A stretch of DNA of 64,000 nucleotides from a virus: positions 1-64,000 of IMG/VR virus record IMGVR_UViG_3300031521_000029, one strand, 5' to 3'. A program made the position numbers and the translations under genes. The number at the start of each line of letters is the position of its first letter. Positions within the stretch are counted from its first letter, which is position 1. Shown here piece by piece: positions 1-64,000 of this stretch. The notes under the pieces were generated by a model. The model was not told where the DNA came from and did no database searches. It saw only the letters and a list, made by a program, of their open reading frames with translations.

Positions 1-1
1 C

Positions 2-298
2 GTTGTCCATGCAGAAACAAATTCGGTTTTGTCTGCTGCAAGGTTTGGAATATCAACTTTGGGAACAACTCTATATACTCAAACAATTCCATGTCATGAC
101 TGTGCCAAATCGATTATACAAGGCGGCATAAAGAAACTTGTAGTTCATTGTAAATGGCCGGTTATGTCTCATTCCAAATGGAAAGAGTCAATGGAAATTT
201 CAGGCATAATGTTATCAGAATCAGGCGTGGAAATCCGTTATGTGGACGAACCATTAAACGTATTAGCATACTTAAACGGTAAATCGTTTTTGGTTTAA
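2..298 (+). CDS. dCMP deaminase, 3' part (cut by left edge)
   Basis: Zinc-dependent deoxycytidylate deaminase, which converts dCMP to dUMP and feeds ThyA (18470-19573). The frame is open from base 2, so the N-terminus lies outside the window. The visible 98 residues start just before the HAE zinc/catalytic motif (residues 3-5 of the fragment) and continue to PCHDC (Cys31 and Cys34), the other two zinc ligands, followed by AKSIIQGGIKK, typical of dCMP deaminases. The family is usually 150-190 residues, so roughly the first half is missing only because of the window edge. A TTG at 29 could be mistaken for the start, but the catalytic motif lies upstream of it. Confidence 0.85.
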   Translation, partial: VVHAETNSVLSAARFGISTLGTTLYTQTIPCHDCAKSIIQGGIKKLVVHCKWPVMSHSKWKESMEISGIMLSESGVEIRYVDEPLNVLAYLNGKSFLV

Positions 299-339
299 TT
301 ATTTTCACGCTTTATGTTTTCACCATATATTTATATGGT

Positions 340-1104
340 ATGAATGATATGATTATATGGGAAGAAAAAAACTTAATAGAACCGAAGATGAAATTAGAGA
401 ACAATGGAATAAACGTTCAAAACGTTATTATACCCGAAATAAGGAATCAATCCTCAAAGAACGTATGCGAAGGTATTGGAAAAATAAAAGGAATTTACAA
501 GATAATAAACAAAGTTAATGGTAAATATTATGTAGGTAGTTCTAATGATATTAAAAAACGATGGATTCATCATAGAACATTATTAAATCATAATAAACAT
601 GACAATAAATATCTTCAGAATGCGTGGAATAAATATGGAAAAGAAAATTTTGATTTTTTAATCATTGAAAAAGATATTGATGAAGATAAATTACTTTTAG
701 TAGAACAGAGATATATAGATTTATGTAAACAAGATAGAGATGAATCATACAATTTAACATTATATTCTACTTCTCCTATGAAAGGTAGAAAAATGAGTGA
801 ATCTACCAAACTCAAAATGAGTGAATCACATAAAAATTATATTTTTACAGAAGAACATAAACAAAATTTAAGTAAATCGAAAACTGGAATTAATCATCAC
901 TTTTATGGAAAAAGACCTCCTAATTTTGGAAAGAAAATGTCAGAAGAACAGAGAAAAAAATTAAGTGATATTAAAAAAGGAAAAACAAGTCCAATGAAAG
1001 GAAAAAAATTTAGTGTAGAATCCAAATTAAAAATGTCAATTTCTGCTAAAAAAAGATGGGAATTAAAAAAGATTTTATCTTTACAAATCAATAATATTAA
1101 TTAA
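340..1104 (+). CDS. GIY-YIG homing endonuclease with NUMOD3 repeats
   Basis: Mobile site-specific endonuclease. The catalytic module begins at GIYKI (residues 51-55) and YYVG (63-66), followed by an arginine helix (KKRW) and the family glutamate in LLLVEQRYIDL. The C-terminal third has repeated NUMOD3-type DNA-binding motifs (MSEEQRKKLSDIKKG, MSESTKLKMSES). The first ~45 residues do not look like the rest: a frame shifted by one base (357-518) reads as a better basic helical segment there, so the true N-terminus may be different or frameshifted. The gene ends head-to-head with the 1097-1786 gene, overlapping by 8 bases. AT-rich, as are the other HEGs here. Confidence 0.85.
   Translation: MNDMIIWEEKNLIEPKMKLENNGINVQNVIIPEIRNQSSKNVCEGIGKIKGIYKIINKVNGKYYVGSSNDIKKRWIHHRTLLNHNKHDNKYLQNAWNKYGKENFDFLIIEKDIDEDKLLLVEQRYIDLCKQDRDESYNLTLYSTSPMKGRKMSESTKLKMSESHKNYIFTEEHKQNLSKSKTGINHHFYGKRPPNFGKKMSEEQRKKLSDIKKGKTSPMKGKKFSVESKLKMSISAKKRWELKKILSLQINNIN
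357..518 (+). CDS. Possible small basic ORF overlapping the GIY-YIG start
   Basis: A 53-codon ATG-to-TAA reading frame, shifted one base from the GIY-YIG gene. Its product is rich in Lys/Arg and aromatic residues (EIREQWNKRSKRYY, then ILKERMRRYW), a pattern seen in helical DNA-binding segments attached to phage HEGs. It fits better as protein than the first 45 residues of the overlapping ORF. It could be a separate small gene or the original N-terminus of the endonuclease, separated by a one-base frameshift near base 480, in an A-rich run. I cannot decide from sequence alone. Confidence 0.35.
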   Translation: MGRKKLNRTEDEIREQWNKRSKRYYTRNKESILKERMRRYWKNKRNLQDNKQS

Positions 1105-1786
1105 CTACCGTTCTATTTTCTAACCACAAATCTACTTCTCTTGAAGAATTCTCCAATAAAAGAAGATTTTCGTTTAACGATGTGGATTCTTCCGGCCCAC
1201 CATTTACATTAATTAGTGAAATCTTTCCATCATACCGCTGAATCACTTCGTCTGGAAATTTATTATTTTGTAAAAGTTCCTCAACTTCTTGTTTTGTTAA
1301 TTCGATGTGACCACCAGTGTCCAAATCCCCATTTCCATTCTTAATAAAACAACTAACCCTATATTCTCTTTCTCCTGGAATTGTATTCTTTGAAAGAATG
1401 CCTAAATATTTTATTCCGTCTTTTCTAACCGTAAGTTTTCTTGGTCTGAATAATGATTCCATCAATTCAGACTTAATTTTAGGATGTTCTCCTTTTTTTA
1501 TAAGAAAATCTTCAACTGTAATAATTGAATCTTTTGATGGTTCATTAGTCCAAGTAATAGCATCGTCACCACAATCAAATCTCCATCTGTCACCACGAAT
1601 TCCTGGAAAAATAACGTTATGATGACTCCAATCTTCAAATGAAAGTTGTCTAGCATGAATAGCACCATAACTATCAACAACTCCAATCCACATATATTCT
1701 GTAGATTCTTTAATTATTATCTTTTTTGTATAAAAGGCTTCACGAAGAGATTCTTTGACAATATGTTTAAAATCGGATTTTTTCAT
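1097..1786 (-). CDS. Hypothetical protein (229 aa)
   Basis: Not recognised. The N-terminus (KKSDFKHIVKESLREAF) is a short amphipathic helix of a kind frequent at the start of phage proteins of the T4-like group. The middle is rich in Trp and Asp (GDRWRFDCGDD) and the C-terminus is acidic. No signal peptide or membrane segment. It converges on the GIY-YIG HEG with a short overlap, and its start is followed upstream by two tRNA-like genes on the same strand. Confidence 0.6.
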   Translation of the reverse strand: MKKSDFKHIVKESLREAFYTKKIIIKESTEYMWIGVVDSYGAIHARQLSFEDWSHHNVIFPGIRGDRWRFDCGDDAITWTNEPSKDSIITVEDFLIKKGEHPKIKSELMESLFRPRKLTVRKDGIKYLGILSKNTIPGEREYRVSCFIKNGNGDLDTGGHIELTKQEVEELLQNNKFPDEVIQRYDGKISLINVNGGPEESTSLNENLLLLENSSREVDLWLENRTVVN

Positions 1787-1826
1787 CTGATAATAAGTAT
1801 GAAGACATCGTTAAAAGAATTAAAAA

Positions 1827-1904
1827 TGGTGAAGCAGGAGAGGCTCGAACTCTCATAAATCCACTTACGGTAATTTGTTTAGGAAACAAATCCGATACTG
1901 CTCC
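1827..1904 (-). tRNA. tRNA-Arg(CCT), D-arm apparently missing
   Basis: Read on the minus strand: acceptor GGAGCAG pairs with CTGCTTC (one G-U), T-arm GAGAG-TTCGAGC-CTCTC is perfect, and A-CCA is encoded. The anticodon arm is TTTGT-TTCCTAA-ACAAA with U33 and anticodon CCT (1881-1883). Only 7 bases separate the acceptor from the anticodon stem, so there is no room for a D-arm, and about 19 bases lie between the anticodon and T-arms instead of 4-5. Total length (78) is normal. The 3-base CGG before the anticodon stem could pair with CCG after it, extending that stem. Confidence 0.6.
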
Positions 1905-1916
1905 AGTATAATAAAT

Positions 1917-1999
1917 TGGTGCGGAAGGTGGGGTTCGAACCCACATTTTCATTTCCAATTATGCGTATCTCGCTTAGAAGGCGCAACCATTACAACCGC
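1917..1999 (-). tRNA. tRNA-Arg(TCT)-like gene, D-arm apparently missing
   Basis: Minus strand: perfect T-arm GTGGG-TTCGAAC-CCCAC and encoded A-CCA. Acceptor GCGGTTG against CTTCCGC leaves two T-T mismatches. The loop CTTCTAA gives anticodon TCT (1976-1978 in complement), but its stem has only three good pairs. As in the neighbouring gene, only about 7 bases lie between acceptor and anticodon stem and about 24 between anticodon and T-arm. It may be a degenerate tRNA or a tRNA mimic; the shared odd layout of the two neighbours argues against random decay. Confidence 0.5.
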
Positions 2000-2041
2000 A
2001 TTACTGTTATATTGATAAGTATGTCAGACTTTAAGAAAAAG

Positions 2042-2377
2042 TCAAGAAGTTTTATTGTCCAAAGTGTAGGTATCAGAACTATATCCAAGAAACTTAACTT
2101 TGGCAAAAAACATATCATACGGGTCGTTGAAGAATTTCATATCAAAAATTTCAAACAACATTATTTTCTTACTTTCTGAATAAGCTCGTAGAATGTTTCC
2201 GTTACGTGGTAAAATAGGCAAATGTCCGGTAATTTCTCCAATTCCAGATTCTTTGTCATAACTAATAAAATCTATATGGTCGCCCCATCCAGAATGAATG
2301 GAAAAGTAAGAGTTTTCTCCTTTTCCTAATTTTAGTGGAGTTTGTTTAACAAAAAATCTTCTAAAGAAATCGAACAT
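2042..2377 (-). CDS. Hypothetical protein (111 aa)
   Basis: Not recognised. Basic N-terminus (FDFFRRFFVK) followed by a small beta-rich body (YFSIHSGWGDHIDFISYD, FFAKVKFLGYSSD) that could be an OB- or SH3-like fold; that is only an impression. No signal peptide. It is the last gene before the tRNA pair on this strand and follows the 2380 gene by two bases, so it is probably co-transcribed with coaD-like 2552. Confidence 0.6.
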   Translation of the reverse strand: MFDFFRRFFVKQTPLKLGKGENSYFSIHSGWGDHIDFISYDKESGIGEITGHLPILPRNGNILRAYSESKKIMLFEIFDMKFFNDPYDMFFAKVKFLGYSSDTYTLDNKTS

Positions 2378-2379
2378 TT

Positions 2380-2565
2380 TTAATTCATCCTATCATTTAT
2401 ATCTTCAGAACGTAAATCTTTCAAATATTCACGTTCTTTAGGAGTTAATACATCAAGTAACGCTCCAACACGTTTTCTATCAACGCCTGGATTAAGAGTT
2501 TCATGACGAATCATTTTGTGAAATGATTCTTTAGCTCCACAACTGTTTCGTTTAACATTTTTCAC
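2380..2565 (-). CDS. Small hypothetical protein, start uncertain
   Basis: The frame is open to 2622, but that would overlap the CoaD-like gene by 71 bases. A GTG at 2565 gives 61 residues and an overlap of 14 bases; an ATG at MIRHETLNPG gives 44. The conserved-looking part is the C-terminus (DVLTPKEREYLKDLRSED), charged and helical. I chose GTG as a compromise. No function can be assigned. Confidence 0.45.
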   Translation of the reverse strand: MKNVKRNSCGAKESFHKMIRHETLNPGVDRKRVGALLDVLTPKEREYLKDLRSEDINDRMN

Positions 2566-3112
2566 CGTAAAGATACTTTTTAAATTCCATTTCCAATTCA
2601 GTAGGAAAACATCTTTCCCCAAACTTAAGCTCTTCGGGTTTTGCCGGCGGACGAAAAGTATATTTATAGTATTCAGTTTCAGATACTTTTCTAAGCATCC
2701 TCAAAGAACTTGAACTGATATGTTCATATTTCTTATCACAAATGAAGAACACCGTCTTGAGTCCATTATACATTTCCTTGATAAATTGAAGTTGGTTCTG
2801 TTCCATTTGAAGGTCTTCACCATTCCTCAAACCACGAATTAAAAACACCTTTGCGTCTTCATTCGACACTTCAACCGAATTAAGATAGTCTGACAAAAGG
2901 CCGGTGAACTCTACCGTCTTAGCATTACCAAGAACTGGATGTCCTACAGGGAACGGGTCTTTCTCAATACCATCCTTTGAAGGGTTTCTACCAATGGCAA
3001 TAATTACCTCATCAAATACGTTTTGAGCTTGATGTAGTATATCAGCATGGCCGCAATGAAACGGTGAAAAAGTTCCCGCATAAATTCCAATAGTTTTTTT
3101 GATATTACTCAT
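2552..3112 (-). CDS. Phosphopantetheine adenylyltransferase-like nucleotidyltransferase (CoaD-like)
   Basis: Likely transfers AMP from ATP to 4'-phosphopantetheine, the penultimate step of CoA synthesis. The 186-residue protein has the nucleotidyltransferase signature GTFSPFHCGH (HxGH at 19-22), NPSK at 43-46, the CoaD-type IRGLR at 92-96 and ISSSSLR at 132-138, so it matches CoaD better than NMN adenylyltransferase. CoaD is usually 155-165 residues; the extra length is at the C-terminus. I use ATG 3112 rather than the upstream TTG (3118) because a perfect promoter (TTGACA, 16 bases, TATAAT) ends 7 bases before it. With NadE downstream it suggests cofactor supply during infection. Confidence 0.85.
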   Translation of the reverse strand: MSNIKKTIGIYAGTFSPFHCGHADILHQAQNVFDEVIIAIGRNPSKDGIEKDPFPVGHPVLGNAKTVEFTGLLSDYLNSVEVSNEDAKVFLIRGLRNGEDLQMEQNQLQFIKEMYNGLKTVFFICDKKYEHISSSSLRMLRKVSETEYYKYTFRPPAKPEELKFGERCFPTELEMEFKKYLYGEKC

Positions 3113-3119
3113 ATACAAA

Positions 3120-3147
3120 ATTATATCTCATTTCGATAGAATGTCAA
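3120..3147 (-). promoter_or_regulatory. Sigma-70-type promoter for CoaD-like gene
   Basis: TTGACA at 3142-3147, 16-base spacer, TATAAT at 3120-3125, then 7 bases to ATG 3112. The promoter lies inside the 3' end of the LAGLIDADG gene, whose TAA stop is part of the -10 box. A transcript would begin at or next to the ATG. Confidence 0.8.
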
Positions 3148-3939
3148 GACAGGATTCCATTTTCGTTCCATTACAGGCAAATTCAATTCTTTTATTTGTT
3201 GACAGAGAAATTTAATAATATCTTTTCTATAAAACGCCACCCAAGCGTATCCCTGATTATTAATTTTCGATGTTGTCGGCGGGAATTTCAATAAATTACA
3301 TATTCCACAACTCATTAGTTGAAGTATATCTTTCCACGAAGAATGTAATTTTATTACAATATTTATTTCATTTTTATGATTTTTTCTTTTGTCTCTATAA
3401 ACATATCCATCAGCATCAATAAATCCTATTATAAATGATACCAACTTTTCTTTTGTATTTAGGAATGATAAATTTGGTGGGGGATTGTATGTTTTTTTTG
3501 ACTTTATCAAAAATTTCTCTACTATTTTTGGAAATAAAAATCTATCCATAATTCTTACTTCTGTATATTTTCTTTTGTCTTTTTTTCTAATGTAATTACT
3601 TATATTTTTACATTTGATGAATTCGGCAAATTTTTTTACTTGATTTCCATCACGACTTTGTAAAGTTAATTTTAAGCGATTATTACTATGATTAAAGTAA
3701 CCGTCCGCATACAAAAATCCTATCCAATAATAAGTTTCAGGAGTTTCTTGAAGTAATACAGACAAATCTCCTTCAATCTGTTCGTTAATTTTTTTCTTTA
3801 ATTGTAGTTTTTCAGCCTTTAATTTTATGGCATCATAACTACGATTTGGAAAGTTTTCTATCAAAACTTTTTTTGTAGAATTCTCATAAAGACCAATCAA
3901 TTTTTGCGTTTCAATTTTATTCCAAGGCGTTCCGTTCAT
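3121..3939 (-). CDS. LAGLIDADG homing endonuclease with N-terminal HTH
   Basis: Free-standing homing endonuclease, 272 residues. Two LAGLIDADG-type helices are visible, GFLYADGY (74-81) and GFIDADGY (172-179), each ending in the catalytic acidic residue. So it is a single-chain two-motif enzyme. The first ~50 residues (WNKIETQKLIGLYE, FPNRSYDAIKLKAEKL) look like a SANT/Myb-like helix-turn-helix. Unlike most genes here it has a good SD-like GGAAGG about 8 bases before the ATG, which suggests a different origin. Its stop codon lies in the -10 box of the coaD-like promoter. Confidence 0.88.
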   Translation of the reverse strand: MNGTPWNKIETQKLIGLYENSTKKVLIENFPNRSYDAIKLKAEKLQLKKKINEQIEGDLSVLLQETPETYYWIGFLYADGYFNHSNNRLKLTLQSRDGNQVKKFAEFIKCKNISNYIRKKDKRKYTEVRIMDRFLFPKIVEKFLIKSKKTYNPPPNLSFLNTKEKLVSFIIGFIDADGYVYRDKRKNHKNEINIVIKLHSSWKDILQLMSCGICNLLKFPPTTSKINNQGYAWVAFYRKDIIKFLCQQIKELNLPVMERKWNPVLTFYRNEI

Positions 3940-4001
3940 AATTTATCCTTCCATGTCATATACATACATATAAACATCATAGGACAAACTATGAAATAGT
4001 T

Positions 4002-4214
4002 TTATTTTTTCATCGATTCAAGTAGTTGATTTTCATTTACTAATTTTTTACATTTAGAAATACACTCCTTGTAATCTCTTGTAGTTGCATCCAACATTGC
4101 CACAACCAATTTGTCATGCAACTTAATTGAAGTATTTTCTTTTTTAAGAACTTCATTTTCACGTTTCAATAAACGAATTTGTCTTTCTAATTGTGCTGTC
4201 GATTTAATTTTCAT
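4002..4214 (-). CDS. Small coiled-coil protein (70 aa)
   Basis: Almost entirely heptad-like: AQLERQIRLLKRENEVLKKE is a strong coiled coil, followed by a second helical part with two Cys (ECISKCKKL). Probably an oligomerising small protein. No recognised family, no signal peptide. It lies between the HEG and a disrupted 80-codon ORF on the same strand. Confidence 0.6.
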   Translation of the reverse strand: MKIKSTAQLERQIRLLKRENEVLKKENTSIKLHDKLVVAMLDATTRDYKECISKCKKLVNENQLLESMKK

Positions 4215-4248
4215 TCAACTGGAAGTTTAACATTGAATGTTTCAGGAG

Positions 4249-4491
4249 TCAAGCACGTATTTCACAACGTTCCAATATTCTTTTAACCAACCATACCGGC
4301 ATATGTGTGGTCAGACCATTATCCAAACACAATGCAATGTCAGGGTCATACCCATAACATTTTAATCCTGTAATTTCTTCTGTTTGTTTAATAAACTTAT
4401 TCCACGAATCCATATAAATTGAAAAATCGTGAGTGAATCCATCAGGCGTGTTGCCGCCACGTCATGAGTTTGGAGTATCGTAATGTTTCAT
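4249..4491 (-). pseudogene. 80-codon ORF interrupted by in-frame TGA at codon 10
   Basis: Starting at ATG 4491 the frame reads nine residues (MKHYDTPNS), a TGA at 4462-4464, then 70 further codons to a TGA at 4249. The part after the first stop is clearly protein-like (GGNTPDGFTHDF, YMDSWNKFIKQTEE, GYDPDIALCLDNG, VWLVKRILERCE). Start and body are in the same frame, so a single substitution explains the break. The possibilities are a nonsense mutation, a sequencing error or UGA readthrough (next base C). An internal ATG (YMDSW) would give only 54 residues. Confidence 0.5.
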
Positions 4492-4493
4492 AA

Positions 4494-5531
4494 TTATTTA
4501 ACAACTGGATTCCCCAATCCCATAGCATAACTATAAGGCTTAACAGCGTGTGTCTGACACCACTTTTCGCCACAGATATTACAACGGTTGTTATGTTCTT
4601 GTGTGCAATTCTCATTGCCACAGACTTTACAATGAATACCCCTTATAGGTTTAATGTCGTTCTTCAAACCATATTTCTTCAGTTCCTTTGAAGAAAGTTG
4701 ACGCTCCAAAGTAATTTTTACAGAATTTTCGAGTTTACGACGAACATTATAACGCCCCCAATAGGTTCCATCGTGATTAAAAATCATCAAATCTCTCGGG
4801 CCGATTTTTTCATCCTGTGCGCTACGTTTGTTATAATAACCAACAGGCTCAGGAATCAAATAGTAACCATCGTCGGTTTTCTTATACTTTGTTACTTTGG
4901 TAATAACATTCCGACCAAAGAATTTTTGTGGAAATGGTGGGTATACGGCCGGCTCCATTTGTCTTGATGCTGGCAATGTTTTGACTTTTCGGTAATGAAG
5001 ACCGTCAACCACCACCAAATCAGATTCAGATTCTACAGCTTTGCCTTTAACTTCATGCCAAAATCCGTTTATTTTGATTAATTGATGGTAGTTACCCAAG
5101 ATACGATAGGTTTCAGGCTTTTTCTCTCGGTCTTTCTTTTCCGGCTTTGCGTAACCAAGACATTTAGTTACAGGGTGAACATAAAACGTCCCCTGTTTCC
5201 AACGGTGTTCACTAACAGGACGAAGACATCCCCAGCCCTCGTCAAGATAACAAACTTTTCCGTCTTTCATTACGGTATCAAAGACAACTTCCCATCCGAT
5301 TTTTTCACGAGTCTTGTCTTCGTCCTTAATCCAAGAAAGATGAACATATTCGGAAAAAACATCATCCCATTTAACACCGATTCTGGATTCCAATAAACGG
5401 CGAACCTTGTTGTATGGGTAGTCACGACCTTTGTATCGACCCCAAGCGCCACCTGGCAAAGCGACACGTTCACGATTTGGTAATTCTTCCAATTTTTCAA
5501 AACTGTCAGTATGTTGGAGTAGGTTTTTCAT
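4494..5531 (-). CDS. Hypothetical protein with C-terminal Cys/His zinc motif
   Basis: 345 residues, no recognised enzyme domain. The first ~80 residues are compact and aromatic (GGAWGRYKGRDYPYNKVRRLLE), and a related GTYWGRYNVRRKLE pattern returns near residue 265, suggesting an internal duplication. The C-terminus has CKVCGNENC, CNICGEKWC and QTH, enough for one or two zinc sites. No membrane segment. It has its own promoter at 5541-5569 (TTGACG, 17, TAATAT) nine bases before the ATG. Confidence 0.65.
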   Translation of the reverse strand: MKNLLQHTDSFEKLEELPNRERVALPGGAWGRYKGRDYPYNKVRRLLESRIGVKWDDVFSEYVHLSWIKDEDKTREKIGWEVVFDTVMKDGKVCYLDEGWGCLRPVSEHRWKQGTFYVHPVTKCLGYAKPEKKDREKKPETYRILGNYHQLIKINGFWHEVKGKAVESESDLVVVDGLHYRKVKTLPASRQMEPAVYPPFPQKFFGRNVITKVTKYKKTDDGYYLIPEPVGYYNKRSAQDEKIGPRDLMIFNHDGTYWGRYNVRRKLENSVKITLERQLSSKELKKYGLKNDIKPIRGIHCKVCGNENCTQEHNNRCNICGEKWCQTHAVKPYSYAMGLGNPVVK

Positions 5532-5540
5532 CGATAATAA

Positions 5541-5569
5541 ATATTACCACAGACATAAAGAATCGTCAA
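5541..5569 (-). promoter_or_regulatory. Sigma-70-type promoter for 4494-5531
   Basis: TTGACG at 5564-5569, 17-base spacer, TAATAT at 5541-5546; nine bases remain to the ATG at 5531. Same GCTTGAC core as the other promoters in the window. Confidence 0.75.
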
Positions 5570-5588
5570 GCCTTCACACAAGGGACTT

Positions 5589-6557
5589 TCACTTTTCTAA
5601 AATATACCCCTTATCATATTGTTTATATGACGGAAGATAGTCATTGAAAGTATTATCTTCCCAAATAATACCAACAGTTCCGTTAGGATTAACATCGCCT
5701 GAAACACGTCCTATTGCCCTAGAAAGATGATGCCAATTATTATAGTTTAAAGAAATGTATTTATTGTTTCTATACCACATCCAGCCATTATCAGTTTTAA
5801 CTAAAGAAATCCAATATGAAGTCAACTGATAGATGCCCTTCTCGTTAGATTGTTTTACAAAACGTAACCACTTTTCTTTTGTTTCAAAAACCGCCAAATT
5901 ACCTCCCCTACGTTTTGCATCAACATATGCTTCAGACCAAGAATAGTGACCATTAATAATTACAAATGAGGATTGGAATTCTGCCTCGGTTGATTGACTT
6001 TCAACAATTGACACACCTTGAGATTTGTTATCATTAAATTCTTTCGGTTGTTGAATTTGAATTTGTTGAAGATAACTTTGTTCTGCCGAAAGATTTAAAA
6101 CTCCATATTGAACCACTTGATATGTAGCATCATCTTTAACAATTTTTGATAACAACGGAGAATAATGATAATAAACTAAACAGTCAACCTTATCACCTAC
6201 ATACATTTTATCTGCATAAGGATATAATACTACACAATATGTTGGAACTTTACGATTTAAATCAGAATTAAATGTTTCAACAAAAAGCAGTATATTTGTA
6301 GAAGTATGGTCAATTTTGTTCACCTGACCTGTAATATGAAACCATGAAAGATTGGCGATAATATTTGTCATTCGCCACACTCCATCGACTTCATAATAGT
6401 AAAATGTTGGAGCTTGTGATTCTAATGTATGAGTTTTATAATACTCATTTTGTTTTGAGATATTCCACGTTATTCCATCTGCGATACGGAAGTTATTATT
6501 TTGTCCAAATGAAATTGAACAAATAACAACGAAAAGAATGGATAAAAATAATTTCAT
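5589..6557 (-). CDS. Secreted C-type lectin-like domain protein
   Basis: 322 residues with a Sec signal peptide (LFLSILFVVICSISFGQ), cut after about residue 19 in a Bacteroidota-like style. The last ~125 residues have C-type lectin fold landmarks: YSWSEAYVDAKRRGGNLAVF (first helix and strand), YWISL, NNWHH and IIWEDNTFNDY, ending with GYILEK in place of the usual xFICE. The canonical disulfide cysteines are absent. It may bind glycans or proteins at the cell or virion surface. It has its own near-consensus promoter, so it is made independently of the genes around it. Confidence 0.75.
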   Translation of the reverse strand: MKLFLSILFVVICSISFGQNNNFRIADGITWNISKQNEYYKTHTLESQAPTFYYYEVDGVWRMTNIIANLSWFHITGQVNKIDHTSTNILLFVETFNSDLNRKVPTYCVVLYPYADKMYVGDKVDCLVYYHYSPLLSKIVKDDATYQVVQYGVLNLSAEQSYLQQIQIQQPKEFNDNKSQGVSIVESQSTEAEFQSSFVIINGHYSWSEAYVDAKRRGGNLAVFETKEKWLRFVKQSNEKGIYQLTSYWISLVKTDNGWMWYRNNKYISLNYNNWHHLSRAIGRVSGDVNPNGTVGIIWEDNTFNDYLPSYKQYDKGYILEK

Positions 6558-6562
6558 AACTA

Positions 6563-6591
6563 ATCATATCACGGTTGTAAAATAATGTCAA
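6563..6591 (-). promoter_or_regulatory. Sigma-70-type promoter for lectin-like gene
   Basis: TTGACA at 6586-6591, 17-base spacer, TATGAT at 6563-6568, then five bases to the ATG at 6557: too short for a leader. The TGA stop of the upstream HEG is formed by the -35 box. Confidence 0.82.
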
Positions 6592-7367
6592 GCCTTATAT
6601 GTGGCATCTGAAATCAATCGTTTATTATGACCCCAAATGATAAACCTTACATCATGACCACATTGAAGCGACCCTGTTATTTTTGCCTCATTCTTTTCAA
6701 CTTCCATATTCCATGTCCAATCTGATTTTGTTTCAACTATTGTATTGGAACTTGAAATGTAACAGTCAGGATAATACCTTTTCGATTGTCCGTTCCAATT
6801 ATAGAAAATTTTTGGTTTATCTTTAGTATCTACTTTAATGTCGTCTTCTTGAAGCGAACTTGATATCAAAAAATCTAATGTCCAACATTCGTATCCTTGA
6901 ACTTTAACTTTTTTGCCGTTTGGAAATGTATAAGGTTTTCTTTCCCACCGATTATTACTCATACTCCACTCCAAACCACATTCCTGACATCCTCTACCCA
7001 ATAAATGCTTTTCAGGAGTTTGTTGAAATTCGCCGTGGGTTTTACATATAATTGTTACATTTGTTCGAGCATTGATATAATTTACTTTTGAGTAATCAAA
7101 AATATCACCATGAAGTTTAGACGATTCTTTTATAAATTCTTCAGTGTTACTTCTTTGTAGTCTTTTCATCCTATTTAATCCACAATGATAACATCCTTGT
7201 CCGTTTATATGATGATTTGGGGTTTGTAAAAACTCTCCGTGACTTGGACAAATTATTATTCCTTTGGTTCCATGATTTTTATAAATAAATTTAGAATAAT
7301 CATATTTATATACATGGATTTTATCTGATTTTTCAATGAATTCTTCTATTGTTAATTTTCTACTCAT
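6588..7367 (-). CDS. Homing-type endonuclease: DUF723-like repeats plus PD-(D/E)XK domain
   Basis: 259 residues. Two similar zinc-binding repeats at the N-terminus, each with a YDYSK/FDYSK element, a C-x-(S/T)-H-GEF strand and a closing CxxC (CYHCG, CQECG), match the DUF723-type repeats of phage endonucleases. The C-terminal part has PDCYI...IVETKS, a PD-(D/E)XK-like core, after a Trp-rich segment. Probably a mobile nicking or cleaving enzyme. It sits between the lectin gene and nadE and is preceded by the leader CTATTTATTGATAT shared with two other HEGs. Confidence 0.72.
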   Translation of the reverse strand: MSRKLTIEEFIEKSDKIHVYKYDYSKFIYKNHGTKGIIICPSHGEFLQTPNHHINGQGCYHCGLNRMKRLQRSNTEEFIKESSKLHGDIFDYSKVNYINARTNVTIICKTHGEFQQTPEKHLLGRGCQECGLEWSMSNNRWERKPYTFPNGKKVKVQGYECWTLDFLISSSLQEDDIKVDTKDKPKIFYNWNGQSKRYYPDCYISSSNTIVETKSDWTWNMEVEKNEAKITGSLQCGHDVRFIIWGHNKRLISDATYKA

Positions 7368-7371
7368 CTCT

Positions 7372-7385
7372 ATATCAATAAATAG
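7372..7385 (-). promoter_or_regulatory. Shared HEG leader motif CTATTTATTGATAT
   Basis: Minus-strand 14-mer four bases before the ATG of the 6588-7367 HEG. The identical 14-mer precedes the HEGs at 19570 and 30911, which belong to other nuclease families. Promoter or translation element; role inferred only from position. Confidence 0.5.
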
Positions 7386-7390
7386 AAAAA

Positions 7391-9451
7391 TTACACCAAA
7401 AAACTTTGTAATTCTTCTAATTCTTCATTATAGCCACCCGAAAGAATTGGCGCCCTACACCAGGTCTTCGGGTCGAGGTTATAATCATCAACATGAAAAC
7501 TAATCGCATATCGTTCCCTTTTCCATTGTGACATTCCAAAAAGTTTGAAAAATTTAGTGATATCTTTAATTAACTTATTGTTGTCATATTCAATCGAAAC
7601 TTTCAACGATTGATAAATTTCAACAGGAGTATTTCTGTTTCTAACAACCAATCTTTCAATTTTATCAATTAACCAATAAGGCATCAAATCGGCTTCATCT
7701 GTTTGATTATATTCAGAAGGCCGAAGTTCCGCTGTCGGTTGTTGGTTGTTGATTAATCCCATCGTAGGCAAATTGCCAAGTCCATCAGGCCCATTTTTTT
7801 CAACCCAACGAAGGAATTCACGAATATAATTTTTGGATAACCCACAGACAGGAGCCAAACCTCCAGCAGTATCGCCATCAAGCGTACAATATCCAAGACT
7901 TGCCTCTGAACGATTACTTGTAGTAAGCAATAATGTTCCCTTCATATTGGCAATCATCCAAATAGAAGGACAACGGACACGGGCTTGAAGGTTTTGTAAA
8001 GTAATATCATTTGCCTCAAAAGTCAATTCACTTCCTTTAACAATTACACCAATCTTCTTATACTCTTGAACCATCGGTTCAACGTCAAATTCGTAGTGAG
8101 GGATGTTCAGAGCCTTCGCCAATTCACTTGCGGCATGACGTGTCACTTCACCACTTTGAGCTGTGGCCTGATAAGCGGTTGTGATTAACAGAGAAACCAA
8201 TCGTTCAATTTGTTTATCTTTTGTCCACTGGTCAAAATTACTACAACGGGCACCTGTTCCGAGTTGAGGACAATACTTTGTAATAAACTTGGCAACACCC
8301 AATTCTTCTATACCCATTCGAATACCCACGGCGCATAAATAAGTCACCATAGCCGAATCTGCTCCACCACTCAAAGAAATAGTGAAACCTTTCGTGTGAC
8401 TCTTTCTCATGTAATCCATCAAAGCCAATCCAAGAGTACGAACACATTCTTCATGTTTAATATGACTCGACAATTCCCAATCTTCCTGAATTGGGTTACT
8501 TGTAAGCTGTTCAGTCACTTCAGGATAAATAAAATCGCATTCGACACATCCTTGATTGTATTGTTCAACGTTTGGTTGAAAACTTGCCGACCGAACTTGT
8601 GATGTACGAGTGTTATCTACATCAACAACTGCCGTAGTCAAGAGAACATTATTATAAGTAAAACGTTTGCCAGCAGCCACCAAGGTTCCACCGGTGGCAA
8701 TTAAAGTTCCACCATCATAAATGGCTCTACCGGCTTCATTACCAACAAGATTAGTATAAACGTAAGTGGCGCCAAATGCTCTCGAACCGTCAACAACGAA
8801 GTTTCTTCGTGTATTCAATTTACCGAAAGAAAAGTGAGAAGCGCTTGGATTGAGATAGATATCAACTCCTTTTGTAGTAAGAATCGTTCCAGGACGATTA
8901 GAAACCCAAGCATCTTCACAGATTTCATAACCAATCTTGATTCCACCAATATTGAAATGAACGTCGCCGATGGGAATGTTTCCACCAAGTTCAGGAATGT
9001 TGATGGTTTGAACCACGCCCTGCGGCCAAGGTTTGAACCAACGATTTTCATAATGAATACCATCACCGGCCAAATGTTGTTTACAAGTAAAGCCGATAAC
9101 TTTGCCGTTAACAATGGTAGCAACGACGTTGTAGAGACTGTTGTTAAAACGAATCGGAAGACCGACACAAAAAATCATTTTATCACATGGACAAACGATG
9201 TCATATGATACGTTATTTCTTGTAGTATAATGAAGAATTTCACTAAGTTTCTTAATCGCCCGTTGAGGAACATCGCCACAAAAATAATCATCTTCCAAGC
9301 CATAACCGGTAATACACATTTCAGGAAGACACAAAACGGACACGTTCTGTTCCTTCGCCTTCATGATAGCATCAATGATATTGGCCTTATTGTCCTTCCA
9401 ATCACGTGGAGTCTGATTCAATGTTGCGGCGGCTACTTTGATTAATTTCAT
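7391..9451 (-). CDS. nadE: Glutamine-dependent NAD+ synthetase
   Basis: Last step of NAD+ synthesis: amidates deamido-NAD+ using ammonia released from glutamine. Two domains are visible over 686 residues. The N-terminal nitrilase-like glutaminase has the Glu44 (LPEMCITGY), Lys124 (CKQHLAGDG) and Cys178 (GYEICEDAW) triad. The C-terminal synthetase has the ATP-pyrophosphatase loop SGGADS (361-366), RCPSIWMIANMKG and TTSNRSE. Length is normal for the two-domain bacterial enzyme, so it should be functional. Its own promoter lies six bases before the ATG. It may counter NAD-depleting defences or supply ligases and repair enzymes; this is inference. Confidence 0.95.
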   Translation of the reverse strand: MKLIKVAAATLNQTPRDWKDNKANIIDAIMKAKEQNVSVLCLPEMCITGYGLEDDYFCGDVPQRAIKKLSEILHYTTRNNVSYDIVCPCDKMIFCVGLPIRFNNSLYNVVATIVNGKVIGFTCKQHLAGDGIHYENRWFKPWPQGVVQTINIPELGGNIPIGDVHFNIGGIKIGYEICEDAWVSNRPGTILTTKGVDIYLNPSASHFSFGKLNTRRNFVVDGSRAFGATYVYTNLVGNEAGRAIYDGGTLIATGGTLVAAGKRFTYNNVLLTTAVVDVDNTRTSQVRSASFQPNVEQYNQGCVECDFIYPEVTEQLTSNPIQEDWELSSHIKHEECVRTLGLALMDYMRKSHTKGFTISLSGGADSAMVTYLCAVGIRMGIEELGVAKFITKYCPQLGTGARCSNFDQWTKDKQIERLVSLLITTAYQATAQSGEVTRHAASELAKALNIPHYEFDVEPMVQEYKKIGVIVKGSELTFEANDITLQNLQARVRCPSIWMIANMKGTLLLTTSNRSEASLGYCTLDGDTAGGLAPVCGLSKNYIREFLRWVEKNGPDGLGNLPTMGLINNQQPTAELRPSEYNQTDEADLMPYWLIDKIERLVVRNRNTPVEIYQSLKVSIEYDNNKLIKDITKFFKLFGMSQWKRERYAISFHVDDYNLDPKTWCRAPILSGGYNEELEELQSFLV

Positions 9452-9457
9452 GTCAAA

Positions 9458-9485
9458 AGTCTATCAAGGTTTTATGACAAGTCAA
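9458..9485 (-). promoter_or_regulatory. Sigma-70-type promoter for nadE
   Basis: TTGACT at 9480-9485, 16-base spacer ending in TGA, TAGACT at 9458-9463; six bases to the ATG. Confidence 0.72.
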
Positions 9486-9494
9486 GCGTGTGAA

Positions 9495-9695
9495 TTAGTC
9501 ATTAGGAATTTCCATCGGTTTGGCAACTTTTCCATCCCACAAATTTTCTGGTGGAATAGGGTCTTCTTCCTTGTTTATGAGCCAATCAAGTCGTTGTTGC
9601 CACCAATGTTCAGACCTTAAACGTCCTTCAATTGGCATTTTACCCCACAGTTTGTGACGTAAAATCCAAACAGTTAAACATAAATCAGACCTCAT
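9495..9695 (-). CDS. Small hypothetical protein (66 aa)
   Basis: The frame is open to 9824, but that part shadows the 9700 gene. ATG 9695 lies four bases after the stop of 9700-9945, a normal operon junction. The product is rich in Trp and Pro (SEHWWQQRLDWL, DPIPPENLWDG). No known family. Alternatively this and the previous gene were once one protein split by a frameshift. Confidence 0.6.
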   Translation of the reverse strand: MRSDLCLTVWILRHKLWGKMPIEGRLRSEHWWQQRLDWLINKEEDPIPPENLWDGKVAKPMEIPND

Positions 9696-9699
9696 TACT

Positions 9700-9945
9700 T
9701 TAATAAATTCCTTTCCAACGTTTTTTATAAGAACGTTCTGCTGCAGAATCATATGATATATCAATTCTTGTACCATACACAGCCCAACCAAGTCTCCAAC
9801 ATTCTCCAATATTTCTACATTCAAAATCTCGACGATGAAGAACTTTATTATTTTTGTCAGTCGGATAAGTTTCCATTACCCAAGGAAATACTTTCCAATT
9901 TAACATCATTCTATTCTGACGAATGTAACAACTAATTTTTTTCAT
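9700..9945 (-). CDS. Small hypothetical protein (81 aa)
   Basis: Compact protein with several Trp/Tyr and Cys (CRNIGECWRLGWAVYGTRID). It may be a small mixed alpha/beta fold. It lies three bases after the nucleotidyltransferase-fold gene (9949) and just before 9495, forming a run with the promoter at 11259. Confidence 0.6.
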   Translation of the reverse strand: MKKISCYIRQNRMMLNWKVFPWVMETYPTDKNNKVLHRRDFECRNIGECWRLGWAVYGTRIDISYDSAAERSYKKRWKGIY

Positions 9946-9948
9946 AAA

Positions 9949-10923
9949 TTATATTGTTTCAGGCGACGTAGTTCTATTGCCTTCAAGGTAGACATAATCC
10001 ATAGAATAATCCATAGGTACACCTACAGTTGAATTTGTGGCGTTCATATAGTTATTATACATACGAGTATATGCATTTGTTACAGAACTATCTAATGTAA
10101 TTTCACTACAAGGATTTGTATTAATATATGAATTAGAAGCATCAAACAAAGTAGCGTTCATCAAAGGCATATGTCCATATATTGGCGCCGGAATAACAGT
10201 ATTGGTGATGCCAACCGTGTTATTATTAGTAGTAATACTACTTAAATCAAGTACCGTACTATTTTCTGGAATAGGATAGGGTTCGTCCTCTTCAGAAACA
10301 GACTCATCATCAAATATAGAATTATATTCCGACTTTGTTTGTTCGGGTGATGCCATAACTATTTCATCATATTTCTGTTTTTGACTTTCTGGAATTTTAA
10401 ATCCAATAGTCTCATATTTTTTCAGATGAAATCCCGTAGCCACTTTGTCAGTTACATTATGAAAAATAATTTCTCGATTTTTTAAATCTTCAAAAGAAGT
10501 GTCGCCTACATACAACTTTTCTCCATCAAATCCAAATTGACATGCAGTAAAATCGAAACTATCCACTACTGATGTAAGACTATCAAAAAACTTAAACGAA
10601 ATTAACTGTAATACAATCGTTTTATCATAATTACCATTATGGACATGATACTTTAAAGAAGTATTAAACCGATTGGTTTTTGCCTCTGAAACAATACGAT
10701 TGCCATATGGTATGGTCAACAATGTTCTGTACCAACGTTCACATTGTTGGGCATTTTTGAAAAAAATGTCTATATCACACGACAATGGAATTTGTTCAAT
10801 AGACTTCCATACAGAGCCACCAGCAATCCAAGGGCCATCAATATTGATAGATGGTATTTGTTTGAGTATTGTAAAAAACTCTGAACTTGAATCGATGAAC
10901 TCGGTTATGTCGTGAATTTTCAT
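9949..10923 (-). CDS. Nucleotidyltransferase-fold protein with disordered tail
   Basis: The first ~190 residues look like a Pol-beta-type nucleotidyltransferase: a GGSVW helix start, then CDIDIFF (metal-binding DxD), then strands carrying DSFDFTACQFGFDG. This resembles poly(A)-polymerase/tRNA nucleotidyltransferase-like domains. The third catalytic acid may be the aspartate in DSFDFT. The last ~130 residues are low complexity, rich in Ser, Thr, Asn and Tyr, likely disordered. Substrate unknown; with so many RNA genes nearby an RNA-tailing role is possible but not shown. Confidence 0.65.
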   Translation of the reverse strand: MKIHDITEFIDSSSEFFTILKQIPSINIDGPWIAGGSVWKSIEQIPLSCDIDIFFKNAQQCERWYRTLLTIPYGNRIVSEAKTNRFNTSLKYHVHNGNYDKTIVLQLISFKFFDSLTSVVDSFDFTACQFGFDGEKLYVGDTSFEDLKNREIIFHNVTDKVATGFHLKKYETIGFKIPESQKQKYDEIVMASPEQTKSEYNSIFDDESVSEEDEPYPIPENSTVLDLSSITTNNNTVGITNTVIPAPIYGHMPLMNATLFDASNSYINTNPCSEITLDSSVTNAYTRMYNNYMNATNSTVGVPMDYSMDYVYLEGNRTTSPETI

Positions 10924-11252
10924 TTCTTGAAAGGGTCGTTATTATACCAATCAGCCGGATTTGACGAATCAGATTGTGGAACTAAAATATGACCTGTCAA
11001 AACTTTTTGGAGTTTGGGCATTGAAGGTCTGAACATGACTGGTTTTGGTTTGGATTGTTCAATCAAACTTTTCCTCTGAATTTCTTCAAGAATCAATTTT
11101 GCCGTATCAAAATTCAATTCAAACAGAAACTTGTTACCATCACATTTTTCGTAAATACAAGTCTGTTCTCCCCAATCTGTAATACATACTGAGCATTTAC
11201 ATTTTGGGCAAGGAACCCACACGCTACCAACGGTATCTTTTATAGAAATCAT
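10920..11252 (-). CDS. Zinc-ribbon protein (110 aa)
   Basis: N-terminal CPKCKCSVC and CIYEKCDG provide four or more cysteines for a zinc ribbon, followed by a helix and a Pro-rich C-terminus. Overlaps the next gene by four bases (ATGA). First gene after the promoter at 11259-11286, six bases from its ATG. Could bind nucleic acid; no family recognised. Confidence 0.62.
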   Translation of the reverse strand: MISIKDTVGSVWVPCPKCKCSVCITDWGEQTCIYEKCDGNKFLFELNFDTAKLILEEIQRKSLIEQSKPKPVMFRPSMPKLQKVLTGHILVPQSDSSNPADWYNNDPFKK

Positions 11253-11258
11253 GACACA

Positions 11259-11286
11259 ATACTATCACGCTTTTATAGAAAGTCAA
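11259..11286 (-). promoter_or_regulatory. Sigma-70-type promoter for 10920 operon
   Basis: TTGACT at 11281-11286, 16-base spacer ending in TGA, TAGTAT at 11259-11264; six bases to the ATG. Confidence 0.75.
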
Positions 11287-11290
11287 GTTC

Positions 11291-11485
11291 TTATCCATTC
11301 AAAACTTTCTTACCTCTTTTAACAGACGGTTCAACTTCCTTCAAGTCATTACTTTGCTGATTCATTAAATCATTGACGAGTTGTAATCGGGTAGTATGGT
11401 CATATCCACCAATCGGGTCAGACGTTCCAAGAGTGGCCTTGAGAACATCCATTAACATTAATAATTGTTTTTCACTTACTTTCAT
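11291..11485 (-). CDS. Small hypothetical protein (64 aa)
   Basis: Helical, Leu/Met-rich N-terminus (EKQLLMLMDVLKATL) with a glycine turn and a basic end. Overlaps the kinase gene by 14 bases, so probably translated by coupling. No recognised family. Confidence 0.55.
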   Translation of the reverse strand: MKVSEKQLLMLMDVLKATLGTSDPIGGYDHTTRLQLVNDLMNQQSNDLKEVEPSVKRGKKVLNG

Positions 11486-12023
11486 GTAACATCCTTAAAG
11501 TTATTTCAACAGTTCTAACGATATCATTTACAGCATCTTGACACCCATCGACCGTAATATGAGGCAATTTATTTTCTTCCAAAAGGTTACGAATCTGTTC
11601 ATCTATTTCTTTGGATTCCGATTCGGTCTGATTTCTTCCTTTTGGATTATACACTTTCCGTCTACGGAGTAGAATATTAAAGTTATTAACTTTGTTATAT
11701 TCTTCAAACATTAGATTCCTCAACGACTCGCGTTTTTCAGAATCATATATTGCCGTTAACAAAATAGGACTGTCCGTGACTATTACATCAACTTGACCTA
11801 CCAATCGATAAATCCTATGATGTTGTTTTCCAAACATATAGACTTGATTCTCGAATGTTTTAAATCTCTTCTCCCAGACTAAATCTTTTGCGTACTCGGC
11901 TGCCAGTTCACAATCAATACCTTTCCATTTTAGACCGGCAAATATTCCTGCCGCCATGGTGCTTTTGCCACAACCAGGGCCGCCCAATAAATTAACAACT
12001 AACGTAATATTTTTCTTACTCAT
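11472..12023 (-). CDS. P-loop kinase, NadR/AAA_28-like
   Basis: 183 residues with Walker A GGPGCGKST (14-22), a lid-like segment with paired arginines (LLRRRKVYNPKGR) and VDVIVTDSPILL as the Walker B region. The order and spacing match the AAA_28 group, which includes the ribosylnicotinamide kinase domain of NadR. A role in NAD salvage would fit nadE nearby, but substrate specificity cannot be read here; a nucleotide or other small-molecule kinase is an alternative. Confidence 0.65.
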   Translation of the reverse strand: MSKKNITLVVNLLGGPGCGKSTMAAGIFAGLKWKGIDCELAAEYAKDLVWEKRFKTFENQVYMFGKQHHRIYRLVGQVDVIVTDSPILLTAIYDSEKRESLRNLMFEEYNKVNNFNILLRRRKVYNPKGRNQTESESKEIDEQIRNLLEENKLPHITVDGCQDAVNDIVRTVEITLRMLHESK

Positions 12024-12199
12024 TGTGATGTTCCTTGTATGCGATTCTGAATAGCTTCAGTAATTAGATGTCTCAACAGTTCAAAGTCGATTGGAGTATC
12101 ACTTGTGAATCCCTGTTTCTCAAAGATTTCAATGATATCATCTGCCGCCAAACACACGTTTAAATCGCCTTGGGTATTTGAAGTTTGTGTTCTATTCAT
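12020..12199 (-). CDS. Small hypothetical protein (59 aa)
   Basis: ATG 12199 is preferred over 12235, because the -10 box (12208-12213) ends eight bases before it and the longer start would overlap the -35. Acidic, helical C-terminal part (FELLRHLITEAIQNR). Four-base overlap with the kinase gene. No recognised family. Confidence 0.55.
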   Translation of the reverse strand: MNRTQTSNTQGDLNVCLAADDIIEIFEKQGFTSDTPIDFELLRHLITEAIQNRIQGTSQ

Positions 12200-12207
12200 A
12201 TTACAGT

Positions 12208-12235
12208 ATTGTATACAACGTCTGTCGATGGTCAA
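12208..12235 (-). promoter_or_regulatory. Sigma-70-type promoter for 12020 operon
   Basis: TTGACC at 12230-12235, 16-base spacer, TACAAT at 12208-12213; eight bases to ATG 12199. Confidence 0.7.
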
Positions 12236-12244
12236 TTTATTATA

Positions 12245-12688
12245 TCAAAACAATGCCCGTTCTATTTCTAGCCAATTGGCAACGACTTTACAGTTCCATA
12301 GTTGTTTGCTGTGTCTGTCATAATCATCAGTTTCGGGATTGATAAGAAACTTTATAACCGTCGGCAATATATGTGTCATGACTTCAGCCCTGTCGTCAAT
12401 CATGAGTTGAATGTTGAGTGCCTTGACAAATATACCCTTGTCACGTCGTTCAAAACAAAAATAAAGATTTTCTGATTTGACGCCCGTCAGATTAAAAAAA
12501 TTCACATAAGATAACCATCGTTCCACTTCCTCTTTCTGCCTAGAATTACACTTAGAAATCATGTAAACATTGTCGCCTCGTTTTACAAGTTCAGAAATGA
12601 CTTTAAAACTATTAGGAGCAATTTTATTTTTATCGGAGTCGCCTCTTATACCTTTAATAGTCCATCCTATATCAATTCCTATATTCAT
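12245..12688 (-). CDS. HAD-like phosphatase
   Basis: 147 residues. GIDIGWTI near the N-terminus is the position of the HAD nucleophile loop (DxGxT), VYMISKCN fits motif II (T/S) and MIDDRAEVM fits motif IV (DD). This order matches small HAD phosphatases of the 5'-nucleotidase or polynucleotide 3'-phosphatase type. The spacing is short and there is no cap domain. Substrate unknown. It lies in a run with two metallophosphoesterases (12691 and 13380), together a phosphate-removing cassette. Confidence 0.65.
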   Translation of the reverse strand: MNIGIDIGWTIKGIRGDSDKNKIAPNSFKVISELVKRGDNVYMISKCNSRQKEEVERWLSYVNFFNLTGVKSENLYFCFERRDKGIFVKALNIQLMIDDRAEVMTHILPTVIKFLINPETDDYDRHSKQLWNCKVVANWLEIERALF

Positions 12689-12690
12689 AT

Positions 12691-13383
12691 TTATACGTTC
12701 TTATGATGGTCGCCAGCATCGAACACTTGTTTCTTACTCATAATCGTTCTCAAGTCATCCATGGAATATGGCTTAAGTTGACCGTCCCAACCAACATCCA
12801 AAATCTTAGAATTTAGATTATCAGCTTTCGAGAATGGGCAATTATAATGAGAATGCCCACACAAGTTCCACACTCCGTCTTTCATGTTATTAAACACGTA
12901 AAGCGGATAATGTTCAAGAACCATACACTGTCCATCCACAATCAATTCTTGATAGTTACCAAAGAACACAAGGTTTTTATATCGTAATGGATAGATTTCA
13001 ATATCTTCCGACGAACCGGTATAGTTGGTAACATTCGTAATTTGTTTAATCTTTTCAACTTCACGTTGATAAACATTCCAAGTAGGGCTGTTGTGATTAC
13101 CCCACAAACAATAAATGTTTTGACACTGTAGTCTTCCAATGAAGTCATTGAGTTGATTTTCATTACAATTCAAAGTCAAATCACCCAAATGCCACAAAAT
13201 GTCGTTTGGACGAACAATTTTGTTGATTGTAGTAATTTGGTCTTCATCCATTTCTTCGCCACTTTCATAACCACGTTGTTCATGTAACGGAACCGTCCAC
13301 TTTGGGCGATGAAAGTGATGTAAATCACTAATAAAGTAAACCTTCTGTTCATCCGTCTGTCTTATTCTTACTGTCTTATTCAT
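12691..13383 (-). CDS. Calcineurin-like metallophosphoesterase
   Basis: 230 residues with the family blocks in order: SDLHHFH (D and H metal ligands), LGDL, GNHNSP (GNHD/E), LEHYPL and GHSHYN. The two-metal active site looks complete. Phage relatives act on cyclic or terminal phosphates of nucleotides or RNA; no specific substrate can be read. Starts four bases inside the preceding metallophosphoesterase gene. Confidence 0.85.
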   Translation of the reverse strand: MNKTVRIRQTDEQKVYFISDLHHFHRPKWTVPLHEQRGYESGEEMDEDQITTINKIVRPNDILWHLGDLTLNCNENQLNDFIGRLQCQNIYCLWGNHNSPTWNVYQREVEKIKQITNVTNYTGSSEDIEIYPLRYKNLVFFGNYQELIVDGQCMVLEHYPLYVFNNMKDGVWNLCGHSHYNCPFSKADNLNSKILDVGWDGQLKPYSMDDLRTIMSKKQVFDAGDHHKNV

Positions 13384-14021
13384 AAATTTTTTAAATTAAT
13401 TCCTGTTTCGGTTAACAACGCATATTGTTTAAACTTGAGGGCGCCGACCGAATATCGTTTTGCCTTTACGCCTTCATATTCTTCAACAAATGCTTTATGT
13501 GTATGTCCGTGAACCGCTCCCAATGTCTTATCATCAATAGGGTAAATCGTCTTGAATTTATCTGCGGTCAAGCCATTCTTGTCATTAAAATTCCACAAAT
13601 TATAAGGCTCGTGGTGAAAGCATAGATAATTTTCACCATTTGGCAACACCAATTTAAATCCCCTAGGCAGAGTCCTAAGATACTTAATATGAATTGATTC
13701 ATCTAAATTATATGTCGGGATATTCCTCACATCACGCAACACATTACTTAAAGTAAAACTATCACCTGAATATGATGATTCAATAAAACTCTCATGATTT
13801 CCATCGATACATGGAATTTTATTTTCAATGAAATAATTAATTGAATGTTTGTTAAATTCTTCCTTGACACCAAACAAATCGGTTATATCACCAAGACATA
13901 TAAGTTTGGCAGTAGGATACAAATTACGTACCTCGTCAATTCTTTTTAAGTGACAATGGCTATCAGTTATTATTACTAATGGAAACTGAGTTATTTGTAT
14001 TGTTTCAATTATCATTCTCAT
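13380..14021 (-). CDS. Calcineurin-like metallophosphoesterase
   Basis: 213 residues: TDSHCHL, CLGDITD, DGNHESF, CFHHEPY and VHGHTHK give all metallophosphoesterase motifs. Only distantly similar to the neighbouring 12691 product, so more a pair of family members than a recent duplication. ATGA-type overlap with that gene argues for joint translation. Confidence 0.85.
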   Translation of the reverse strand: MRMIIETIQITQFPLVIITDSHCHLKRIDEVRNLYPTAKLICLGDITDLFGVKEEFNKHSINYFIENKIPCIDGNHESFIESSYSGDSFTLSNVLRDVRNIPTYNLDESIHIKYLRTLPRGFKLVLPNGENYLCFHHEPYNLWNFNDKNGLTADKFKTIYPIDDKTLGAVHGHTHKAFVEEYEGVKAKRYSVGALKFKQYALLTETGINLKNL

Positions 14022-14036
14022 CCTTTACCACACTCG

Positions 14037-14312
14037 TCATTCATCGTCACCATGACCATCATTATGGGATTCAATACTTTTCAACCAATTGCGTTTCATT
14101 GTCTCGACGTCTTCAGTCCCATCGGCAACTTTGAATGCTCCTTTACTTCTCGGGTCTTCCATTAAACGTTCATATGTGTATTGATGAAAGTAAGAGTCGT
14201 GAATTTTATCTTCAAATCCTTTTAATTGAAGTCTGTATGTTTGTGTTTCTTCTATCAACACAAACACACTACCATCATCCAGTCGAATAATTTTTTTAGG
14301 TAAACTTTTCAT
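14037..14312 (-). CDS. Small hypothetical protein (91 aa)
   Basis: Beta-rich start (IIRLDDGSVFVLIEETQTYRL), then a charged helix and an acidic C-terminal tail (DGHGDDE). Overlaps the exonuclease gene by four bases. No family recognised. Confidence 0.58.
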   Translation of the reverse strand: MKSLPKKIIRLDDGSVFVLIEETQTYRLQLKGFEDKIHDSYFHQYTYERLMEDPRSKGAFKVADGTEDVETMKRNWLKSIESHNDGHGDDE

Positions 14313-14887
14313 TTTTGAATGTTTATAAGAATATTTCTCAATTCCAAAAACACTTGGAAAGTGATTTCAGTATCATACTTTGCGCTATGAACAATCGTTG
14401 CGTCCAACGGAATTTTAAAATATTCAGCTAATGAAGTAAGACTACCAGAAACTTCTTCAGGAAACAATCCTACGGACTTCAAAAACTGACAAGTCGAACT
14501 TGTATCCAATTTACGATATGACGTGAAAGTTTCCCAGGAACCACGACTCATTAGATGATAGATAATCCACTCAACATCACCATGAATTCCATGGCCAACA
14601 ACCGTAGCTTTTACCTTTCCGTTGTCGGTTAGAGTCTTAAGCCAATTATAGAGTTTGGTTGCGCCTTCCTTGTAAGTTATCGTCATCTTGTCGTGGACAG
14701 ACAAATCGATTCTATTGATTGCCATCGCCTCGCCACAGACTTTATAAATTCCGTCATCCGGCTTCAATTGTAAACTAAGCGTTCCGATAACGTTAAAGTT
14801 ATCATCAGTCATCATAAAATATGATGTTAGAAGCGAATATTTGTCTTTTTCAAGACCACCCATCTCATTGTCTAAGAATAAATACAT
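14309..14887 (-). CDS. DnaQ-like 3'-5' exonuclease (DEDDh)
   Basis: 192 residues. LDNEMGGL gives the first D-x-E, GHGIHGDVEW the second acid, and HSAKYDTEIT the H-x4-D of the DEDDh type. All catalytic residues are visible, so it should be an active 3'-5' exonuclease on DNA or RNA (oligoribonuclease/RNase T/proofreading fold). It stands at the head of a long operon with the promoter at 14895-14923. Confidence 0.8.
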   Translation of the reverse strand: MYLFLDNEMGGLEKDKYSLLTSYFMMTDDNFNVIGTLSLQLKPDDGIYKVCGEAMAINRIDLSVHDKMTITYKEGATKLYNWLKTLTDNGKVKATVVGHGIHGDVEWIIYHLMSRGSWETFTSYRKLDTSSTCQFLKSVGLFPEEVSGSLTSLAEYFKIPLDATIVHSAKYDTEITFQVFLELRNILINIQK

Positions 14888-14894
14888 GATAGAA

Positions 14895-14923
14895 GGGTAA
14901 CATAAGTGACATGAGAAGTCAAG
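14895..14923 (-). promoter_or_regulatory. Sigma-70-type promoter for 14309 operon
   Basis: TTGACT at 14918-14923, 17-base spacer, TACCCT at 14895-14900 (weak but TANNNT); seven bases to the ATG. Confidence 0.6.
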
Positions 14924-14930
14924 CGTTCAA

Positions 14931-15323
14931 CTAATACAGTTCTTTAACCGTGGCCCGTTCTTTAAGCCAACCTTTTAACGCCCAATTGTAATGAGAATAG
15001 TTTGGGTCTTCTGGAATATGGCAGAAAGCATGAAACAAATCAAAGATGATAGTATTCATTAATATATCGTCGAAACTTGATTCTTTGGTTAATCCGTTAT
15101 ATCCATTTATCAACCAATTGTGGTCAATATCCAAAGGAATGTGTACTTCCAATCCAAAGTCAAATGTAGCATATGCCATTACTGGAATATCTTCGGGATA
15201 ATTTTCTTTACCTGTTTCTTCGTCTATTTTTTTGTAAATACTATATTCAATTGTAAGTGGTGGATTGAAATAAATTTCATTGCCGTTATTTTCTTTAATG
15301 AATTCAAAAACAAACTTTTGCAT
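14931..15323 (-). CDS. Hypothetical protein (130 aa)
   Basis: Not recognised. Mixed alpha/beta with a histidine- and aspartate-rich centre (LEVHIPLDIDHNW) and FHAFCHIPEDPNYSHYNW towards the end, which could hold a metal. No signal peptide. It comes after the DNA ligase and a zinc protein on the same strand. Confidence 0.58.
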   Translation of the reverse strand: MQKFVFEFIKENNGNEIYFNPPLTIEYSIYKKIDEETGKENYPEDIPVMAYATFDFGLEVHIPLDIDHNWLINGYNGLTKESSFDDILMNTIIFDLFHAFCHIPEDPNYSHYNWALKGWLKERATVKELY

Positions 15324-15328
15324 TAATT

Positions 15329-15568
15329 TTAATTAGTTAAATTTTTTCTCCAAGCGCAGTTATTCGGCCACCAAATCATTTTCCCACTCTCCCACAATCG
15401 TAATCCATCACCATATCGTTCAGCATCATCCTTTTCAGCAAGTTTTACACTTACTCTTATCCATACAGGCGAATTGCCAGTAATCCAATTACAATATTCC
15501 CATTCTCCTGGTTCAGTTGGATATGGTCTGGGTTGACCACAACAAGAACATAATTGATTATTTGTCAT
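15329..15568 (-). CDS. Small Cys/Trp-rich protein (79 aa)
   Basis: ATG 15568 is used: it overlaps the ligase stop by 11 bases, while the longer frame would run far into the ligase gene. Starts with CSCCGQPRPYPTEPGEW, a CxxC zinc knuckle, and continues with several Trp (WIRVSVKLAEKDD, WWPNNCAW). Phage proteins of this type are common but uncharacterised. Confidence 0.6.
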   Translation of the reverse strand: MTNNQLCSCCGQPRPYPTEPGEWEYCNWITGNSPVWIRVSVKLAEKDDAERYGDGLRLWESGKMIWWPNNCAWRKNLTN

Positions 15569-16799
15569 TAAGGTAATTTTCCCAATCGATACGGGCATAG
15601 TTTGGTTTACCATAACCAGTCCATTTGTTAAATATAACAGTCACCTTGTCTTGTTTAAGAATTTCTTTATATTCACCACTTACCCAAAGACGTATCGCTT
15701 CATCTTCATCAATGTTTTTGAATGTAGCATCAAAAGTGTCCGTCCCATCCAAATATTTTTTACCATCAAGACGTTGAAACGTAATTGTCGAAACACGGCC
15801 AGCATTTTTGCCTACACCTTCCTGAACGCTGATAGGTTTAAATTCATCATCATCAATAGGTTTATATTTCAATAGAAACTTAGACCGTTTGTTTTCATAA
15901 CCTTCGCCAAGAATACGAAGTATGGCGCCCTCTTGCTTGTCATCCAAGAATTTATTGTACAAATCCTCAAGTTCTTTCTCCGAATGAACCACCCAAGTAG
16001 GAACGTTATGAATGACGTCTTTATAACGGTCTTTAAAACAAGGGGCAAAGAAAGCATTATCAATAGCTGCCTTTCTTTCAAGATATCCATCAGTTTGTAA
16101 AACATTCGGGCCATCTTTTGTGGCCGGAAATCCATATCCGTCGTAAATATAGAAGCGAATCAATTCCTTACTCCGTTGTAAATCTTGTGGAGTAATATGA
16201 ACAGTCTTCCGAAGAAGTTTCATGATTTGATTCAGTTTTTCACGGAAACTATAATTAAATCCTTCGCCGTCTAGGATAGCATTGGGAAATTTTAGAAAGA
16301 ATGGCTTAAGAGCTTCTTCAATGTGAGGAATGGAAACATACCGTTCACCTTTACGAGAAAACAAACCATCTTTAGACGCCACAATACGTCCACCATTATA
16401 TTTGATTTGAACACCTACACCTTTAGTCCAATCGATTTTGTCTTTATAGTCACCGTAATTTTTAGCCAACATTACTTGGAAAAATTTATCCTCGTCAATA
16501 TTGTTAATGTCAAGCCAATATCCATTTGACTTCAACTGTTTGTCGTATTTCGATTGAATGTCTTTGGTTGCTTGGTCTTCTGCTGTGGTTTGATTTGCCC
16601 GGCCGATATTTTTACCCTTTACCACCGTATTTTCCGCGATAATCTTTTTGCCGTCAATCTGACCAGATGTTGAATAATACTTTTCGTTGTCTTGTTCTAT
16701 CCACCAAACTTGTACTGCTCCTGTTGAAGTTCTAGCGTAAAGTGTTGGCCAGACTTTCTTTGTGGTCTGTCTTGTAGGAATATTAAAAAAGTCACTCAT
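15558..16799 (-). CDS. ATP-dependent DNA ligase with WGR-like N-terminus
   Basis: Seals nicks using ATP. 413 residues. Motif I is QIKYNGGR with the adenylated Lys133 but Asn in place of the usual Asp; motif III ILDGEGF, IIIa FYIYDGYGF, IV EGAILRI and V LLKYKPI follow in order. The first ~95 residues (WPTLYARTSTGAVQVWWIEQ, AEDQATKDIQSKYDKQ) look like a WGR domain, otherwise known from PARPs and some bacterial proteins, and may bind nick ends. KYNG/KLNG variants of motif I occur in other phage ligases as far as I recall, so it is probably active. Confidence 0.88.
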   Translation of the reverse strand: MSDFFNIPTRQTTKKVWPTLYARTSTGAVQVWWIEQDNEKYYSTSGQIDGKKIIAENTVVKGKNIGRANQTTAEDQATKDIQSKYDKQLKSNGYWLDINNIDEDKFFQVMLAKNYGDYKDKIDWTKGVGVQIKYNGGRIVASKDGLFSRKGERYVSIPHIEEALKPFFLKFPNAILDGEGFNYSFREKLNQIMKLLRKTVHITPQDLQRSKELIRFYIYDGYGFPATKDGPNVLQTDGYLERKAAIDNAFFAPCFKDRYKDVIHNVPTWVVHSEKELEDLYNKFLDDKQEGAILRILGEGYENKRSKFLLKYKPIDDDEFKPISVQEGVGKNAGRVSTITFQRLDGKKYLDGTDTFDATFKNIDEDEAIRLWVSGEYKEILKQDKVTVIFNKWTGYGKPNYARIDWENYLNDK

Positions 16800-16801
16800 A
16801 T

Positions 16802-16966
16802 TTATTTTTTAGTAGTGGAACCGAACATGATAAAATCTGCCAATTTGCTATAGTCATCTTTATGCTTTTCATCATAGTGAGTTTTGCACAAAAGGTCACG
16901 TCCCTCATGGATAGATATCCTTTTGCCACATACTTCACACTTAGTCCGCACTTTTGATTTCTTCAT
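16802..16966 (-). CDS. Small zinc-finger-like protein (54 aa)
   Basis: ATG 16966 to TAA 16802. CEVCG followed 17 residues later by C-x2-H gives one treble-clef-like zinc site; the rest is charged and helical. Good promoter seven bases upstream. It precedes the DNA ligase by two bases, so it is probably co-transcribed with it. Confidence 0.65.
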   Translation of the reverse strand: MKKSKVRTKCEVCGKRISIHEGRDLLCKTHYDEKHKDDYSKLADFIMFGSTTKK

Positions 16967-16973
16967 TTATGAT

Positions 16974-17001
16974 ATACTACCAAAACAGTATCCATAGTCA
17001 A
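16974..17001 (-). promoter_or_regulatory. Sigma-70-type promoter for zinc protein and DNA ligase
   Basis: TTGACT at 16996-17001, 16-base spacer, TAGTAT at 16974-16979; seven bases to ATG 16966. Confidence 0.75.
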
Positions 17002-17269
17002 GCCTTCGATTTGTCTTGTCTTATTTTGAGACACCTGTTACTATTTGATTAATCTCGTTGATTCTTGTAAAGTTTTTGATTGGCCAGACGATTTTGAGAC
17101 GAATCGAACAAAACTTCCAATAACCATAAGAAAAATTTATACATAAAAGTAATTTTAGTAATTTTCATGAAATGAGTTTTAAATAACAGTCGTTTTGATG
17201 ATTATTTTTTATTTTTTTCACTCATATCTTAAACTTTTTTCCGTTAACTTCAATCTCCAATTTAGGCTT
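17002..17269. other. Gene-poor stretch downstream of Pth2-like gene
   Basis: No convincing gene on either strand. The first 45 bases after the Pth2-like TAG stop (minus strand) read in frame as KPKLEIEVNGKKFKI before a TGA and look protein-like. The rest is AT-rich with poly-A/T runs and no clear hairpin terminator. Confidence 0.5.
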
Positions 17270-17728
17270 CTACGAATAAAGAGGAAATTTTGAAAGTAAT
17301 GATGACAATTTTTCCTTATAACCAAAAACATACGCACATGTAATTTCAGTACGATGAAAGAAATACTTACCTGAATCAGTCTTGGATGGTTCGAACATAT
17401 TAAGTACATGAGTATCGATATAAGGTATTATTTCGGAAGAGATGGGAATTACATAATCAGGGTCTATAATTTCATCACATTCAGTCACGCCAGTATTACT
17501 ACATTCGGTCAACGTGTCTCCGATTTCTTTTTTTGATGCAGACAAGACAATAGCCGTTCCAAATCCCTGTGGAGTCTGGGCTTGCCACCGTCTGACAGTA
17601 TCAACATTACCAAACTTATGGATGAAGGCATTAGACGCGTGGGAGGCCTGGGCTGCCGCACGACCCGCTCCTAGGCTGGGGAGGTCGTTTCTCATCAAGA
17701 TATACAAATATAGATTTTCGTCACTCAT
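17270..17728 (-). CDS. Peptidyl-tRNA hydrolase 2 (PTH2)-like protein
   Basis: Expected to release peptides from peptidyl-tRNA. 152 residues with the PTH2 opening (YILMRNDLPSLGAGRAAAQASHA, split here as MRNDL 12-16 and AAAQASHA 24-31), the GTAIVLSA strand and a closing TCAYVFGYKEKL strand/helix equivalent to the family's xxTALAIGP segment. An insertion-rich middle (IIDPDYVIPI) is longer than usual. PTH2 is mainly archaeal/eukaryotic, but phage copies exist. It forms a translation set with EF-Ts, RMF-like and Thg1-like genes further along the same strand. Confidence 0.72.
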   Translation of the reverse strand: MSDENLYLYILMRNDLPSLGAGRAAAQASHASNAFIHKFGNVDTVRRWQAQTPQGFGTAIVLSASKKEIGDTLTECSNTGVTECDEIIDPDYVIPISSEIIPYIDTHVLNMFEPSKTDSGKYFFHRTEITCAYVFGYKEKLSSLLSKFPLYS

Positions 17729-17734
17729 ATTTAA

Positions 17735-17762
17735 AGTTTACAGTGTTTAATATAAAAGTCAA
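17735..17762 (-). promoter_or_regulatory. Sigma-70-type promoter for Pth2-like gene
   Basis: TTGACT at 17757-17762, 16-base spacer, TAAACT at 17735-17740; six bases to the ATG. Confidence 0.68.
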
Positions 17763-17764
17763 GA

Positions 17765-17956
17765 CTATCTTTTAGGCATAAAGTCATCTTTATCCAACCA
17801 GAAGAAATCTTCTTCAAAACAATAGTAATGAACACCTTGTAGAGTTTTATGAAAAGCTCTAATGTAATGGTTGCCGTTTGATAGTATAAACGTCTTACCC
17901 CTAAACTCATAAGTTGGGTATTTAACAACTAATTCGTGTGGTATATGAATATTCAT
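17765..17956 (-). CDS. Small hypothetical protein (63 aa)
   Basis: Aromatic, beta-rich (EFRGKTFILSNGNHYIRAF, VHYYCFEEDFFWLDKDDF). Looks like a small SH3/OB-like barrel. Overlaps the preceding gene by four bases. The TAG stop sits just before the -35 box of the Pth2-like promoter. Confidence 0.6.
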   Translation of the reverse strand: MNIHIPHELVVKYPTYEFRGKTFILSNGNHYIRAFHKTLQGVHYYCFEEDFFWLDKDDFMPKR

Positions 17957-18138
17957 TCAATTCCCATTTCATTTAGAATTTCTCTTGCCAATTCCGTTGT
18001 ACCGTCTTCCATACCCATACTATAAGTATCATCAGCATTGCCGCAGTAATATGATGGTGTGTCAGTTCCATCAAAGTTATCCATACAAGTCTTTCGTTTA
18101 GATAATACTTTTAACTTTTCAATAAACTTTTCATTCAT
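17953..18138 (-). CDS. Small hypothetical protein (61 aa)
   Basis: ATG 18138 gives an eight-base overlap with the preceding gene; the longer frame to 18165 is less likely. Basic N-terminal helix (KFIEKLKVLSKRKT), then a Gly/Asp/Tyr-rich middle and an acidic helix. Unrecognised. Confidence 0.55.
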   Translation of the reverse strand: MNEKFIEKLKVLSKRKTCMDNFDGTDTPSYYCGNADDTYSMGMEDGTTELAREILNEMGIE

Positions 18139-18322
18139 ATTTTTTAATTGATGATATGGTTTCAAATATTTCCTCTATCTGATAAACATTCCCATTACAT
18201 GTAAAATCTGCCGCCGCTGATGAACCATACATACTAGAATTAGTAAACTGATTATCATCCGCCGTTTTGGCTGCTTTCAAAACTTCATTATATTCACGTT
18301 TTGATATGTTTACGAGTTTCAT
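18131..18322 (-). CDS. Small hypothetical protein (63 aa)
   Basis: Helical N-terminus (REYNEVLKAAKTADD) and Ser/Ala-rich centre. The ATG at 18322 follows the stop of the 49-residue gene by one base. No family recognised. Confidence 0.55.
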   Translation of the reverse strand: MKLVNISKREYNEVLKAAKTADDNQFTNSSMYGSSAAADFTCNGNVYQIEEIFETISSIKKYE

Positions 18323-18323
18323 A

Positions 18324-18473
18324 TTAGTATGAATCTTCTACTTCTTCTTTCCACAGTATCTTAACACTGGAAGCAGTAAAATCAAGTTGTTCCTTAACGA
18401 AAGCAACACAAGCATCCATTTCATCTTTTGGATTGTCATAACCATCCATGTTTAGTTCGATTAATATTTTCAT
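18324..18473 (-). CDS. Very small hypothetical protein (49 aa)
   Basis: ATG 18473 overlaps the ThyA stop by four bases (ATGA). Product MKILIELNMDGYDNP, then a helix and a beta strand ending in acidic residues; this alternation suggests a tiny ferredoxin-like half-domain. Supported by exact gene-to-gene fit on both sides. Confidence 0.58.
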   Translation of the reverse strand: MKILIELNMDGYDNPKDEMDACVAFVKEQLDFTASSVKILWKEEVEDSY

Positions 18474-19573
18474 ACGGCAATGTTCATTTTAATTGTTGAG
18501 TGTGATTGATAATTTTCAAGTTTAATGTCTTCGTACTTGAAATCAAATAAAGACTTAACTTCAGGATTCAACCACAACTTAGGTAAATCTTTTGGTTCAT
18601 TTTTTAATTGCAACTTGAGTTGGTCAATATGATTAGTATAAATATGTAAATCTCCATGTGAATGGGTAAATGTACCTGGAACCATACCAACACAGTGAGC
18701 GACTAATGCCGTCAATAATGCGTAACTCGTTATGTTAAAGGGAATTCCAAGTCCAACGTCATTACTGCGTTGGTATAGTAAACAATTCAATCTGCGTTTT
18801 GGAATGTTATATTCTTCCAAAAAATGTAAATCGTCTTTGCCATAACTATTTTCACCATTTAAAAATCCACACTTATCCCACAATAAGGAAAATCTTTCAC
18901 TATCAGACAATTCTTCCGTATTGAAATGATAAAGACAATGACATGGTGGCAATGCGCAACGGTCAACCCAGTAGGGATGCCAGGCCGATACAATCATCCG
19001 TCGGTCATCTGGATTAGTTTTAAGTTTATCAATTACCTTTTGAAGTTGGTCAACTTTACCTTCTACTCCCGATACCGTACCTGTCAGCGAACCATATTCG
19101 CAATCAGGAACATCATAATAGTAAGGAAATGCTCGCCACATACCACCATATGTTCCTTCGCCAAGTTCGCCCCATTTATTCGCAAACTCAGTATCAGATT
19201 TAATACGGTCTATAAAAGTTTTTTGGTCGTAACACTCTATTCCTTGTCTATCCTGATTCCAACATTCATCGTCAGTATAAACTCCAGATTTTTTGTATTT
19301 AGCATGCGCCCATTCATCCCAGATATGAACATCATTATCTACAAGATATTTAATGTTTGTATCACCTTTAATGAACCATAACAATTCGTGAACTATTGCA
19401 CGAAAATATATTCGTTTAGTTGTTAATATAGGAAATTCACTTAAAGACACTTTATATTTAGATTGTTCTCCAAATACACCAATCGTATCTATTCCCGTCC
19501 TATTGTGTTTAAGTTTTCCGTTAGTTAAAACTGTGGTAATTAATCTATTATATTCTTCATCTACACGATTCAT
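18470..19573 (-). CDS. thyA: Thymidylate synthase
   Basis: Methylates dUMP to dTMP using methylene-tetrahydrofolate. 367 residues, longer than E. coli ThyA (264). Conserved blocks: HNRTGIDT at the phosphate-binding arginine, LLWFIKGDTN, the catalytic cysteine in LPPCHC, LLYQRSNDVGLGIPFN, and HSHGDLHIYTNH. About 40 extra residues sit between the catalytic Cys strand and LYQRS, as in other long ThyA forms I know of. Works with DHFR (20752) and dCMP deaminase (2-298). A GIY-YIG HEG starts just upstream, overlapping by four bases. Confidence 0.96.
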   Translation of the reverse strand: MNRVDEEYNRLITTVLTNGKLKHNRTGIDTIGVFGEQSKYKVSLSEFPILTTKRIYFRAIVHELLWFIKGDTNIKYLVDNDVHIWDEWAHAKYKKSGVYTDDECWNQDRQGIECYDQKTFIDRIKSDTEFANKWGELGEGTYGGMWRAFPYYYDVPDCEYGSLTGTVSGVEGKVDQLQKVIDKLKTNPDDRRMIVSAWHPYWVDRCALPPCHCLYHFNTEELSDSERFSLLWDKCGFLNGENSYGKDDLHFLEEYNIPKRRLNCLLYQRSNDVGLGIPFNITSYALLTALVAHCVGMVPGTFTHSHGDLHIYTNHIDQLKLQLKNEPKDLPKLWLNPEVKSLFDFKYEDIKLENYQSHSTIKMNIAV

Positions 19574-20400
19574 ATTTTTTTATTTCTTTCACATGACCAA
19601 TCATTCCAGCATCCTTTACCTTTACACAATGTCTGAAAAGGTATTCTGTTATCATTACAAAATTTTTTAGCATTTAATTGACCATTTTTTTCTCCCATCA
19701 AAACTCCATCTTTATAAAAAAGGAATTTTGAAAACGTCTTTCCTAATCGTCCACCCAAATTACTATTACCCCGTAGTTTTTTTGCTATTTTCTTTTTCGT
19801 TTCCGTTTTATGAAATTTACCATACATAGGGTTATTGTTACCATTAATATTGGCGTGATTTTCACTAATACGTCTTTTTATTTCTATAGATTTATCAATC
19901 CCATATCTTTTTTCATATGGTATATTTTTCAATGTCTTGGCTATAATAGACACCTTTTTCATATTTTCCTGATAAATATCACTCGCATAAAAAGTATTCC
20001 ATTTTTTGGAATTTTTCATTACAATTGACATTTTCTTACGTTCATCATCATTCCATATTTTACCAGATATTCCTTCTCCGCCGTCTGTTAAATTACATAA
20101 TGTTCCAATTCCTAAATTTCGTCTGCCTATAAGATTTATTAAGAATTTCTCATAAAAAAACGATTCATCTTCTGTTAAATTATTTTTAAATATGATTATG
20201 TTTGGGCAACATCCTTCCCGTAACATTTTTCTAATCTTTTTAATTACAAATGTATGTTTTGTAGTGGAGTTCAAATGAAATAACATTCGGTTATCTTTGC
20301 CTTTGCCGACGTAGAACGGTTCTCCGCCAAATTCATATCCATTTTTAATAAATTTTGGTTTTCGTTGGTCTACATAGACGTAGACATAATAATTTTTCAT
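19570..20400 (-). CDS. GIY-YIG homing endonuclease
   Basis: 276 residues. YYVYVYVD and PFYVGKGK are the GIY-YIG strands, with a long insert between them; the arginine of KDNR and the glutamate in YEKFLI follow. The C-terminal half has NUMOD3-like motifs (GNNNPMYGKF, KTETKKKIAKKLRG) and ends with a helix-turn-helix-like NUMOD1-type segment (LNAKKFCNDNRIPFQTL). It is inserted directly before thyA, a classic HEG target. The ATG follows the shared leader motif. Confidence 0.85.
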   Translation of the reverse strand: MKNYYVYVYVDQRKPKFIKNGYEFGGEPFYVGKGKDNRMLFHLNSTTKHTFVIKKIRKMLREGCCPNIIIFKNNLTEDESFFYEKFLINLIGRRNLGIGTLCNLTDGGEGISGKIWNDDERKKMSIVMKNSKKWNTFYASDIYQENMKKVSIIAKTLKNIPYEKRYGIDKSIEIKRRISENHANINGNNNPMYGKFHKTETKKKIAKKLRGNSNLGGRLGKTFSKFLFYKDGVLMGEKNGQLNAKKFCNDNRIPFQTLCKGKGCWNDWSCERNKKI

Positions 20401-20414
20401 ATATCAATAAATAG
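20401..20414 (-). promoter_or_regulatory. Shared HEG leader motif CTATTTATTGATAT
   Basis: Identical 14-mer immediately before the ATG of the 19570 HEG; also at the 6588 and 30911 HEGs. Function inferred. Confidence 0.5.
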
Positions 20415-20429
20415 TGACCAATACACGAA

Positions 20430-20750
20430 TTATTGTGGTTTATTTTCATCACTTATAACAATTTCAGGCATATCATCATCAGCCCAACAAAATCCATGAT
20501 TTTCATTTAAAACAATTAATTCAGACGGAGAATAACCATTAAAATTACTACTTCTTCGTCGGTCTAAACAGTCAGAATTTACTTCTTCGTATTGTTTACT
20601 TGTAAATAATATTTGCCATTGTGGGTCAACTCCACCATCTTCAACGGTTATCTTATAAACAATAAAAGAATTGGATTTATTAAATGTATAGATAGATTTA
20701 CCTAAATAATCATCTTCTAACTTCTTTTTTAAATATTCTCCGGCTTTCAT
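20430..20750 (-). CDS. Hypothetical protein (106 aa)
   Basis: Starts with a basic helix (AGEYLKKKLEDDYLGKSIY), followed by beta-rich FIVYKITVEDGGVD and an acidic C-terminus with DDDMPEIVISDE. One base from the DHFR stop. No family recognised. Confidence 0.58.
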   Translation of the reverse strand: MKAGEYLKKKLEDDYLGKSIYTFNKSNSFIVYKITVEDGGVDPQWQILFTSKQYEEVNSDCLDRRRSSNFNGYSPSELIVLNENHGFCWADDDMPEIVISDENKPQ

Positions 20751-20751
20751 A

Positions 20752-21276
20752 TTATTTACTGTATTTAATCACTCTACCAAAATCGAATTCTCTTACCACT
20801 TCTTGTTTACTAAACAAATGTTCAAATGGAAACATAAATGTATCACCTTCATACTCTTTATCAATGTGGGTCACATAGAATTCAGAAATATAAGGCATAA
20901 ACAATTCATATATCGTCTTTCCTCCGGCAACAACTATTTCCAATTCAGGAATACGATTTACATTATTAATATAATGGACTTCACAAATTCCTTCGGAAGA
21001 AGCCATCAACGCACCAGCCGATTCATTCAGTGTATTAGATAGAACATAAATTTTTCTATCCATTAAAATAGGTAAAGATTGATATGTTTTTCTACCCATT
21101 AACAATACCCGACTTCGATGATTTTCACGTTTCGTGAATTCCTTAAACCACGTAAAGTCGCCTTTATATCGCCAAGGAATCATGTTATTCTTTCCAATAC
21201 AACGGTTTTTCGCCATTGCCATAATTCCCTTATAATGACGTAAATCAAATTCAAATTGTTCTGCAATATATTTCAT
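20752..21276 (-). CDS. Dihydrofolate reductase
   Basis: Regenerates tetrahydrofolate for ThyA. 174 residues: GIMAMAKNRCIGKNNMIPW (residues 17-35) is the Met20 loop region, Asp40 in GDFTWFK the active-site acid, LLMGRKTY the cofactor site and VVAGGKTIYELF the GG-x-x-IY motif. An N-terminal extension of about 15 residues precedes the first strand. A promoter-like pair lies just upstream. Co-location with thyA is common in phages. Confidence 0.93.
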   Translation of the reverse strand: MKYIAEQFEFDLRHYKGIMAMAKNRCIGKNNMIPWRYKGDFTWFKEFTKRENHRSRVLLMGRKTYQSLPILMDRKIYVLSNTLNESAGALMASSEGICEVHYINNVNRIPELEIVVAGGKTIYELFMPYISEFYVTHIDKEYEGDTFMFPFEHLFSKQEVVREFDFGRVIKYSK

Positions 21277-21282
21277 TTCGAC

Positions 21283-21311
21283 AGTTTACATCAAAACTCA
21301 AACACTCACAA
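21283..21311 (-). promoter_or_regulatory. Likely promoter for DHFR-thyA run
   Basis: TTGTGA at 21306-21311, 17-base spacer, TAAACT at 21283-21288; six bases to the ATG. The -35 is weak, the spacing fits the window's consensus. Confidence 0.5.
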
Positions 21312-21325
21312 CTTATTATAAGAAG

Positions 21326-21907
21326 TTATGCCGTCAATCGGACAAACTTTTTAATTTCAATCTTTTCACCAACAGAAGCCGATACCTTATTGATGAGGTC
21401 TTTAATGGTAATAGAATCGTCTTTGATGAATGGTTGACGCAATAAATATGCCTCATCAAGTTTCTTCTTCAATTTACCTTCTACAATTTTAGCAACAATA
21501 GGTTCTGGCTTGCCTTTGATTTCCTCTCTGAATTTGGCTTCCCACATTTTTTCAAAATCAATGCCGACGTCATTGACATCAACGCCCTCCGCCTGCGTTG
21601 GACTTGATACAATATGCATGCATATGTCTTTTGCCAATTGTAGAAACAACTCATTTTTGGCAACAAAATCGGTTTGAGATGACATTACAATCATTGCCCC
21701 AATCTTATTATTGTGAACGTAAGAGTAGACAATGTTATTGTCTGCCTTACGATTAGCCATATCCTTGATATCAGCATCTTTCTGCTTTACAAGAATATCA
21801 ATAGCCTCACTTACGTTTCCATTTGCCGTCAACAATGCGTCAGCAATTTTTGTCATAGGAGACATGGTAATCTCCCTAATATGTTTTACTTTTTCAATGT
21901 GTGTCAT
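21326..21907 (-). CDS. tsf: Elongation factor Ts (EF-Ts)-like protein
   Basis: Nucleotide exchange factor for EF-Tu. 193 residues, the length of the short EF-Ts type, with one core subdomain. The N-terminal UBA-like helices (IREITMSPMTKIADALLTANG, split as IREIT 10-14 and ADALLTANG 22-30) are followed by SSQTDFVAKN, whose TDFV (79-82) is the EF-Tu-contacting motif. The C-terminal KEIxxKKxVRL-like end (GEKIEIKKFVRLTA) is also typical. Rare in phages. It might support host or phage translation, or act on EF-Tu for another purpose as EF-Ts does in Q-beta replicase. Confidence 0.9.
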   Translation of the reverse strand: MTHIEKVKHIREITMSPMTKIADALLTANGNVSEAIDILVKQKDADIKDMANRKADNNIVYSYVHNNKIGAMIVMSSQTDFVAKNELFLQLAKDICMHIVSSPTQAEGVDVNDVGIDFEKMWEAKFREEIKGKPEPIVAKIVEGKLKKKLDEAYLLRQPFIKDDSITIKDLINKVSASVGEKIEIKKFVRLTA

Positions 21908-21913
21908 AAATTT

Positions 21914-22381
21914 TTATTTATTTGTTAAAAAGTTCGCTAATTGTTTCAAAAAATCATTAAGATATTCTTCAAACTTATAATCACTAAAACTTACATCAAT
22001 GATAGGGTTACTTGAATTTGAATATAATCTTAAATTTTTAGTATAAATTGTTTGTTCCGGAGATTCATCCGAACCTCTCCATTCATATGAATCATTTTCA
22101 ACCCTAATAATACCAATCTGCGATTTTTCATTTCTTACAACTTTATAGAGTGTGGCGACATATCCATCAGAGTTACTACTATACACTTTTTCTTTTTCAA
22201 TTTTAAATTGTTTGCTTTCATTTAAAGATTCGCAAGCATGCCAAATTACTGCAATACGTTGTTTTTCGAGTTTTTGTTCTGCTTGACGTTCTTGTTCTCG
22301 TTGTTTTTCTTTTTCTTCTTTTAAGCGTAATTCTTCTTGTTTACGTTTTTTTACATTTTCAATTTCATCGAGTATATTCAT
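21914..22381 (-). CDS. Coiled-coil protein (155 aa)
   Basis: Residues 1-45 form a highly charged Lys/Glu/Arg/Gln helix, a strong coiled coil or single alpha-helix. The remaining ~110 residues are a globular beta-rich domain (YVATLYKVVRNEKSQIGIIRV, DVSFSDYKFEEYLNDF). Unrecognised. Six bases upstream of the EF-Ts ATG in transcription order, so probably co-expressed with it. Confidence 0.6.
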   Translation of the reverse strand: MNILDEIENVKKRKQEELRLKEEKEKQREQERQAEQKLEKQRIAVIWHACESLNESKQFKIEKEKVYSSNSDGYVATLYKVVRNEKSQIGIIRVENDSYEWRGSDESPEQTIYTKNLRLYSNSSNPIIDVSFSDYKFEEYLNDFLKQLANFLTNK

Positions 22382-22566
22382 AATTTTTTAATTTGTTGTA
22401 TTTCACTTCCAAATTGAAATTCCCATTTTCTGTAAGAAAATAGTTCTTTCATTACATGACGTGCGGATGAATAATTTGATTTTTCGATAACTATTTGAAC
22501 TCCCGGCTTATTTCCACGTTTAAGAACCCAAAAATGCCAGTTATATTGTTTGGGTTTATTTTTCAT
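22378..22566 (-). CDS. Small hypothetical protein (62 aa)
   Basis: Basic, aromatic start (QYNWHFWVLKRGNKPG) and a helix with conserved-looking hydrophobics. ATGA overlaps on both sides. No family recognised. Confidence 0.55.
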   Translation of the reverse strand: MKNKPKQYNWHFWVLKRGNKPGVQIVIEKSNYSSARHVMKELFSYRKWEFQFGSEIQQIKKL

Positions 22567-22751
22567 TCTTCTTCGGGTCCTATGTATTGGTCTTCTTCAT
22601 ATTCATTATATGCGGCAGCAGATTTCCATCCGTCTTCCCATTCCATATGTTGTGTACATTCTTCTAATTCTCCATATGGATATGGATTTTCGGATATCAA
22701 TTTTCCGTCGAAATAAGCATCCCAACCAATATCATATGGTAATTTGTTCAT
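22563..22751 (-). CDS. Ribosome-modulation-factor (RMF)-like small protein
   Basis: 62 residues with the RMF-type pattern: GWDAYFDGKLISENPYPYG, then MEWEDGWKSAAAY, i.e. A-Y/F-x2-G ... NPY ... W-x2-GW-x2-A. RMF dimerises and hibernates ribosomes in gamma-proteobacteria; short RMF-domain proteins are widespread in phages, with unknown activity. This one is acidic rather than basic, unlike true RMF, so ribosome binding is not certain. It fits the surrounding translation genes. Confidence 0.55.
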   Translation of the reverse strand: MNKLPYDIGWDAYFDGKLISENPYPYGELEECTQHMEWEDGWKSAAAYNEYEEDQYIGPEEE

Positions 22752-22752
22752 A

Positions 22753-22956
22753 TTACTCCACGTTTTTTAAAATAACATCTGCGTCGTTATACATTTCTCT
22801 TTTAAGTCGTTGCCTAGCTCGTTTATTGATGTTCCGGTTTTCAGTTCGACGTTTTTCTTTTATACTTCTCTTAGGACGTCGACCTTTGTGTGAAGCTTGA
22901 ACATCAATCTTTTCTCCAGAATCCCTCATGTCTGCTAATTCTGCTAATGATTTCAT
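22753..22956 (-). CDS. Small basic protein (67 aa)
   Basis: Very rich in Arg/Lys in the middle (HKGRRPKRSIKEKRRTENRN, INKRARQRLKRE). May bind nucleic acid or the ribosome, or be largely disordered. Overlaps the next gene by four bases. No family recognised. Confidence 0.58.
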   Translation of the reverse strand: MKSLAELADMRDSGEKIDVQASHKGRRPKRSIKEKRRTENRNINKRARQRLKREMYNDADVILKNVE

Positions 22957-23270
22957 ATAGATGCTTCTATGATATAATTGTCAGATTTAAACTCCAATAC
23001 CAGCCCACTTCCTTTAAAAATTGGATATTGATGTCTACCACCACTCCCCCAAAGGCCTTCTATATTAGTAGAATAATTATTGAACAGATATAGCGATGAA
23101 TCATCACTGCGTTTATCAACGTAAACATCCTTCACACGATATGACCCATTTATGGTAACATTACATTTTGTAGGAGGTGTAATTATTTTAACATTTTCTA
23201 GTTTCAATGGGGACATTCCATCGGTAGGATATTCTGATTGTATCATACTTAGATATACAATTTCATTCAT
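22953..23270 (-). CDS. Hypothetical protein (105 aa)
   Basis: Mostly beta strands with Gly/Asn turns (NVTINGSYRVKDVYVDKR, LYLFNNYSTNIEGLW, GLVLEFKSDNYIIEA), suggesting a small beta-barrel. It overlaps the Thg1-like gene by eight bases. Unrecognised. Confidence 0.58.
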   Translation of the reverse strand: MNEIVYLSMIQSEYPTDGMSPLKLENVKIITPPTKCNVTINGSYRVKDVYVDKRSDDSSLYLFNNYSTNIEGLWGSGGRHQYPIFKGSGLVLEFKSDNYIIEASI

Positions 23271-24072
23271 ATTTAGGAATCATGTTAGATAATGTTTCTT
23301 TATCCTGAGTAAACTTCCAAGCAGGTTTTGAAATCCACTTTGTTCTTTCACAAAGAATAGGCGGATATGAATCAAAAGTTAACGAAGCATTTTCTTTAAC
23401 TTTAACAATCAATCTTCCATTCTTCAATGCTTCGTCGTAAGTTGACCAATTGATGCCTTTTTGACTCATAAGCATCTCTTGCATTTCAGATGTGGATTTA
23501 CCTTGAAGTTCCTTATGAGAAAATTCTGACTGCGCAACCATAGACACTGCATTTCTAGCGCAATCTTGATTTCTCCAAATGAAGTAATTCATTACTTCTG
23601 TTCTATCAGGAATAGTAAATGCTCTTGAATCGAAATATGCCGGTGTGGTCTTACAAAAATATTGATTAAAATATGTAGGGGTATCATTATCTTTTTGTTT
23701 TAATAATTCTCTATTTAATCTAAGAGAATTAAAATTCGCTGTGATGATTGAAGCCGACACCGATACCATTTTTTGAATATTATTGTCAAACCAAGCCGAA
23801 GTAGTAGGTTTGGCAAAATCAGTAACAAGTACAGAAATTTCATCGGACTGGGTATAGGCAAAGACCGCCCCTTGGATGTGTGGAAGCATACAAACAATAG
23901 CATTGTCCATATCTTCATACAACTCCGTATCAAACGGTTTCTTTAAACCACGGGTATATGTGTGGAATGCTTTACCATCCAATCGGATGATAGTATATGT
24001 TCTTCTAGGAAGGAAATAACGAGTTCTGTGTTCGTATTGTTCCTTCATCCTTTCTCCAAGTTCATCTTTCAT
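23263..24072 (-). CDS. Thg1-like 3'-5' nucleotidyltransferase (tRNA-His guanylyltransferase family)
   Basis: Adds nucleotides to RNA 5' ends, opposite to normal polymerases. 269 residues. Residues 28-33 (IIRLDG) and the SDE at 76-78 (AYTQSDEIS) are the metal-binding palm motifs; the C-terminal YFIWRNQDCARNAVSM, FSHKELQGKSTSEMQEML and KGINW blocks match the Thg1 family. Bacterial/phage members (TLPs) repair 5'-truncated tRNAs. That would suit a phage with tRNA genes and RNA-repair enzymes, though G-1 addition to tRNA-His is possible too. Confidence 0.92.
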   Translation of the reverse strand: MKDELGERMKEQYEHRTRYFLPRRTYTIIRLDGKAFHTYTRGLKKPFDTELYEDMDNAIVCMLPHIQGAVFAYTQSDEISVLVTDFAKPTTSAWFDNNIQKMVSVSASIITANFNSLRLNRELLKQKDNDTPTYFNQYFCKTTPAYFDSRAFTIPDRTEVMNYFIWRNQDCARNAVSMVAQSEFSHKELQGKSTSEMQEMLMSQKGINWSTYDEALKNGRLIVKVKENASLTFDSYPPILCERTKWISKPAWKFTQDKETLSNMIPKYE

Positions 24073-24251
24073 AAATTCTTAAAATCGTTACCCCACTCCA
24101 CAATAAATTGTTTCAGTTTCCCTGACTCATCACGTCCAAAATTTGAATCAACAAAATTTAGATAATCTGGATTATTTTTCTTGAATGTGTCCGTGGAAGA
24201 AGGAGTATCAAACATCTGCCACCTATTTACTAATTCTTTTATTTTTTCCAT
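24069..24251 (-). CDS. Small hypothetical protein (60 aa)
   Basis: ATG 24251 (MEKIKELVNRWQMFD) is preferred to 24305 because the first 18 residues of the longer frame look non-coding. Charged helical start and an acidic-aromatic end. Overlaps the Thg1-like ATG by four bases. The 173 bases upstream (24252-24424) hold no convincing gene. Confidence 0.55.
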   Translation of the reverse strand: MEKIKELVNRWQMFDTPSSTDTFKKNNPDYLNFVDSNFGRDESGKLKQFIVEWGNDFKNL

Positions 24252-24424
24252 AATCTTATTTGTATAAATTGTTGGTTGTTTATCCGTTGTGTAACAACCA
24301 TACACTCACATTGTTGTATTTTAATTTCCCACTCTTTAGAGACAATCTAACGGATAATCAAACTCTATCTGTCAACTTCACTATAGCTGTGACTAGCCTT
24401 GTCACCATTATGCGACAAATCAAT

Positions 24425-24787
24425 TTACCACTCTTCCAAATTCACACCGACCATACAACCATCATAAACTTTTTCTATTCCCCAAACGGAACCTTTTTCC
24501 AAATACTCAACAATAACGTCACCATGACAGGCAAGTGGTTTACACCAACAGGCAAGTCGTTTTCCTTTCATAGACAAAACACTATCACGGAATTCTGGAA
24601 TTGTCAAGCAGATATAAAAATCCTTCTTGTATTCGGCAATGGCCTCTTTTCTATCATGAACCTTGTTACAGACTGAACAAAATCCTATTGTGTGACGATT
24701 GCCAAACGGAGAAGTCCGGTCAATGAGAACATCGTAATTAGGACGTTTACAACCTTTCTTCTTTCTTATGTTAACAACCGTGGTCAT
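24425..24787 (-). CDS. DUF4326 protein
   Basis: 120 residues. SPFGNRHTIGFCSVCNK, a helix with EAIAEYKKDF, and the signature GKRLACWCKPLACHGDV (Cys-x-Cys-Lys-Pro-x2-Cys-His) are those of DUF4326, found in phages and bacteria, of unknown biochemical role. The Cys/His set may bind metal. Overlaps the upstream gene by 17 bases. Confidence 0.8.
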   Translation of the reverse strand: MTTVVNIRKKKGCKRPNYDVLIDRTSPFGNRHTIGFCSVCNKVHDRKEAIAEYKKDFYICLTIPEFRDSVLSMKGKRLACWCKPLACHGDVIVEYLEKGSVWGIEKVYDGCMVGVNLEEW

Positions 24788-25139
24788 TTTTAACTCTTCT
24801 ATTGTTACTCATTAACTTTTTTATTTCAGCAAATCTAATCTTATATGAAGTAGACATTATATTTAACAAATGACTTTTTACAAAGTCTGGCATATTTGAT
24901 TGTCTAACTATATCAAACTTATGTTGTTTATATAGTTCCACCATAACTCCAAATCCACCATCTGAAAAATGTTTTGATGCATGTAAACAATCTACCATAT
25001 GTCTTGTGAATGAGTGATAATGCCTACTAACTTTTGAAATAAGATGTGGGTATTGAGTATTTAACATCTCTGTAAGATTTTCACTAGCTCTACTCCCGCC
25101 AAAAGTATGTGGACTTAATTTAGAATATTTTTTTATCAT
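24771..25139 (-). CDS. Hypothetical protein (122 aa)
   Basis: All-helical appearance with His/Ser-rich N-terminal third (SKVSRHYHSFTRHMVDCLH) and basic C-terminus. No family recognised. One base separates it from the Cys-rich gene at 25141. Confidence 0.57.
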   Translation of the reverse strand: MIKKYSKLSPHTFGGSRASENLTEMLNTQYPHLISKVSRHYHSFTRHMVDCLHASKHFSDGGFGVMVELYKQHKFDIVRQSNMPDFVKSHLLNIMSTSYKIRFAEIKKLMSNNRRVKNDHGC

Positions 25140-25140
25140 A

Positions 25141-25566
25141 CTAATCAGTATATGTTACAAATTCACAACGATTGTCGTCCCATTTAGTAAAACGTCCACC
25201 AAACGTTCCATCTACAAGTTTACGAACTTCTTCCATAGAAGTTCCCTTCGGAAAACATCCTTCTTTAATCATGCTAAAGTGAGTGTGGGTCTTATTTCTC
25301 CAATCAATCTTATTTCTGTTAAGAGGACGTGGTTCCCAACAACGGTAATTATTTGTTTTTCTATCAATATTCACAACAAAATCGTTAATAGTTACATCAT
25401 CAGCCTCTTCCCAACCACACACCTTACAAAAATGTCGTGGAGCAGTACAAGCCGAACACGGCGGATTGATATGGCATGAACAGTTAATAGATGGCCGAAC
25501 TTCTATTTTTCCACAACAACCATTTCTGTTACATTTATCGTCTTCGTATTTACCTGTTTCACTCAT
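25141..25566 (-). CDS. Cys-rich zinc-binding protein (141 aa)
   Basis: Three Cys clusters in the first 50 residues (CNRNGCCG, CSCHINPPCSAC, FCKVCGWEE) suggest two or more zinc sites. The second half has a WDDNRCEFVTYTD end. Four-base overlap with the ATP-grasp gene. Unrecognised family. Confidence 0.6.
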   Translation of the reverse strand: MSETGKYEDDKCNRNGCCGKIEVRPSINCSCHINPPCSACTAPRHFCKVCGWEEADDVTINDFVVNIDRKTNNYRCWEPRPLNRNKIDWRNKTHTHFSMIKEGCFPKGTSMEEVRKLVDGTFGGRFTKWDDNRCEFVTYTD

Positions 25567-26399
25567 ATAGTTTGATTGTTTTTAGACCACTCTTCAAATG
25601 CTATTGCCGATACTTTCTCAACAATTTTATTTTTCGGAGCCGCATATGTTCCAGCAGAAGTAAACGAATTCATTTCCATCAACCAATAATTTCCATCATT
25701 ATCTTCACAAATATCAACTGTGAATACAGGGTCAGGATACCATCCGTTTTCAAGAATTTCATTTACAAGTTTTGTTGCCTTAAAAGGAGCGCTTGGAACG
25801 TAAGTTCTTTGATTGTTGTATTTGTATAAAGAAACGCCCAAAATTTCTTTATTCTTTGTACAAATGAAACGCCACTCACCCCGGATGTTCTTAGGTGTAC
25901 TGACAACAACCATAGCCTTGTCATCAGTCACATTACAATGAACAATATCTTTCCAAAAGTTGTCAAAATCTTGTAAGTCAAGAAGTCTGCCTGTAAATGT
26001 TTTATCTCCGCCATTTGGACGAACATAAAGAATAGCATCTTTAGCAAAAGTAGCATAGAAATTCCATTTATTATGTTTCAACCCACCGACAGTAGTAAAC
26101 ACATGCCAGTCATTGAACAAAAACTTTTGAACGTGAGGGTAGTAGTTACTACAAAGATAGTTGTCATCTGTCATCCAACCTATAGGATAGGCGCCAAGTT
26201 CGGCTTTTAGTTTTCTAAAGAGTTGAATAGAACCTTGGAAAACTACACATTCACCTTCGGTAATAAGGCCAGGCCTCAATTCAAAGTGATTACGCACGTC
26301 AAGGACGATACATTCCATTCCCTGACGACGTACTTCAGCGATAAGGTCTTCGTATCCATTGTCTCCGACAAAATTTTCAATTAACCATTTAACTTTCAT
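25563..26399 (-). CDS. ATP-grasp protein, R2K-clade-like
   Basis: 278 residues. Features of an ATP-grasp ligase are FVRPNGG-like ILYVRPNGGDKTFTG (nucleotide loop), RGEWRFIC, and the metal site VDICEDNDGNYWLMEMNSF. The two arginines and lysine placed this way resemble the R2K clade of phage/bacterial ATP-grasp proteins. These probably form an amide bond between a carboxylate and an amine, with an unknown substrate; peptide tagging has been suggested for the clade. It has its own promoter and heads an operon with the Cys-rich and DUF4326 genes. Confidence 0.78.
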   Translation of the reverse strand: MKVKWLIENFVGDNGYEDLIAEVRRQGMECIVLDVRNHFELRPGLITEGECVVFQGSIQLFRKLKAELGAYPIGWMTDDNYLCSNYYPHVQKFLFNDWHVFTTVGGLKHNKWNFYATFAKDAILYVRPNGGDKTFTGRLLDLQDFDNFWKDIVHCNVTDDKAMVVVSTPKNIRGEWRFICTKNKEILGVSLYKYNNQRTYVPSAPFKATKLVNEILENGWYPDPVFTVDICEDNDGNYWLMEMNSFTSAGTYAAPKNKIVEKVSAIAFEEWSKNNQTI

Positions 26400-26405
26400 A
26401 CGAAG

Positions 26406-26434
26406 ACCCTATCATACAAACTATAATTTGTCAA
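26406..26434 (-). promoter_or_regulatory. Sigma-70-type promoter for ATP-grasp operon
   Basis: TTGACA at 26429-26434, 17-base spacer ending in TGA, TAGGGT at 26406-26411; six bases to the ATG. Confidence 0.68.
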
Positions 26435-26440
26435 TGAAGT

Positions 26441-26641
26441 TTATGATACCGTTTCGACAGGAGCCGGTTTGATTTGAGTATCGAGAACATATGTGTGAGT
26501 ATAATCATAACCTGCAATTGGAGTTTCCAATTCAATGATAATCACAGGCCCTACCGACCCACACACTTTACCCCAACCAAATGGAAGCTTTTCACCCATG
26601 ACAAAGTACACTCTATCGTTTTGTTTATATTTTTCGTTCAT
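26441..26641 (-). CDS. Small SH3-like hypothetical protein (66 aa)
   Basis: KYKQNDRVYFVMG, FGWGKVCGSVGPVIIIELE and YTHTYVLDTQIKP alternate as short beta strands with a central Gly turn, like small SH3-like or KOW-like barrels. Four-base overlap with the next gene. Function unknown. Confidence 0.6.
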   Translation of the reverse strand: MNEKYKQNDRVYFVMGEKLPFGWGKVCGSVGPVIIIELETPIAGYDYTHTYVLDTQIKPAPVETVS

Positions 26642-26847
26642 AATTTATATTCTTTAATAATTTGTGGAATTTGATTACATTCTTTGTGTTGTTTAAATAC
26701 AAACTTAATATAATCTTCGGCATTTTCAATGTCATCAAATTGTTCTAAATAATCTGAATAACCACTATAAAAATTCCACCAAAGGCCAAACCACCTTCTT
26801 TGTGGTTGAAATTTACCAAATCTGTTTTTAATTATTCTAAATTTCAT
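26638..26847 (-). CDS. Small hypothetical protein (69 aa)
   Basis: Basic and aromatic N-terminus (RIIKNRFGKFQPQRRWFGLW), then an acidic helix. Overlaps the AAA+ gene stop by four bases. Unrecognised. Confidence 0.57.
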   Translation of the reverse strand: MKFRIIKNRFGKFQPQRRWFGLWWNFYSGYSDYLEQFDDIENAEDYIKFVFKQHKECNQIPQIIKEYKL

Positions 26848-27842
26848 TTTTTTGCTGAAGCGCTGAATCCAAGTCCTGCTTGACCCTTCACTTCATATTT
26901 TCTACTATTCAAATTAGCTGACATCATTTCATTCAAAGTTTCGACGGCGTCTTCAAATGGTTTTTCAAAACAACATACTGAAATGACCAACTCCGCACAT
27001 GCGGCAAATGAAAACCCATCTGATGCTGCTACCCATTTTTCAATCTCTTCATCTGTGACGTTGAGTTTCTTTTGAAAATACATCTTTCTAACTTCGTCTG
27101 TTGGCATTCCAATCTCAAGAACTCGGTCGAATCTTCTAGGACGAGCAATCAAACGTTTATCCAATTTTTCAGGATAGTTTGTGGTTGCAATGTTAAGAAC
27201 TTTATCAATTTGATTTTCACCATCCAATAGTGTAAGAATTTCATCTTCACCATGTTCATCGACAATTGCATCAATATCTTCAAACAAACAGACGATTGGA
27301 CGATTCGGTTCCACTTTTCGGAATTGAGCCAAACCATCATTAAATACGGATGGGTGATTAGTACATTGGAATACCAAACCATCAGCATTAACAATGTCGG
27401 CAATAATTTGTTGTACAAGACAGGTCTTTCCTGACCCGGCAGGGCCGTGAAGAAGATAACCACGGCGATGTAAGAATCCGTGTTCAGTAAACTTATCTCC
27501 CTTACCCCAGAAGGTCGTAATTTCTGACAAAATTTTATCAGATACAGAGTCAGGAAATCTCAATAGGTCATCAACACAAACATTTTTCTTTTGATAAATA
27601 ATTCCATGATATTGACTTACAGAAACGCTATAAACACCGCTTTGTAGTTTAGGTGTGGTAGATGATACTGGTTTATAAGTGTGAGGCCCACACGTTGCCC
27701 ATTGGACGAGAGACAATGAATTAAGAATATCCTTTTCTTCATCATTGTTACTTTGTGAAGTAGGCGAGACTGTATTGTTTTTTCTGCGTGGTTTTTCTCC
27801 GCCAAGATTTGTTCCGAAGGCTTCCAAATTCATTTCACTCAT
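26844..27842 (-). CDS. AAA+ ATPase (BCS1/FtsH-like core)
   Basis: 332 residues with Walker A GPAGSGKT (133-140), Walker B VCLFEDIDA, sensor-1 NIATTNYPE and arginine-finger region LIARPRRFDRV, followed by a short lid. The first ~100 residues are substrate-specific and unrecognised. It lies directly downstream of the DUF2828/vWA gene; AAA+ and vWA proteins often work as pairs (MoxR/RavA-ViaA type), so joint remodelling of an RNP or protein complex is a reasonable guess. Confidence 0.87.
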   Translation of the reverse strand: MSEMNLEAFGTNLGGEKPRRKNNTVSPTSQSNNDEEKDILNSLSLVQWATCGPHTYKPVSSTTPKLQSGVYSVSVSQYHGIIYQKKNVCVDDLLRFPDSVSDKILSEITTFWGKGDKFTEHGFLHRRGYLLHGPAGSGKTCLVQQIIADIVNADGLVFQCTNHPSVFNDGLAQFRKVEPNRPIVCLFEDIDAIVDEHGEDEILTLLDGENQIDKVLNIATTNYPEKLDKRLIARPRRFDRVLEIGMPTDEVRKMYFQKKLNVTDEEIEKWVAASDGFSFAACAELVISVCCFEKPFEDAVETLNEMMSANLNSRKYEVKGQAGLGFSASAKK

Positions 27843-27883
27843 AATTTAGTTTTAAATTTATCAAAGTTAATTGTTACTTCTAA

Positions 27884-27911
27884 AGTCTATACTAACACAG
27901 ACATAAGTCAA
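27884..27911 (-). promoter_or_regulatory. Sigma-70-type promoter for AAA+ gene
   Basis: TTGACT at 27906-27911, 16-base spacer, TAGACT at 27884-27889. Here the ATG is 41 bases further, so this transcript would have a leader. Confidence 0.65.
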
Positions 27912-27917
27912 ATTAAA

Positions 27918-27951
27918 AAAAGAGTGTAAAGATTTCTCTCTACACTCTTTT
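27918..27951 (-). terminator. Rho-independent terminator after DUF2828 gene
   Basis: An 11-bp perfect stem (27918-27928 with 27941-27951) around a 12-base loop, followed on the minus strand by a T-run. Ends the DUF2828 transcript before the AAA+ promoter. Confidence 0.82.
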
Positions 27952-27972
27952 AAAGAACCACGAACAACTCAA

Positions 27973-29544
27973 TTAAACAACAACTGAATCATACCTCTTA
28001 TCTGTGATGGTCTTCAACATCAATCCTAACGGGGTTAGGAACGAAGTAGAACAAATCTGTTTCAAGATGGATGGGTGACTACCACTGACCATCGCTACAC
28101 CTGAATCTGTCACTTTAACAGGAACATTGTTCTGACTGGAATTAACCTGCCACCATACGATATTTGGAATTCTATAACCAGCATTCTTAAACTTTTCCTT
28201 CATCAACTCATAGTTGGTCTTGTCATTTGATGATAACGCCGGGTCAAATTGCATATCACTGATGATAAATAATACCGAAGGCAAATCCTTTTGTTCCACA
28301 TGATTTCTCGTAGCGGTATTAAGAATTAAATCCAATGATGCTTGAAGGTTAGTGTTCATGTCCCAACCATCCGAATCCAAATTCGTATACTTCTCCAAAA
28401 GGTTGTTACCAACAATTCGATGAAACTTAGGAGTATTGGAGAATGTCATAAAGACATCCTTGAATGGCCCGTTGTTGCGTTCAGCAAAGTAAATTGCCAA
28501 AGACACAGCCACATACAATGGCAAACCATTCATTGAACCTGAAGTGTCTGCAATGACCAATCCTTTTCCGTCACCCTCGACGAAATTAGGCAACGCCTTC
28601 CATTGCAAATCGGCTGCTTTGATGGATGTTGGTGACTGTTGATGTTCTACGAGGGTTCGTAGAATATCATAAGGATACAACGTTGTGGCATTAATTTTGG
28701 CTTCACCCTTCTCAACCTTGGAAAGATAACTCTTATAACTATCTCCGGCTTTCTTTTCAAAAGCCTTACGATAGTTCAAAGATGCTTTGGAAGGAACTTG
28801 TTCAAAGTTAATGTTCGACCATTCCTGTGCGCACATCTTAACTTCAACAACTTCAATATACTTGCGTAGTTGTGAAAGAGTCTTACGATATTTCTTTGAG
28901 TTCCATCCCAAAGATTCACGGAATTTACGAGCCAAAGATACCGATTCCTTTGAAGAAGTGTTTTCGGACTTCAGCCACTTGGCCAAAAGTGAAACGTTCT
29001 TGTTTGCCTTCATCATCATCCAATCGGCAGCCAACTGTTCTGTGAACAGTTTGAGAGCGTCCTTTTCAAGTTCGGTGTCAAACAAAGAATACAAATCGTC
29101 CCAACGACCAAATATTGAAATGTTTTGAATGTTCTTACGAACCACATCTGGATAATTCTTCGCCAACCAACTGATAATTGTACGAAACGTCTTACGTTCA
29201 CCTTGTCCACCACGGACGTCACGAATATAAAACAAAATCTTAAGAGCCAACAACTTATCCTCTGCAAAAGCTTTGGTGAAAAGTTGGATTACATCATTAT
29301 CACTACGAGTGCGCAAAGCGCCAGCATTTCCGAAGAAATCCAATAGATAGTTGAGTGTACTCTTGTATGCAATCGCACCATTTTCGGTAGTGGTAATGTT
29401 GCTGGCATTTTCAAGTCCAGCTACAAGTGGATTGACGGTTGGACGAAATCTATTTACCAAAACGGACTTTTGGATTGCCTGTACATCTTCGTAACCAAAG
29501 TTTTGGGTGTTAACTGCGACTGTGTTTTTTGCGTTCTTCTTCAT
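27973..29544 (-). CDS. DUF2828/Ro60 (TROVE)-like protein with C-terminal vWA domain
   Basis: 523 residues. The first ~320 are helical-repeat-like with DUF2828-type marks: ILFYIRDVRGGQGERKTF, FGRWDDLYSLF, KYRKTLSQLRKYIEVVEVKM and a VPSKASLNY motif. A vWA domain follows with the MIDAS DTSGSM at 333-338, an ISDMQFD strand and a C-terminal helix. Helical repeats plus a MIDAS vWA domain is the architecture of the Ro60 autoantigen, which binds Y RNA and misfolded RNA. The homology to Ro is by architecture only. Its upstream gap holds three conserved hairpins, a candidate RNA partner. An SD-like AAAGGA precedes the ATG. Confidence 0.82.
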   Translation of the reverse strand: MKKNAKNTVAVNTQNFGYEDVQAIQKSVLVNRFRPTVNPLVAGLENASNITTTENGAIAYKSTLNYLLDFFGNAGALRTRSDNDVIQLFTKAFAEDKLLALKILFYIRDVRGGQGERKTFRTIISWLAKNYPDVVRKNIQNISIFGRWDDLYSLFDTELEKDALKLFTEQLAADWMMMKANKNVSLLAKWLKSENTSSKESVSLARKFRESLGWNSKKYRKTLSQLRKYIEVVEVKMCAQEWSNINFEQVPSKASLNYRKAFEKKAGDSYKSYLSKVEKGEAKINATTLYPYDILRTLVEHQQSPTSIKAADLQWKALPNFVEGDGKGLVIADTSGSMNGLPLYVAVSLAIYFAERNNGPFKDVFMTFSNTPKFHRIVGNNLLEKYTNLDSDGWDMNTNLQASLDLILNTATRNHVEQKDLPSVLFIISDMQFDPALSSNDKTNYELMKEKFKNAGYRIPNIVWWQVNSSQNNVPVKVTDSGVAMVSGSHPSILKQICSTSFLTPLGLMLKTITDKRYDSVVV

Positions 29545-29562
29545 AACTATTTTCCTTTTTGC

Positions 29563-29734
29563 TAGATGGTTTGTTTTTCCTTGAATGGTTTATTTGCTGT
29601 TCCCATCTAAATTTTACAAGATTCGTGTCTTACGACAGTTTTCAATATAATGAATATAATGCTGTTCGAATCTTAAATTGGGCTAGATGCTTTTTTGTTT
29701 TTTATATAAAAAAATTAACTGCTGTTAGCATCTA
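29563..29734 (-). ncRNA. Triple tandem hairpin element upstream of DUF2828/Ro60-like gene
   Basis: Three stem-loops on the minus strand. A: stem 29684-29690/29728-29734; B: 29618-29625/29667-29674; C: 29563-29569/29603-29609. Stems are 7-8 bp and perfectly paired, and differ by compensatory changes (TAGATGC/GCATCTA, AAGATTCG/CGAATCTT, TAGATGG/CCATCTA). In each, AACAGCA follows the 5' stem strand at 0-1 base. Loops differ; B contains an inner TGTC-GTAA-GACA hairpin. Copies are 8-9 bases apart and fill the whole 204-base gap up to the ATG. Could be a Y-RNA-like ligand, a 5' UTR operator for the protein, or a DNA element. Confidence 0.7.
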
Positions 29735-29748
29735 AAACTGACTTTATA

Positions 29749-30174
29749 TTACTGCCAAACAACTTGTGCGATTACTGCCTGTGACGTTGCATTTGTTGGC
29801 GTTGGAGTTTTTACATATAATACGAGTTGATATGTAGCAGTATTAGTGGCCGGAAATGTCACAGTTCCATTTGTACTACACCAAATCATACCGTCTGCTC
29901 TTCGTTGAACTGCAACAGCAGAACGATATGGAGTTCCATATCCAGACACATCCGTAAATGTAGCCTGAGTCGTTCCGACTGGAGGAGTCAACCAAAAAGA
30001 CGCTGCCCCATTGGTCATTTTCAATGAACCACGATAATCGCCGGGGCATCCTGCGACAGGAGATTTTGCCGCAGAAATCGTAATTGTGTTTGTTTGTGTA
30101 TAGGTTGTTTGAGCATTTGATACAATTACCAATCCAATTGTCATTGCCAATCCTAAGAATAGTTTTTTCATCAT
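29749..30174 (-). CDS. Small exported protein (141 aa)
   Basis: Signal peptide KKLFLGLAMTIGLVIVSNAQ with the S-x-A-Q ending typical of Bacteroidota, then a Thr/Ala/Gly-rich beta domain (TNTITISAAKSP, FWLTPPVGTTQATFTD, YQLVLYVKTPTP) resembling a small Ig-like or pilin-like sandwich with two Cys (CPGD, WCST). Likely periplasmic or surface. Its transcript probably continues into the triple hairpin and DUF2828 gene, since no terminator lies between. Confidence 0.7.
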   Translation of the reverse strand: MMKKLFLGLAMTIGLVIVSNAQTTYTQTNTITISAAKSPVAGCPGDYRGSLKMTNGAASFWLTPPVGTTQATFTDVSGYGTPYRSAVAVQRRADGMIWCSTNGTVTFPATNTATYQLVLYVKTPTPTNATSQAVIAQVVWQ

Positions 30175-30256
30175 ATTTGTTTATTTTTTGTTTATTGCCA
30201 TTATTTATATTACAGTAAACAGCTATACCATATAGTGTCTTTCTGATTGAGTTTGT

Positions 30257-30285
30257 ACTTTACTCTAACTTCGGGTTAGTGTCAA
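30257..30285 (-). promoter_or_regulatory. Promoter with internal dyad upstream of exported protein
   Basis: TTGACA at 30280-30285, 17-base spacer, TAAAGT at 30257-30262. The spacer contains an inverted repeat CTAAC-CCGAA-GTTAG, a possible operator. The ATG is 82 bases away. The rest of 30175-30350 holds no gene. Confidence 0.6.
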
Positions 30286-30350
30286 GTGTTTTCTGATGCG
30301 TTCCTGTTGTAACCATATATATGACCACAAAACTAAAAACGTAAAAAATC

Positions 30351-30653
30351 TTAAATCTGAAAATTATTTACTTGTTCAACGAGCTGTGACCACAAAAACA
30401 TATTCCATTTATCCACTGTCAAACAATAATCAACATTAACTGGTTCTTCATGAGGTTTGTATCCATTTCCAGGAGAATGAAATGTGTCACAATGGAGTTC
30501 TCCATTCATCAATTTCAATAGTGGTCGTGAACCTCCTTCCGAACGATAATCTCCTGCGGATGTGTGATTTGCACAGACATCATCCCACGGGCAATCTTTT
30601 TGTAAACAAATGATTCCGTTACATTTATCTTTTGGTTCTACTTTAATTTTCAT
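30351..30653 (-). CDS. Cys/His-containing hypothetical protein (100 aa)
   Basis: CNGIICLQKDCPWDDVC and HCDTFH suggest a metal site in the first half; the second half is helical with several Trp. Overlaps the 30650 gene by four bases. Unrecognised. Confidence 0.58.
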   Translation of the reverse strand: MKIKVEPKDKCNGIICLQKDCPWDDVCANHTSAGDYRSEGGSRPLLKLMNGELHCDTFHSPGNGYKPHEEPVNVDYCLTVDKWNMFLWSQLVEQVNNFQI

Positions 30654-30877
30654 TCATCTTTAACAATTGCGGTATGTGGAACATTTAATGTTCTGTATGG
30701 ATATGACGGAAAATGACTTGGAAATTCAACCATCCACATATCAATGATATGTATCGTTGACCGACCAACGATTTTACCTTGCAAAATACCAGCATCAGAC
30801 CCAAAGAATGACATATCCACTTTAACAAGTTCTTGGTCTTTGAAATTTGGTTTGTGTTCCATCGTGTAATGTGTCAT
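30650..30877 (-). CDS. Small hypothetical protein (75 aa)
   Basis: Beta-rich (DQELVKVDMSFFGSDAGI, GKIVGRSTIHIIDMWMVEFP), a possible KOW/SH3-like fold similar in style to 26441-26641. First gene after the promoter at 30887-30914. Confidence 0.58.
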   Translation of the reverse strand: MTHYTMEHKPNFKDQELVKVDMSFFGSDAGILQGKIVGRSTIHIIDMWMVEFPSHFPSYPYRTLNVPHTAIVKDE

Positions 30878-30886
30878 AATGGTTAT

Positions 30887-30914
30887 ATAGTATCAGTCGT
30901 TTAAAAGAAGTCAA
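30887..30914 (-). promoter_or_regulatory. Sigma-70-type promoter for 30650 operon
   Basis: TTGACT at 30909-30914, 16-base spacer ending in TGA, TACTAT at 30887-30892; nine bases to the ATG. The upstream HEG's TGA stop is formed by the -35 box. Confidence 0.74.
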
Positions 30915-31582
30915 GCATTATCAATTATCTGTGTAATGATGTTCAAAAACTGTTTACTTGTAGATTCTTTAAAATAAATCTGTTTTGATGTATCTATTAT
31001 ACACAAGGCAATTCCACGTTCAATACAAGCCTGAAATTTTCTTTGGTCATTATTTTGTGTTTTATGTAATTTAGCATTGCCATAAATAGGTTCATAATGA
31101 AAAATTCCATTTAATTCAAAGGCCAGTTTCAACGATGGAATATAAATGTCCAATTCAGAGTTGATGATGTCGGTTTTATTGAAATGAATTTCAAGGGTAG
31201 GATATAGTTTTGTGAGTTGTTCTTCTAACCATTTTTCTAATTTAGACCTACGATATCCAGTTGTTTTGTGAGAATTTTGATATTGAGTTGAACAAGAATG
31301 ATTACAAAAATTATTTTTAGATTTTTTTATAACGTTATTGGGTTTTCTATGTTCATTACCACACTGAACACATTTTACTAATGTAGTTTGTGTTAGTGTT
31401 TTATATTTACCAAAACATTCTAAACTACAAAATCGACAAACATGCCCACTCGTTTTTTTAATCCCCATTTTAACAGAACATTTTAATTTATAAAAAATAT
31501 TGTGACAATTTTCACACTCCAATGGTATTAATTCCTTACTTTTTTTACTATTAAATTCTTGATTGTTTATTAACATTTTCAT
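30911..31582 (-). CDS. EDxHD/Vsr-like homing endonuclease with zinc ribbons
   Basis: 223 residues. Three N-terminal zinc knuckles (CENCH, CRFCSLEC, CVQCGNEH with CNHSC) are followed by a Vsr-like nuclease core: ELDIYIPSLKLAFELNGIFH, HKTQNNDQRKF, and GIALCIIDTS. This order (D, E-x-N/D-G-x-x-H, D) is that of the EDxHD homing nucleases. It lies between the tRNA cluster and a small operon. It has the shared 14-base leader overlapping its ATG, and its stop lies in the next promoter. Confidence 0.82.
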   Translation of the reverse strand: MKMLINNQEFNSKKSKELIPLECENCHNIFYKLKCSVKMGIKKTSGHVCRFCSLECFGKYKTLTQTTLVKCVQCGNEHRKPNNVIKKSKNNFCNHSCSTQYQNSHKTTGYRRSKLEKWLEEQLTKLYPTLEIHFNKTDIINSELDIYIPSLKLAFELNGIFHYEPIYGNAKLHKTQNNDQRKFQACIERGIALCIIDTSKQIYFKESTSKQFLNIITQIIDNA

Positions 31583-31594
31583 ATCAATAAATAG
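31581..31594 (-). promoter_or_regulatory. Shared HEG leader motif CTATTTATTGATAT
   Basis: Same 14-mer as before the 6588 and 19570 HEGs, here overlapping the first two bases of the ATG at 31580-31582. Confidence 0.5.
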
Positions 31595-31643
31595 AAATCA
31601 AAATTCTAAAACGTCAATACGCTCTAAAAAATAACTGAAAGGC

Positions 31644-31671
31644 TTGACAGTTTTCTTTTTTCTGTTATAGT
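31644..31671 (+). promoter_or_regulatory. Sigma-70-type promoter of the tRNA cluster
   Basis: TTGACA at 31644-31649, 16-base spacer, TATAGT at 31666-31671; 11 bases to the 5' end of tRNA-Gly(GCC). Confidence 0.82.
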
Positions 31672-31682
31672 TATTCACGTAA

Positions 31683-31756
31683 GCGGAATTGGTTTAATGG
31701 TAGAACTGGACATTGCCAATGTTCGGGCAGGAGTTCGATTCTCCTATTCCGCACCA
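31683..31756 (+). tRNA. tRNA-Gly(GCC)
   Basis: Full cloverleaf: acceptor GCGGAAT/ATTCCGC, D-arm GTTT-AATGGTA-GAAC, anticodon arm GGACA-TTGCCAA-TGTTC (GCC at 31715-31717), T-arm AGGAG-TTCGATT-CTCCT, encoded A-CCA. First gene of the cluster. Confidence 0.93.
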
Positions 31757-31757
31757 C

Positions 31758-31832
31758 GCAGGTATCGTATAACGGCTATTATTCGGCACTTCCAATGCTG
31801 AGACGTGGTTTCGACTACCACTACCTGCTCCA
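31758..31832 (+). tRNA. tRNA-Gly(TCC)
   Basis: Acceptor GCAGGTA/TACCTGC, anticodon arm CGGCA-CTTCCAA-TGCTG (TCC at 31791-31793), T-arm GTGGT-TTCGACT-ACCAC, encoded CCA with T73. The D-arm is weakly paired but has the GG of the D-loop. One base after tRNA-Gly(GCC). Confidence 0.9.
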
Positions 31833-31839
31833 ATTTCTT

Positions 31840-31929
31840 GGCCCTAAGATGTAAGGTGCATGGACTCACTTATGATGAGTATTCGCTAGATAGGCGTGCT
31901 GGACGGTTCGATTCCGTATAGGGCTACCA
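31840..31929 (+). tRNA. Class-II-like tRNA with TAT anticodon (Ile?)
   Basis: 90 bases. Acceptor GGCCCTA/TAGGGCT (G1-U72), short D-arm with GG, a perfect anticodon stem ACTCA-CTTATGA-TGAGT giving TAT at 31871-31873, and a ~21-base variable region with a CGC/GCG stem; T-arm has four good pairs; A-CCA is encoded. TAT would read Ile ATA, but the long variable arm and G37 are Leu/Ser-like, as in the Leu(TAA) gene of this cluster (loop CTTAAGA). Charging identity is therefore uncertain. Confidence 0.65.
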
Positions 31930-32063
31930 AAATTTAACCTATTATTGAATTGACAATATTTGTCAATCTGAATAATATGAATGGTGGAATAGATGGGTGT
32001 TCGGTAAGAACATGCTTGAGAGTCATAATACTCGCCACTCGGTATATGACCAAACAATTTTAT

Positions 32064-32139
32064 TGCGGGTTACAGTTCTGCTGAACTGGGGTGTCTCATA
32101 AGCATTCTTAGAGTGGTTGAATTCCACTATCCGCTACCA
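32064..32139 (+). tRNA. tRNA-Met(CAT), atypical
   Basis: 76 bases: acceptor TGCGGGT/ATCCGCT with a T-T mismatch at 1-72, a D-region that forms a 6-bp hairpin CAGTTC-TGCT-GAACTG without the usual GG, anticodon arm GGTGT-CTCATAA-GCATT (CAT at 32097-32099) with three G-U pairs, T-arm AGTGG-TTGAATT-CCACT and A-CCA. The 1-72 mismatch recalls initiator tRNA, but the G-C-rich initiator anticodon stem is absent. An Ile(CAU) tRNA is another option. Confidence 0.65.
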
Positions 32140-32144
32140 ATTTT

Positions 32145-32291
32145 ATGAAAAAATCCATTAAACGAAAACGAGTTGTTCGAGGTGAAAGAACTTCCGATGG
32201 ACATTGGATTGGAATAGATACAAAATACAATCCAGAAGGTAAAATTGTCATCAAAGATAAAAATGACAAAGTTATTGCCCTTCAAGGTTAA
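32145..32291 (+). CDS. Very small basic protein between tRNA genes (48 aa)
   Basis: ATG 32145 to TAA 32291, in the gap between tRNA-Met and tRNA-Leu. MKKSIKRKRVVRGERTS, then a beta-hairpin-like GHWIGIDTKYN and GKIVIKDKND. Reads as real protein with a Lys/Arg-rich start; may bind RNA. No family recognised. Confidence 0.6.
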   Translation: MKKSIKRKRVVRGERTSDGHWIGIDTKYNPEGKIVIKDKNDKVIALQG

Positions 32292-32297
32292 CTTTAT

Positions 32298-32383
32298 GCT
32301 ACTGTGGCGAAATGGTAGACGCGATTTGCTTAAGACGAGTTTCCAGAAATGGAGTGTGGGTTCAAGTCCCTCCAGTAGTACCA
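32298..32383 (+). tRNA. tRNA-Leu(TAA)
   Basis: 86 bases, class II. Acceptor GCTACTG/CAGTAGT (G1-U72), D-arm with GG (GCG-AAATGGTAGA-CGC), anticodon arm ATTTG-CTTAAGA-CGAGT (TAA at 32331-32333), extended variable arm, T-arm GTGGG-TTCAAGT-CCCTC with one mismatch, A-CCA. Confidence 0.88.
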
Positions 32384-32390
32384 ATTTTTA

Positions 32391-32535
32391 ATGAAATATT
32401 TATCCCCATTTATCGTTATTCTCCATATCACTTCCAATTGTAGCATTGTTAACTATCATTAGTATTTTTACTTCAACTGATTATGTAGAACCATACGTCA
32501 GTCTTCTTTACAAGTTCACTGACAAATATCCTTGA
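32391..32535 (+). pseudogene. Frameshifted small membrane ORF
   Basis: ATG 32391 starts MKYLSPFIVILHI and soon stops at a TAG. A shifted frame continues hydrophobically (SISLPIVALLTIISIFTS) and ends DYVEPYVSLLYKFTDKYP at TGA 32533. The two parts join into one plausible single-pass membrane protein of about 48 residues with a one-base shift near 32420. Sequencing error, frameshift mutation or programmed shift cannot be told apart. The promoter for the HNH HEG overlaps its end. Confidence 0.4.
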
Positions 32536-32559
32536 TTTTACCCATTCTCACGATATAAT
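32532..32559 (+). promoter_or_regulatory. Promoter upstream of HNH HEG
   Basis: TTGATT at 32532-32537, 16-base spacer, TATAAT at 32554-32559; 70 bases to ATG 32630. The ATG itself is preceded by ATATTTATGATAT, similar to the HEG leader. Confidence 0.58.
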
Positions 32560-32629
32560 TTCCTCACGATTATTCACATCAAAAAAGAAAAATAATGGTG
32601 ATTTCATATTTCAATTATATTTATGATAT

Positions 32630-33307
32630 ATGAATATTGATTTATACCAAAAAAATTGTCCTGATTGTAAAAAATTACAAAATTATTCAAATAAATATAA
32701 ACTATCAAGAGCATTAAAAAACAACTCTCGTTGTGACGAATGTTCAAGAAAACAACCGTCTAAAAAACGGCAAGACCTAACCGGAAACATATATGGTAGG
32801 TTGATGGTATTATCTTTTTATGAAAAACGAGGAAAACAACAATATTGGAAATGTAAATGTAGATGCGGAAATGAAACTATTGTCGGTCACACACATTTAA
32901 CACGACAAACAATTAGGTCTTGTGGATGTAGTCATTTTTATTTAAGAGATAAACATCCGCATTGGACAGGGTATAAAGAAATTTCTGGTTCAATGTGGGG
33001 ACAAATTCTAAAAAGCGCCAGAGTTCGAAATTTAATTTTTGAATTGACAATTGAACAAATATGGGATAAATTTATTATACAAGACAGAAAATGCGCTTTA
33101 TCAGGAGTAGAGTTAACATTTAACGATTGTCAAAAAGTTAGAAATGGAACAGCGTCATTAGATAGAATAGATTCATCAAAAGGATATACTATAGACAATG
33201 TTCAGTGGGTTCATAAAGATGTCAATATTATGAAACAGGACATGAAAGAAAAAGATTTTTTAAATTGGTGTAAAATTATCAATGAAAGGAACCATTGTGA
33301 AGCCTAA
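32630..33307 (+). CDS. HNH homing endonuclease
   Basis: 225 residues. Two zinc-ribbon elements (CPDCKKL with CDECS; CKCRCGNE with CGCSH) precede an HNH core: CALSGVELTF, SLDRIDSSKGYTIDNVQWVH and NIMKQDM, i.e. the nuclease form in which D replaces the first H. Free-standing and next to tRNA genes. Its 3' end overlaps the histidine-phosphatase gene by 11-26 bases, suggesting insertion right at that gene's start. Confidence 0.85.
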   Translation: MNIDLYQKNCPDCKKLQNYSNKYKLSRALKNNSRCDECSRKQPSKKRQDLTGNIYGRLMVLSFYEKRGKQQYWKCKCRCGNETIVGHTHLTRQTIRSCGCSHFYLRDKHPHWTGYKEISGSMWGQILKSARVRNLIFELTIEQIWDKFIIQDRKCALSGVELTFNDCQKVRNGTASLDRIDSSKGYTIDNVQWVHKDVNIMKQDMKEKDFLNWCKIINERNHCEA

Positions 33308-33947
33308 ACGCATATTACTTTTGCGTCACGCAGAGTCGGAGGGTAATGTAAACAAAGAAATTTACAAGACCAAACCGGATTATGCTTTAAATCTAACTCC
33401 GAACGGTCATAAACAAGCCACAGATGCAGGTATTAAGTTACAAAGTCTGATTAAACGTGAGTCTGTGTCCTGTTATGTTTCTCCATTTTACAGAACACGT
33501 CAAACTTACGGCAATATAGTTCCATTTCTTAACATAAAAGAAATGAGAGAAGACCCAAGATTAAGAGAACAAGAGTGGTGTGGAAAACTTCGTGTTAATG
33601 GTTATGATTATAATACCGAGGAAGAAAGAGATGCCTTTGGTCATTTTTATTACAGATTCCACGGTGGAGAAAGTTGTGCGGATGTATTCGACAGAATAAG
33701 TACATTTCTCGAAACTTTACACCGTGACTTTGAGAAGGAAACGAATCCAAATAATTGTATCATTGTCACACACGGTATGACTTTGAGAGTAATTTTAATG
33801 AGATGGTTTCATATGACCGTTGAAGATTTTGAACTTTTGAGAAATCCAAAAAACGCAAAGTTTGTAGTTATGGAATTACAACCGAACGGAAAATATAAAC
33901 TCATTACAGAGATGGAAAAATACGATAAGAGAACTTGTAAATTTTAA
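33282..33947 (+). CDS. Histidine phosphatase (phosphoglycerate-mutase-like)
   Basis: 221 residues. LLRHAESEGN is the RHG-type phosphohistidine motif; YVSPFYRTRQT, an REQEWCG acidic segment and VTHGMTLRVI complete the active site. Family members dephosphorylate sugars, nucleotides or proteins. GTG 33297 is an alternative start with AAAGGA before it and removes most of the HEG overlap. It opens the run leading to MazG-like, RNA ligase, cREC and kinase genes. Confidence 0.85.
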   Translation: MKGTIVKPKRILLLRHAESEGNVNKEIYKTKPDYALNLTPNGHKQATDAGIKLQSLIKRESVSCYVSPFYRTRQTYGNIVPFLNIKEMREDPRLREQEWCGKLRVNGYDYNTEEERDAFGHFYYRFHGGESCADVFDRISTFLETLHRDFEKETNPNNCIIVTHGMTLRVILMRWFHMTVEDFELLRNPKNAKFVVMELQPNGKYKLITEMEKYDKRTCKF

Positions 33948-33950
33948 AAT

Positions 33951-34271
33951 ATGTTAACCGACTTAAATAAATTTAATGAATTCATTAAAGAAAGAGATGA
34001 ATTTTCATTTAAAACATTTGGAACGCCAAATGAACGTGGATGCGAATGTCCACTTTTACATCTTCAAGATGAAATAAAAGAATTATTGGAAAATCCAAAC
34101 GACCCAATGGAATGGGCCGATTGTTTCTTACTTTTGATTGACGCGGCCAGACGAAAAGGATATTCAATCGATGACCTTTTAGATTTCTCAATTAAAAAAT
34201 TAGAAATAAATAAGAATCGAACATGGAAAAAACAACCAAATGGTGTATTTAAACATACTAACAAAGAGTGA
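33951..34271 (+). CDS. MazG-like / DUF550-type nucleotide pyrophosphohydrolase
   Basis: 106 residues: LLHLQDEIKELLENP and EWADCFLLLIDAARRKGYS give the two acidic helices (E-x2-E ... E-x2-D) of all-alpha NTP pyrophosphatases, and NKNRTWKKQPNG is the DUF550-type ending. Likely hydrolyses (d)NTPs to monophosphates, for pool cleaning or removal of a base form. The specific nucleotide cannot be read. Confidence 0.8.
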   Translation: MLTDLNKFNEFIKERDEFSFKTFGTPNERGCECPLLHLQDEIKELLENPNDPMEWADCFLLLIDAARRKGYSIDDLLDFSIKKLEINKNRTWKKQPNGVFKHTNKE

Positions 34272-34319
34272 TATTAAATAATACTTTTATTTATTTGATT
34301 GATATGTATGGAATCAAAG

Positions 34320-34348
34320 TTGACAAAACTATTCGGTCACGGTAAACT
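34320..34348 (+). promoter_or_regulatory. Sigma-70-type promoter for RNA ligase gene
   Basis: TTGACA at 34320-34325, 17-base spacer, TAAACT at 34343-34348; 20 bases to the ATG at 34369. Confidence 0.68.
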
Positions 34349-34368
34349 ATCTTTAATAAGAAAATCGT

Positions 34369-35394
34369 ATGAATAAATTAGCGACAATACAAAAAATCCA
34401 TTCAATTCAAATACATCCAAACGCCGATAATTTATCCATTGCCCGGGTTTTAGAATGGCCAATTGTTGTAAAAAAAGGCCAATTTAGTGAGGGAGAATTG
34501 GTGGTATTTATTGAGATAGATTCAATTGTTCCAGAAACACAATATTTTGAATTTATGAGAAAACAAAAATTCCGAATCTGGAATGCAAGATTTCGTGGAA
34601 GTCCAAGTTCAGGATTAGTTTGTCCATTGTCAATTTTACCACAAAAAATAACAATCGACGACGATGGTTATGAAATAAACAATACATACAACGAAGGTGA
34701 TGATGTTTCCACGATACTTGGTATAACAAAATATGAAAAGCCACTAGACGTTACTGTCCGTGGTGACGCCGCAGGAAATTTTCCAACCAGTTTGATTTCG
34801 ATTTCTGATGAAGATAATATGTTAAGTAATTATAATTCTTTAGAAGAACTAGAAAACAAAGAGATTTACATCACTCAAAAAGTTGATGGTAGTTCTACCA
34901 CATTTATATTTAATGACGGAGAATTCAAAGCCTGTTCAAGACGATTTGAGTTAAAAGAGGGAAGTGGATTTCCTTGGCAAGCAGCAATCAAATATGATGT
35001 TCGTAATAAGATGACGACGTTGAATAGAAACCTTGCCATTCAGTGTGAATCCATTGGGCCAAAACTCAATGGCAACTCAATGGAGTTGAAAGATTTGGAG
35101 ATTAAAGTATTTAGAATCAAGGATTTGGATACCAGAGAGATTTTAAATTATTTTGATTTAAGTGTTATGTGTAATAACGTATTAAATTTACCGATGGTTG
35201 ATGTAATAGACCGGTTTATATTTGATAAAAACATTCACACCATTGAGTATTTCAGACAACTTGCAGATTCACAAACTTGGAAGACCAATGGTAAGCCAGG
35301 CGAGGGGGTGGTGGTAGCCCCAACGATTCCTTTTTATTCACCCTCCATAGGGAAGGAGTGGAGTTTAAAATTAATTAATCAAAATTACAAATGA
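34369..35394 (+). CDS. RNA ligase (DRB0094/Rnl5-like) with N-terminal OB fold
   Basis: 341 residues. The first ~120 (IQKIHSIQIHPNADNLSIARV, GELVVFIEIDSIVP) form an OB-like domain as in DraRnl. The ligase core has motif I QKVDGSS with Lys171, ACSRRFEL, ECxGPKLNGN-like CESIGPKLNGN, EGVVVAP (motif IV) and SLKLINQNY (motif V). DraRnl-type enzymes seal 3'-OH/5'-P nicks whose 3'-OH strand is RNA. Together with the cREC and kinase genes next in line it forms an RNA-break repair set. Confidence 0.88.
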   Translation: MNKLATIQKIHSIQIHPNADNLSIARVLEWPIVVKKGQFSEGELVVFIEIDSIVPETQYFEFMRKQKFRIWNARFRGSPSSGLVCPLSILPQKITIDDDGYEINNTYNEGDDVSTILGITKYEKPLDVTVRGDAAGNFPTSLISISDEDNMLSNYNSLEELENKEIYITQKVDGSSTTFIFNDGEFKACSRRFELKEGSGFPWQAAIKYDVRNKMTTLNRNLAIQCESIGPKLNGNSMELKDLEIKVFRIKDLDTREILNYFDLSVMCNNVLNLPMVDVIDRFIFDKNIHTIEYFRQLADSQTWKTNGKPGEGVVVAPTIPFYSPSIGKEWSLKLINQNYK

Positions 35395-35395
35395 G

Positions 35396-35423
35396 TTGAC
35401 AAAACAATTATAACTGATATAGT
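35396..35423 (+). promoter_or_regulatory. Sigma-70-type promoter for small membrane protein and cREC/kinase genes
   Basis: TTGACA at 35396-35401, 16-base spacer ending in TGA, TATAGT at 35418-35423; nine bases to ATG 35433. Two bases after the RNA ligase stop. Confidence 0.78.
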
Positions 35424-35432
35424 TAATTAAAC

Positions 35433-35603
35433 ATGACCAATAGAATACGATTCATAGTGTATTTGATAATAATACTGATTGTTGGATATCATATAATTGC
35501 GTTTGGAGTATTCCAAGTTAGAAACCAAAAAGCGAATCAAATGACTTTTTATTCTCATTATATCGATGTGGTCACTTTTAAAAAAGTAATTGAATTTCAA
35601 TAA
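35433..35603 (+). CDS. Small membrane protein (56 aa)
   Basis: ATG 35433 to TAA 35603. Basic start (TNRIRF), one transmembrane helix (IVYLIIILIVGYHIIAFGVF) and a short polar tail. Possibly a signal-anchor protein. First gene after a strong promoter; one base from the next ATG. Confidence 0.68.
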   Translation: MTNRIRFIVYLIIILIVGYHIIAFGVFQVRNQKANQMTFYSHYIDVVTFKKVIEFQ

Positions 35604-35604
35604 T

Positions 35605-35856
35605 ATGACACGACAAGAAATACGTGAAAAGTTTAAATTTGTTAAAATCGAAACACCTACGTCACCAACGGAAGGATATTGTTATACAGGCAACCTTATA
35701 AGTATTGATTCACAAATACGTAACTTAAAAGAGGGAAAAAATAAAATTTTTTATTTTAAAATCTCTCCAATTGACAATGATAACATATCTGATGGATGTA
35801 TCAATTTAGCTTTAGTTTCTGAATGTGTTTATCTATCACCTACAAAATATGTATAA
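35605..35856 (+). CDS. Small hypothetical protein (83 aa)
   Basis: ATG 35605 (MTRQEIREKFKF) is used instead of an upstream in-frame start inside the membrane-protein gene. Beta-rich body (FKFVKIETPTSPTEGYCY, KIFYFKISPIDND). Its end overlaps the cREC ATG by eight bases. Unrecognised. Confidence 0.6.
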   Translation: MTRQEIREKFKFVKIETPTSPTEGYCYTGNLISIDSQIRNLKEGKNKIFYFKISPIDNDNISDGCINLALVSECVYLSPTKYV

Positions 35857-36229
35857 TCTCTTTCTCGATGATGTTCGTGACCCAAATAAATTCCTTGATG
35901 ATGTTCGTTCATGGGTTATAGTTCGTAATTACAATTCATTTGTAAGAACGATAGAAAAAGAAGGTCTACCAGCATTTATATCATTTGACCACGATTTAGC
36001 GTGGGAGCATTATCCAAAATGTGATGTAAAGATTGGAGTTATATCATACGACTCATATAGAGAAAGAACAGGTTATGATTGCGCCAAATGGTTGGTGGAA
36101 TTTTGTATGAAAACAGAACAAGCATTGCCAGAATTTCAAGTACATTCTATGAATCCGGTTGGAAAACGAAATATCGAAGTTCTTTTATCAGGTTATAAAA
36201 AAACAATACAAAACACAGATTATTTATGA
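35849..36229 (+). CDS. Cyclic-phosphate-processing receiver (cREC)-like protein
   Basis: 126 residues. MYNLFLDDVRDPN, SWVIVRNYNSF, GLPAFISFDHDLAWE, TGYDCAKWLVEF and FQVHSMNPVGKRNIEVLL match the cREC receiver-like domain, predicted to process 2',3'-cyclic phosphates at RNA ends and found in RNA-repair operons. ATG 35849 chosen because MYNLFLDDVRDP is the usual start. It overlaps the polynucleotide kinase gene by four bases, a direct operonic link to RNA end healing. Confidence 0.8.
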   Translation: MYNLFLDDVRDPNKFLDDVRSWVIVRNYNSFVRTIEKEGLPAFISFDHDLAWEHYPKCDVKIGVISYDSYRERTGYDCAKWLVEFCMKTEQALPEFQVHSMNPVGKRNIEVLLSGYKKTIQNTDYL

Positions 36230-36696
36230 ATAAGTTAGAAATAGGTGGACAAAAAAATAAAGCTTTAATGATTTTAGTCGGCCCTCCTGCGAGTGGAAAA
36301 TCTACCTGGGGGAAAAAATTTGCCGAAGAAAACGGAGTTGAATACGTCTCTACCGATGAAATTAGAGCTAAAATAGGTTCTGGAGAAGGCGACCAATCAG
36401 TATCCGCAGCCGCATTTAGTATCGCACGTAGAAAAGTTTCAGATGCTTTGAAAGCCGAGAAAAGTGCGATGATTGATGCGACTAGTGTAAACCGCAAGGC
36501 CCGTAAAGATTGGATTAAAATGGGGCGAGACGCAGGCGCATTCGTTATCGCAGTCGCCTTTGAGGTTCCAAAGGAAGAACTTTATAGAAGAGATGCAGAA
36601 AGACCACGTCATGTTGGAAATGAAATTATTGACAGATTTGTTGACAAATACGAACGTCCAACAACACAAGAAGTTGACAAAGTAATTGTTAAATAA
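36226..36696 (+). CDS. Polynucleotide-kinase-like P-loop kinase
   Basis: 156 residues. GPPASGKST at 19-27, the acceptor-side STDEIRAKIG, IDATSVNRKARKDW (lid/Walker B region) and RDAERPRHVGNEIIDRF correspond to the kinase domain of T4 Pnk. No phosphatase domain is attached; the HAD or metallophosphoesterases elsewhere could provide it. Most likely phosphorylates RNA 5' ends for the RNA ligase upstream. Confidence 0.8.
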   Translation: MNKLEIGGQKNKALMILVGPPASGKSTWGKKFAEENGVEYVSTDEIRAKIGSGEGDQSVSAAAFSIARRKVSDALKAEKSAMIDATSVNRKARKDWIKMGRDAGAFVIAVAFEVPKEELYRRDAERPRHVGNEIIDRFVDKYERPTTQEVDKVIVK

Positions 36697-36736
36697 TTTA
36701 TGGGACTTAGCTTCCTAAAAAGATTACGATAAAGCC

Positions 36737-37222
36737 ATGAAAAATATCACACCAACAGTAGAACCAACTAAAGTATCAGAAGAAACAATTAAAGCCATTG
36801 ATGACCTAAATGAACATAGTTCAAATGGGTTGGGTCGCTGGATTCATGATGAACGACTGGGAACAGTTTGGCAATTACAAGGCGACCAAATGGACGACGT
36901 TAAAGTACCGCCTAATCCACCAACACCACCAGTCTTATTGGAGAAGTTAGTCAAGTGGGGTAAGAGTTATGATTTCGATAATCTACCAAAAAATGCGGTT
37001 GTACTAATCAAACTTGACGTCAGAGACCCGATGCGTGTTCAGATGATGCAACGAGCCATTGCTAATCAAGTCCTAGAACCAAGAAGAGAAACACTTAAAT
37101 CTAAACAGATATGTGTTCTATTTATGGAAGCCGGAGATAATATCGAAGTAATGAACGAAGAAGATATGAAACAGGCCGGCTGGGAAAAGAAAGACAAAAA
37201 ACTAATCATTACACTTAACTAA
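36737..37222 (+). CDS. Hypothetical protein (161 aa)
   Basis: Pro-rich centre (VPPNPPTPPVLLEKL) between an acidic N-terminal part and a Rossmann-like or ferredoxin-like C-terminal part (NAVVLIKLDVRDPMRV, KQICVLFMEAGDNIEVM). No family recognised. Follows the kinase gene in the same direction. Confidence 0.58.
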   Translation: MKNITPTVEPTKVSEETIKAIDDLNEHSSNGLGRWIHDERLGTVWQLQGDQMDDVKVPPNPPTPPVLLEKLVKWGKSYDFDNLPKNAVVLIKLDVRDPMRVQMMQRAIANQVLEPRRETLKSKQICVLFMEAGDNIEVMNEEDMKQAGWEKKDKKLIITLN

Positions 37223-37223
37223 T

Positions 37224-37388
37224 ATGGAAATTGTGATTATAGCATTATTCGGATTGGCATTAACTTATTTTCTTGCCAAGCCAGACAAAGAATCAGATGA
37301 ACAACCAAATGAATCTGGCGATGGGTTGTTTAACGATTCAAATTCCAATGAATTTTGGAATCCTGGAGACGGAGAAGATTTAACATAA
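37224..37388 (+). CDS. Small membrane-anchored acidic protein (54 aa)
   Basis: ATG 37224 to TAA 37388. One N-terminal transmembrane helix (EIVIIALFGLALTYFLA) followed by a strongly acidic, Asn/Ser-rich tail. One base after the preceding stop. Confidence 0.66.
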   Translation: MEIVIIALFGLALTYFLAKPDKESDEQPNESGDGLFNDSNSNEFWNPGDGEDLT

Positions 37389-37400
37389 TTTTATATAGGC

Positions 37401-37428
37401 TTGACCTATATAAAAATTATGATAGACT
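37401..37428 (+). promoter_or_regulatory. Sigma-70-type promoter for 37437 phosphoesterase
   Basis: TTGACC at 37401-37406, 16-base spacer ending in TGA, TAGACT at 37423-37428; eight bases to the ATG. Confidence 0.74.
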
Positions 37429-37436
37429 TATAAAGT

Positions 37437-38291
37437 ATGAAATATCTAATTATTCCAGATGTACATAATCGATGGGAAGTTGCCGAAACTATCATCAACA
37501 AGGTTAAACCTGACATAACGATTTTCTTGGGCGATTATTTTGATGATTTCGGAGATAATCCAGGAATCGTATCAGATACCGCAGATTGGTTTAAGGAATC
37601 TGTTTATAAAAAAGACCGAATTCATCTCTGCGGCAATCACGATGCCCATTATTGGTTTAAAGACAATATTAGAACACGTTGTTCTGGATATGAGCAATTT
37701 AAATCTATCGCAATCAACGATGTGTTAACTCGTAAAGATTGGGAACAATTAAAGTTCTTTCACGTTCTGGACGGAAAGTGGTTGTTGAGTCATGCTGGCG
37801 TTCATCCTGTTTGGATTGACCCTGATAGTTTTAAATCATCCAACATTTCTTCAGCCAAACTGTCTGATGTTGTTGGAAAGCTTGAATATGATTCAATTCA
37901 AGCAACGAAGAATCTTTATGCTAATGGAGAGCATTGGTTCACTTATGCTGGATTCTCCCGTTCAAGCAGGTCACGTAGTTATGGTGGATTACTTTGGTGT
38001 GACTGGACACAAGAATTCAGTCCTATTCGAGGCATTCATCAGATTGTTGGACATACTCCACAACGTTCGTTAAAGTGGGTTGTGGCGCAAAAAGACGTAG
38101 AACAATATGGAATTCTTCTGTTAGAAGATACGTCAGTTACTACAACGTTTGGCAATAACGTTATGTTTAATCAAACATTAAGTGATGAAAATTCATATAA
38201 TATTTGCCTTGATAGTCACCCTGGCTCTCAATACTACGCCATTTATGAAAACGGCGCATTAACGATAAATAAAACCTGCGATTTAAAGTAG
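37437..38291 (+). CDS. Calcineurin-like metallophosphoesterase
   Basis: 284 residues. IPDVHNRW, FLGDYFDDF, CGNHDAHYW, SHAGVHP and VGHTPQ are the family's five blocks in order; of the STP-phosphatase/ApaH style. It could dephosphorylate proteins, diadenosine compounds or RNA ends. It has its own promoter and terminator, so it is a single-gene unit at the end of the RNA-repair region. Confidence 0.87.
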   Translation: MKYLIIPDVHNRWEVAETIINKVKPDITIFLGDYFDDFGDNPGIVSDTADWFKESVYKKDRIHLCGNHDAHYWFKDNIRTRCSGYEQFKSIAINDVLTRKDWEQLKFFHVLDGKWLLSHAGVHPVWIDPDSFKSSNISSAKLSDVVGKLEYDSIQATKNLYANGEHWFTYAGFSRSSRSRSYGGLLWCDWTQEFSPIRGIHQIVGHTPQRSLKWVVAQKDVEQYGILLLEDTSVTTTFGNNVMFNQTLSDENSYNICLDSHPGSQYYAIYENGALTINKTCDLK

Positions 38292-38315
38292 TTTGAAATT
38301 AAAATTGTAGGAACT

Positions 38316-38350
38316 GCCCGTAGTGGAAACATTTCACTACGGGCTTTCTA
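38316..38350 (+). terminator. Rho-independent terminator after 37437 phosphoesterase
   Basis: GCCCGTAGTG pairs with CACTACGGGC (38316-38325 with 38335-38344), then TTTCTATTT. Confidence 0.8.
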
Positions 38351-38360
38351 TTTATTGAAT

Positions 38361-38981
38361 ATGAAGAGAAATTGGAAATATCAAAATAATGGTGAACAAC
38401 TTGATGCTGATGATTCTCCAAAAATCATTACATTAGAAAAGTCTTCGGACTCGATGCCACAAGGAAATAGAATTTACTTTTACTCCGATGTAAATAAAGA
38501 TACTATTCTAAATCTTAACAGACAAATTGACGATTTAACACGACAAATGCAAATGATTCAATTTGGATTTAACCTACCACAACCACCACGTATCGAAATT
38601 CATATTTGTAGTGATGGCGGCGACGTTTTTGCTGGTATGGCAGCCGTTGATAAAATTATGGATAATATAGTTCCGGTTGACACATACTGCGAAGGTATGG
38701 TAGCATCAGCCGCAACCTTGTTATCGGCCGCAGGCAACAAGCGATACATTACAAAAAGTTCTTGTATGTTAGTTCACCAAGTTAGTTCTGGTCTTTGGGG
38801 AAATTACATGCAATTTAAAGATGAAATAAAAAACCTTGAACTATTAATGAACTTAATTAAAGGTGTATATTTGAAAAAAACCAAATTTAACCCAGATGAA
38901 TTGGACGAAATTTTAAGTCACGATTTATGTATGGGCGCACAACAATGTCTTGAATACGGACTCGTTGACGCAATTTTATAA
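38361..38981 (+). CDS. ClpP-like serine protease
   Basis: 206 residues. ICSDGGDVFAG is the glycine-rich strand, GMVASAATLL carries the catalytic Ser, and MLVHQVSSG the His; the third residue is probably an Asp in the C-terminal helix region. No ClpX/ClpA-type partner of its own is seen. In phages such proteins act as prohead proteases or modify host proteolysis. ATG 38361 is used; it is preceded by CTATTTATTGAATAT, nearly the HEG leader. A second ClpP-like gene is at 62200. Confidence 0.85.
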   Translation: MKRNWKYQNNGEQLDADDSPKIITLEKSSDSMPQGNRIYFYSDVNKDTILNLNRQIDDLTRQMQMIQFGFNLPQPPRIEIHICSDGGDVFAGMAAVDKIMDNIVPVDTYCEGMVASAATLLSAAGNKRYITKSSCMLVHQVSSGLWGNYMQFKDEIKNLELLMNLIKGVYLKKTKFNPDELDEILSHDLCMGAQQCLEYGLVDAIL

Positions 38982-38987
38982 TTACGC

Positions 38988-39015
38988 TTGACAACGACGA
39001 CGAACATGATAGTAT
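38988..39015 (+). promoter_or_regulatory. Sigma-70-type promoter for HNH gene 39079
   Basis: TTGACA at 38988-38993, 16-base spacer ending in TGA, TAGTAT at 39010-39015; 63 bases to the ATG. Confidence 0.72.
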
Positions 39016-39078
39016 GGAGAAGTAGTTTAAAACATAAACAGTAGTAAACATATGAGATAGAACAACAAAAGAAATAAT

Positions 39079-39756
39079 ATGAGTGTTATCAACAGAAACA
39101 TTGTCCTAAAGTTAAACAAGAATTGGCAAGCGGTTGGCATTTCCACGGTCGGCAAAGCTATTGTCGATTTGGCCGCAGGAAATTCCGCCCAAGCTCTGGA
39201 CTTTGAATACACAAAGGACGACAATGGAAATTACATCTTAGATGAACACGGGTTGCCCGTTTCAATCTTGCCTGGATATCCTATGCCTGTTGATTGGGAA
39301 ACGTGGGTGACGTTGGCAGTTCGTCCGTGGGAGATGGGAGATGCAATTCACTATGGTAGTGAAGGAAAACACATCATGCGAGCGCCAACCGTCTTGATTG
39401 CCTTGAACTACGCTAAAATGCCTAGGAAGAGTTTTAACGGAAAGCCATCTAGGGATGCAATCTACATTCGTGATGGTGGTATTGACCAATACACTGGCAA
39501 AAAACTAAAAAGAGACGAAGCGACGGTCGACCATATTTTACCTAAGTCCAAGGGTGGTAAAGACGAATGGGAAAACTTGGCTTTAACGAGTAAAGATGTA
39601 AACTCTCGAAAGGGAAATAAACTTAACTCCGAGGCGGGTCTGAGGTTGATTCGTCAGCCTAAAGCGCCAAAAAGCATGAGCGCTATGGAACTAATTCGTG
39701 AAGTTAAACATCCAACGTGGAAGGAACACCTTCCACATTTGATGGAAGTTTCGTAG
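39079..39756 (+). CDS. HNH endonuclease, McrA-like
   Basis: 225 residues. The N-terminal ~110 (LKLNKNWQAVGISTVGKAIVDL, with VDWETWVTL) form the domain usually preceding this HNH type. The nuclease part is RDGGIDQYTGKKL, VDHILPKSKGGKDEWENL and KDVNSRKGNK, with the DH-I/L-x-P-x-S/K-x-GG signature complete. Relatives are free-standing HNH proteins in bacteria and phages, not obviously mobile. Single-gene unit with promoter and terminator; possible role in host DNA degradation or packaging. Confidence 0.85.
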   Translation: MSVINRNIVLKLNKNWQAVGISTVGKAIVDLAAGNSAQALDFEYTKDDNGNYILDEHGLPVSILPGYPMPVDWETWVTLAVRPWEMGDAIHYGSEGKHIMRAPTVLIALNYAKMPRKSFNGKPSRDAIYIRDGGIDQYTGKKLKRDEATVDHILPKSKGGKDEWENLALTSKDVNSRKGNKLNSEAGLRLIRQPKAPKSMSAMELIREVKHPTWKEHLPHLMEVS

Positions 39757-39780
39757 GGAAACTACTCAATCGGTTAAACC

Positions 39781-39818
39781 AAATAAACTCCTGATAGAAA
39801 TATCAGGAGTTTATTTTT
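39781..39818 (+). terminator. Rho-independent terminator after HNH gene
   Basis: 16-bp perfect stem (39781-39796 with 39801-39816), GAAA loop, followed by TTTTT-like bases. Confidence 0.9.
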
Positions 39819-39843
39819 GCAATTGTCTAATTATTGTGTAACT

Positions 39844-40017
39844 ATGAAATCCTCCATCAAAAGAATTGTCGAAATAAAAGAAGACGGCGCCACAATTCAA
39901 ATAGAAATTGAAAAATCTATCATCGATTTTTACCAAAAAGAAACAGGCCGAAAGCGTATTACCGCTAAAGGCCTGTCTCAATTTTTTAATCGTTTAATTC
40001 AGAATTTCAACCATTAA
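39844..40017 (+). CDS. Small hypothetical protein (57 aa)
   Basis: ATG 39844 (MKSSIKRIVEI). Short beta strand pair and a helix-turn-helix-like end (GRKRITAKGLSQFFNRLIQNF). Could be a small DNA-binding or RHH-like protein. Converges on the vWA gene with a four-base overlap. Confidence 0.55.
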   Translation: MKSSIKRIVEIKEDGATIQIEIEKSIIDFYQKETGRKRITAKGLSQFFNRLIQNFNH

Positions 40018-40667
40018 GGAGTTTCATCTACTTCAATAGGAGCGAACGTAAACGCCCTTGACTTTTCAGCCGAACGATAACTAAGCGTACTCTTAGTCAA
40101 CGTATCAAAAGCATATGCGGTACCTGCTGAATCTGCCACATACCCAAGATTATTAGTTACACCCATAGAAGTTCCTACGGCCCATGTATCCTGATTTGCT
40201 CCAATGTAAGCAAAATCCCAACGATAAACTTCAGTTTGATGTTTGACCATTTCTGCAATTTTAACAGAACTATACGAAGCATCTTTAAAGTTCGTAAGTT
40301 TTGAATTGTCTTCACCGTCTGTGATGGTGACGACCAAAACTTTTTCAGGACGTTCAGATTCAGGAAGGGAAGCCAGCTTGGTTCCGATATCTACGATGGT
40401 TTTACCCAAAGAGTCGTACAATGCAGTTCCGCCTCTTGGTTGATATGTTTTTTCTGTTAAATCAGGAACTTTATTGATATCAAGATTCTCAAAAATTGTT
40501 TCGTATTCAGTATCGAATTGATATGCAAATACACGACACTCTCCGATATTTGCATCCTTTTGCGCTTTAATAAAAGCGTTGAAACCACCAATTATGTCAG
40601 AATAAATTGAAGTCATTGAGCCTGACCTATCAATGACAAGTATAATATATGTAAGTCCACTTTTCAT
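40014..40667 (-). CDS. von Willebrand factor A domain protein (cytoplasmic)
   Basis: 217 residues from ATG 40667; the open frame to 40733 would overlap the neighbour. MIDAS DRSGSM at 13-18, a Thr in GGTALYDSL and TITDGEDNS give the metal site. Same type as TerY-like vWA proteins, with no signal peptide. It may bind a partner in an Mg-dependent way; the DUF2828 protein is the second vWA protein of this window. The upstream 72-residue gene overlaps by four bases. Confidence 0.84.
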   Translation of the reverse strand: MKSGLTYIILVIDRSGSMTSIYSDIIGGFNAFIKAQKDANIGECRVFAYQFDTEYETIFENLDINKVPDLTEKTYQPRGGTALYDSLGKTIVDIGTKLASLPESERPEKVLVVTITDGEDNSKLTNFKDASYSSVKIAEMVKHQTEVYRWDFAYIGANQDTWAVGTSMGVTNNLGYVADSAGTAYAFDTLTKSTLSYRSAEKSRAFTFAPIEVDETP

Positions 40668-40882
40668 AGTTTTATAATAGAAATGTATGTTGTACTTGCT
40701 ACTGGAATCATAGTTTCTTTCAATGATGACCATTTTTTATCTTTAATATTTTTAACTTGACATTCGCCAAGAATTAAATAATCGGATTTCGATATATCTT
40801 TCAATGTTATATGGTTTTGTGATTCCACTTGAGCATTTATTAACATATCATTTAGAGTGTGAATAATTAATTGTGTTTTCAT
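40664..40882 (-). CDS. Small hypothetical protein (72 aa)
   Basis: Beta-rich, with KTQLIIHTLNDML, DYLILGECQVKNIKD and STTYISIIKL. Co-translated with the vWA gene. Promoter eight bases before the ATG. Confidence 0.6.
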   Translation of the reverse strand: MKTQLIIHTLNDMLINAQVESQNHITLKDISKSDYLILGECQVKNIKDKKWSSLKETMIPVASTTYISIIKL

Positions 40883-40890
40883 AGGTTCAT

Positions 40891-40918
40891 ATTATATACA
40901 TCATCATTAAAAAATCAA
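40891..40918 (-). promoter_or_regulatory. Promoter for the vWA pair
   Basis: TTGATT at 40913-40918, 16-base spacer, TATAAT at 40891-40896; eight bases to ATG 40882. Confidence 0.68.
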
Positions 40919-40976
40919 CACTTTTCATTTTTATAATTGTATTTATACATACAGACAACTAAAACTAATTGATTAA

Positions 40977-41651
40977 ATGTATATGAACGGAATAATTTAT
41001 TGTATCAAAAATAAAATTAATGGAAAATGTTATATTGGTCAAACAACTATAGGATTAAAACAGAGATATCAACTTAATTGGTGGAAAAAAAGTCACAATC
41101 CATACATAAAACATTCAGTTGAAAAATATAAACCAGAAAATTTTGAATTTCAAATATTAGAATCTAATATAACATCTATTGAAAAATTAAATGAATTAGA
41201 ATCTCATTACGCTATAACATTAAATACTTACATACCAAATGGATATAATATGCGTAAATGTGGTGACAATAGATTATGGGCAAAAGAATCAAAAGATAAA
41301 TTATCTGACTCATTAAGTCATGAAACAAAAGTAAAAGAGGTTTTAACAGGAAAAATTATAATCATTAAAAATTTTAGAAAATTTTGTAAAGAAAATAATC
41401 TTGGTTACACTTCTATGATGAATTTGAGATATGGAGTAAGTGACTATTCGCAAGGTTATGTTAGACCAGAAACCAATCCAAATGATACAAAAATGGGAAA
41501 GATTTATGAATTTATGACTCCTACAGGAGAAATAATACGTGGAACTATAACCTCAATATTAAAAAATTATCACAGTATAAAAAGACATAATCTCTATAGC
41601 CTCATAAAAGGAAAATGTAATACCGCTTTAGGTTGGTCATTTATAAAATGA
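40977..41651 (+). CDS. GIY-YIG homing endonuclease
   Basis: 224 residues. GIIYCIKNKINGKCYIGQT is the GIY-YIG core within the first 25 residues, followed by LKQRYQ (Arg) and a Glu in LNELESHYA. C-terminal DNA-binding repeats (VLTGKIIIIKNFRKFCKENN, and TPTGEIIRGTITSILKNYH) are NUMOD1-like. ATG 40983 is an alternative start. It is on the opposite strand to its neighbours and overlaps the 3' end of the GDP-mannose dehydratase gene by 15 bases. Confidence 0.84.
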   Translation: MYMNGIIYCIKNKINGKCYIGQTTIGLKQRYQLNWWKKSHNPYIKHSVEKYKPENFEFQILESNITSIEKLNELESHYAITLNTYIPNGYNMRKCGDNRLWAKESKDKLSDSLSHETKVKEVLTGKIIIIKNFRKFCKENNLGYTSMMNLRYGVSDYSQGYVRPETNPNDTKMGKIYEFMTPTGEIIRGTITSILKNYHSIKRHNLYSLIKGKCNTALGWSFIK

Positions 41652-42794
41652 TAAATCCGAACTAACCATTTTATCAACGAGATGATAAAAATCTACTTTT
41701 GGGTTCCAACCTAATTCTTCCTTTATTTTTGTCGGGTTGGCCCTAAGAATTTCAACTTCGGAAGGACGGTAAAATTTTGGATTAATTTTTACCAAAGTCG
41801 TACCGACCAACGATGAATCAGGCCCACTTTCGTATTTAAACGTTTCATCTACACCAGTTCCAATCCACTCGCCATCAATTCCAATACATTGGAATGCGTT
41901 TTCAACAAACTCCCTAATACTATGTTTTTCACCACTACCAACAATATAATCTGTAATAAATCGTGATAATGATTTACTATCAGTTGGTCGTGGAAAAATT
42001 CCAATGCCTAATACTGTCTTATGATATTTTTCTTGATTCAACATTCTCCATACGCCATCCATCATATCTTCTGCATCTGACCAATCACGTTGGGCATCAA
42101 TGTTACCAAGTTCCAATGGAACAATCGGTTTACCATTTGTAATAGAATCAAATATACTTGCTACCGCTTTAGTAATTTTTCTTGTAACAAATTCTTCACC
42201 ACGACGAGTTCCTTCGTGATTAAACAACCAACCTTGAACGGCATACATATCATACGATTCTCTATAAACCTTAACTATGGTTCTGGCCGCACATTTAGAC
42301 GCACCGTAAGGACTACGTGGTCTTGATGGATGGTTTTCATCTTGTGGTTCGTAGGAGACGTTTCCAAACTCTTCTGATGAACCGGCATTGTAAAACCTAC
42401 AATCAGATTTTATACGACGAATTGCTTCTAAGCAATCCAATACAGCCGTCGAATTAGACTCCCATGTTTGTCTTGCGAAATCCCACGAAGATGCTACGAA
42501 ACTTTGAGCCGCAAAATTAATGAAGTAATTTGGTTTAGCATACTCAACAATTTTATATATTGAATGAGAATCGGTGAGGTCAAAATTTACTAACTGAAAC
42601 CTTGGTTCGCTCTCAAGGTGACGGAGATTGACGTGATTTTCAACACTCAACCGTCTGGCGCCGCCGATTACAGAGACGTTAGTTTCACGTAAAAGATAGT
42701 CAATCATATGACTACCATCTTGACCCGTAACGCCTGTGATGAATACTACATCCCCTTCAGGACGAACAATATCTTGAATGTTTTTAATCTTCAT
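41637..42794 (-). CDS. gmd: GDP-mannose 4,6-dehydratase
   Basis: Converts GDP-mannose to GDP-4-keto-6-deoxymannose, precursor of fucose-type sugars. 385 residues, extended SDR family: GVTGQDGSH (21-29) binds NADP, SSEEFG carries the catalytic Thr/Ser position, YGASKCA the Tyr-x3-Lys pair, and NHEGTRRGEEFVTRKI and DAQRDW the substrate loop. Family length is 345-375. Phages use it for glycosylating virions or host envelope; the glycosyltransferase fragment at 62769 may be connected. Confidence 0.92.
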   Translation of the reverse strand: MKIKNIQDIVRPEGDVVFITGVTGQDGSHMIDYLLRETNVSVIGGARRLSVENHVNLRHLESEPRFQLVNFDLTDSHSIYKIVEYAKPNYFINFAAQSFVASSWDFARQTWESNSTAVLDCLEAIRRIKSDCRFYNAGSSEEFGNVSYEPQDENHPSRPRSPYGASKCAARTIVKVYRESYDMYAVQGWLFNHEGTRRGEEFVTRKITKAVASIFDSITNGKPIVPLELGNIDAQRDWSDAEDMMDGVWRMLNQEKYHKTVLGIGIFPRPTDSKSLSRFITDYIVGSGEKHSIREFVENAFQCIGIDGEWIGTGVDETFKYESGPDSSLVGTTLVKINPKFYRPSEVEILRANPTKIKEELGWNPKVDFYHLVDKMVSSDLSFYK

Positions 42795-42858
42795 GACTCA
42801 TACGTATGTATAGATTCACGTAGAATTTAATTATATTTCGGAATAGTATTTTTTATTT

Positions 42859-42996
42859 TCAAATGACATATTTGTATTTCATCTCAATGTTATCATAATA
42901 CCAATGACCAACATCATGAGTTGAACTGTTTGCGTGTGACAAACGTAACCACTCTTTATACCAATCAGAATTTATCCAATCCGTCGTCATCTTCAT
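42859..42996 (-). CDS. Very small hypothetical protein (about 45 aa)
   Basis: ATG 42996 (MKMTTDWINSDWYKEWL); ATG 42990 is equally good and the frame stays open to 43053 inside the neighbour. Trp-rich with a DVGHWYYDN segment. Overlaps the end of the 42965 gene. Weak support. Confidence 0.45.
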   Translation of the reverse strand: MKMTTDWINSDWYKEWLRLSHANSSTHDVGHWYYDNIEMKYKYVI

Positions 42997-43429
42997 CGGA
43001 TTTATCTGGTTGCTCTCCGTTTTTGAATTTTGAAAATTTTTTATGGAATTCATCGAAATTATCCTCCGTTAATCCTAACATGTTTACTATCGCATTTATG
43101 ATATAACAAGAGTGATACTTATCTATATTTTTTTCGGATAACTTCTTTGCAATCATGGATGCAAAATAAGTTAACTCCATTATCCTCTTTTTTTCTTCGG
43201 CGTCTTCTACACTATCAACTATTAAACCGGGAATCTTTTTTGTCTGGATGTCCTTTTGTGTATCTTTTATTATTGACATTCGTAACAATTCATGTAAAGC
43301 TACAGCATCAATTTTTGCTGACTTTATTTTGTCACGTAATTTTTTAACATCCTTCGCAGTGACCTTTTTAGCAATTGAGAATGTAGTTAAAATTCCTTCT
43401 TTGGCTAATATGTGATTAGTCGTGTGCAT
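42965..43429 (-). CDS. Hypothetical helical protein (154 aa)
   Basis: Mostly charged helices (AKDVKKLRDKIKSAKIDAVAL, EEKKRIMELTYFASMIAKKL), ending in a very acidic tail (DKSDEDDDGLDKF). No recognised family. The ATG is preceded by TATTTATTAACAT, similar to the other leader motifs. Confidence 0.6.
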   Translation of the reverse strand: MHTTNHILAKEGILTTFSIAKKVTAKDVKKLRDKIKSAKIDAVALHELLRMSIIKDTQKDIQTKKIPGLIVDSVEDAEEKKRIMELTYFASMIAKKLSEKNIDKYHSCYIINAIVNMLGLTEDNFDEFHKKFSKFKNGEQPDKSDEDDDGLDKF

Positions 43430-43449
43430 ATGTTAATAAATATACAAAA

Positions 43450-44178
43450 TTAAAATCTAGCCTCTACATTTCGGGGAGAACCTTGTATTCTATCTGGGTC
43501 AACGAAGTTGAATTCTACTTTACCTCTGCGAATATAACCACGGCCCATTAAAAACATACAATTATAACAAAGTATTTCTATATTCTCTAATAAATGGTTT
43601 TTTTCATTACCATCTTTAAAACTTATTAACAATGGCATTTTTTGGTCTGTTATTCGATGCTCACTGAAGCCACAATTTTCACATTTTGCCGCTTTGGTTC
43701 CACTTCTAATTACCATGTCTTTTAATCGGTATATTGGATAGTCTGGAAACTTACCTTCTAGGATTTGATTAAGAGGATATTTTCCTTTATTTGGAGACCA
43801 GTAATGTTTTCTATCACCTTTACCACATGGATTGGTTTTAAACAGATTGTATGTCTTTGCCCATCTTTTATAGAAATTATATCCAACGCCAAGATACTTT
43901 GCGCAACTAGCTGCGCTGTTAGCATGTTGTTGAGCATCCAATATTTCAGATTCTAACAAAGGTCTTGACCCTCTTCCTTTTTTAATTCTACTAGAAACAG
44001 ACTTAATTATGCCCATTGCTTTCAAATCTTCTTCTGGAAGTTTCAATTCTTCCAATATTTTATTGTTTTCAATATTGGCTATTTTTTGTTTCATCTCTTG
44101 TAGTTCTTTAACTACAACATCTAAAACTCTACTTTCCAATTGAGCCGGAGTCTGGCTGCTTGATATCATTTGTTCCAT
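43450..44178 (-). CDS. Coiled-coil protein with degenerate HNH/zinc region
   Basis: 242 residues. An N-terminal coiled coil (RVLDVVVKELQEMKQKIANI), then a helix-turn-helix-like AASCAKYLGVGYNFYKRWAK, and a C-terminal CENCGFSEH...ENIEILCYNCMF pair. The spacing recalls an HNH zinc finger in which the catalytic His has been lost, so it may be a DNA-binding regulator rather than a nuclease. The start overlaps the 44129 gene by 50 bases. Confidence 0.62.
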   Translation of the reverse strand: MEQMISSSQTPAQLESRVLDVVVKELQEMKQKIANIENNKILEELKLPEEDLKAMGIIKSVSSRIKKGRGSRPLLESEILDAQQHANSAASCAKYLGVGYNFYKRWAKTYNLFKTNPCGKGDRKHYWSPNKGKYPLNQILEGKFPDYPIYRLKDMVIRSGTKAAKCENCGFSEHRITDQKMPLLISFKDGNEKNHLLENIEILCYNCMFLMGRGYIRRGKVEFNFVDPDRIQGSPRNVEARF

Positions 44179-44521
44179 CGTCGCCTTTCAGACTTTCATT
44201 ACGAAGGTCATTGCCATACATCGTCATAAAATTTTTACGCATTATTTCAGCTTTATGATGAATACCAGCGTTAATTAATACGTGATATGTATTATAACAA
44301 ATATGTTTGGCCGGTTTTAAAAAATCTTTTTTTTCCCAACATTCAATTATAACTCCGACTTTAAAGTCGGATAGATTTTGTCTTTTTTCTACTGCTCTGG
44401 TTGCAGCTTCAACGTAAATATCATCAAATATATCCGAATCGATGTTAAATTCATCCATCCAGAAATCTGCGCATTTTACGACAACTTTTTTAATGTTTGA
44501 CGACTTCATATACTTTTTCAT
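44129..44521 (-). CDS. Hypothetical protein (130 aa)
   Basis: Helical, with VVVKCADFWMDEFNIDSDIFDD and NTYHVLINAGIHHKAE. No recognised family. Four-base overlap with the helicase gene suggests co-translation. Confidence 0.58.
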   Translation of the reverse strand: MKKYMKSSNIKKVVVKCADFWMDEFNIDSDIFDDIYVEAATRAVEKRQNLSDFKVGVIIECWEKKDFLKPAKHICYNTYHVLINAGIHHKAEIMRKNFMTMYGNDLRNESLKGDDGTNDIKQPDSGSIGK

Positions 44522-46155
44522 ATGCTTAAATCTAAATCACCATCATTTAAAAGGTCAAGGTTCTTAAGCTTTTCCTTTACATTCTCACAAACTTGTTCTT
44601 CAACTGTATTTGCCACAAACACAATTTTCTGAACACTTTTGCTTTTTCCATTTTCTCTCCATACTCTTCCGGTTGCCTGTCTCATTAACACTGCCGAATA
44701 ACTTGGTGACATTAATGCCAATCTAGGATTCAATCCATGAATATCATGAAGTGATAACCCTGCGCCGCCGGATTGAATGTTTACCAAAATTACTCTTTCC
44801 TTACCTGACTGAAAATCATCGACGTTCTGTTGTCTTTCATCATCTTTAGTCTTACCGTCAAAAATACATTTAGTATTAAGTCTTTTGGCTATAGCCTGTA
44901 ATGTTTCCGTAAAATTAACAAACACTACAATTGACATTCCACCTTCAAGACCTTCCTCAATCATATCAATAAATAAAGGAACCTTGATTAATTCTATTTG
45001 TTGTCTTGCTCTAAGAATCGCCGTAAGTTCACTAACTTTATCTGCCTTGGATAATTTAGCGAGTTTTAACAATTCCTTCTTCATATCAGAATGAATGTCA
45101 TTAATTTTTTTAACATCAACTTCATCCATGTTATAACAATCAGCAATAACCTCCGATTCAGGAAAGTTTGGAATTGTATCTCTTGTAAGACGAGTCCCAC
45201 GATTGACAAATATATCAGTATGAAGTTTCTTTAATACTTTTTGCCTTAACTTAATATCAGTTGTAAATTCCAATCCAAATCGCCCTTTAGAAACTCCATG
45301 TTCATAACACCACTGATAATATTGATTAGCTCCTTTAAATAGCTTTAAGCAAGTTCCAATTGTTCTAAGTTCTAATGGATTTGTAGCATTTGTTGCAGAA
45401 CAGAATAACATTTTATATTCTTGTTTCAATGCTTCCATGCAGGTTTTTGAATTCTTAGTTTTCCAATTCTTTAATTTTTGAGATTCATCCCAAATGATAA
45501 GAGTATTTTTTGGAATTTTCCATACAAACTTTTTCTTATGCGTCTTTCTATTTTCAACATAAGAAGCGAACGGAGAATCAGTTTTACCGATTCGAATCTG
45601 TTCATAGTTTACAATACCAACTAAATCATTTTTCATATCAAAATGATTGGTAATTACACGTCTCCACGATTCCATAACAGCTTTCGGACAAATTACTAAA
45701 ATCTTAGATTTCAATTCTCTCGCCACCGCACAACCGACATAAGTCTTACCTACGCCTACATCGGAACCATCAATAGCGCATCCAGTCGTGTTAATTGCAG
45801 TAACCAATCTACCAACGGAGTCAATTTGCCATGGACGTAGTCCGTTTGTATTTTTTACCTTATAGGGGGGTAGCCAAAACTCGTCGATGGCCTCTGGTGG
45901 TGGGGTGGGTGGCTTTTGTCCATCAATTTCTACAAAATTTGCCACATCGGTCTTGGTTTCGTAAAGATACCAATTATCATCTACTTTTGCAATAGAAAAT
46001 CCTTGATTCCATAAATGATATTTAGCAGTATTCCAAAACGAAAAAAACGAAGACCTATATTCGATAGGAATACACCACATACGACGCCACATCATGTCGC
46101 CATCTTTATTTTCCCACTGATATGGGTCTGACCAAGATATTTCTAAATTAAGCAT
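44518..46155 (-). CDS. SNF2-type superfamily 2 helicase
   Basis: 545 residues. Q-like region GLRPWQIDSV, Walker A SDVGVGKT (131-138), the DEAH-box equivalent IIWDESQKLKN, motif III CSATN, and in the second RecA domain VFVNFT, LVNIQSGGAGLSLHD and RQATGRVWRENG (motifs V and VI). The DESQ box and overall length are like phage SNF2 helicases that play UvsW-like roles in recombination or replication restart. A ~95-residue N-terminal domain is unrecognised. Confidence 0.88.
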   Translation of the reverse strand: MLNLEISWSDPYQWENKDGDMMWRRMWCIPIEYRSSFFSFWNTAKYHLWNQGFSIAKVDDNWYLYETKTDVANFVEIDGQKPPTPPPEAIDEFWLPPYKVKNTNGLRPWQIDSVGRLVTAINTTGCAIDGSDVGVGKTYVGCAVARELKSKILVICPKAVMESWRRVITNHFDMKNDLVGIVNYEQIRIGKTDSPFASYVENRKTHKKKFVWKIPKNTLIIWDESQKLKNWKTKNSKTCMEALKQEYKMLFCSATNATNPLELRTIGTCLKLFKGANQYYQWCYEHGVSKGRFGLEFTTDIKLRQKVLKKLHTDIFVNRGTRLTRDTIPNFPESEVIADCYNMDEVDVKKINDIHSDMKKELLKLAKLSKADKVSELTAILRARQQIELIKVPLFIDMIEEGLEGGMSIVVFVNFTETLQAIAKRLNTKCIFDGKTKDDERQQNVDDFQSGKERVILVNIQSGGAGLSLHDIHGLNPRLALMSPSYSAVLMRQATGRVWRENGKSKSVQKIVFVANTVEEQVCENVKEKLKNLDLLNDGDLDLSI

Positions 46156-46218
46156 ATTTATTCACATCTACAATCATATCGATTAAGTTATAAATTGTAG
46201 AGTAAAACATAAAATTAT

Positions 46219-46548
46219 TTAAAATTTGCCTCTATCTTCAAACCGATTAATGGCATCACTTCCAAATTCTTCATTTTTAAAATTGGATAGTTCATGAACA
46301 TCAGTTCGCATATAACTTCCATTTCTTACTATGCCTATGTTAAACTGGTCAGCCATAGCTCGTGTAATCATGACGCCTTGAGGGTCGTCATAACCATGTC
46401 CCAAATCTATAAGATTTTGAACATATTCTTTCCTAGAAATTTTAAATGCCCTAGGAATCATAGCATTTAAATACGCAACGAGTTCTGGTACCGTATTAAA
46501 GGTAACATATTGTCTTATCGTCGAATCTTGTATATATAATTTATTCAT
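46219..46548 (-). CDS. Hypothetical protein (109 aa)
   Basis: ATG 46548 (MNKLYIQDSTIRQYV) preferred to the upstream in-frame TTG-type start. Helical (RKEYVQNLIDLGHGYDD, ITRAMADQFNIG). No recognised family. A palindrome lies 20 bases upstream. Confidence 0.58.
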   Translation of the reverse strand: MNKLYIQDSTIRQYVTFNTVPELVAYLNAMIPRAFKISRKEYVQNLIDLGHGYDDPQGVMITRAMADQFNIGIVRNGSYMRTDVHELSNFKNEEFGSDAINRFEDRGKF

Positions 46549-46568
46549 ATCCACTATATGTAGTGTCA

Positions 46569-46594
46569 ACAATCTTATTATGTAGTAAGATTGT
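46569..46594. repeat. Inverted repeat in promoter-side gap
   Basis: ACAATCTTA and TAAGATTGT (46569-46577, 46586-46594), 9 bp around an 8-base loop, between the lipoprotein gene's end and the 46219 gene. No T-run, so a weak terminator or operator. Confidence 0.5.
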
Positions 46595-46630
46595 GTGAAT
46601 TACAAGTTATTATATCTACAACGACTTATT

Positions 46631-47746
46631 TTAACCGTTTGTGGAGGGAGGTGTGTCTACAATGACTGATGTAGATGGAGGTGTTACAATTATTGGTGAA
46701 GCAGCAACTACAGGCGTTACCGTAGATGTTATGGTAGGTATGACAGAAGAAGTAACAGTGGTCGTGACAACAGCAGGCTTTGACCAACCCAATTCAACTT
46801 TCATCTTATCGATATTTGCTTTGTCTGCATCGGTCATTGTGGATTTTGCATTGTCCAATAAATCTTGAAGTGTGGCGACTTTGCCCGTCCCTGCGGCCTG
46901 TAATTTAGCAGTTTCTACAGAATCAACTACCGCCTTAAGTGCATTCTTGGTAGATGAATATGCTTCCACTGACACATTGCCTGCAATTGATAACGCTTTA
47001 GGTAAAATTAAGGATATGGTGTTTATTGCCCAACTCCCCATTTGTTCAAAGATATTAAATATCGCCGACGCAATTGGATTTGAAGTGGCTAAAATTCTAA
47101 GAATCAAAAATATTAATCCGCCTATACCCAAAAACCATGCCATACGAATAACTAATTTATGAACTCCATACCATATTGCGCCTAAACCACCCCAACTATC
47201 CATCTGATTTAATGTTGATTTGTATTGGTCTGCTGCCTGTGCATTTGCATCGGCCTGTTTCAATGCATCTGCAACCGCATCTTCTCGTTGTGCGATAAGT
47301 TTTTTATCCTGTTCTTGGATTTTTACCGTTTCTTTATCTTTCAATGCCAATGCTTTTTCGCCAGCTATTCTAACTTCTTTTACTTGAGAAAGTAAATCAT
47401 CTACTATTCCTTGAATTAGTTCAACTTCTTTAAAATCTGGTTTGCCTGCCAATGCTTCAATTCTAGCATTCATCTCTTTAGCTACAACAACTTCGTTTGG
47501 AACATTTGTAGTAATTTGATTCAAAGCATGTTCTACGCCCCCCTGGGACCACGCCCCAATATGGGCAAGTTTATCTTCATTAGCTTGAGCTTGTTGATTC
47601 TCAACTATACGAATTTGTGTATCTGTCTTTTTATTATTAGCTTGAGCTTTTCCAAACACTCCTTGATTATTATCAAGAATTGTTGAACATCCGGCCGCCA
47701 ACAAAATTGAAACGCCAACTATAAAACCACATATAAACTTATTCAT
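46631..47746 (-). CDS. Membrane lipoprotein with coiled coil
   Basis: 371 residues. Lipoprotein signal ILLAAGC with lipid-modified Cys20, then a long Gln/Lys/Ala-rich coiled coil (VKIQEQDKKLIAQREDAVAD, ADANAQAADQYK), two hydrophobic segments (MAWFLGIGGLIFLILRI and INTISLILPKALSIAG) and a Thr/Val/Pro-rich tail. It could be a spanin-like or virion/envelope protein. The first gene in a group whose other members look virion-associated. Confidence 0.72.
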   Translation of the reverse strand: MNKFICGFIVGVSILLAAGCSTILDNNQGVFGKAQANNKKTDTQIRIVENQQAQANEDKLAHIGAWSQGGVEHALNQITTNVPNEVVVAKEMNARIEALAGKPDFKEVELIQGIVDDLLSQVKEVRIAGEKALALKDKETVKIQEQDKKLIAQREDAVADALKQADANAQAADQYKSTLNQMDSWGGLGAIWYGVHKLVIRMAWFLGIGGLIFLILRILATSNPIASAIFNIFEQMGSWAINTISLILPKALSIAGNVSVEAYSSTKNALKAVVDSVETAKLQAAGTGKVATLQDLLDNAKSTMTDADKANIDKMKVELGWSKPAVVTTTVTSSVIPTITSTVTPVVAASPIIVTPPSTSVIVDTPPSTNG

Positions 47747-47751
47747 AAACT

Positions 47752-48141
47752 TTATCCTTTTAATAGCATCTTCTTAGTCATTACATCAGAGTATGTAACT
47801 CTATTTTCAACAGGACTATCAATCACTCCCAACTTTTGTTTTAACATTGCCAATGCAGCTATGGGAGACATTTTTCCACAATTAAATCCAACAATCCCAT
47901 ACTTTAAACAAAAATCTTCAAGAGTTTTAATATCTTTTTCTAAATAGTTTTGTTTTGGTGTAGTATCAATTGACTCGCCTGAATCAGTTAGTTTCTTTTT
48001 GACCATTAATTGATGTGGGTCAAACGAACCATCTTTAGTTACTGTCGGAATTCTTTGAGAAATAACTTGTTCCATACTTGGCATAGTTGGATATGCATCA
48101 AATTCAAAATGTAACTGATTAGATTGATTAAAATCGTTCAT
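47752..48141 (-). CDS. Hypothetical protein (129 aa)
   Basis: Polar N-terminal half, probably disordered, and a helical C-terminal half (YLEKDIKTLEDFCLKYG, IAALAMLKQKLG). Two bases from the metallopeptidase gene. Unrecognised; by location perhaps a virion or scaffold component. Confidence 0.57.
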   Translation of the reverse strand: MNDFNQSNQLHFEFDAYPTMPSMEQVISQRIPTVTKDGSFDPHQLMVKKKLTDSGESIDTTPKQNYLEKDIKTLEDFCLKYGIVGFNCGKMSPIAALAMLKQKLGVIDSPVENRVTYSDVMTKKMLLKG

Positions 48142-48143
48142 AA

Positions 48144-49286
48144 TTAACCTTTATAACTCATTTTCTTTGGTGGATATTCGTTACCCATAGAATATGTCTT
48201 TTCTGAAACTTTTTGTTTTTTAGGAATTGGAGATTTTCCATTATATCCTGATTTTTTATCTTTAGTTTTCTTTTGGTCTTCCCAATCCCTAAACAACATA
48301 TTACCTAACAAATATGCTTGTTTTTCCATCTGACGCAACCAAGGATTCTTTTGAGCATATTGAGGGTCGTTAGCTCCTACCGGACTTTCTCCGACTTCAT
48401 GAAGTTTTTCATTCTCATGCTGCCAGTGATGAATTATTTCATGAGCAAATGAACGAAGAATATCTTTTTGATGACGATTGGTAACGAACAATGCAACTTC
48501 CTTTTCAGCAGGATTGTAATATGCAGTTTTGCCAAGAACTTTTTCAGCATTCTTTTCATCTGAAACTAGCTTAACACTTGGGATGGTTTTTAACTGCAAT
48601 TCTTTTTGTAAGTAAGCAAATAATTGTCCTAAATGGGTTTTGAATGTATCTAAATTTTCAGGCATCATACTCTCTATAAATAGAGAACGAGTATCGTTAC
48701 TCACACATTTAGTTTCCATTAAATCTATAATTTTATTTTTAATGTTTAATGTTTTATTATATTCAATTGCAAGATTTTTTAAATTTCTTAATTGTATGTT
48801 TGTAGGTTCATTAACATTATTAGTAACATAAATCGTAAATGGAGTTATAACTACACGCATAAACTTTAAATCATATAACATTTTATAAATTCCTAATAAC
48901 CCTTTCTCATTAGGAACATCACTATATGCGTCATATGAATCATAAGGAATATTTTTTTCATTAAAATAATCCTCTGCCCACAACTCATGTCCCTCGACAG
49001 CATGATTAAAATTTCCACTTGGGTCTAACCAATACTCGGATTCTCTTAATCTAGGTTTATCGTCATTTACTTCCCAAAGACCTTTGAACAAATCTTTAGA
49101 TTGTGTAGGAATATCAGAATGACCAACGTAGCCACCTTCACGTTCCTCCATAGGAATCGTAGATGGTACTGGCTTTACTTCATATGGAACCGAATCATCA
49201 AAATAATCACTAAAACTAAGCCCTTCCCGTTGTAACATTATACGTCGGTATTCACTTAGTTTTTTTTGTGATATATTTTTGTCCAC
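48144..49286 (-). CDS. Zincin-like metallopeptidase
   Basis: 380 residues. AHEIIHHWQHE (His282 and His286 with Glu283) is a complete HExxH zinc site, and Glu321 in MEKQAYLLG is the probable third ligand. The first ~240 residues are unrecognised, with a polar start (REGLSFSDYFDDSVPYE). The basic C-terminal tail (SPIPKKQKVSEKTY) is disordered. Possibly a virion or prohead-associated protease; it sits among proteins with disordered repeats. Confidence 0.8.
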   Translation of the reverse strand: MDKNISQKKLSEYRRIMLQREGLSFSDYFDDSVPYEVKPVPSTIPMEEREGGYVGHSDIPTQSKDLFKGLWEVNDDKPRLRESEYWLDPSGNFNHAVEGHELWAEDYFNEKNIPYDSYDAYSDVPNEKGLLGIYKMLYDLKFMRVVITPFTIYVTNNVNEPTNIQLRNLKNLAIEYNKTLNIKNKIIDLMETKCVSNDTRSLFIESMMPENLDTFKTHLGQLFAYLQKELQLKTIPSVKLVSDEKNAEKVLGKTAYYNPAEKEVALFVTNRHQKDILRSFAHEIIHHWQHENEKLHEVGESPVGANDPQYAQKNPWLRQMEKQAYLLGNMLFRDWEDQKKTKDKKSGYNGKSPIPKKQKVSEKTYSMGNEYPPKKMSYKG

Positions 49287-49291
49287 ATGTA

Positions 49292-50806
49292 TTAAGATTT
49301 CTTCTTATGAACTCCGCTGGTGGTTTTCTTTGCCTTTTTATGTTTTAGGCTTTGAGAAAAGGTAGATTTCTTGGATTTTTGTCCCTTTGCAATTGTCTTT
49401 GCAACTTTACTTACGCCTTCATCCAAATCGTCGGCCCAACGGGTTTTTGGGTCTTGTTTATAATTACCGTGATTAGCTGTTCTATAAGAACTATGTTGAG
49501 TTGCTCCGATACCAGCCTCACTAACTTGTGGGTCATATTGATTGGTTCTAGCAGTATCATCTCCAGTTACTTTGTATTGTCTTGGTTGAACCGTTTTATA
49601 AGATGGCCCCATTTTCATATTAACCGTTTCATCTACGTCTTTAGTATCAGTGTGACTAAATCCATCATGACCGAAATCACCCTCTTCACCATGTTTGGAT
49701 GGACAATCGCATAAATAATTTTGTTTTCCACATCCAGGACATCTTTTATAATCATTTGGACTGGTTTCAGTTGATGCAATATCATAATCACTACGTTCTC
49801 CATCTTCATACAAATTAGGTTCTGTTCCACCTTGAGAAAGTCCATTATTTCTTTTAACTACCGACACATTATCAATCTTTTCACGAAGCGATATAAATTC
49901 CATCAATTCATCAGAAGACAAGGTACGTTGTTCATTTGCCAATTCAACATAACGTTCATTCATCTTCGTTTCTTCTTCTTCATCGTACATTTCAGTAATT
50001 TCAGGTTCATATTGATTAGTTCTGGCTGTGTCATCATCCATCACTTTGTATTGTCTTGGCTGAACTGTCTTATATGAGGCGCCCATCTTCATGTTAACTT
50101 TTTCTTCGTTGATTTTCACCCATCTACCGGACGTTTTATCATATTTGATTTCTTTCAATACGTCTTTTACAATTTTACGAATCTTCTGTTTACTTTCAGA
50201 AAGTTGTGGAGTTGCAGCAATAGTTCCTTGACTATTTGGGCCGCCTTGTTTCTGTCCTTCACCTGGAACTACTTGTCCGCCCACAGTTTTAGAAACCAAT
50301 GAGCTATCTACTGGTTTTCCACCTGCGGTAATTTGTTCTTTATCATTTGTCTGTTGAACACGGATTCCACCTTTATCTTTGTTAATGCCTCTACCGACAG
50401 TTGTCATGCCAGATTGTTCGCCTGACGCGGACGTTCCACTTAAACCACCAACATTGATAATTTTACCCATCATGATTGGTTGTCCGACATGAGGAACTGC
50501 CAATGCGCCGCCAATCGTTGGGAGGCCGCCGTTATCATCATATTCATTGCCTGGTTCTTCAACTTCGCAACCACATTCATCTATCTCTTCTTCTTCAAGG
50601 CCGGCTTTTGAAAGTTTACTATAATAGTGTGGGTCTTCTTTCAAATGGTCGCCTGCAATCTTCGCAGCCACGAATTCATCATTAGTATGTTCTTTTTCAG
50701 TTCCAATACCTTGGTTAAATTCTTTTTGGTCAACGCCTTCTGGGATAAGACGTTGAATGTCTTTCGCAGTCGCCTTTTTATTTTTGAAGAAATCTCGATA
50801 GTTCAT
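49292..50806 (-). CDS. Large disordered repeat protein with DUF5661-like start
   Basis: 504 residues. The N-terminal ~70 (KKATAKDIQRLIPEGVDQKE, DHLKEDPHYYSKL) match DUF5661-like regions. An ~35-residue unit (VNMKMG-A/P-SYKTVQPRQYK, then DDTARTNQY) occurs twice, near residues 237 and 396. In between are CPGCG...CDC, acidic stretches and Gly-rich parts. The end is very basic (KKSTFSQSLKHKKAKKTT). Probably a packaged, scaffold or DNA-associated virion protein; this is inferred from composition. Confidence 0.68.
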   Translation of the reverse strand: MNYRDFFKNKKATAKDIQRLIPEGVDQKEFNQGIGTEKEHTNDEFVAAKIAGDHLKEDPHYYSKLSKAGLEEEEIDECGCEVEEPGNEYDDNGGLPTIGGALAVPHVGQPIMMGKIINVGGLSGTSASGEQSGMTTVGRGINKDKGGIRVQQTNDKEQITAGGKPVDSSLVSKTVGGQVVPGEGQKQGGPNSQGTIAATPQLSESKQKIRKIVKDVLKEIKYDKTSGRWVKINEEKVNMKMGASYKTVQPRQYKVMDDDTARTNQYEPEITEMYDEEEETKMNERYVELANEQRTLSSDELMEFISLREKIDNVSVVKRNNGLSQGGTEPNLYEDGERSDYDIASTETSPNDYKRCPGCGKQNYLCDCPSKHGEEGDFGHDGFSHTDTKDVDETVNMKMGPSYKTVQPRQYKVTGDDTARTNQYDPQVSEAGIGATQHSSYRTANHGNYKQDPKTRWADDLDEGVSKVAKTIAKGQKSKKSTFSQSLKHKKAKKTTSGVHKKKS

Positions 50807-50848
50807 AAAGTATAAATATTGGTTTGTATTGTTAAAATTGACAAAATG

Positions 50849-51568
50849 TTAGATTCCACTTCTCGTAGAACATCGTCTATTGGACAAGTCTTTAAAAATT
50901 TGATTTAATTCTGGAGTTGCGGCTTTTGCTGCCGTTTTCTTTCTTGCTGCAATCATTTCATCAAGAACGCTTTTTGTTTTAGAAAATGTACTTTCTTTTA
51001 CTGTTTCGTCCACCTTCATTTTTTTATCATCAATGTTTAACATATCAAGTCTACTATAATAATGTGGGTCTGTTTTCATGTTTTTTATAACAGTTTGTTT
51101 AGCTATCATTTTGTCTTTCTTCACCATGTTCCCCAGTTCATATTGAAGAGCGGACATAACTTCATCAGGAGAAGGAGTTTGTTCTTTTCCTTTAAATAAT
51201 TGGTCAACTTTAGGGTCGAGTTCTTTATCCGGGTCTAATGGCTTTTGGGATTTTTGAACATCGTAATTAGTATCGGGACTAACAGTATTTGGCTTTGTTA
51301 ATCTTACCGTATCCCCAGTATCAGGCGTTGTACTTATCGTGTTTGAGTTTCTTCCGATTCTATCAGGACGGTCGGGTGGTTGCATCATTGCAGAAGATGT
51401 GGATTCGGTATTAGAAGCCATATGGTTCGTCGTCTTATCAGATGAAGAAAATTTCGATGGGTCTTGTGTACTACTATTTGGCGTTCCATAAGAGCCGCCA
51501 TAAGACATACCACCAGAACCACCTGGGGAACCATCAAAACTATTTTCTATAAAGATTTTTTTTGCCAT
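50849..51568 (-). CDS. Disordered protein with DUF5661-like segment
   Basis: 239 residues. Gly/Ser/Thr/Asp-rich first 120 residues, then ALQYELGNMVKKDKMI and NMKTDPHYYSRL, the same element as in 49292-50806, followed by a basic C-terminal helix (SVLDEMIAARKKTAAKAAT). The two genes appear to be relatives. Upstream ACTATTTATAG resembles the shared leader motif. Confidence 0.65.
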   Translation of the reverse strand: MAKKIFIENSFDGSPGGSGGMSYGGSYGTPNSSTQDPSKFSSSDKTTNHMASNTESTSSAMMQPPDRPDRIGRNSNTISTTPDTGDTVRLTKPNTVSPDTNYDVQKSQKPLDPDKELDPKVDQLFKGKEQTPSPDEVMSALQYELGNMVKKDKMIAKQTVIKNMKTDPHYYSRLDMLNIDDKKMKVDETVKESTFSKTKSVLDEMIAARKKTAAKAATPELNQIFKDLSNRRCSTRSGI

Positions 51569-51620
51569 ATACCACTATAAATAGTAAATGCTACTTAGAA
51601 ACCTTTAGATATAGACGCAT

Positions 51621-51649
51621 AAAAAACCGACACCATAAGATGTCGGTTT
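51621..51649 (-). terminator. Rho-independent terminator after 51656 gene
   Basis: AAACCGACA/TGTCGGTTT stem (51624-51632 with 51641-51649) followed on the minus strand by TTTTTT-rich sequence. Confidence 0.85.
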
Positions 51650-51655
51650 AATGTG

Positions 51656-52192
51656 TTATCTATATTCTTTTCGTAATAGTCGCCAGCGGTCGGAATCGAT
51701 TTCCTTTTCACCAGTATCGATTTTTATCAACATATTCAATATATCATCAATGTTATTATAAATATACTTATGTGGAAACATTCCCATTATCCAAAACGGA
51801 CATTTCTTTTTACCACCTTCTACAGCAATAAACGTCGGTTTCTTCATTCTTACAGCCGTTACCAACTCTTCCACTGTTCCGTATGTAGGATATGTTGGAT
51901 TAAGATATGCTACTATAAAATCAGACCTATCAACTAAATTTAAGTCATACGCTCTAATTTCTCGCATTCTTTCTTGAACTTCATCATACTTTTCACCGTC
52001 CATAAGTTCATTTATATGCTTTCTGGTAGCATCGTTTTCCTGAATATCCTTCAGAAATGGTTTATGATATGGATTGAAGACTGTCACGGCCATTTTTTCC
52101 AAAATAGGCGTTATTTTACTTCTCCAAGCCTCTCCGTTATTATACTGCATCGGCCCAGCTAAATACGTCTTCGTTCTATATAACACATTCAT
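51656..52192 (-). CDS. Nucleoside 2-deoxyribosyltransferase-like protein
   Basis: 178 residues from ATG 52192. TKTYLAGPMQYN, VFNPYHKP, IRAYDLNLVDRSDFIVAYLNPT (acidic residues of the base-binding pocket) and YGTVEELVTA (catalytic Glu region) match the NDT-like Rossmann family. Members exchange bases on deoxynucleosides or hydrolyse nucleotides. It may help recycle host nucleotides or make modified ones. Last gene of the clamp-loader operon, with a strong terminator. Confidence 0.78.
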   Translation of the reverse strand: MNVLYRTKTYLAGPMQYNNGEAWRSKITPILEKMAVTVFNPYHKPFLKDIQENDATRKHINELMDGEKYDEVQERMREIRAYDLNLVDRSDFIVAYLNPTYPTYGTVEELVTAVRMKKPTFIAVEGGKKKCPFWIMGMFPHKYIYNNIDDILNMLIKIDTGEKEIDSDRWRLLRKEYR

Positions 52193-52193
52193 A

Positions 52194-52442
52194 TCAACCT
52201 TGATTTGACCTGGCCACGATTTGTATGGCAACATTATGAGCAGATGCAAACTGAAGAATTTCCTTCATTTCCAACACAGGATTATACGAACAATGAATTT
52301 CAATTGTAGGTTTCATATGCGTCGGATGCATCTCTATAAACTCTGCTCTATCGAACCATTGTTTGTTTTTATTAACATCGTAAAACTCACCCAGCAATAC
52401 ACGATGGTCGATTCTCTTTGGCATTTTTCTTGGTAATTCCAT
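52194..52442 (-). CDS. Small hypothetical protein (82 aa)
   Basis: Alpha/beta (FYDVNKNKQWFDRAEFIEMH, TIEIHCSYNPVLEMKEILQFA). An SD-like AAAGGA precedes the ATG. Its position after the gp44-like gene is where T4 has gp62, but it is far shorter and shows no similarity I can see. Confidence 0.58.
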   Translation of the reverse strand: MELPRKMPKRIDHRVLLGEFYDVNKNKQWFDRAEFIEMHPTHMKPTIEIHCSYNPVLEMKEILQFASAHNVAIQIVARSNQG

Positions 52443-52453
52443 AAACTATTCCT

Positions 52454-53422
52454 TTATTTTAAATGTTTTAGTATTTTATACATACACGCCAAAAACGTTA
52501 TGTCTCTGACTTTTGGTATAACTAACTGCATTTGCCAGTTAAGTTCACCCAATTCGTATATAATCAATGCTTCCTTACCTTTTGCGTAATCATCCACCTT
52601 ATCAAACAAGTGATGTACCACAGTTTCCAACGACGTAGCATCAAATTCCGTTGTAAGTTTTCTAATTTCGTCAAAAACACCAGCCTCATGTGGATTTTTT
52701 AACAGTTCCACCAAATTATTCAAAGAATCTACTTCAACAGCATTTTCTCTTGAAATTTTAATTTTCAGTTCTCCGGTTTCACCTTCCAATGTAGATTGTT
52801 GGGCGAAATTGATTACCTTACGTATGTCAGGATAATATGTGTTGACAATGAAGATTACATCTTCTTGTGTGAATGATACATTCTCGGTCTGTAAAATATT
52901 GACCAACTTTAACGCCACTTCCTTTTTAGAAACCGGTTTGATTTCAAACGTCTGCATTCTTGACGACAACGGAGAAATAATTTTTTCAACATAATTACAC
53001 GTCAAAATAAATCTTGTATGCGCCGAATATGTTTCGGTCATATTTCTCAAAGCCGCCTGCGCTTCTGGTGACAACCTATCTGCCTCATCGAGAATGATTA
53101 CCTTGAGAGGTTTGAAGCCCACCGAACAAGCAAAATTCTTCATTTTAACTCTAACATCCTCAACACTGTTTTCGTCCGATGCATTTATATACATTACGTC
53201 ACATGGTATTGATTTTGTTAAAAGTTTTGCTAAAGATGTTTTACCTGTTCCGGCGGGGCCGAACAGTAGAATCTGCGGAATCTCATTTTTTTTAATAAAT
53301 TGAGCAAACGTTTCCTTTACAGTTTCATTACCAATATATTCGTCCATATTAGCAGGTCGATATCGTTCAACCCACAATGAATGGTCTTTCTTTGGTTTTC
53401 TGTTCTCTTCAATAAAGTCCAT
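52454..53422 (-). CDS. DNA polymerase clamp-loader subunit (gp44-like)
   Basis: Loads the sliding clamp on primed DNA using ATP. 322 residues: Walker A GPAGTGKT (55-62), Walker B VIILDEADRLS, sensor-1 FILTCNY, and SSRMQTFEI in place of the SRC arginine-finger motif. A C-terminal collar-like helical domain follows. Between the clamp (53665) and nucleotide genes. No separate gp62-like subunit is recognised. Confidence 0.92.
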   Translation of the reverse strand: MDFIEENRKPKKDHSLWVERYRPANMDEYIGNETVKETFAQFIKKNEIPQILLFGPAGTGKTSLAKLLTKSIPCDVMYINASDENSVEDVRVKMKNFACSVGFKPLKVIILDEADRLSPEAQAALRNMTETYSAHTRFILTCNYVEKIISPLSSRMQTFEIKPVSKKEVALKLVNILQTENVSFTQEDVIFIVNTYYPDIRKVINFAQQSTLEGETGELKIKISRENAVEVDSLNNLVELLKNPHEAGVFDEIRKLTTEFDATSLETVVHHLFDKVDDYAKGKEALIIYELGELNWQMQLVIPKVRDITFLACMYKILKHLK

Positions 53423-53436
53423 ATCGTTTGTTTATT

Positions 53437-53622
53437 TTACTTTGAGAACTTGAATTTAAGCTTACAAAGTTGAGTCTTAGACTTCAAAGAAGTCTTGACG
53501 GACTTGACCAACGACGCCATTTGATTCTTGGTACCAACCATATCAGCATATGGGCCGACCCAACGACCTTGACTTTTGTAGAACAACCCATAATACTCTT
53601 TATTTGTTTTATTTAACTTCAT
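53437..53622 (-). CDS. Small basic protein (61 aa)
   Basis: Lys-rich (SVKTSLKSKTQLCKLKFKFSK) with an aromatic start (KEYYGLFYKSQGRWVGPYAD). SD-like AAAAGG lies six bases before the ATG. Lies between clamp and clamp loader; may be a replisome accessory, unrecognised. Confidence 0.58.
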   Translation of the reverse strand: MKLNKTNKEYYGLFYKSQGRWVGPYADMVGTKNQMASLVKSVKTSLKSKTQLCKLKFKFSK

Positions 53623-53664
53623 ATTTTTCCTTTTTGTGTGTGTGTGTTTATTTTTCCTTACAAA

Positions 53665-54426
53665 TTAATCTTCCACGTCAACTTTTACCAAATAGTATTG
53701 ACTCTTAATTCCATCCTTGTTAAATGCGACTCCTGCCAAGCCGGCATCACAAATTTGAAGAACCGAATCATCACAATCACTGTTAGCTGACAAAATTTCT
53801 TTCAAACTCTTTGCGGTAAAACTGATAGGATTCTTAATCGTATCTTTTCCTGTATTAGTTGTAACGTATTCACCGAGAGCGATACGGTCTGAGTTGCCGG
53901 TTGACTTATAACCAAACACAACATCAAGTTTTCTAGTTTTCTTACTCATCACCACCGTGAACAACGCACCGTCATCACCCAAAGCAGAAAATGCTTTGGC
54001 GAACTTATCATTAAATTCGGGGGTAAGTTTGATTTCAACATCAAACGGAGGAATGTTCTTCATGGAAGGAACTGGGTCAATTGCTGACGGTTCTGATGTA
54101 ACATAATCAACCAACATCTTTCCATCATCCACCAACACTTTACGAGCCCGTGTATTATCCTTGTCATCAACATCCAGAGTCAACGCCACGGTTTCGCCCA
54201 TCAAAGATAGCATCTTCTTCAATCTGTCTGTGGTTAGAATTCCGACGTCTTGACCACTAATAAATCCTGTTGCGGCCTTTTCTAATTGAACCGATGCGAA
54301 CAACTTCTTATCAGAAGTCATGGCAGTGACGGCCAAATCATCACCGACGTTCCTCCAGATGACAGAATTAATCGTTCCACCCAAAGTATATTTTTTAATA
54401 AATGTTTCAATTTTTTGTTTTTCCAT
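53665..54426 (-). CDS. Sliding clamp (gp45/PCNA-like)
   Basis: 253 residues, close to gp45 (228) and PCNA in length. Repeated beta-alpha-beta pattern with an internal two-fold similarity (ISGQDVGILTTDRLKKMLSL against ISFTAKSLKEILSANS). No enzymatic motif is expected. The identity rests on fold-like pattern plus position beside the clamp loader and on the same strand as DNA polymerase. Tethers polymerase and probably ligase and Cas4-like nuclease to DNA. Confidence 0.82.
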   Translation of the reverse strand: MEKQKIETFIKKYTLGGTINSVIWRNVGDDLAVTAMTSDKKLFASVQLEKAATGFISGQDVGILTTDRLKKMLSLMGETVALTLDVDDKDNTRARKVLVDDGKMLVDYVTSEPSAIDPVPSMKNIPPFDVEIKLTPEFNDKFAKAFSALGDDGALFTVVMSKKTRKLDVVFGYKSTGNSDRIALGEYVTTNTGKDTIKNPISFTAKSLKEILSANSDCDDSVLQICDAGLAGVAFNKDGIKSQYYLVKVDVED

Positions 54427-54486
54427 AATTTTATAATCTCTCTTAATTGTTCATACACTATATCACAGTAAATTCAGAAGGTCTAT

Positions 54487-54651
54487 TTATTTTATTTTGC
54501 AATATAATTGAACTGCATTTTTACAATACCAACACGATACAAAATTAAAATATTCTTTATATCCATTTTCTTTTAAGAGCTTAATCGATTCTTTAGTTAA
54601 AAAATGATTATTATCGGCCCCACATTTAGAACATACACCAGATGCTTTCAT
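54487..54651 (-). CDS. Small two-CxxC zinc protein (54 aa)
   Basis: ATG 54651 to TAA 54487. CSKCG near the start and CWYCK near the end form a single zinc ribbon around a helical middle. It overlaps the macro-domain gene by four bases (ATGA), which supports its reality. Confidence 0.68.
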   Translation of the reverse strand: MKASGVCSKCGADNNHFLTKESIKLLKENGYKEYFNFVSCWYCKNAVQLYCKIK

Positions 54652-55193
54652 AGAAAATTTTCAAGAGTGAATTGTGGCTTTTTAGGAGCTTCGTCAGGAA
54701 GACAAAGGGTGATATCAACACCAAATTTATCAGCAAAAGGAAGAAGTTCTTTTGTAAGAATTAGTTTAATTTCATCTCGTTCTGGTACAGGTGTAAATCC
54801 TGTAACTTTTCCAAACGGCCCCCGACGTCCATTTTTTCCGCCAGGCAAAGGTAAATTAACCGATGTGATATCATTCTCAAGAATGACTAACTTTAAAGAC
54901 TTGATTGAAGATTCCAACCATTCGAGGGTACTCCAATGTCGCCAGTCGTCTTTTACTGCAAGTCCTAAAACATAATGATAGTCGGTTGTATCATCAGTAT
55001 GCCAAACATAACAATCGCCAGGACGAATTAAATGTTTTTCACATTTATCCTTGTAATCATTAAACATCTTTGGATATCTATTTTTAAATTCCAAAGCTAT
55101 ACCAGCCCCCATGACGCCAACACAATTAATTGTATTTACATACGCATCGGCAGTCAAATCAAACACTGATTTATAAACAACTTTAAAACTCAT
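54648..55193 (-). CDS. Macro domain protein, DarG-like
   Basis: 181 residues. DAYVNTINCVGVMGAGIALEF (residues 16-36, quoted in part) holds Asn20 and the GVMGAGIA loop of ADP-ribose-binding macro domains; PLPGGKNGRRGPFG is the second phosphate loop. This subtype is the one of DarG, which removes ADP-ribose from thymidine in DNA after DarT. In a phage it is a plausible anti-defence or RNA/DNA de-ADP-ribosylation enzyme. C-terminal ~25 residues lack a second domain. Own promoter at 55207. Confidence 0.86.
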   Translation of the reverse strand: MSFKVVYKSVFDLTADAYVNTINCVGVMGAGIALEFKNRYPKMFNDYKDKCEKHLIRPGDCYVWHTDDTTDYHYVLGLAVKDDWRHWSTLEWLESSIKSLKLVILENDITSVNLPLPGGKNGRRGPFGKVTGFTPVPERDEIKLILTKELLPFADKFGVDITLCLPDEAPKKPQFTLENFL

Positions 55194-55206
55194 AACAGAT
55201 TAAAAC

Positions 55207-55234
55207 ATTATCTCTCCATTATAACAAATGTCAA
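55207..55234 (-). promoter_or_regulatory. Promoter for macro-domain gene
   Basis: TTGACA at 55229-55234, 16-base spacer, GATAAT at 55207-55212; 13 bases to the ATG. The preceding gene's TGA stop overlaps the -35 box. Confidence 0.62.
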
Positions 55235-55770
55235 GCATCTTTGATTTTATAATCAACATCGACCTTATGTTCCTTTAACAGAACTGATATAATGTCTATT
55301 CTCGGAATTTTATATCCGTAAGAACGAAAAGTTTTTCCATCGCTACTTCGATTTGGAATAGCGATGGGTTTTACTTTATTTTCTTTAATATATTTATCAA
55401 GAAATTTACAAAGGGATTTTGGTTCAAACCAAAAAAATACTTTATCATTCATGTAATAATACACAAAATAATCTATTTTATGTTCTTTTGAACGCCACGG
55501 GCCGCCGAGAAGTTCTTTTTCGTCCGGTAATATGGTGTTCTTTTCCATGAAAAAATTTACAGTCTTTTCCATAGAATAACTGTCAGTCTTCAATTCAACG
55601 GTTTTTCCGTTATTCAATGTAAAATCAATTTTTCGATTCTTTACACTCTTGACAGGTTCCAACGATTCATATATCTTGATGAAATCAGATTCTCCGATGT
55701 CACCAATACGCAGTTGGTCTTTAAAGTTAAAGACCTTCCCTTTTTTTTGTGTCATAATGTTTTTGACCAA
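55231..55770 (-). CDS. PD-(D/E)XK nuclease-like protein
   Basis: 179 residues: RIGDIGESDFIKIYE, KIDFTLNNGKTVELKTD (D-x-E-x-K core) and a following helix. Size and order match phage Holliday-junction-resolvase or restriction-like nucleases. Substrate unknown. Its TGA lies inside the macro-gene -35 box. Confidence 0.72.
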   Translation of the reverse strand: MVKNIMTQKKGKVFNFKDQLRIGDIGESDFIKIYESLEPVKSVKNRKIDFTLNNGKTVELKTDSYSMEKTVNFFMEKNTILPDEKELLGGPWRSKEHKIDYFVYYYMNDKVFFWFEPKSLCKFLDKYIKENKVKPIAIPNRSSDGKTFRSYGYKIPRIDIISVLLKEHKVDVDYKIKDA

Positions 55771-55779
55771 CCTACTAAA

Positions 55780-55965
55780 TTATTTCAAAGTCTTTCCAAT
55801 GCTAGGATGTCTTTGAACTTCTTCTTGAACGAAAGCATCCAAACGTGAATTCATACGTGTTAAAAATTCACCACTTACTCTGGTAAATTTTCCAGCCCGA
55901 TTGGACTTACTAAGTTCAAGGGCCATCCGTTTAACTGCTTGTCTATTAATTAAAGGTGTATTCAT
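55780..55965 (-). CDS. Small histone-fold-like protein (61 aa), speculative
   Basis: VKRMALELSKSN, then FTRVSGEFLTRMNSRLDAFV and HPSIGKTLK. The order (short helix, RVS turn, long central helix, K-T loop) recalls archaeal histones (ERVS..., RKTI). The match is by eye, and the protein could simply be a helical phage protein. Promoter 11 bases before the ATG. Possible DNA-binding role. Confidence 0.55.
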   Translation of the reverse strand: MNTPLINRQAVKRMALELSKSNRAGKFTRVSGEFLTRMNSRLDAFVQEEVQRHPSIGKTLK

Positions 55966-55976
55966 ATTTTAATGTA

Positions 55977-56004
55977 AATATATCAGAGTATTTTTGTTAG
56001 TCAA
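55977..56004 (-). promoter_or_regulatory. Sigma-70-type promoter for 55780 gene
   Basis: TTGACT at 55999-56004, 16-base spacer ending in TGA, TATATT at 55977-55982; 11 bases to the ATG. Confidence 0.68.
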
Positions 56005-56419
56005 CTTTATACATTTCTTTAACATAAAATCTATCGGCGTGTTCGCCTCGTTTAAAAGATAACGCCATTGCAATCAACCAACTAACATTTGGAATAATAT
56101 CCAATGGTAAAGAACAAATATAGCAAAGTGTAACTTTTTCATCAGTCATACTAATTGGCGTTTCATCACAATAACTATAGTAACAATATACTTCGTAATT
56201 TTTATCATCTGTAATTGTTGCGTACCAAGTCCAATCGGTTATGGTTAGTCCCGCCTCTTCTCTAAATTCACGTTCCATGGCATCTTTAGCAGATTCATTT
56301 AACTCAATCTTACCACCAATACCATTTAACTTGCCATTTTGCCAAGCAGGTTTTGTCTTACGAATTAACCATACACTACCATTAGTGGAAAACAAAAATC
56401 CTAATACATAACTATTCAT
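55997..56419 (-). CDS. Nudix hydrolase
   Basis: 140 residues with a complete Nudix box GGKIELNESAKDAMEREFREEAG (residues 35-57, i.e. GX5EX7REUXEEXG). Possible substrates are oxidised or non-canonical nucleotides, NADH, or capped RNA. Its end overlaps the -35 region of the next promoter. Directly downstream of DNA polymerase. Confidence 0.9.
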   Translation of the reverse strand: MNSYVLGFLFSTNGSVWLIRKTKPAWQNGKLNGIGGKIELNESAKDAMEREFREEAGLTITDWTWYATITDDKNYEVYCYYSYCDETPISMTDEKVTLCYICSLPLDIIPNVSWLIAMALSFKRGEHADRFYVKEMYKVD

Positions 56420-56423
56420 ATTT

Positions 56424-59159
56424 TTAAAAATTAAAAAAGTTCGTGGCAGTAGCTACGGATGGATTTGGAAATGACCAATGTAACACGTTATAAAAATCCT
56501 CCAATTTACTTTTCAATTCATTTTCAAACATTTGTTTTCTATCAACATATGTGTTAATAAATTCCAAAAGTTCATCTGCGTCGTTACCATCTCCCTTAAA
56601 CGCTATAGCATCAAGACCATATCCATTTTTTTGTAAATATACCCATTTGATTTTACTACCATGATGAATAGGTTCACATGTCTTTTCAAGACCCAGATTT
56701 AAAATCAAATCGTTATAAGCTAAGGCAGCTTTTGCTTGCGCCGGACTCTTATGTTCAAAATGAAATGGCCGTCTATTTTCAGGATTGTAATTCTTACTTC
56801 CATCCTGACTTACAAATTTCACAGAAGTATTTTTAGCAATTTCAATTACTGGCAAAGTTTTTACTTCTTCTTGTTCTTTTAAAATCATTTCATCTATGAT
56901 TGACTTTGGTGTATCAGTCAATAATTTTCTTAAAAATAAATCCATGAACTTACGAAAAGCGGCCGGGAATGAAGTTCTAACAACGTCAATACCCTTTACT
57001 TCCAATTCAGGCTTGGCAAGCAACGCACCTTCCTTATGAATAACCCATTGAGCATATCTCTTCTTTGCCAACCAAAAAGACGTTTTACTAATAACTTCCT
57101 GTTTAGCATCAAACGTATGTTTGCATATATTAAAGAATCGACTAGCCATTATATCATAGAACTTGTTAACGTAAGTCTGAACTTCCGTCGTTACACTCAT
57201 AATGGCTTTAGTCATTTCATCATCATTATTAAAGTCAATATCCGGAAACCTTTTTTTGATAATAGGAACGGCATCAACAAAACAAGAATCAGTATCAATG
57301 TAAATTACCCAATCTCCTTCTTCGACTTCCAAAGCGTCCTTATAATAAATATTGATAGCCTTGGACGTAGTTTGAATGATATCTACACCCGACATGGTTA
57401 CAGCTTCTGCGTTATCAACATCATAGAAACGAAATATTGGAAGACCCAATACACCGTAAAACGAGTTAAGCAAAATCTTTTGAACTTGTTGTCTTTGATT
57501 GTAGAAATTATACTTTTCAACGTTGCCCTCCTTTTTGAAGGCAGCCGCCTTCTTTCTCATATCTTTACGTTGTTGAAACCACAATTGAAGCAATGTAGGT
57601 ACAACTCCTGGCTTATCCGTGCGATATAAAACCCCGTTGGAACTTAAACTATAATTAGCCTCAGTTATCAGGGATTTAAACTCGTCTTTTTTGTATTGTA
57701 CGGTTCCTAGATGATAGTTTTCCAATTTTTCACGAACATGATACTCCATGTCAAATTCACGACATCGTCTTTGTATGTATTCCTCTTTACCTTCATCATT
57801 TGACCAAAGACGTTGTTTCATTTCCGTTTCCATTTCATCTATTTCTTTCAGAATCTCACGACGTTTTTCTACTTTACAATCATCGTTATATTCTGCCTTT
57901 ATGACCTTACCAACCTTTGTTTCAGGAGAAATATTTAAAGAAATTATAATATTTGGATACATGGAGGTCAAATCCAAATCGAAAACCCAATTGTATTTGC
58001 CTGGAACAGGCTGTTTAACAAAAGCTCCTGAAAATCCTTCCTCTCCGTCTTCCATGCTTTCTTCGTATTCTTCACGGCCGCCAGCAGGTTTGTTTGGTGC
58101 GATAACGTTATTCCTATGAAGATACATCAATGATGCGCCATCAAGATACCTTGCAGGCATATGAAAACTCTCATACGGAACGTGGCCAACATGACAAATG
58201 GTTCTATAAAGGTCAATCAACTTTAACTTAACGTCAATCGCAACAACAATCTTTACGTCAGTAATGTTATACTCCAAGAACTTTTTAATATCTGATTTAT
58301 ACAAATCATTCAAGTTTCCATGATATTGAACCTTACCAAATCCAACAACCTTCTTTCCGATTGGCCCCAAAGCCCATGTAGGTTCCATTTTGCCGGCCAA
58401 GAATTTCTTGTACAAAAGAATATAATCCATTACCGAAATACCGGCTATGGTTAATTTTTTATTGAAGGCGTTAATATAACAGTAACCTATCGGAGAAAGA
58501 CATTTAGCCGCCTTTGCGGTCAAACAATGTTTTATACGATTGTAGAGATATGGCATATCGAAGAAATCCACATTCCAACCGGTAACAATTGTAAATGCAC
58601 ATTCTTGCCATTTGTCCATGAAACTCATCAACATATCGTCTTCATTGTCATAAGGCAATGTTACTATTTTAATTGGCTTCGTCTCTTCTTCCGTTTGTGT
58701 TTTCCAATCCAAGGGTAGCCAAGGAGCGACTTCTGTTTCATTCTTTTCAACCTTACCATCCTTATCAAGAACAAAAACAAAACAAGTTCTCGTTACACAA
58801 TCATAAAGAGATATACTTGTGATTGGTTGTTCTGCCAATTCTGGCGTTGAGAACCCACCTTCGGTTGAAATTTCTATATCAATGACTCCGACCTTATTAC
58901 CTTTTGAAGGTTCATCCGAATCAGGATAATAATCCAATAACACACGCATTTCTGGTGAAACGTCAGATTCAAATAAGTCCGGGTCTTTATCGTTATAATT
59001 CGTAACTCTAACTAATTCGTCACCATAAAGCGATTTAAAATTTCCACCCACATGACGTTTGTAAGCATATTTTTCATATGGAAATGTTCTAAGACCTTTT
59101 TCGTCATCCCACAAATGAACGGTGTTATCCTTTCGACTGATGTAAATATTTTGATACAT
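56424..59159 (-). CDS. DNA polymerase, family B (gp43-like)
   Basis: Replicative polymerase, 911 residues. Exonuclease motifs: Exo I VIDIEIS (Asp94, Glu96), Exo II GWNVDFFDMPYL, Exo III YNITDVKI. Polymerase motifs: LDLTSMYPNI (motif A), KILLNSFYGVLG (motif B) and YIDTDSCF (motif C). A C-terminal clamp-binding-like tail ends in NFFNF, similar to T4 gp43. All catalytic residues are present, and no intein or HEG interrupts it. Confidence 0.97.
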   Translation of the reverse strand: MYQNIYISRKDNTVHLWDDEKGLRTFPYEKYAYKRHVGGNFKSLYGDELVRVTNYNDKDPDLFESDVSPEMRVLLDYYPDSDEPSKGNKVGVIDIEISTEGGFSTPELAEQPITSISLYDCVTRTCFVFVLDKDGKVEKNETEVAPWLPLDWKTQTEEETKPIKIVTLPYDNEDDMLMSFMDKWQECAFTIVTGWNVDFFDMPYLYNRIKHCLTAKAAKCLSPIGYCYINAFNKKLTIAGISVMDYILLYKKFLAGKMEPTWALGPIGKKVVGFGKVQYHGNLNDLYKSDIKKFLEYNITDVKIVVAIDVKLKLIDLYRTICHVGHVPYESFHMPARYLDGASLMYLHRNNVIAPNKPAGGREEYEESMEDGEEGFSGAFVKQPVPGKYNWVFDLDLTSMYPNIIISLNISPETKVGKVIKAEYNDDCKVEKRREILKEIDEMETEMKQRLWSNDEGKEEYIQRRCREFDMEYHVREKLENYHLGTVQYKKDEFKSLITEANYSLSSNGVLYRTDKPGVVPTLLQLWFQQRKDMRKKAAAFKKEGNVEKYNFYNQRQQVQKILLNSFYGVLGLPIFRFYDVDNAEAVTMSGVDIIQTTSKAINIYYKDALEVEEGDWVIYIDTDSCFVDAVPIIKKRFPDIDFNNDDEMTKAIMSVTTEVQTYVNKFYDIMASRFFNICKHTFDAKQEVISKTSFWLAKKRYAQWVIHKEGALLAKPELEVKGIDVVRTSFPAAFRKFMDLFLRKLLTDTPKSIIDEMILKEQEEVKTLPVIEIAKNTSVKFVSQDGSKNYNPENRRPFHFEHKSPAQAKAALAYNDLILNLGLEKTCEPIHHGSKIKWVYLQKNGYGLDAIAFKGDGNDADELLEFINTYVDRKQMFENELKSKLEDFYNVLHWSFPNPSVATATNFFNF

Positions 59160-59165
59160 TTTTTA

Positions 59166-59507
59166 TTATTCCACGTTTATAATTTCCAATTCCTCATAAT
59201 CAAACAAAGGAAAATCGACACACCAAAAGCATCCTTTATGTGAAATTACACGACCTTCAGCAACCATTTCCTCTTTTGTAATGTTAGCATATTTCAATTT
59301 TAATTTACCCCCAGAACATCTTAACATATCACCTTCATAAATTTCATGTCCATTCTTATCCTCAAGACCTGTATATTGTTCAATGACCTTTCCTAAGCCT
59401 GCGATATAGCATTCATTTGGAGAACAATTCAATAACATCATATCTAATCGTGGTTCGACGGAATATTTTGTTCCATTCCAAACTCTAAACTTTAATTTTT
59501 GTCCCAT
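59166..59507 (-). CDS. YopX-like protein
   Basis: 113 residues. LKFRVWNGTKY and EQYTGLEDKNGHEIYEGDML are the YopX family signature. Found widely in phages of Gram-positive and Gram-negative hosts; function unknown. Lies six bases upstream of the polymerase ATG in transcription order. Confidence 0.85.
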   Translation of the reverse strand: MGQKLKFRVWNGTKYSVEPRLDMMLLNCSPNECYIAGLGKVIEQYTGLEDKNGHEIYEGDMLRCSGGKLKLKYANITKEEMVAEGRVISHKGCFWCVDFPLFDYEELEIINVE

Positions 59508-59508
59508 A

Positions 59509-59841
59509 TTATTTTAAATATTCTATAATTTCTTTTTGTAAAGATACTAAATCTTCTCCATTATTAAAAAAAATATCTACCGTATGACTTAAATTCTGAC
59601 ATGTTAATTCATCAATATCATTTATACTATAAGAAAATTTCTTGGAACCATCCGTATTATGATATTCCCCATTAACATCTATCATACCGCCCTCAATAAA
59701 AATACTTCCGTCTTTATTGAATTTACAAATAAGTTGATGATTTATATGTTTAAATGATTCATATGAAAATCTCCAAACGAATTCAATAAATTCAGAATTG
59801 AAACTCTGACTGTGTAAGTTTTGTATTTGTGGAATGTTCAT
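59509..59841 (-). CDS. Hypothetical protein (110 aa)
   Basis: Beta-rich middle (CKFNKDGSIFIEGGMIDVNG) with aromatic strands; unrecognised. Its 5' end overlaps the 59792 gene by 50 bases, an unusual amount here, so one of the two starts may be later. Confidence 0.57.
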   Translation of the reverse strand: MNIPQIQNLHSQSFNSEFIEFVWRFSYESFKHINHQLICKFNKDGSIFIEGGMIDVNGEYHNTDGSKKFSYSINDIDELTCQNLSHTVDIFFNNGEDLVSLQKEIIEYLK

Positions 59842-60091
59842 AATCTTCTCTTTCCTGTGTTGGCGATTTATTTAACTTCGTCATCAGACTTTTGAAAACT
59901 TCTTGTCCTTCATCTGTAAGATTTGGTTGGTGTTGTTCTAATTTCCAAATTATTGCTTCATGTTTTAACCAAGGAAGTTCTTTCAATCCTATCTCAATCT
60001 TTGGAGATTGAACCGGTTCTAATATGTTAGTTACATAAAGAAGAAGAGACAGTTCTTGTTCCGTTAATAATTCAGTTTGACCAATTCTCAT
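59792..60091 (-). CDS. Hypothetical protein (99 aa)
   Basis: Helical (EQELSLLLYVTNIL, LPWLKHEAIIWKLEQH) with a polar C-terminal tail. Starts six bases after a consensus -10 box. First gene of the polymerase operon. Confidence 0.6.
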   Translation of the reverse strand: MRIGQTELLTEQELSLLLYVTNILEPVQSPKIEIGLKELPWLKHEAIIWKLEQHQPNLTDEGQEVFKSLMTKLNKSPTQEREDYEHSTNTKLTQSEFQF

Positions 60092-60097
60092 CTACCG

Positions 60098-60125
60098 ATT
60101 ATATCAATCAAGAAAGAGAAGTCAA
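60098..60125 (-). promoter_or_regulatory. Sigma-70-type promoter of the polymerase operon
   Basis: TTGACT at 60120-60125, 16-base spacer ending in TGA, TATAAT at 60098-60103; six bases to ATG 60091. The preceding gene's TGA stop is part of the -35 box. Confidence 0.82.
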
Positions 60126-60826
60126 TTTATAACAACACCAACAGTTTTACCGTCAATTCTTATAAACATGATAGAATTTTTTAAATTTGTAACTTCTTTA
60201 GATTCAACGGTTAAATTATTAATTACAGACTGTTTTACTTTATCTGTATAAAAGGATACCTTAGAATCTAAAATACCATTATTATCATTTTGAATCGCTA
60301 TGACCGCATATCCTGTCGGCGTAGTTGATGTACTTCTACTATTGTTACTGGAAGATTTTAAAGACCCGTCAATAGTAAACACAATTACTTTATTATCTAT
60401 AACCTGAAAATAAAACGTACCTTTAGATAACTCGTGGTCAGTAAATGGCGTTGAAATAACACATGAAGAATTTTCATCTCCGCCATTATAAGTTACAATG
60501 ATTGTTCCTTTATTTAATGTTCCAACAAAATTATGAGTTGATGGTTTTAACTTTTCAGGTGTAGAATTCGTATTTAATATATTTTGAAAAAAGGTGTTAA
60601 CAGTAAAATCTGTATTTGTATTTACTTTGACAATTAACTCGTTCGAAAAATACAGAACACTGGACGCATTTGTCGGAGTTATTTCATGAATAGATTTATC
60701 TATCTCCACGGTTTTTCCTTTTTCACAATATACTCCGTTTGTATATACTTCGGATGCAACTATTTCGCCAGGTTGAAATGATGCTATTAATATATTAATA
60801 ACCAACAGTTTTAAAGTTCTAATCAT
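60122..60826 (-). CDS. Exported FecR-like protein
   Basis: 234 residues. Hydrophobic N-terminal signal (LKLLVINILIASFQPGEIVAS), then a FecR-like beta domain (LNKGTIIVTYNGGDENSSCVIS, KGTFYFQVIDNKVIVFTIDG, TGYAVIAIQND). Similar small FecR-domain secreted proteins occur in PVC and Bacteroidota genomes. Possibly periplasmic. Divergent from the Cas4-like gene. Confidence 0.65.
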   Translation of the reverse strand: MIRTLKLLVINILIASFQPGEIVASEVYTNGVYCEKGKTVEIDKSIHEITPTNASSVLYFSNELIVKVNTNTDFTVNTFFQNILNTNSTPEKLKPSTHNFVGTLNKGTIIVTYNGGDENSSCVISTPFTDHELSKGTFYFQVIDNKVIVFTIDGSLKSSSNNSRSTSTTPTGYAVIAIQNDNNGILDSKVSFYTDKVKQSVINNLTVESKEVTNLKNSIMFIRIDGKTVGVVIN

Positions 60827-60889
60827 ATGACCATTCTATATTATTCTACGTGTTTAACAAGATATTATATCCTTTGGGTATATAAATAT

Positions 60890-60918
60890 TTGACAATCGT
60901 GGTTAACACTGATAAAGT
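60890..60918 (+). promoter_or_regulatory. Sigma-70-type promoter for Cas4-like gene
   Basis: TTGACA at 60890-60895, 17-base spacer ending in TGA, TAAAGT at 60913-60918; seven bases to ATG 60926. Confidence 0.76.
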
Positions 60919-60925
60919 CATTCAC

Positions 60926-61849
60926 ATGGCAAAAAATTCTACACCGAAGGGCGATAAACGACGAGTTTCATATTCACAATTCTCCAACTGGTTCAAATGC
61001 AGACATCGTTGGTATCTTGACCACGTCAAAGGTTTACGTGAATTTGAAGACAGTGTAAGTACGTGTTTTGGAACTGCAATGCATGAAGCCGTTCAACTTT
61101 ATATTGAAACGTTATATAAGAAATCTGCGACAGAAGCAGATACTCACGATTTGAATGCCATTTTTCTGTCTGCGTTTGACCGAGAATTGGCAGGCAAAGA
61201 AAAAGGAAAGGGCGTAGAAATTACTCCGGAAGTTCATAAGGAGTATGTTGAAGATGCGGCAAACATAATTTCCACATTCACCAACATGAGCAATAGAATC
61301 AAACATTTCCCATCGGGAAAATATGAATTTATTGGTGTAGAAGATGAAATTATTATGCCCATCAAACAAAACATAGAATTTGTTTGTTACATCGATTTGA
61401 TTTTAAAAGAAAAAGCCACAGGCAGATATCGTATCATCGATATTAAGACCTCAACAAGCGGATGGAATCATTATCAACGGGATGATGAATCCAAAGTAGC
61501 TCAAATTCTACTGTACAAAGCATTCTTTAGTAGGAAATACAACGTTGACATTGATATGATTGACGTGGAATTTTTCATCTTGAGAAGAAAACTATGGGAG
61601 AACTATGCCTTTCCACAAAGTCGTATTCAGACGTTTATTCCTAAAAATAATCAACCACAAGTCGCAAGAGCATTAAACGTATTTGCCGACTTCGTTACCG
61701 AGTGTTTTACCTCAGAAGGTAAATTTGTTGAAGACACTACCGTATATCTAAAGAATCCAGGAAAAGCTAAGAAGAATTGTAAATATTGTCCACACAAGGG
61801 GAAAAATTGTGATGCTAAATCAGATATTCCAAAAGATGAAGAAGACTAA
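60926..61849 (+). CDS. Cas4/RecB-like PD-(D/E)XK nuclease with Fe-S cysteines
   Basis: 307 residues from ATG 60926, which follows a promoter; the longer frame to 60827 crosses it. YSQFSNWFKCRHRWYL has the first Cys, GTAMHEAV the active-site His, YIDLILKE and YRIIDIKTSTSG the D...D-x-K core, and CKYCPHKGKNC the last three Cys. These four Cys are placed as in Cas4/AddB iron-sulfur nucleases. No CRISPR is present; likely a recombination or DNA-end-processing exonuclease, comparable in role to T4 gp46/47. Confidence 0.85.
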   Translation: MAKNSTPKGDKRRVSYSQFSNWFKCRHRWYLDHVKGLREFEDSVSTCFGTAMHEAVQLYIETLYKKSATEADTHDLNAIFLSAFDRELAGKEKGKGVEITPEVHKEYVEDAANIISTFTNMSNRIKHFPSGKYEFIGVEDEIIMPIKQNIEFVCYIDLILKEKATGRYRIIDIKTSTSGWNHYQRDDESKVAQILLYKAFFSRKYNVDIDMIDVEFFILRRKLWENYAFPQSRIQTFIPKNNQPQVARALNVFADFVTECFTSEGKFVEDTTVYLKNPGKAKKNCKYCPHKGKNCDAKSDIPKDEED

Positions 61850-61868
61850 ATTACGATAATTTACTATC

Positions 61869-61901
61869 AAAACCAATGTATAATAATACATTGGTTTTTT
61901 T
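61869..61901 (+). terminator. Rho-independent terminator after Cas4-like gene
   Basis: 12-bp stem AAAACCAATGTA/TACATTGGTTTT (61869-61880 with 61887-61898), six-base loop, T-run. The rest of 61902-61990 has no gene. Confidence 0.9.
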
Positions 61902-61990
61902 ATTTCAATAAATCATGGCGTTTGGAGTTCATGAAAATTATTTAATTAACGTTAACACATTTGTACATCTAAATGTAATAACGTCGATAT

Positions 61991-62194
61991 ATGAAAACAA
62001 AAATAGCAACTACTGTAAAGATTGAAAAAGAACTCTATGATTCTTTTAAGATTCTAGGTATTCAAAACAATCTTACCCTCCAAACGTTCGTGGATAAATG
62101 TGTTCATCTTTATGTAGATGATACCTCATTTCGTTCATTGATAAACAACTTCGTCGTTCCTATTCTGAGTACATCAGGTTCATTCAATTCTTAA
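61991..62194 (+). CDS. Ribbon-helix-helix-like DNA-binding protein (67 aa)
   Basis: KIATTVKIEKELYDSFKILG is a strand-helix start and LTLQTFVDKCVHLY the second helix, the RHH/Arc-like arrangement. Possibly a repressor for the genes around it. Five bases before the ClpP-like ATG, so co-transcribed. Confidence 0.62.
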   Translation: MKTKIATTVKIEKELYDSFKILGIQNNLTLQTFVDKCVHLYVDDTSFRSLINNFVVPILSTSGSFNS

Positions 62195-62199
62195 AAATT

Positions 62200-62763
62200 A
62201 TGGCAATCGTTCTACCAACACCAAAAGATAGAAACGTGTTATTCAATAAACAAGTAACACAGGAAAGTATCGGCGAATTGTCAAAACAAATCATCGAAAT
62301 TAATCATGACGATGAATATATTTCTGAATTGAATAAATTACACGGATACACGTATACACCAAAACCAATCAAACTATACATAGATTCTTATGGCGGAGCT
62401 GTTTATCAGTGTTTTGGTTTGCTTGGGTTAATTGAAAAGTCAAAAACACCGATTCATACTATTGTAACAGGATGCGCAATGAGTTGTGGATTTTTAATGT
62501 CAATTTCAGGCCATAAGAGATTTGCCTATAATAAATCAACTTTACTATATCATCAAATTAGTGGTGTGGAATATGGTAAAATGAAAGATATCGAAGAAGG
62601 TATAATTGAAATGAGACATCTACAAAAACTCGTTGAGCAACATACCATAAACCACACAAAAATAAGTCGTGAAAAATTGAAACAAGTATACAAAGAAAAA
62701 ATTGACTGGTTTATCACGGCTAAGGAAGCATTGAAACTAGGCGTAATTGATGAAATAATTTAA
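62200..62763 (+). CDS. ClpP-like serine protease
   Basis: 187 residues. IDSYGGAVYQCF glycine-rich region, TGCAMSCGFLM with the catalytic Ser, LLYHQISG with His, and DWFITAKEALKLGVIDEI for the third residue. Distantly related to the 38361 ClpP-like protein, with a different N-terminus. A hetero-oligomer of the two is conceivable. The absence of a nearby capsid gene argues against a simple prohead-protease assignment. Confidence 0.85.
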   Translation: MAIVLPTPKDRNVLFNKQVTQESIGELSKQIIEINHDDEYISELNKLHGYTYTPKPIKLYIDSYGGAVYQCFGLLGLIEKSKTPIHTIVTGCAMSCGFLMSISGHKRFAYNKSTLLYHQISGVEYGKMKDIEEGIIEMRHLQKLVEQHTINHTKISREKLKQVYKEKIDWFITAKEALKLGVIDEII

Positions 62764-62768
62764 AAACT

Positions 62769-63332
62769 ATGAAAAAGAAAATATTGTTATTGAGTGATGA
62801 TTTGAGAATGCATAGCGGCGTGGCCACTATGTCACGTGAACTTGTCTTGGGTACTTTGGCCAATTATGATTGGGTTCAAGTTGCAGGCGCAATTCAACAC
62901 CCCGACAAGGGTAAGGTGATTAACATGGACGCAGCTTCAGCCCAGATTTCAGGAGTTAAAGATGCAAAAGTAACTTTGTATCCTGTGGATGGTTACGGAA
63001 ACGAAGAACTTATCTTCAACATTATGGAAAGAGAAAAGCCAGATGCCATTCTACATTTTACAGACCCAAGGTTTTGGGGATGGTTGTATGCTATTGAACG
63101 TCAAATTAGAGCAAAAGTTCCACTTTGTTACCTTACAATTTGGGATGATATCCCGTATCCAATGTATAATCGACCATACTATGAATCATGTGATTTATTA
63201 ATGGGAATTAGTAAACAAACTATGAATATTAACAAGTGGGTATTAGGAACCGATAAGTGTTTTATATTGGATGGAGAGTTTGATAAAGATGGAAAATTGA
63301 TTCCGACTATCAACTTGAATAAAAATGAATAA
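62769..63332 (+). CDS. Glycosyltransferase (GT-B, family-4-like), N-terminal part only
   Basis: 187 residues. ILLLSDDLRMHSGVATMSREL is a GT-B N-terminal Rossmann opening, with EREKPDAILHFTDPRFWG and CDLLMGISKQT further on. The nucleotide-sugar-binding C-terminal half is missing, and the last residues (DGKLIPTINLNKNE) look like an abrupt end. A homing endonuclease ORF starts 40 bases later, so the gene may be split. Could use a GDP-sugar from Gmd. Confidence 0.72.
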   Translation: MKKKILLLSDDLRMHSGVATMSRELVLGTLANYDWVQVAGAIQHPDKGKVINMDAASAQISGVKDAKVTLYPVDGYGNEELIFNIMEREKPDAILHFTDPRFWGWLYAIERQIRAKVPLCYLTIWDDIPYPMYNRPYYESCDLLMGISKQTMNINKWVLGTDKCFILDGEFDKDGKLIPTINLNKNE

Positions 63333-63371
63333 TTTTTAATCGGATTTATTCATTCTATACTACTTATTGTT

Positions 63372-64000
63372 ATGGATAAAATCATTCTAAAACATAGACC
63401 TGATTTATGGGTTAAAGTTTGTAATTGTGGAAATATAACACAATATAAAACTTATGGTTCTTATACCGCAAATAAGCATAGAAATTCTCCATGTAAAGAA
63501 TGTCGGTATAAATCACATTCCAAAAAATTATCAGGAAGAAAACGAAATGTATTTTCAGATAAATGGAGAAAAAATATGGCAATCGCCCACAAAAATTCGG
63601 CTGTGTGGAAACAATCCATGAATACTACCGAATATAAAGAAATACATCGTCAAAAGATGTTACGAATTATAAAAGAAAATAAACTAAGTGTAGCATACAA
63701 TCAAAAAGCCTGTGAAGTGTTTAATTACCTAAATAAAAAATTAAATTGGAATGGGTTACACGCAAAAAATGGAAAAGAACAAGTTATTAATGTTTTTTAT
63801 TTAGATTATTATGAACCAACTCTAAATTTAACAATTGAATGGGATGAAAAACATCATAAAAAGGCAAAACAAAAACAACGTGACGGATTCAAACAAAAAA
63901 TTATAACAGAACAAATTAATTGTGAATTTTATCGTGTTGATGATATAACTAAATTAGTAAAAAAAGTCGACCACAATTCAATAGATAGAACACACAAACT
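63372..64000 (+). CDS. Vsr/EDxHD-like homing endonuclease, cut by right edge
   Basis: ATG 63372, open to the end of the window (209 codons seen). A zinc-binding start (VKVCNCGNI with SPCKECRY), basic helical NUMOD-like middle, and a Vsr-like core with LDYYEPTLNLTIEWDEKHH, followed by RDGFKQKIITEQ and EFYRVDD. The acid-rich EWDEKHH is the catalytic region. Lies directly after the truncated glycosyltransferase gene. Confidence 0.78.
   Translation, partial: MDKIILKHRPDLWVKVCNCGNITQYKTYGSYTANKHRNSPCKECRYKSHSKKLSGRKRNVFSDKWRKNMAIAHKNSAVWKQSMNTTEYKEIHRQKMLRIIKENKLSVAYNQKACEVFNYLNKKLNWNGLHAKNGKEQVINVFYLDYYEPTLNLTIEWDEKHHKKAKQKQRDGFKQKIITEQINCEFYRVDDITKLVKKVDHNSIDRTHK

What the first reader, a model, noticed from the sequence alone, without database searches (positions are those of the whole stretch)
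29545..29748. Three covarying hairpins with a constant AACAGCA element in front of a Ro60-like gene
The whole gap before the DUF2828/Ro60-like gene holds three tandem stem-loops on its coding strand. The closing stems are perfect, differ in sequence but keep pairing (GATGC/GCATC, GATTCG/CGAATC, GATGG/CCATC), and each is followed inside by AACAGCA. Compensatory changes with a conserved unpaired element imply selection for RNA structure plus a sequence-specific contact. Ro60 proteins elsewhere bind Y RNAs often encoded beside them, so this may be a new phage Y-RNA-like RNA or a cis-acting autoregulatory site. The loops share no other sequence.
Basis: partly seen in the sequence, partly recalled or inferred. 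Interest (0 to 1): 0.92.

Follow-up and report, generated by a model that had tools for sequence, protein, structure and literature searches.

The report
Phage Y-RNA-like hairpins beside Ro60 gene
In front of a phage gene for a Ro60-like RNA-binding ring protein sit three copies of a small RNA hairpin whose stem keeps pairing while its letters change and which carries a fixed CAGCA tag; the same hairpin lies beside this gene in unrelated phages and in some bacterial genomes, so it is very probably the RNA that the protein recognises.

Summary
Minus strand 29545-29748 holds three stem-loops (7-8 bp), each with a 1-3 nt linker, CAGCA, a G-poor loop, the partner strand and a constant G. A covariance model (R1) finds only these three in the 102-kb phage. 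Beside 73 DUF2828/Ro60-like loci, 95 of 198 coding-strand CAGCAA sites have a perfect stem of at least 7 bp (46 loci), against 2 of 53 on the other strand. In 60 bacterial genomes R1 hit three, all among the eight with DUF2828 and immediately upstream of it. T4 and SPO1 had none. The predicted protein fold matches Ro60 best.

In two mycobacteriophages the same stem, CAGCAA tag and terminal G close a larger RNA holding a YrlA-type tRNA-like module. Elsewhere the element sits, strand order permuted, in the anticodon arm of ~115-nt tRNA-like RNAs (30 of 30 examined). Best reading: Y-RNA-type ligands of the phage Ro60-like protein; the window copies are minimal units in its mRNA leader, the last ending 17 nt before the start codon, suggesting autoregulation. 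Binding and expression were not tested. Y RNAs near Ro60 in phages are already reported: a new variant of a known kind.

The parts
29683..29735 (-). Unit 1: strand a TTAGATGC, AACAGCA at 29726-29720, strand b GCATCTA, terminal G at 29683
   Evidence: R1 51.7 bits, E 3.1e-10
29617..29675 (-). Unit 2: strand a TAAGATTCG, AACAGCA at 29666-29660, strand b CGAATCTT, terminal G at 29617
   Evidence: R1 34.5 bits, E 6.2e-6
29562..29610 (-). Unit 3: strand a TTAGATGG, AACAGCA at 29601-29595, strand b CCATCTA, terminal G at 29562; ends 17 nt before the start codon
   Evidence: R1 37.9 bits, E 8.7e-7
29552..29557 (-). Shine-Dalgarno-like AAGGAA between unit 3 and the start codon
   Evidence: sequence
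27973..29544 (-). DUF2828/DUF7788 Ro60-like protein, 523 aa, HEAT-like helical part plus vWA domain with DxSxS
   Evidence: Pfam PF11443 E 7.5e-45 and PF25043 E 2.8e-44; phrog_850 RNA-binding protein; predicted fold pLDDT 85 matches 1YVR Ro autoantigen E 1e-6

Best explanation
The three hairpins are minimal Y-RNA-type binding elements for the phage's own Ro60-like (DUF2828) protein. The recognised object is a 7-8 bp helix of variable sequence whose one strand runs through a 1-3 nt linker into single-stranded CAGCA(A), with a G after the other strand. The ring protein would grip the helix end and read CAGCA. In this phage the elements lie in tandem in the 5' leader of the protein's own mRNA, the last ending 17 nt before the start codon. 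The most likely action is twofold: in cis, protein bound to the last unit hides the ribosome-binding site, so excess protein shuts down its own synthesis; the units may also be cut out and act in trans as small RNAs that load the ring, as Y RNAs do. Shown by computation: the units, covariation, specificity to DUF2828 loci, Ro60-like predicted fold, the same closing stem in tRNA-like Y RNAs of two mycobacteriophages, nearness to the start codon. Inferred: binding, repression, release as small RNA.
For: Covariation in homologous units and in 27 diverse units. Strand-specific enrichment beside 73 DUF2828 loci: 95 of 198 CAGCAA with a 7-bp stem against 2 of 53 on the other strand. R1 hits in 21 of 21 DUF2828 phage records tested and only the three window units in the own genome. 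In 60 bacterial genomes not used to build R1: 5 hits in 3 genomes, all beside DUF2828 genes, which occur in 8 of the 60; none in T4 or SPO1. Fold match to Ro60. Mycobacteriophages Nicholas and Itos: stem plus CAGCAA plus terminal G enclosing a YrlA-like tRNA-like module. Last unit within 30 nt of the start codon in 15 of 35 loci, random placement reaches this in 0.085% of trials; in KVP40 strand b contains the ATG.
Against: No RNA or binding data for this phage. Not every DUF2828 locus has a detectable unit (46 of 73 by the strict test). In some phages units lie only downstream of the gene or in tRNA arrays, so leader control cannot be the general role. The located highly transcribed noncoding region of Listeria phage CKA15 (26,236-26,727) does not contain the unit. 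R1 was trained on stems chosen for pairing.
Confidence: 0.75

Rival explanations
1. The window units are purely a cis-acting translational operator: the leader binds the protein as negative feedback and no small RNA is made from them.
For: Position before the Shine-Dalgarno in the window and many relatives; no promoter-like site found between the upstream gene and the units in the window.
Against: The same units lie downstream of the gene, in distant tRNA arrays and as the closing stem of tRNA-like RNAs; L002 and L003 have a consensus-like promoter directly before the first unit.
Confidence: 0.3
2. The units are purely trans-acting: small Y-RNA-like RNAs processed from the transcript, with the position near the start codon incidental.
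For: Tandem copies, copy number changing between relatives (2-3 in close ones; about 8 in Aeromonas LAh_9), presence among tRNAs.
Against: Nearness to the start codon exceeds random placement; KVP40 strand b includes the ATG.
Confidence: 0.25
3. The hairpins are processing or stability signals read by a host or phage nuclease rather than by the Ro60-like protein.
For: They alternate with tRNA genes in several phages.
Against: T4, with a tRNA array but no DUF2828 hit here, and SPO1 had no R1 hit; in 60 bacterial genomes hits occur only beside DUF2828.
Confidence: 0.08
4. DNA-level inverted repeats (operators for a dimeric repressor) rather than RNA.
For: Inverted repeats upstream of a gene can be operators.
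Against: Strong strand asymmetry of the tag relative to the gene (198 against 53, and 95 against 2 with stems), different arm sequences in neighbouring units, arms about 20-60 nt apart, and presence inside tRNA-like RNAs.
Confidence: 0.02

Closest known systems
Bacterial Y RNAs, YrlA (Rfam RF02553)
   Same: Encoded beside a Ro60-fold gene; in mycobacteriophages Nicholas and Itos the element is the closing stem around a YrlA-like tRNA-like module.
   Different: Window units lack any tRNA-like module; no RF02553 hit in this phage; four cellular YrlA-like RNAs inspected lack CAGCA.
Ro60/TROVE proteins (Pfam PF05731; PDB 1YVR, 9KOP, 9L5Y)
   Same: Predicted fold of the window protein: only PDB matches at E <= 0.001; vWA metal-site residues invariant.
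   Different: Sequence family is PF11443/PF25043, not PF05731.
Feedback leaders of RNA-binding proteins, such as ribosomal protein operons (from general knowledge)
   Same: A leader copy of the protein's ligand next to the ribosome-binding site.
   Different: Repression not tested; units in tandem and also outside the mRNA.
Phage tRNA introns reported in Lak megaphages (PMC6784885)
   Same: Short inserts in phage tRNAs; Lak-B9 has a weak DUF2828 match with one candidate unit just upstream.
   Different: The Lak tRNA inserts themselves were not examined here; the link is only a lead.

Membership tests
Bacterial Y RNA (functional class) | Encoded beside a Ro60-like gene | tested here: met
   Directly upstream of the DUF2828 gene; same in relatives
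Bacterial Y RNA (functional class) | Neighbouring protein has the Ro60 fold | tested here: met
   Predicted structure matches 1YVR E 1e-6, 9KOP, 9L5Y; prediction, not a solved structure
Bacterial Y RNA (functional class) | Bound by the Ro60-like protein in cells | not testable with these tools
   Needs a binding assay or co-purification
Bacterial Y RNA (functional class) | Exists as a discrete small RNA | not testable with these tools
   No RNA data for this phage; CKA15 data do not settle it
YrlA (RF02553) | tRNA-like module inside the Ro-binding stem | tested here: not met
   Window loops are 25-34 nt; no RF02553 hit in the 102-kb record. Met in mycobacteriophage Nicholas at a sub-gathering score
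YrlA (RF02553) | Score above the Rfam gathering threshold | tested here: not met
Autoregulatory leader | Element overlaps or abuts the ribosome-binding site of the gene for its binding protein | tested here: met
   Unit 3 ends 17 nt before the ATG; 15 of 35 loci within 30 nt
Autoregulatory leader | Protein represses its own translation through the element | not testable with these tools
   Needs a reporter assay

The most novel reading that the evidence does not exclude
Phages with DUF2828 carry real tRNA genes interrupted by 38-52 nt inserts that contain the Ro60 element in permuted strand order; the inserts are removed by a protein-dependent splicing pathway in which the Ro60-like protein recognises the insert and a phage RNA ligase joins the tRNA halves. 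The window's leader hairpins would then be feedback copies of that recognition element.
Probability: 0.15. Interest if true: 0.93.

Novelty: new variant of a known kind. Interest (0 to 1): 0.8.

Why it matters
It gives a compact, testable recognition code (helix end plus CAGCA plus terminal G) for a widespread, barely studied family of phage Ro60-like proteins, and it suggests feedback control of a Ro60-type protein by its own ligand. The same element appears as a bare hairpin, as the closing stem of a tRNA-like Y RNA, and in the anticodon arm of tRNA-like RNAs with the same cyclic order of parts, which bears on how Y RNAs and tRNAs are related. A covariance model of it can find DUF2828-associated RNAs in unannotated genomes.

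Tried and rejected
Rfam search of the window: only tRNAs. AACAGCA count alone: not enriched. Identity with the cellular YrlA Ro-stem: rejected, no CAGCA in four cellular examples. PDB sequence searches with the protein: nothing useful, so the Ro60 link rests on fold comparison. A six-sequence alignment (A1) misaligned L006 by two columns in the 3' arm and was replaced by A2. A 41-sequence alignment (A3) mixed two registers and was not used for the model. CKA15's located highly transcribed region was checked as expression evidence and rejected, since it lacks the unit. The held literature did not include Chen et al. 2014 or two Wolin reviews.

Full report
Observation. The gap 29545-29748 on the minus strand contains three stem-loops, at 29735-29683, 29675-29617 and 29610-29562. 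Each consists of a strand a (TTAGATGC, TAAGATTCG, TTAGATGG), a short linker, CAGCA, a loop, a complementary strand b and a G. The folding energy of the gap is only moderately low (-29 against -22.2 +/- 3.2 in shuffles, z -2.1) and AACAGCA is not enriched in the window as a word, so the case depends on covariation and recurrence.

Close relatives. The nearest phage types (73-74% protein identity) have the same arrangement: L002 three units (one with GTGCAGCA), L003 two, directly before the gene, and both with a consensus-like promoter just upstream of the first unit. The last unit changed from TTAGATGG/CCATCTA to TGAGATAG/CTATCTC with an alignable loop, so both arms changed together. Counting on A2: 95% paired cells, 12 double-change cells against a shuffled mean of 4.9, slid pairings 45% or less.

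Wider survey. An unbiased hexamer scan over 59 DUF2828 viral loci, both strands, showed that hexamers around CAGCA top the list of words preceded by a stem on the coding strand only (TTCAGC 48 of 142). The strict test over 73 loci within 1.2 kb of the gene gave 95 of 198 CAGCAA with a perfect 7-bp stem on the coding strand (46 loci) against 2 of 53 on the other strand; the highest-scoring other hexamers of the same letters, ACAGCA and AACAGC, overlap the same element. Named phages with units beside the gene include Listeria AG20, Vibrio KVP40, Escherichia wV8, Mycobacterium Itos and Nicholas, Bacillus PJN02 and vB_BcoS-136, Synechococcus B23, Enterococcus A2 and EF5, Campylobacter CP39, Aeromonas LAh_9 (about eight units) and Staphylococcus S-CoN_Ph11.

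Model and specificity. R1, from 27 units, has 7 base pairs that all vary on both sides (the stems were chosen for pairing, so 100% pairing is not evidence, the variety of pairs is) and an invariant terminal G. It finds the three window units and nothing else in the own genome. All 21 DUF2828 phage records tested have hits, most near the gene, some in tRNA arrays. On genomes not used to build it, 60 bacterial ones, five hits at E <= 1e-3 fell in three genomes; DUF2828 occurs in eight of the 60, these include all three, and every hit lies on the same contig and strand just upstream of it. T4 and SPO1 gave none. In the bacterial genome G001 both hits are beside its DUF2828 gene.

Protein. Pfam gives DUF2828 and DUF7788, not TROVE. 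The AlphaFold model (pLDDT 85) matches Ro autoantigen 1YVR, a TROVE-domain structure and Ro60 of Thermus phage phiLo as its only PDB hits at E <= 0.001. The DxSxS metal-site residues are invariant.

Link to Y RNAs. Cellular TROVE genes in Mycobacteriaceae have YrlA-like RNAs without CAGCA. TROVE-type mycobacteriophages Dandelion and Sparky likewise have YrlA-like matches and no R1 hit in the loci searched. In the DUF2828-type mycobacteriophage Nicholas a YrlA match (37.9 bits, full model, below gathering) lies between two R1 units; the sequence shows that it is itself closed by TGGACCCC-CCA-CAGCAA ... GGGGTCCA-G. Itos has the same layout, TGGACTCC-TA-CAGCAA ... GGAGTCCA-G, though Rfam did not flag it. 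So the window's hairpins look like that closing stem without the tRNA-like module.

tRNA-like RNAs. About 30 RNAs of 110-126 nt beside DUF2828 genes match the tRNA model with an insert of 38-52 nt in the anticodon arm. All 30 examined contain C[A/T]GCA, usually after a hairpin, that is, strand b before strand a; in many, removing the insert leaves a perfect 5-bp anticodon stem with a 7-nt loop (the script chose the best segmentation, so part of this fit is by choice). Read around the circle, the order a, CAGCAA, T arm, acceptor, D arm, b is the same as in the Nicholas RNA. These may be Y RNAs with different ends, or tRNAs with introns.

Mechanism. Position favours cis control in the window: unit 3 ends 17 nt before the ATG, with AAGGAA between. 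Across 35 loci 15 have a unit ending within 30 nt of the start; random placement reached this in 0.085% of 20,000 trials. In KVP40 strand b includes the ATG. Units elsewhere argue that the protein also has ligands in trans. Feedback by ligand mimicry combines both and is my preferred reading.

Limits. There are no RNA or binding data for this phage. E-values of R1 are rough. Start codons in uncurated loci were inferred, and gene borders for viral contigs were extrapolated from tblastn matches. Chen et al. 2014, cited as reporting Y RNAs near Ro60 in bacteria and phages, could not be read, so whether it already describes a CAGCAA element is unknown. For Listeria phage CKA15 (PMC12282133) the authors suspected Y RNAs among highly transcribed noncoding regions upstream of the same gene; the one region whose coordinates are given does not contain the unit.

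Noticed in passing
L018:5571-5683, L018:5755-5872, L025:5527-5640, L016:5586-5697, L076:6863-6972 and about 25 others: tRNA-like RNAs of 110-126 nt beside DUF2828 genes with a 38-52 nt insert in the anticodon arm; 30 of 30 examined carry C[A/T]GCA in the insert, and in many the anticodon stem is intact once the insert is removed.
   Followed up: partly
L101:5560-5680 and L074:6603-6725: Mycobacteriophage YrlA-like RNA closed by the same stem, CAGCAA and terminal G, lying between two bare units.
   Followed up: partly
L071:5468-5959 (CKA15 26,236-26,727): A noncoding region of about 490 nt that PMC12282133 reports as among the most transcribed in CKA15; no Rfam match there and no CAGCA unit; identity unknown.
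   Followed up: partly
L081:1449, L081:1589, L083:7249, L083:8122, L083:8256: Stand-alone hairpins followed directly by NNACAGCAA (strand b before strand a) near DUF2828 genes in bacterial contigs.
   Followed up: no
L095:11826 and Lak-B9 437578-437632: Candidate unit just upstream of a weak DUF2828 match in Prevotella phage Lak-B9, and a weak R1 hit elsewhere; Lak phages are reported to have unexplained tRNA introns (PMC6784885).
   Followed up: no
window 23263-24072 (-) and 34369-35394 (+): The window also encodes a Thg1-like tRNA guanylyltransferase and an RNA ligase, which suggests RNA repair functions near the Ro60-like gene.
   Followed up: no
window 29749-30174 (-): 141-aa protein just upstream with a signal-peptide-like start and no Pfam or PHROG match.
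   Followed up: no
OR088597.1 21153-22364: Listeria phage CKA15 encodes a 'tRNA splicing ligase' about 1.3 kb downstream of its DUF2828 gene; the DUF2828 protein was found in virions (PMC12282133).
   Followed up: no
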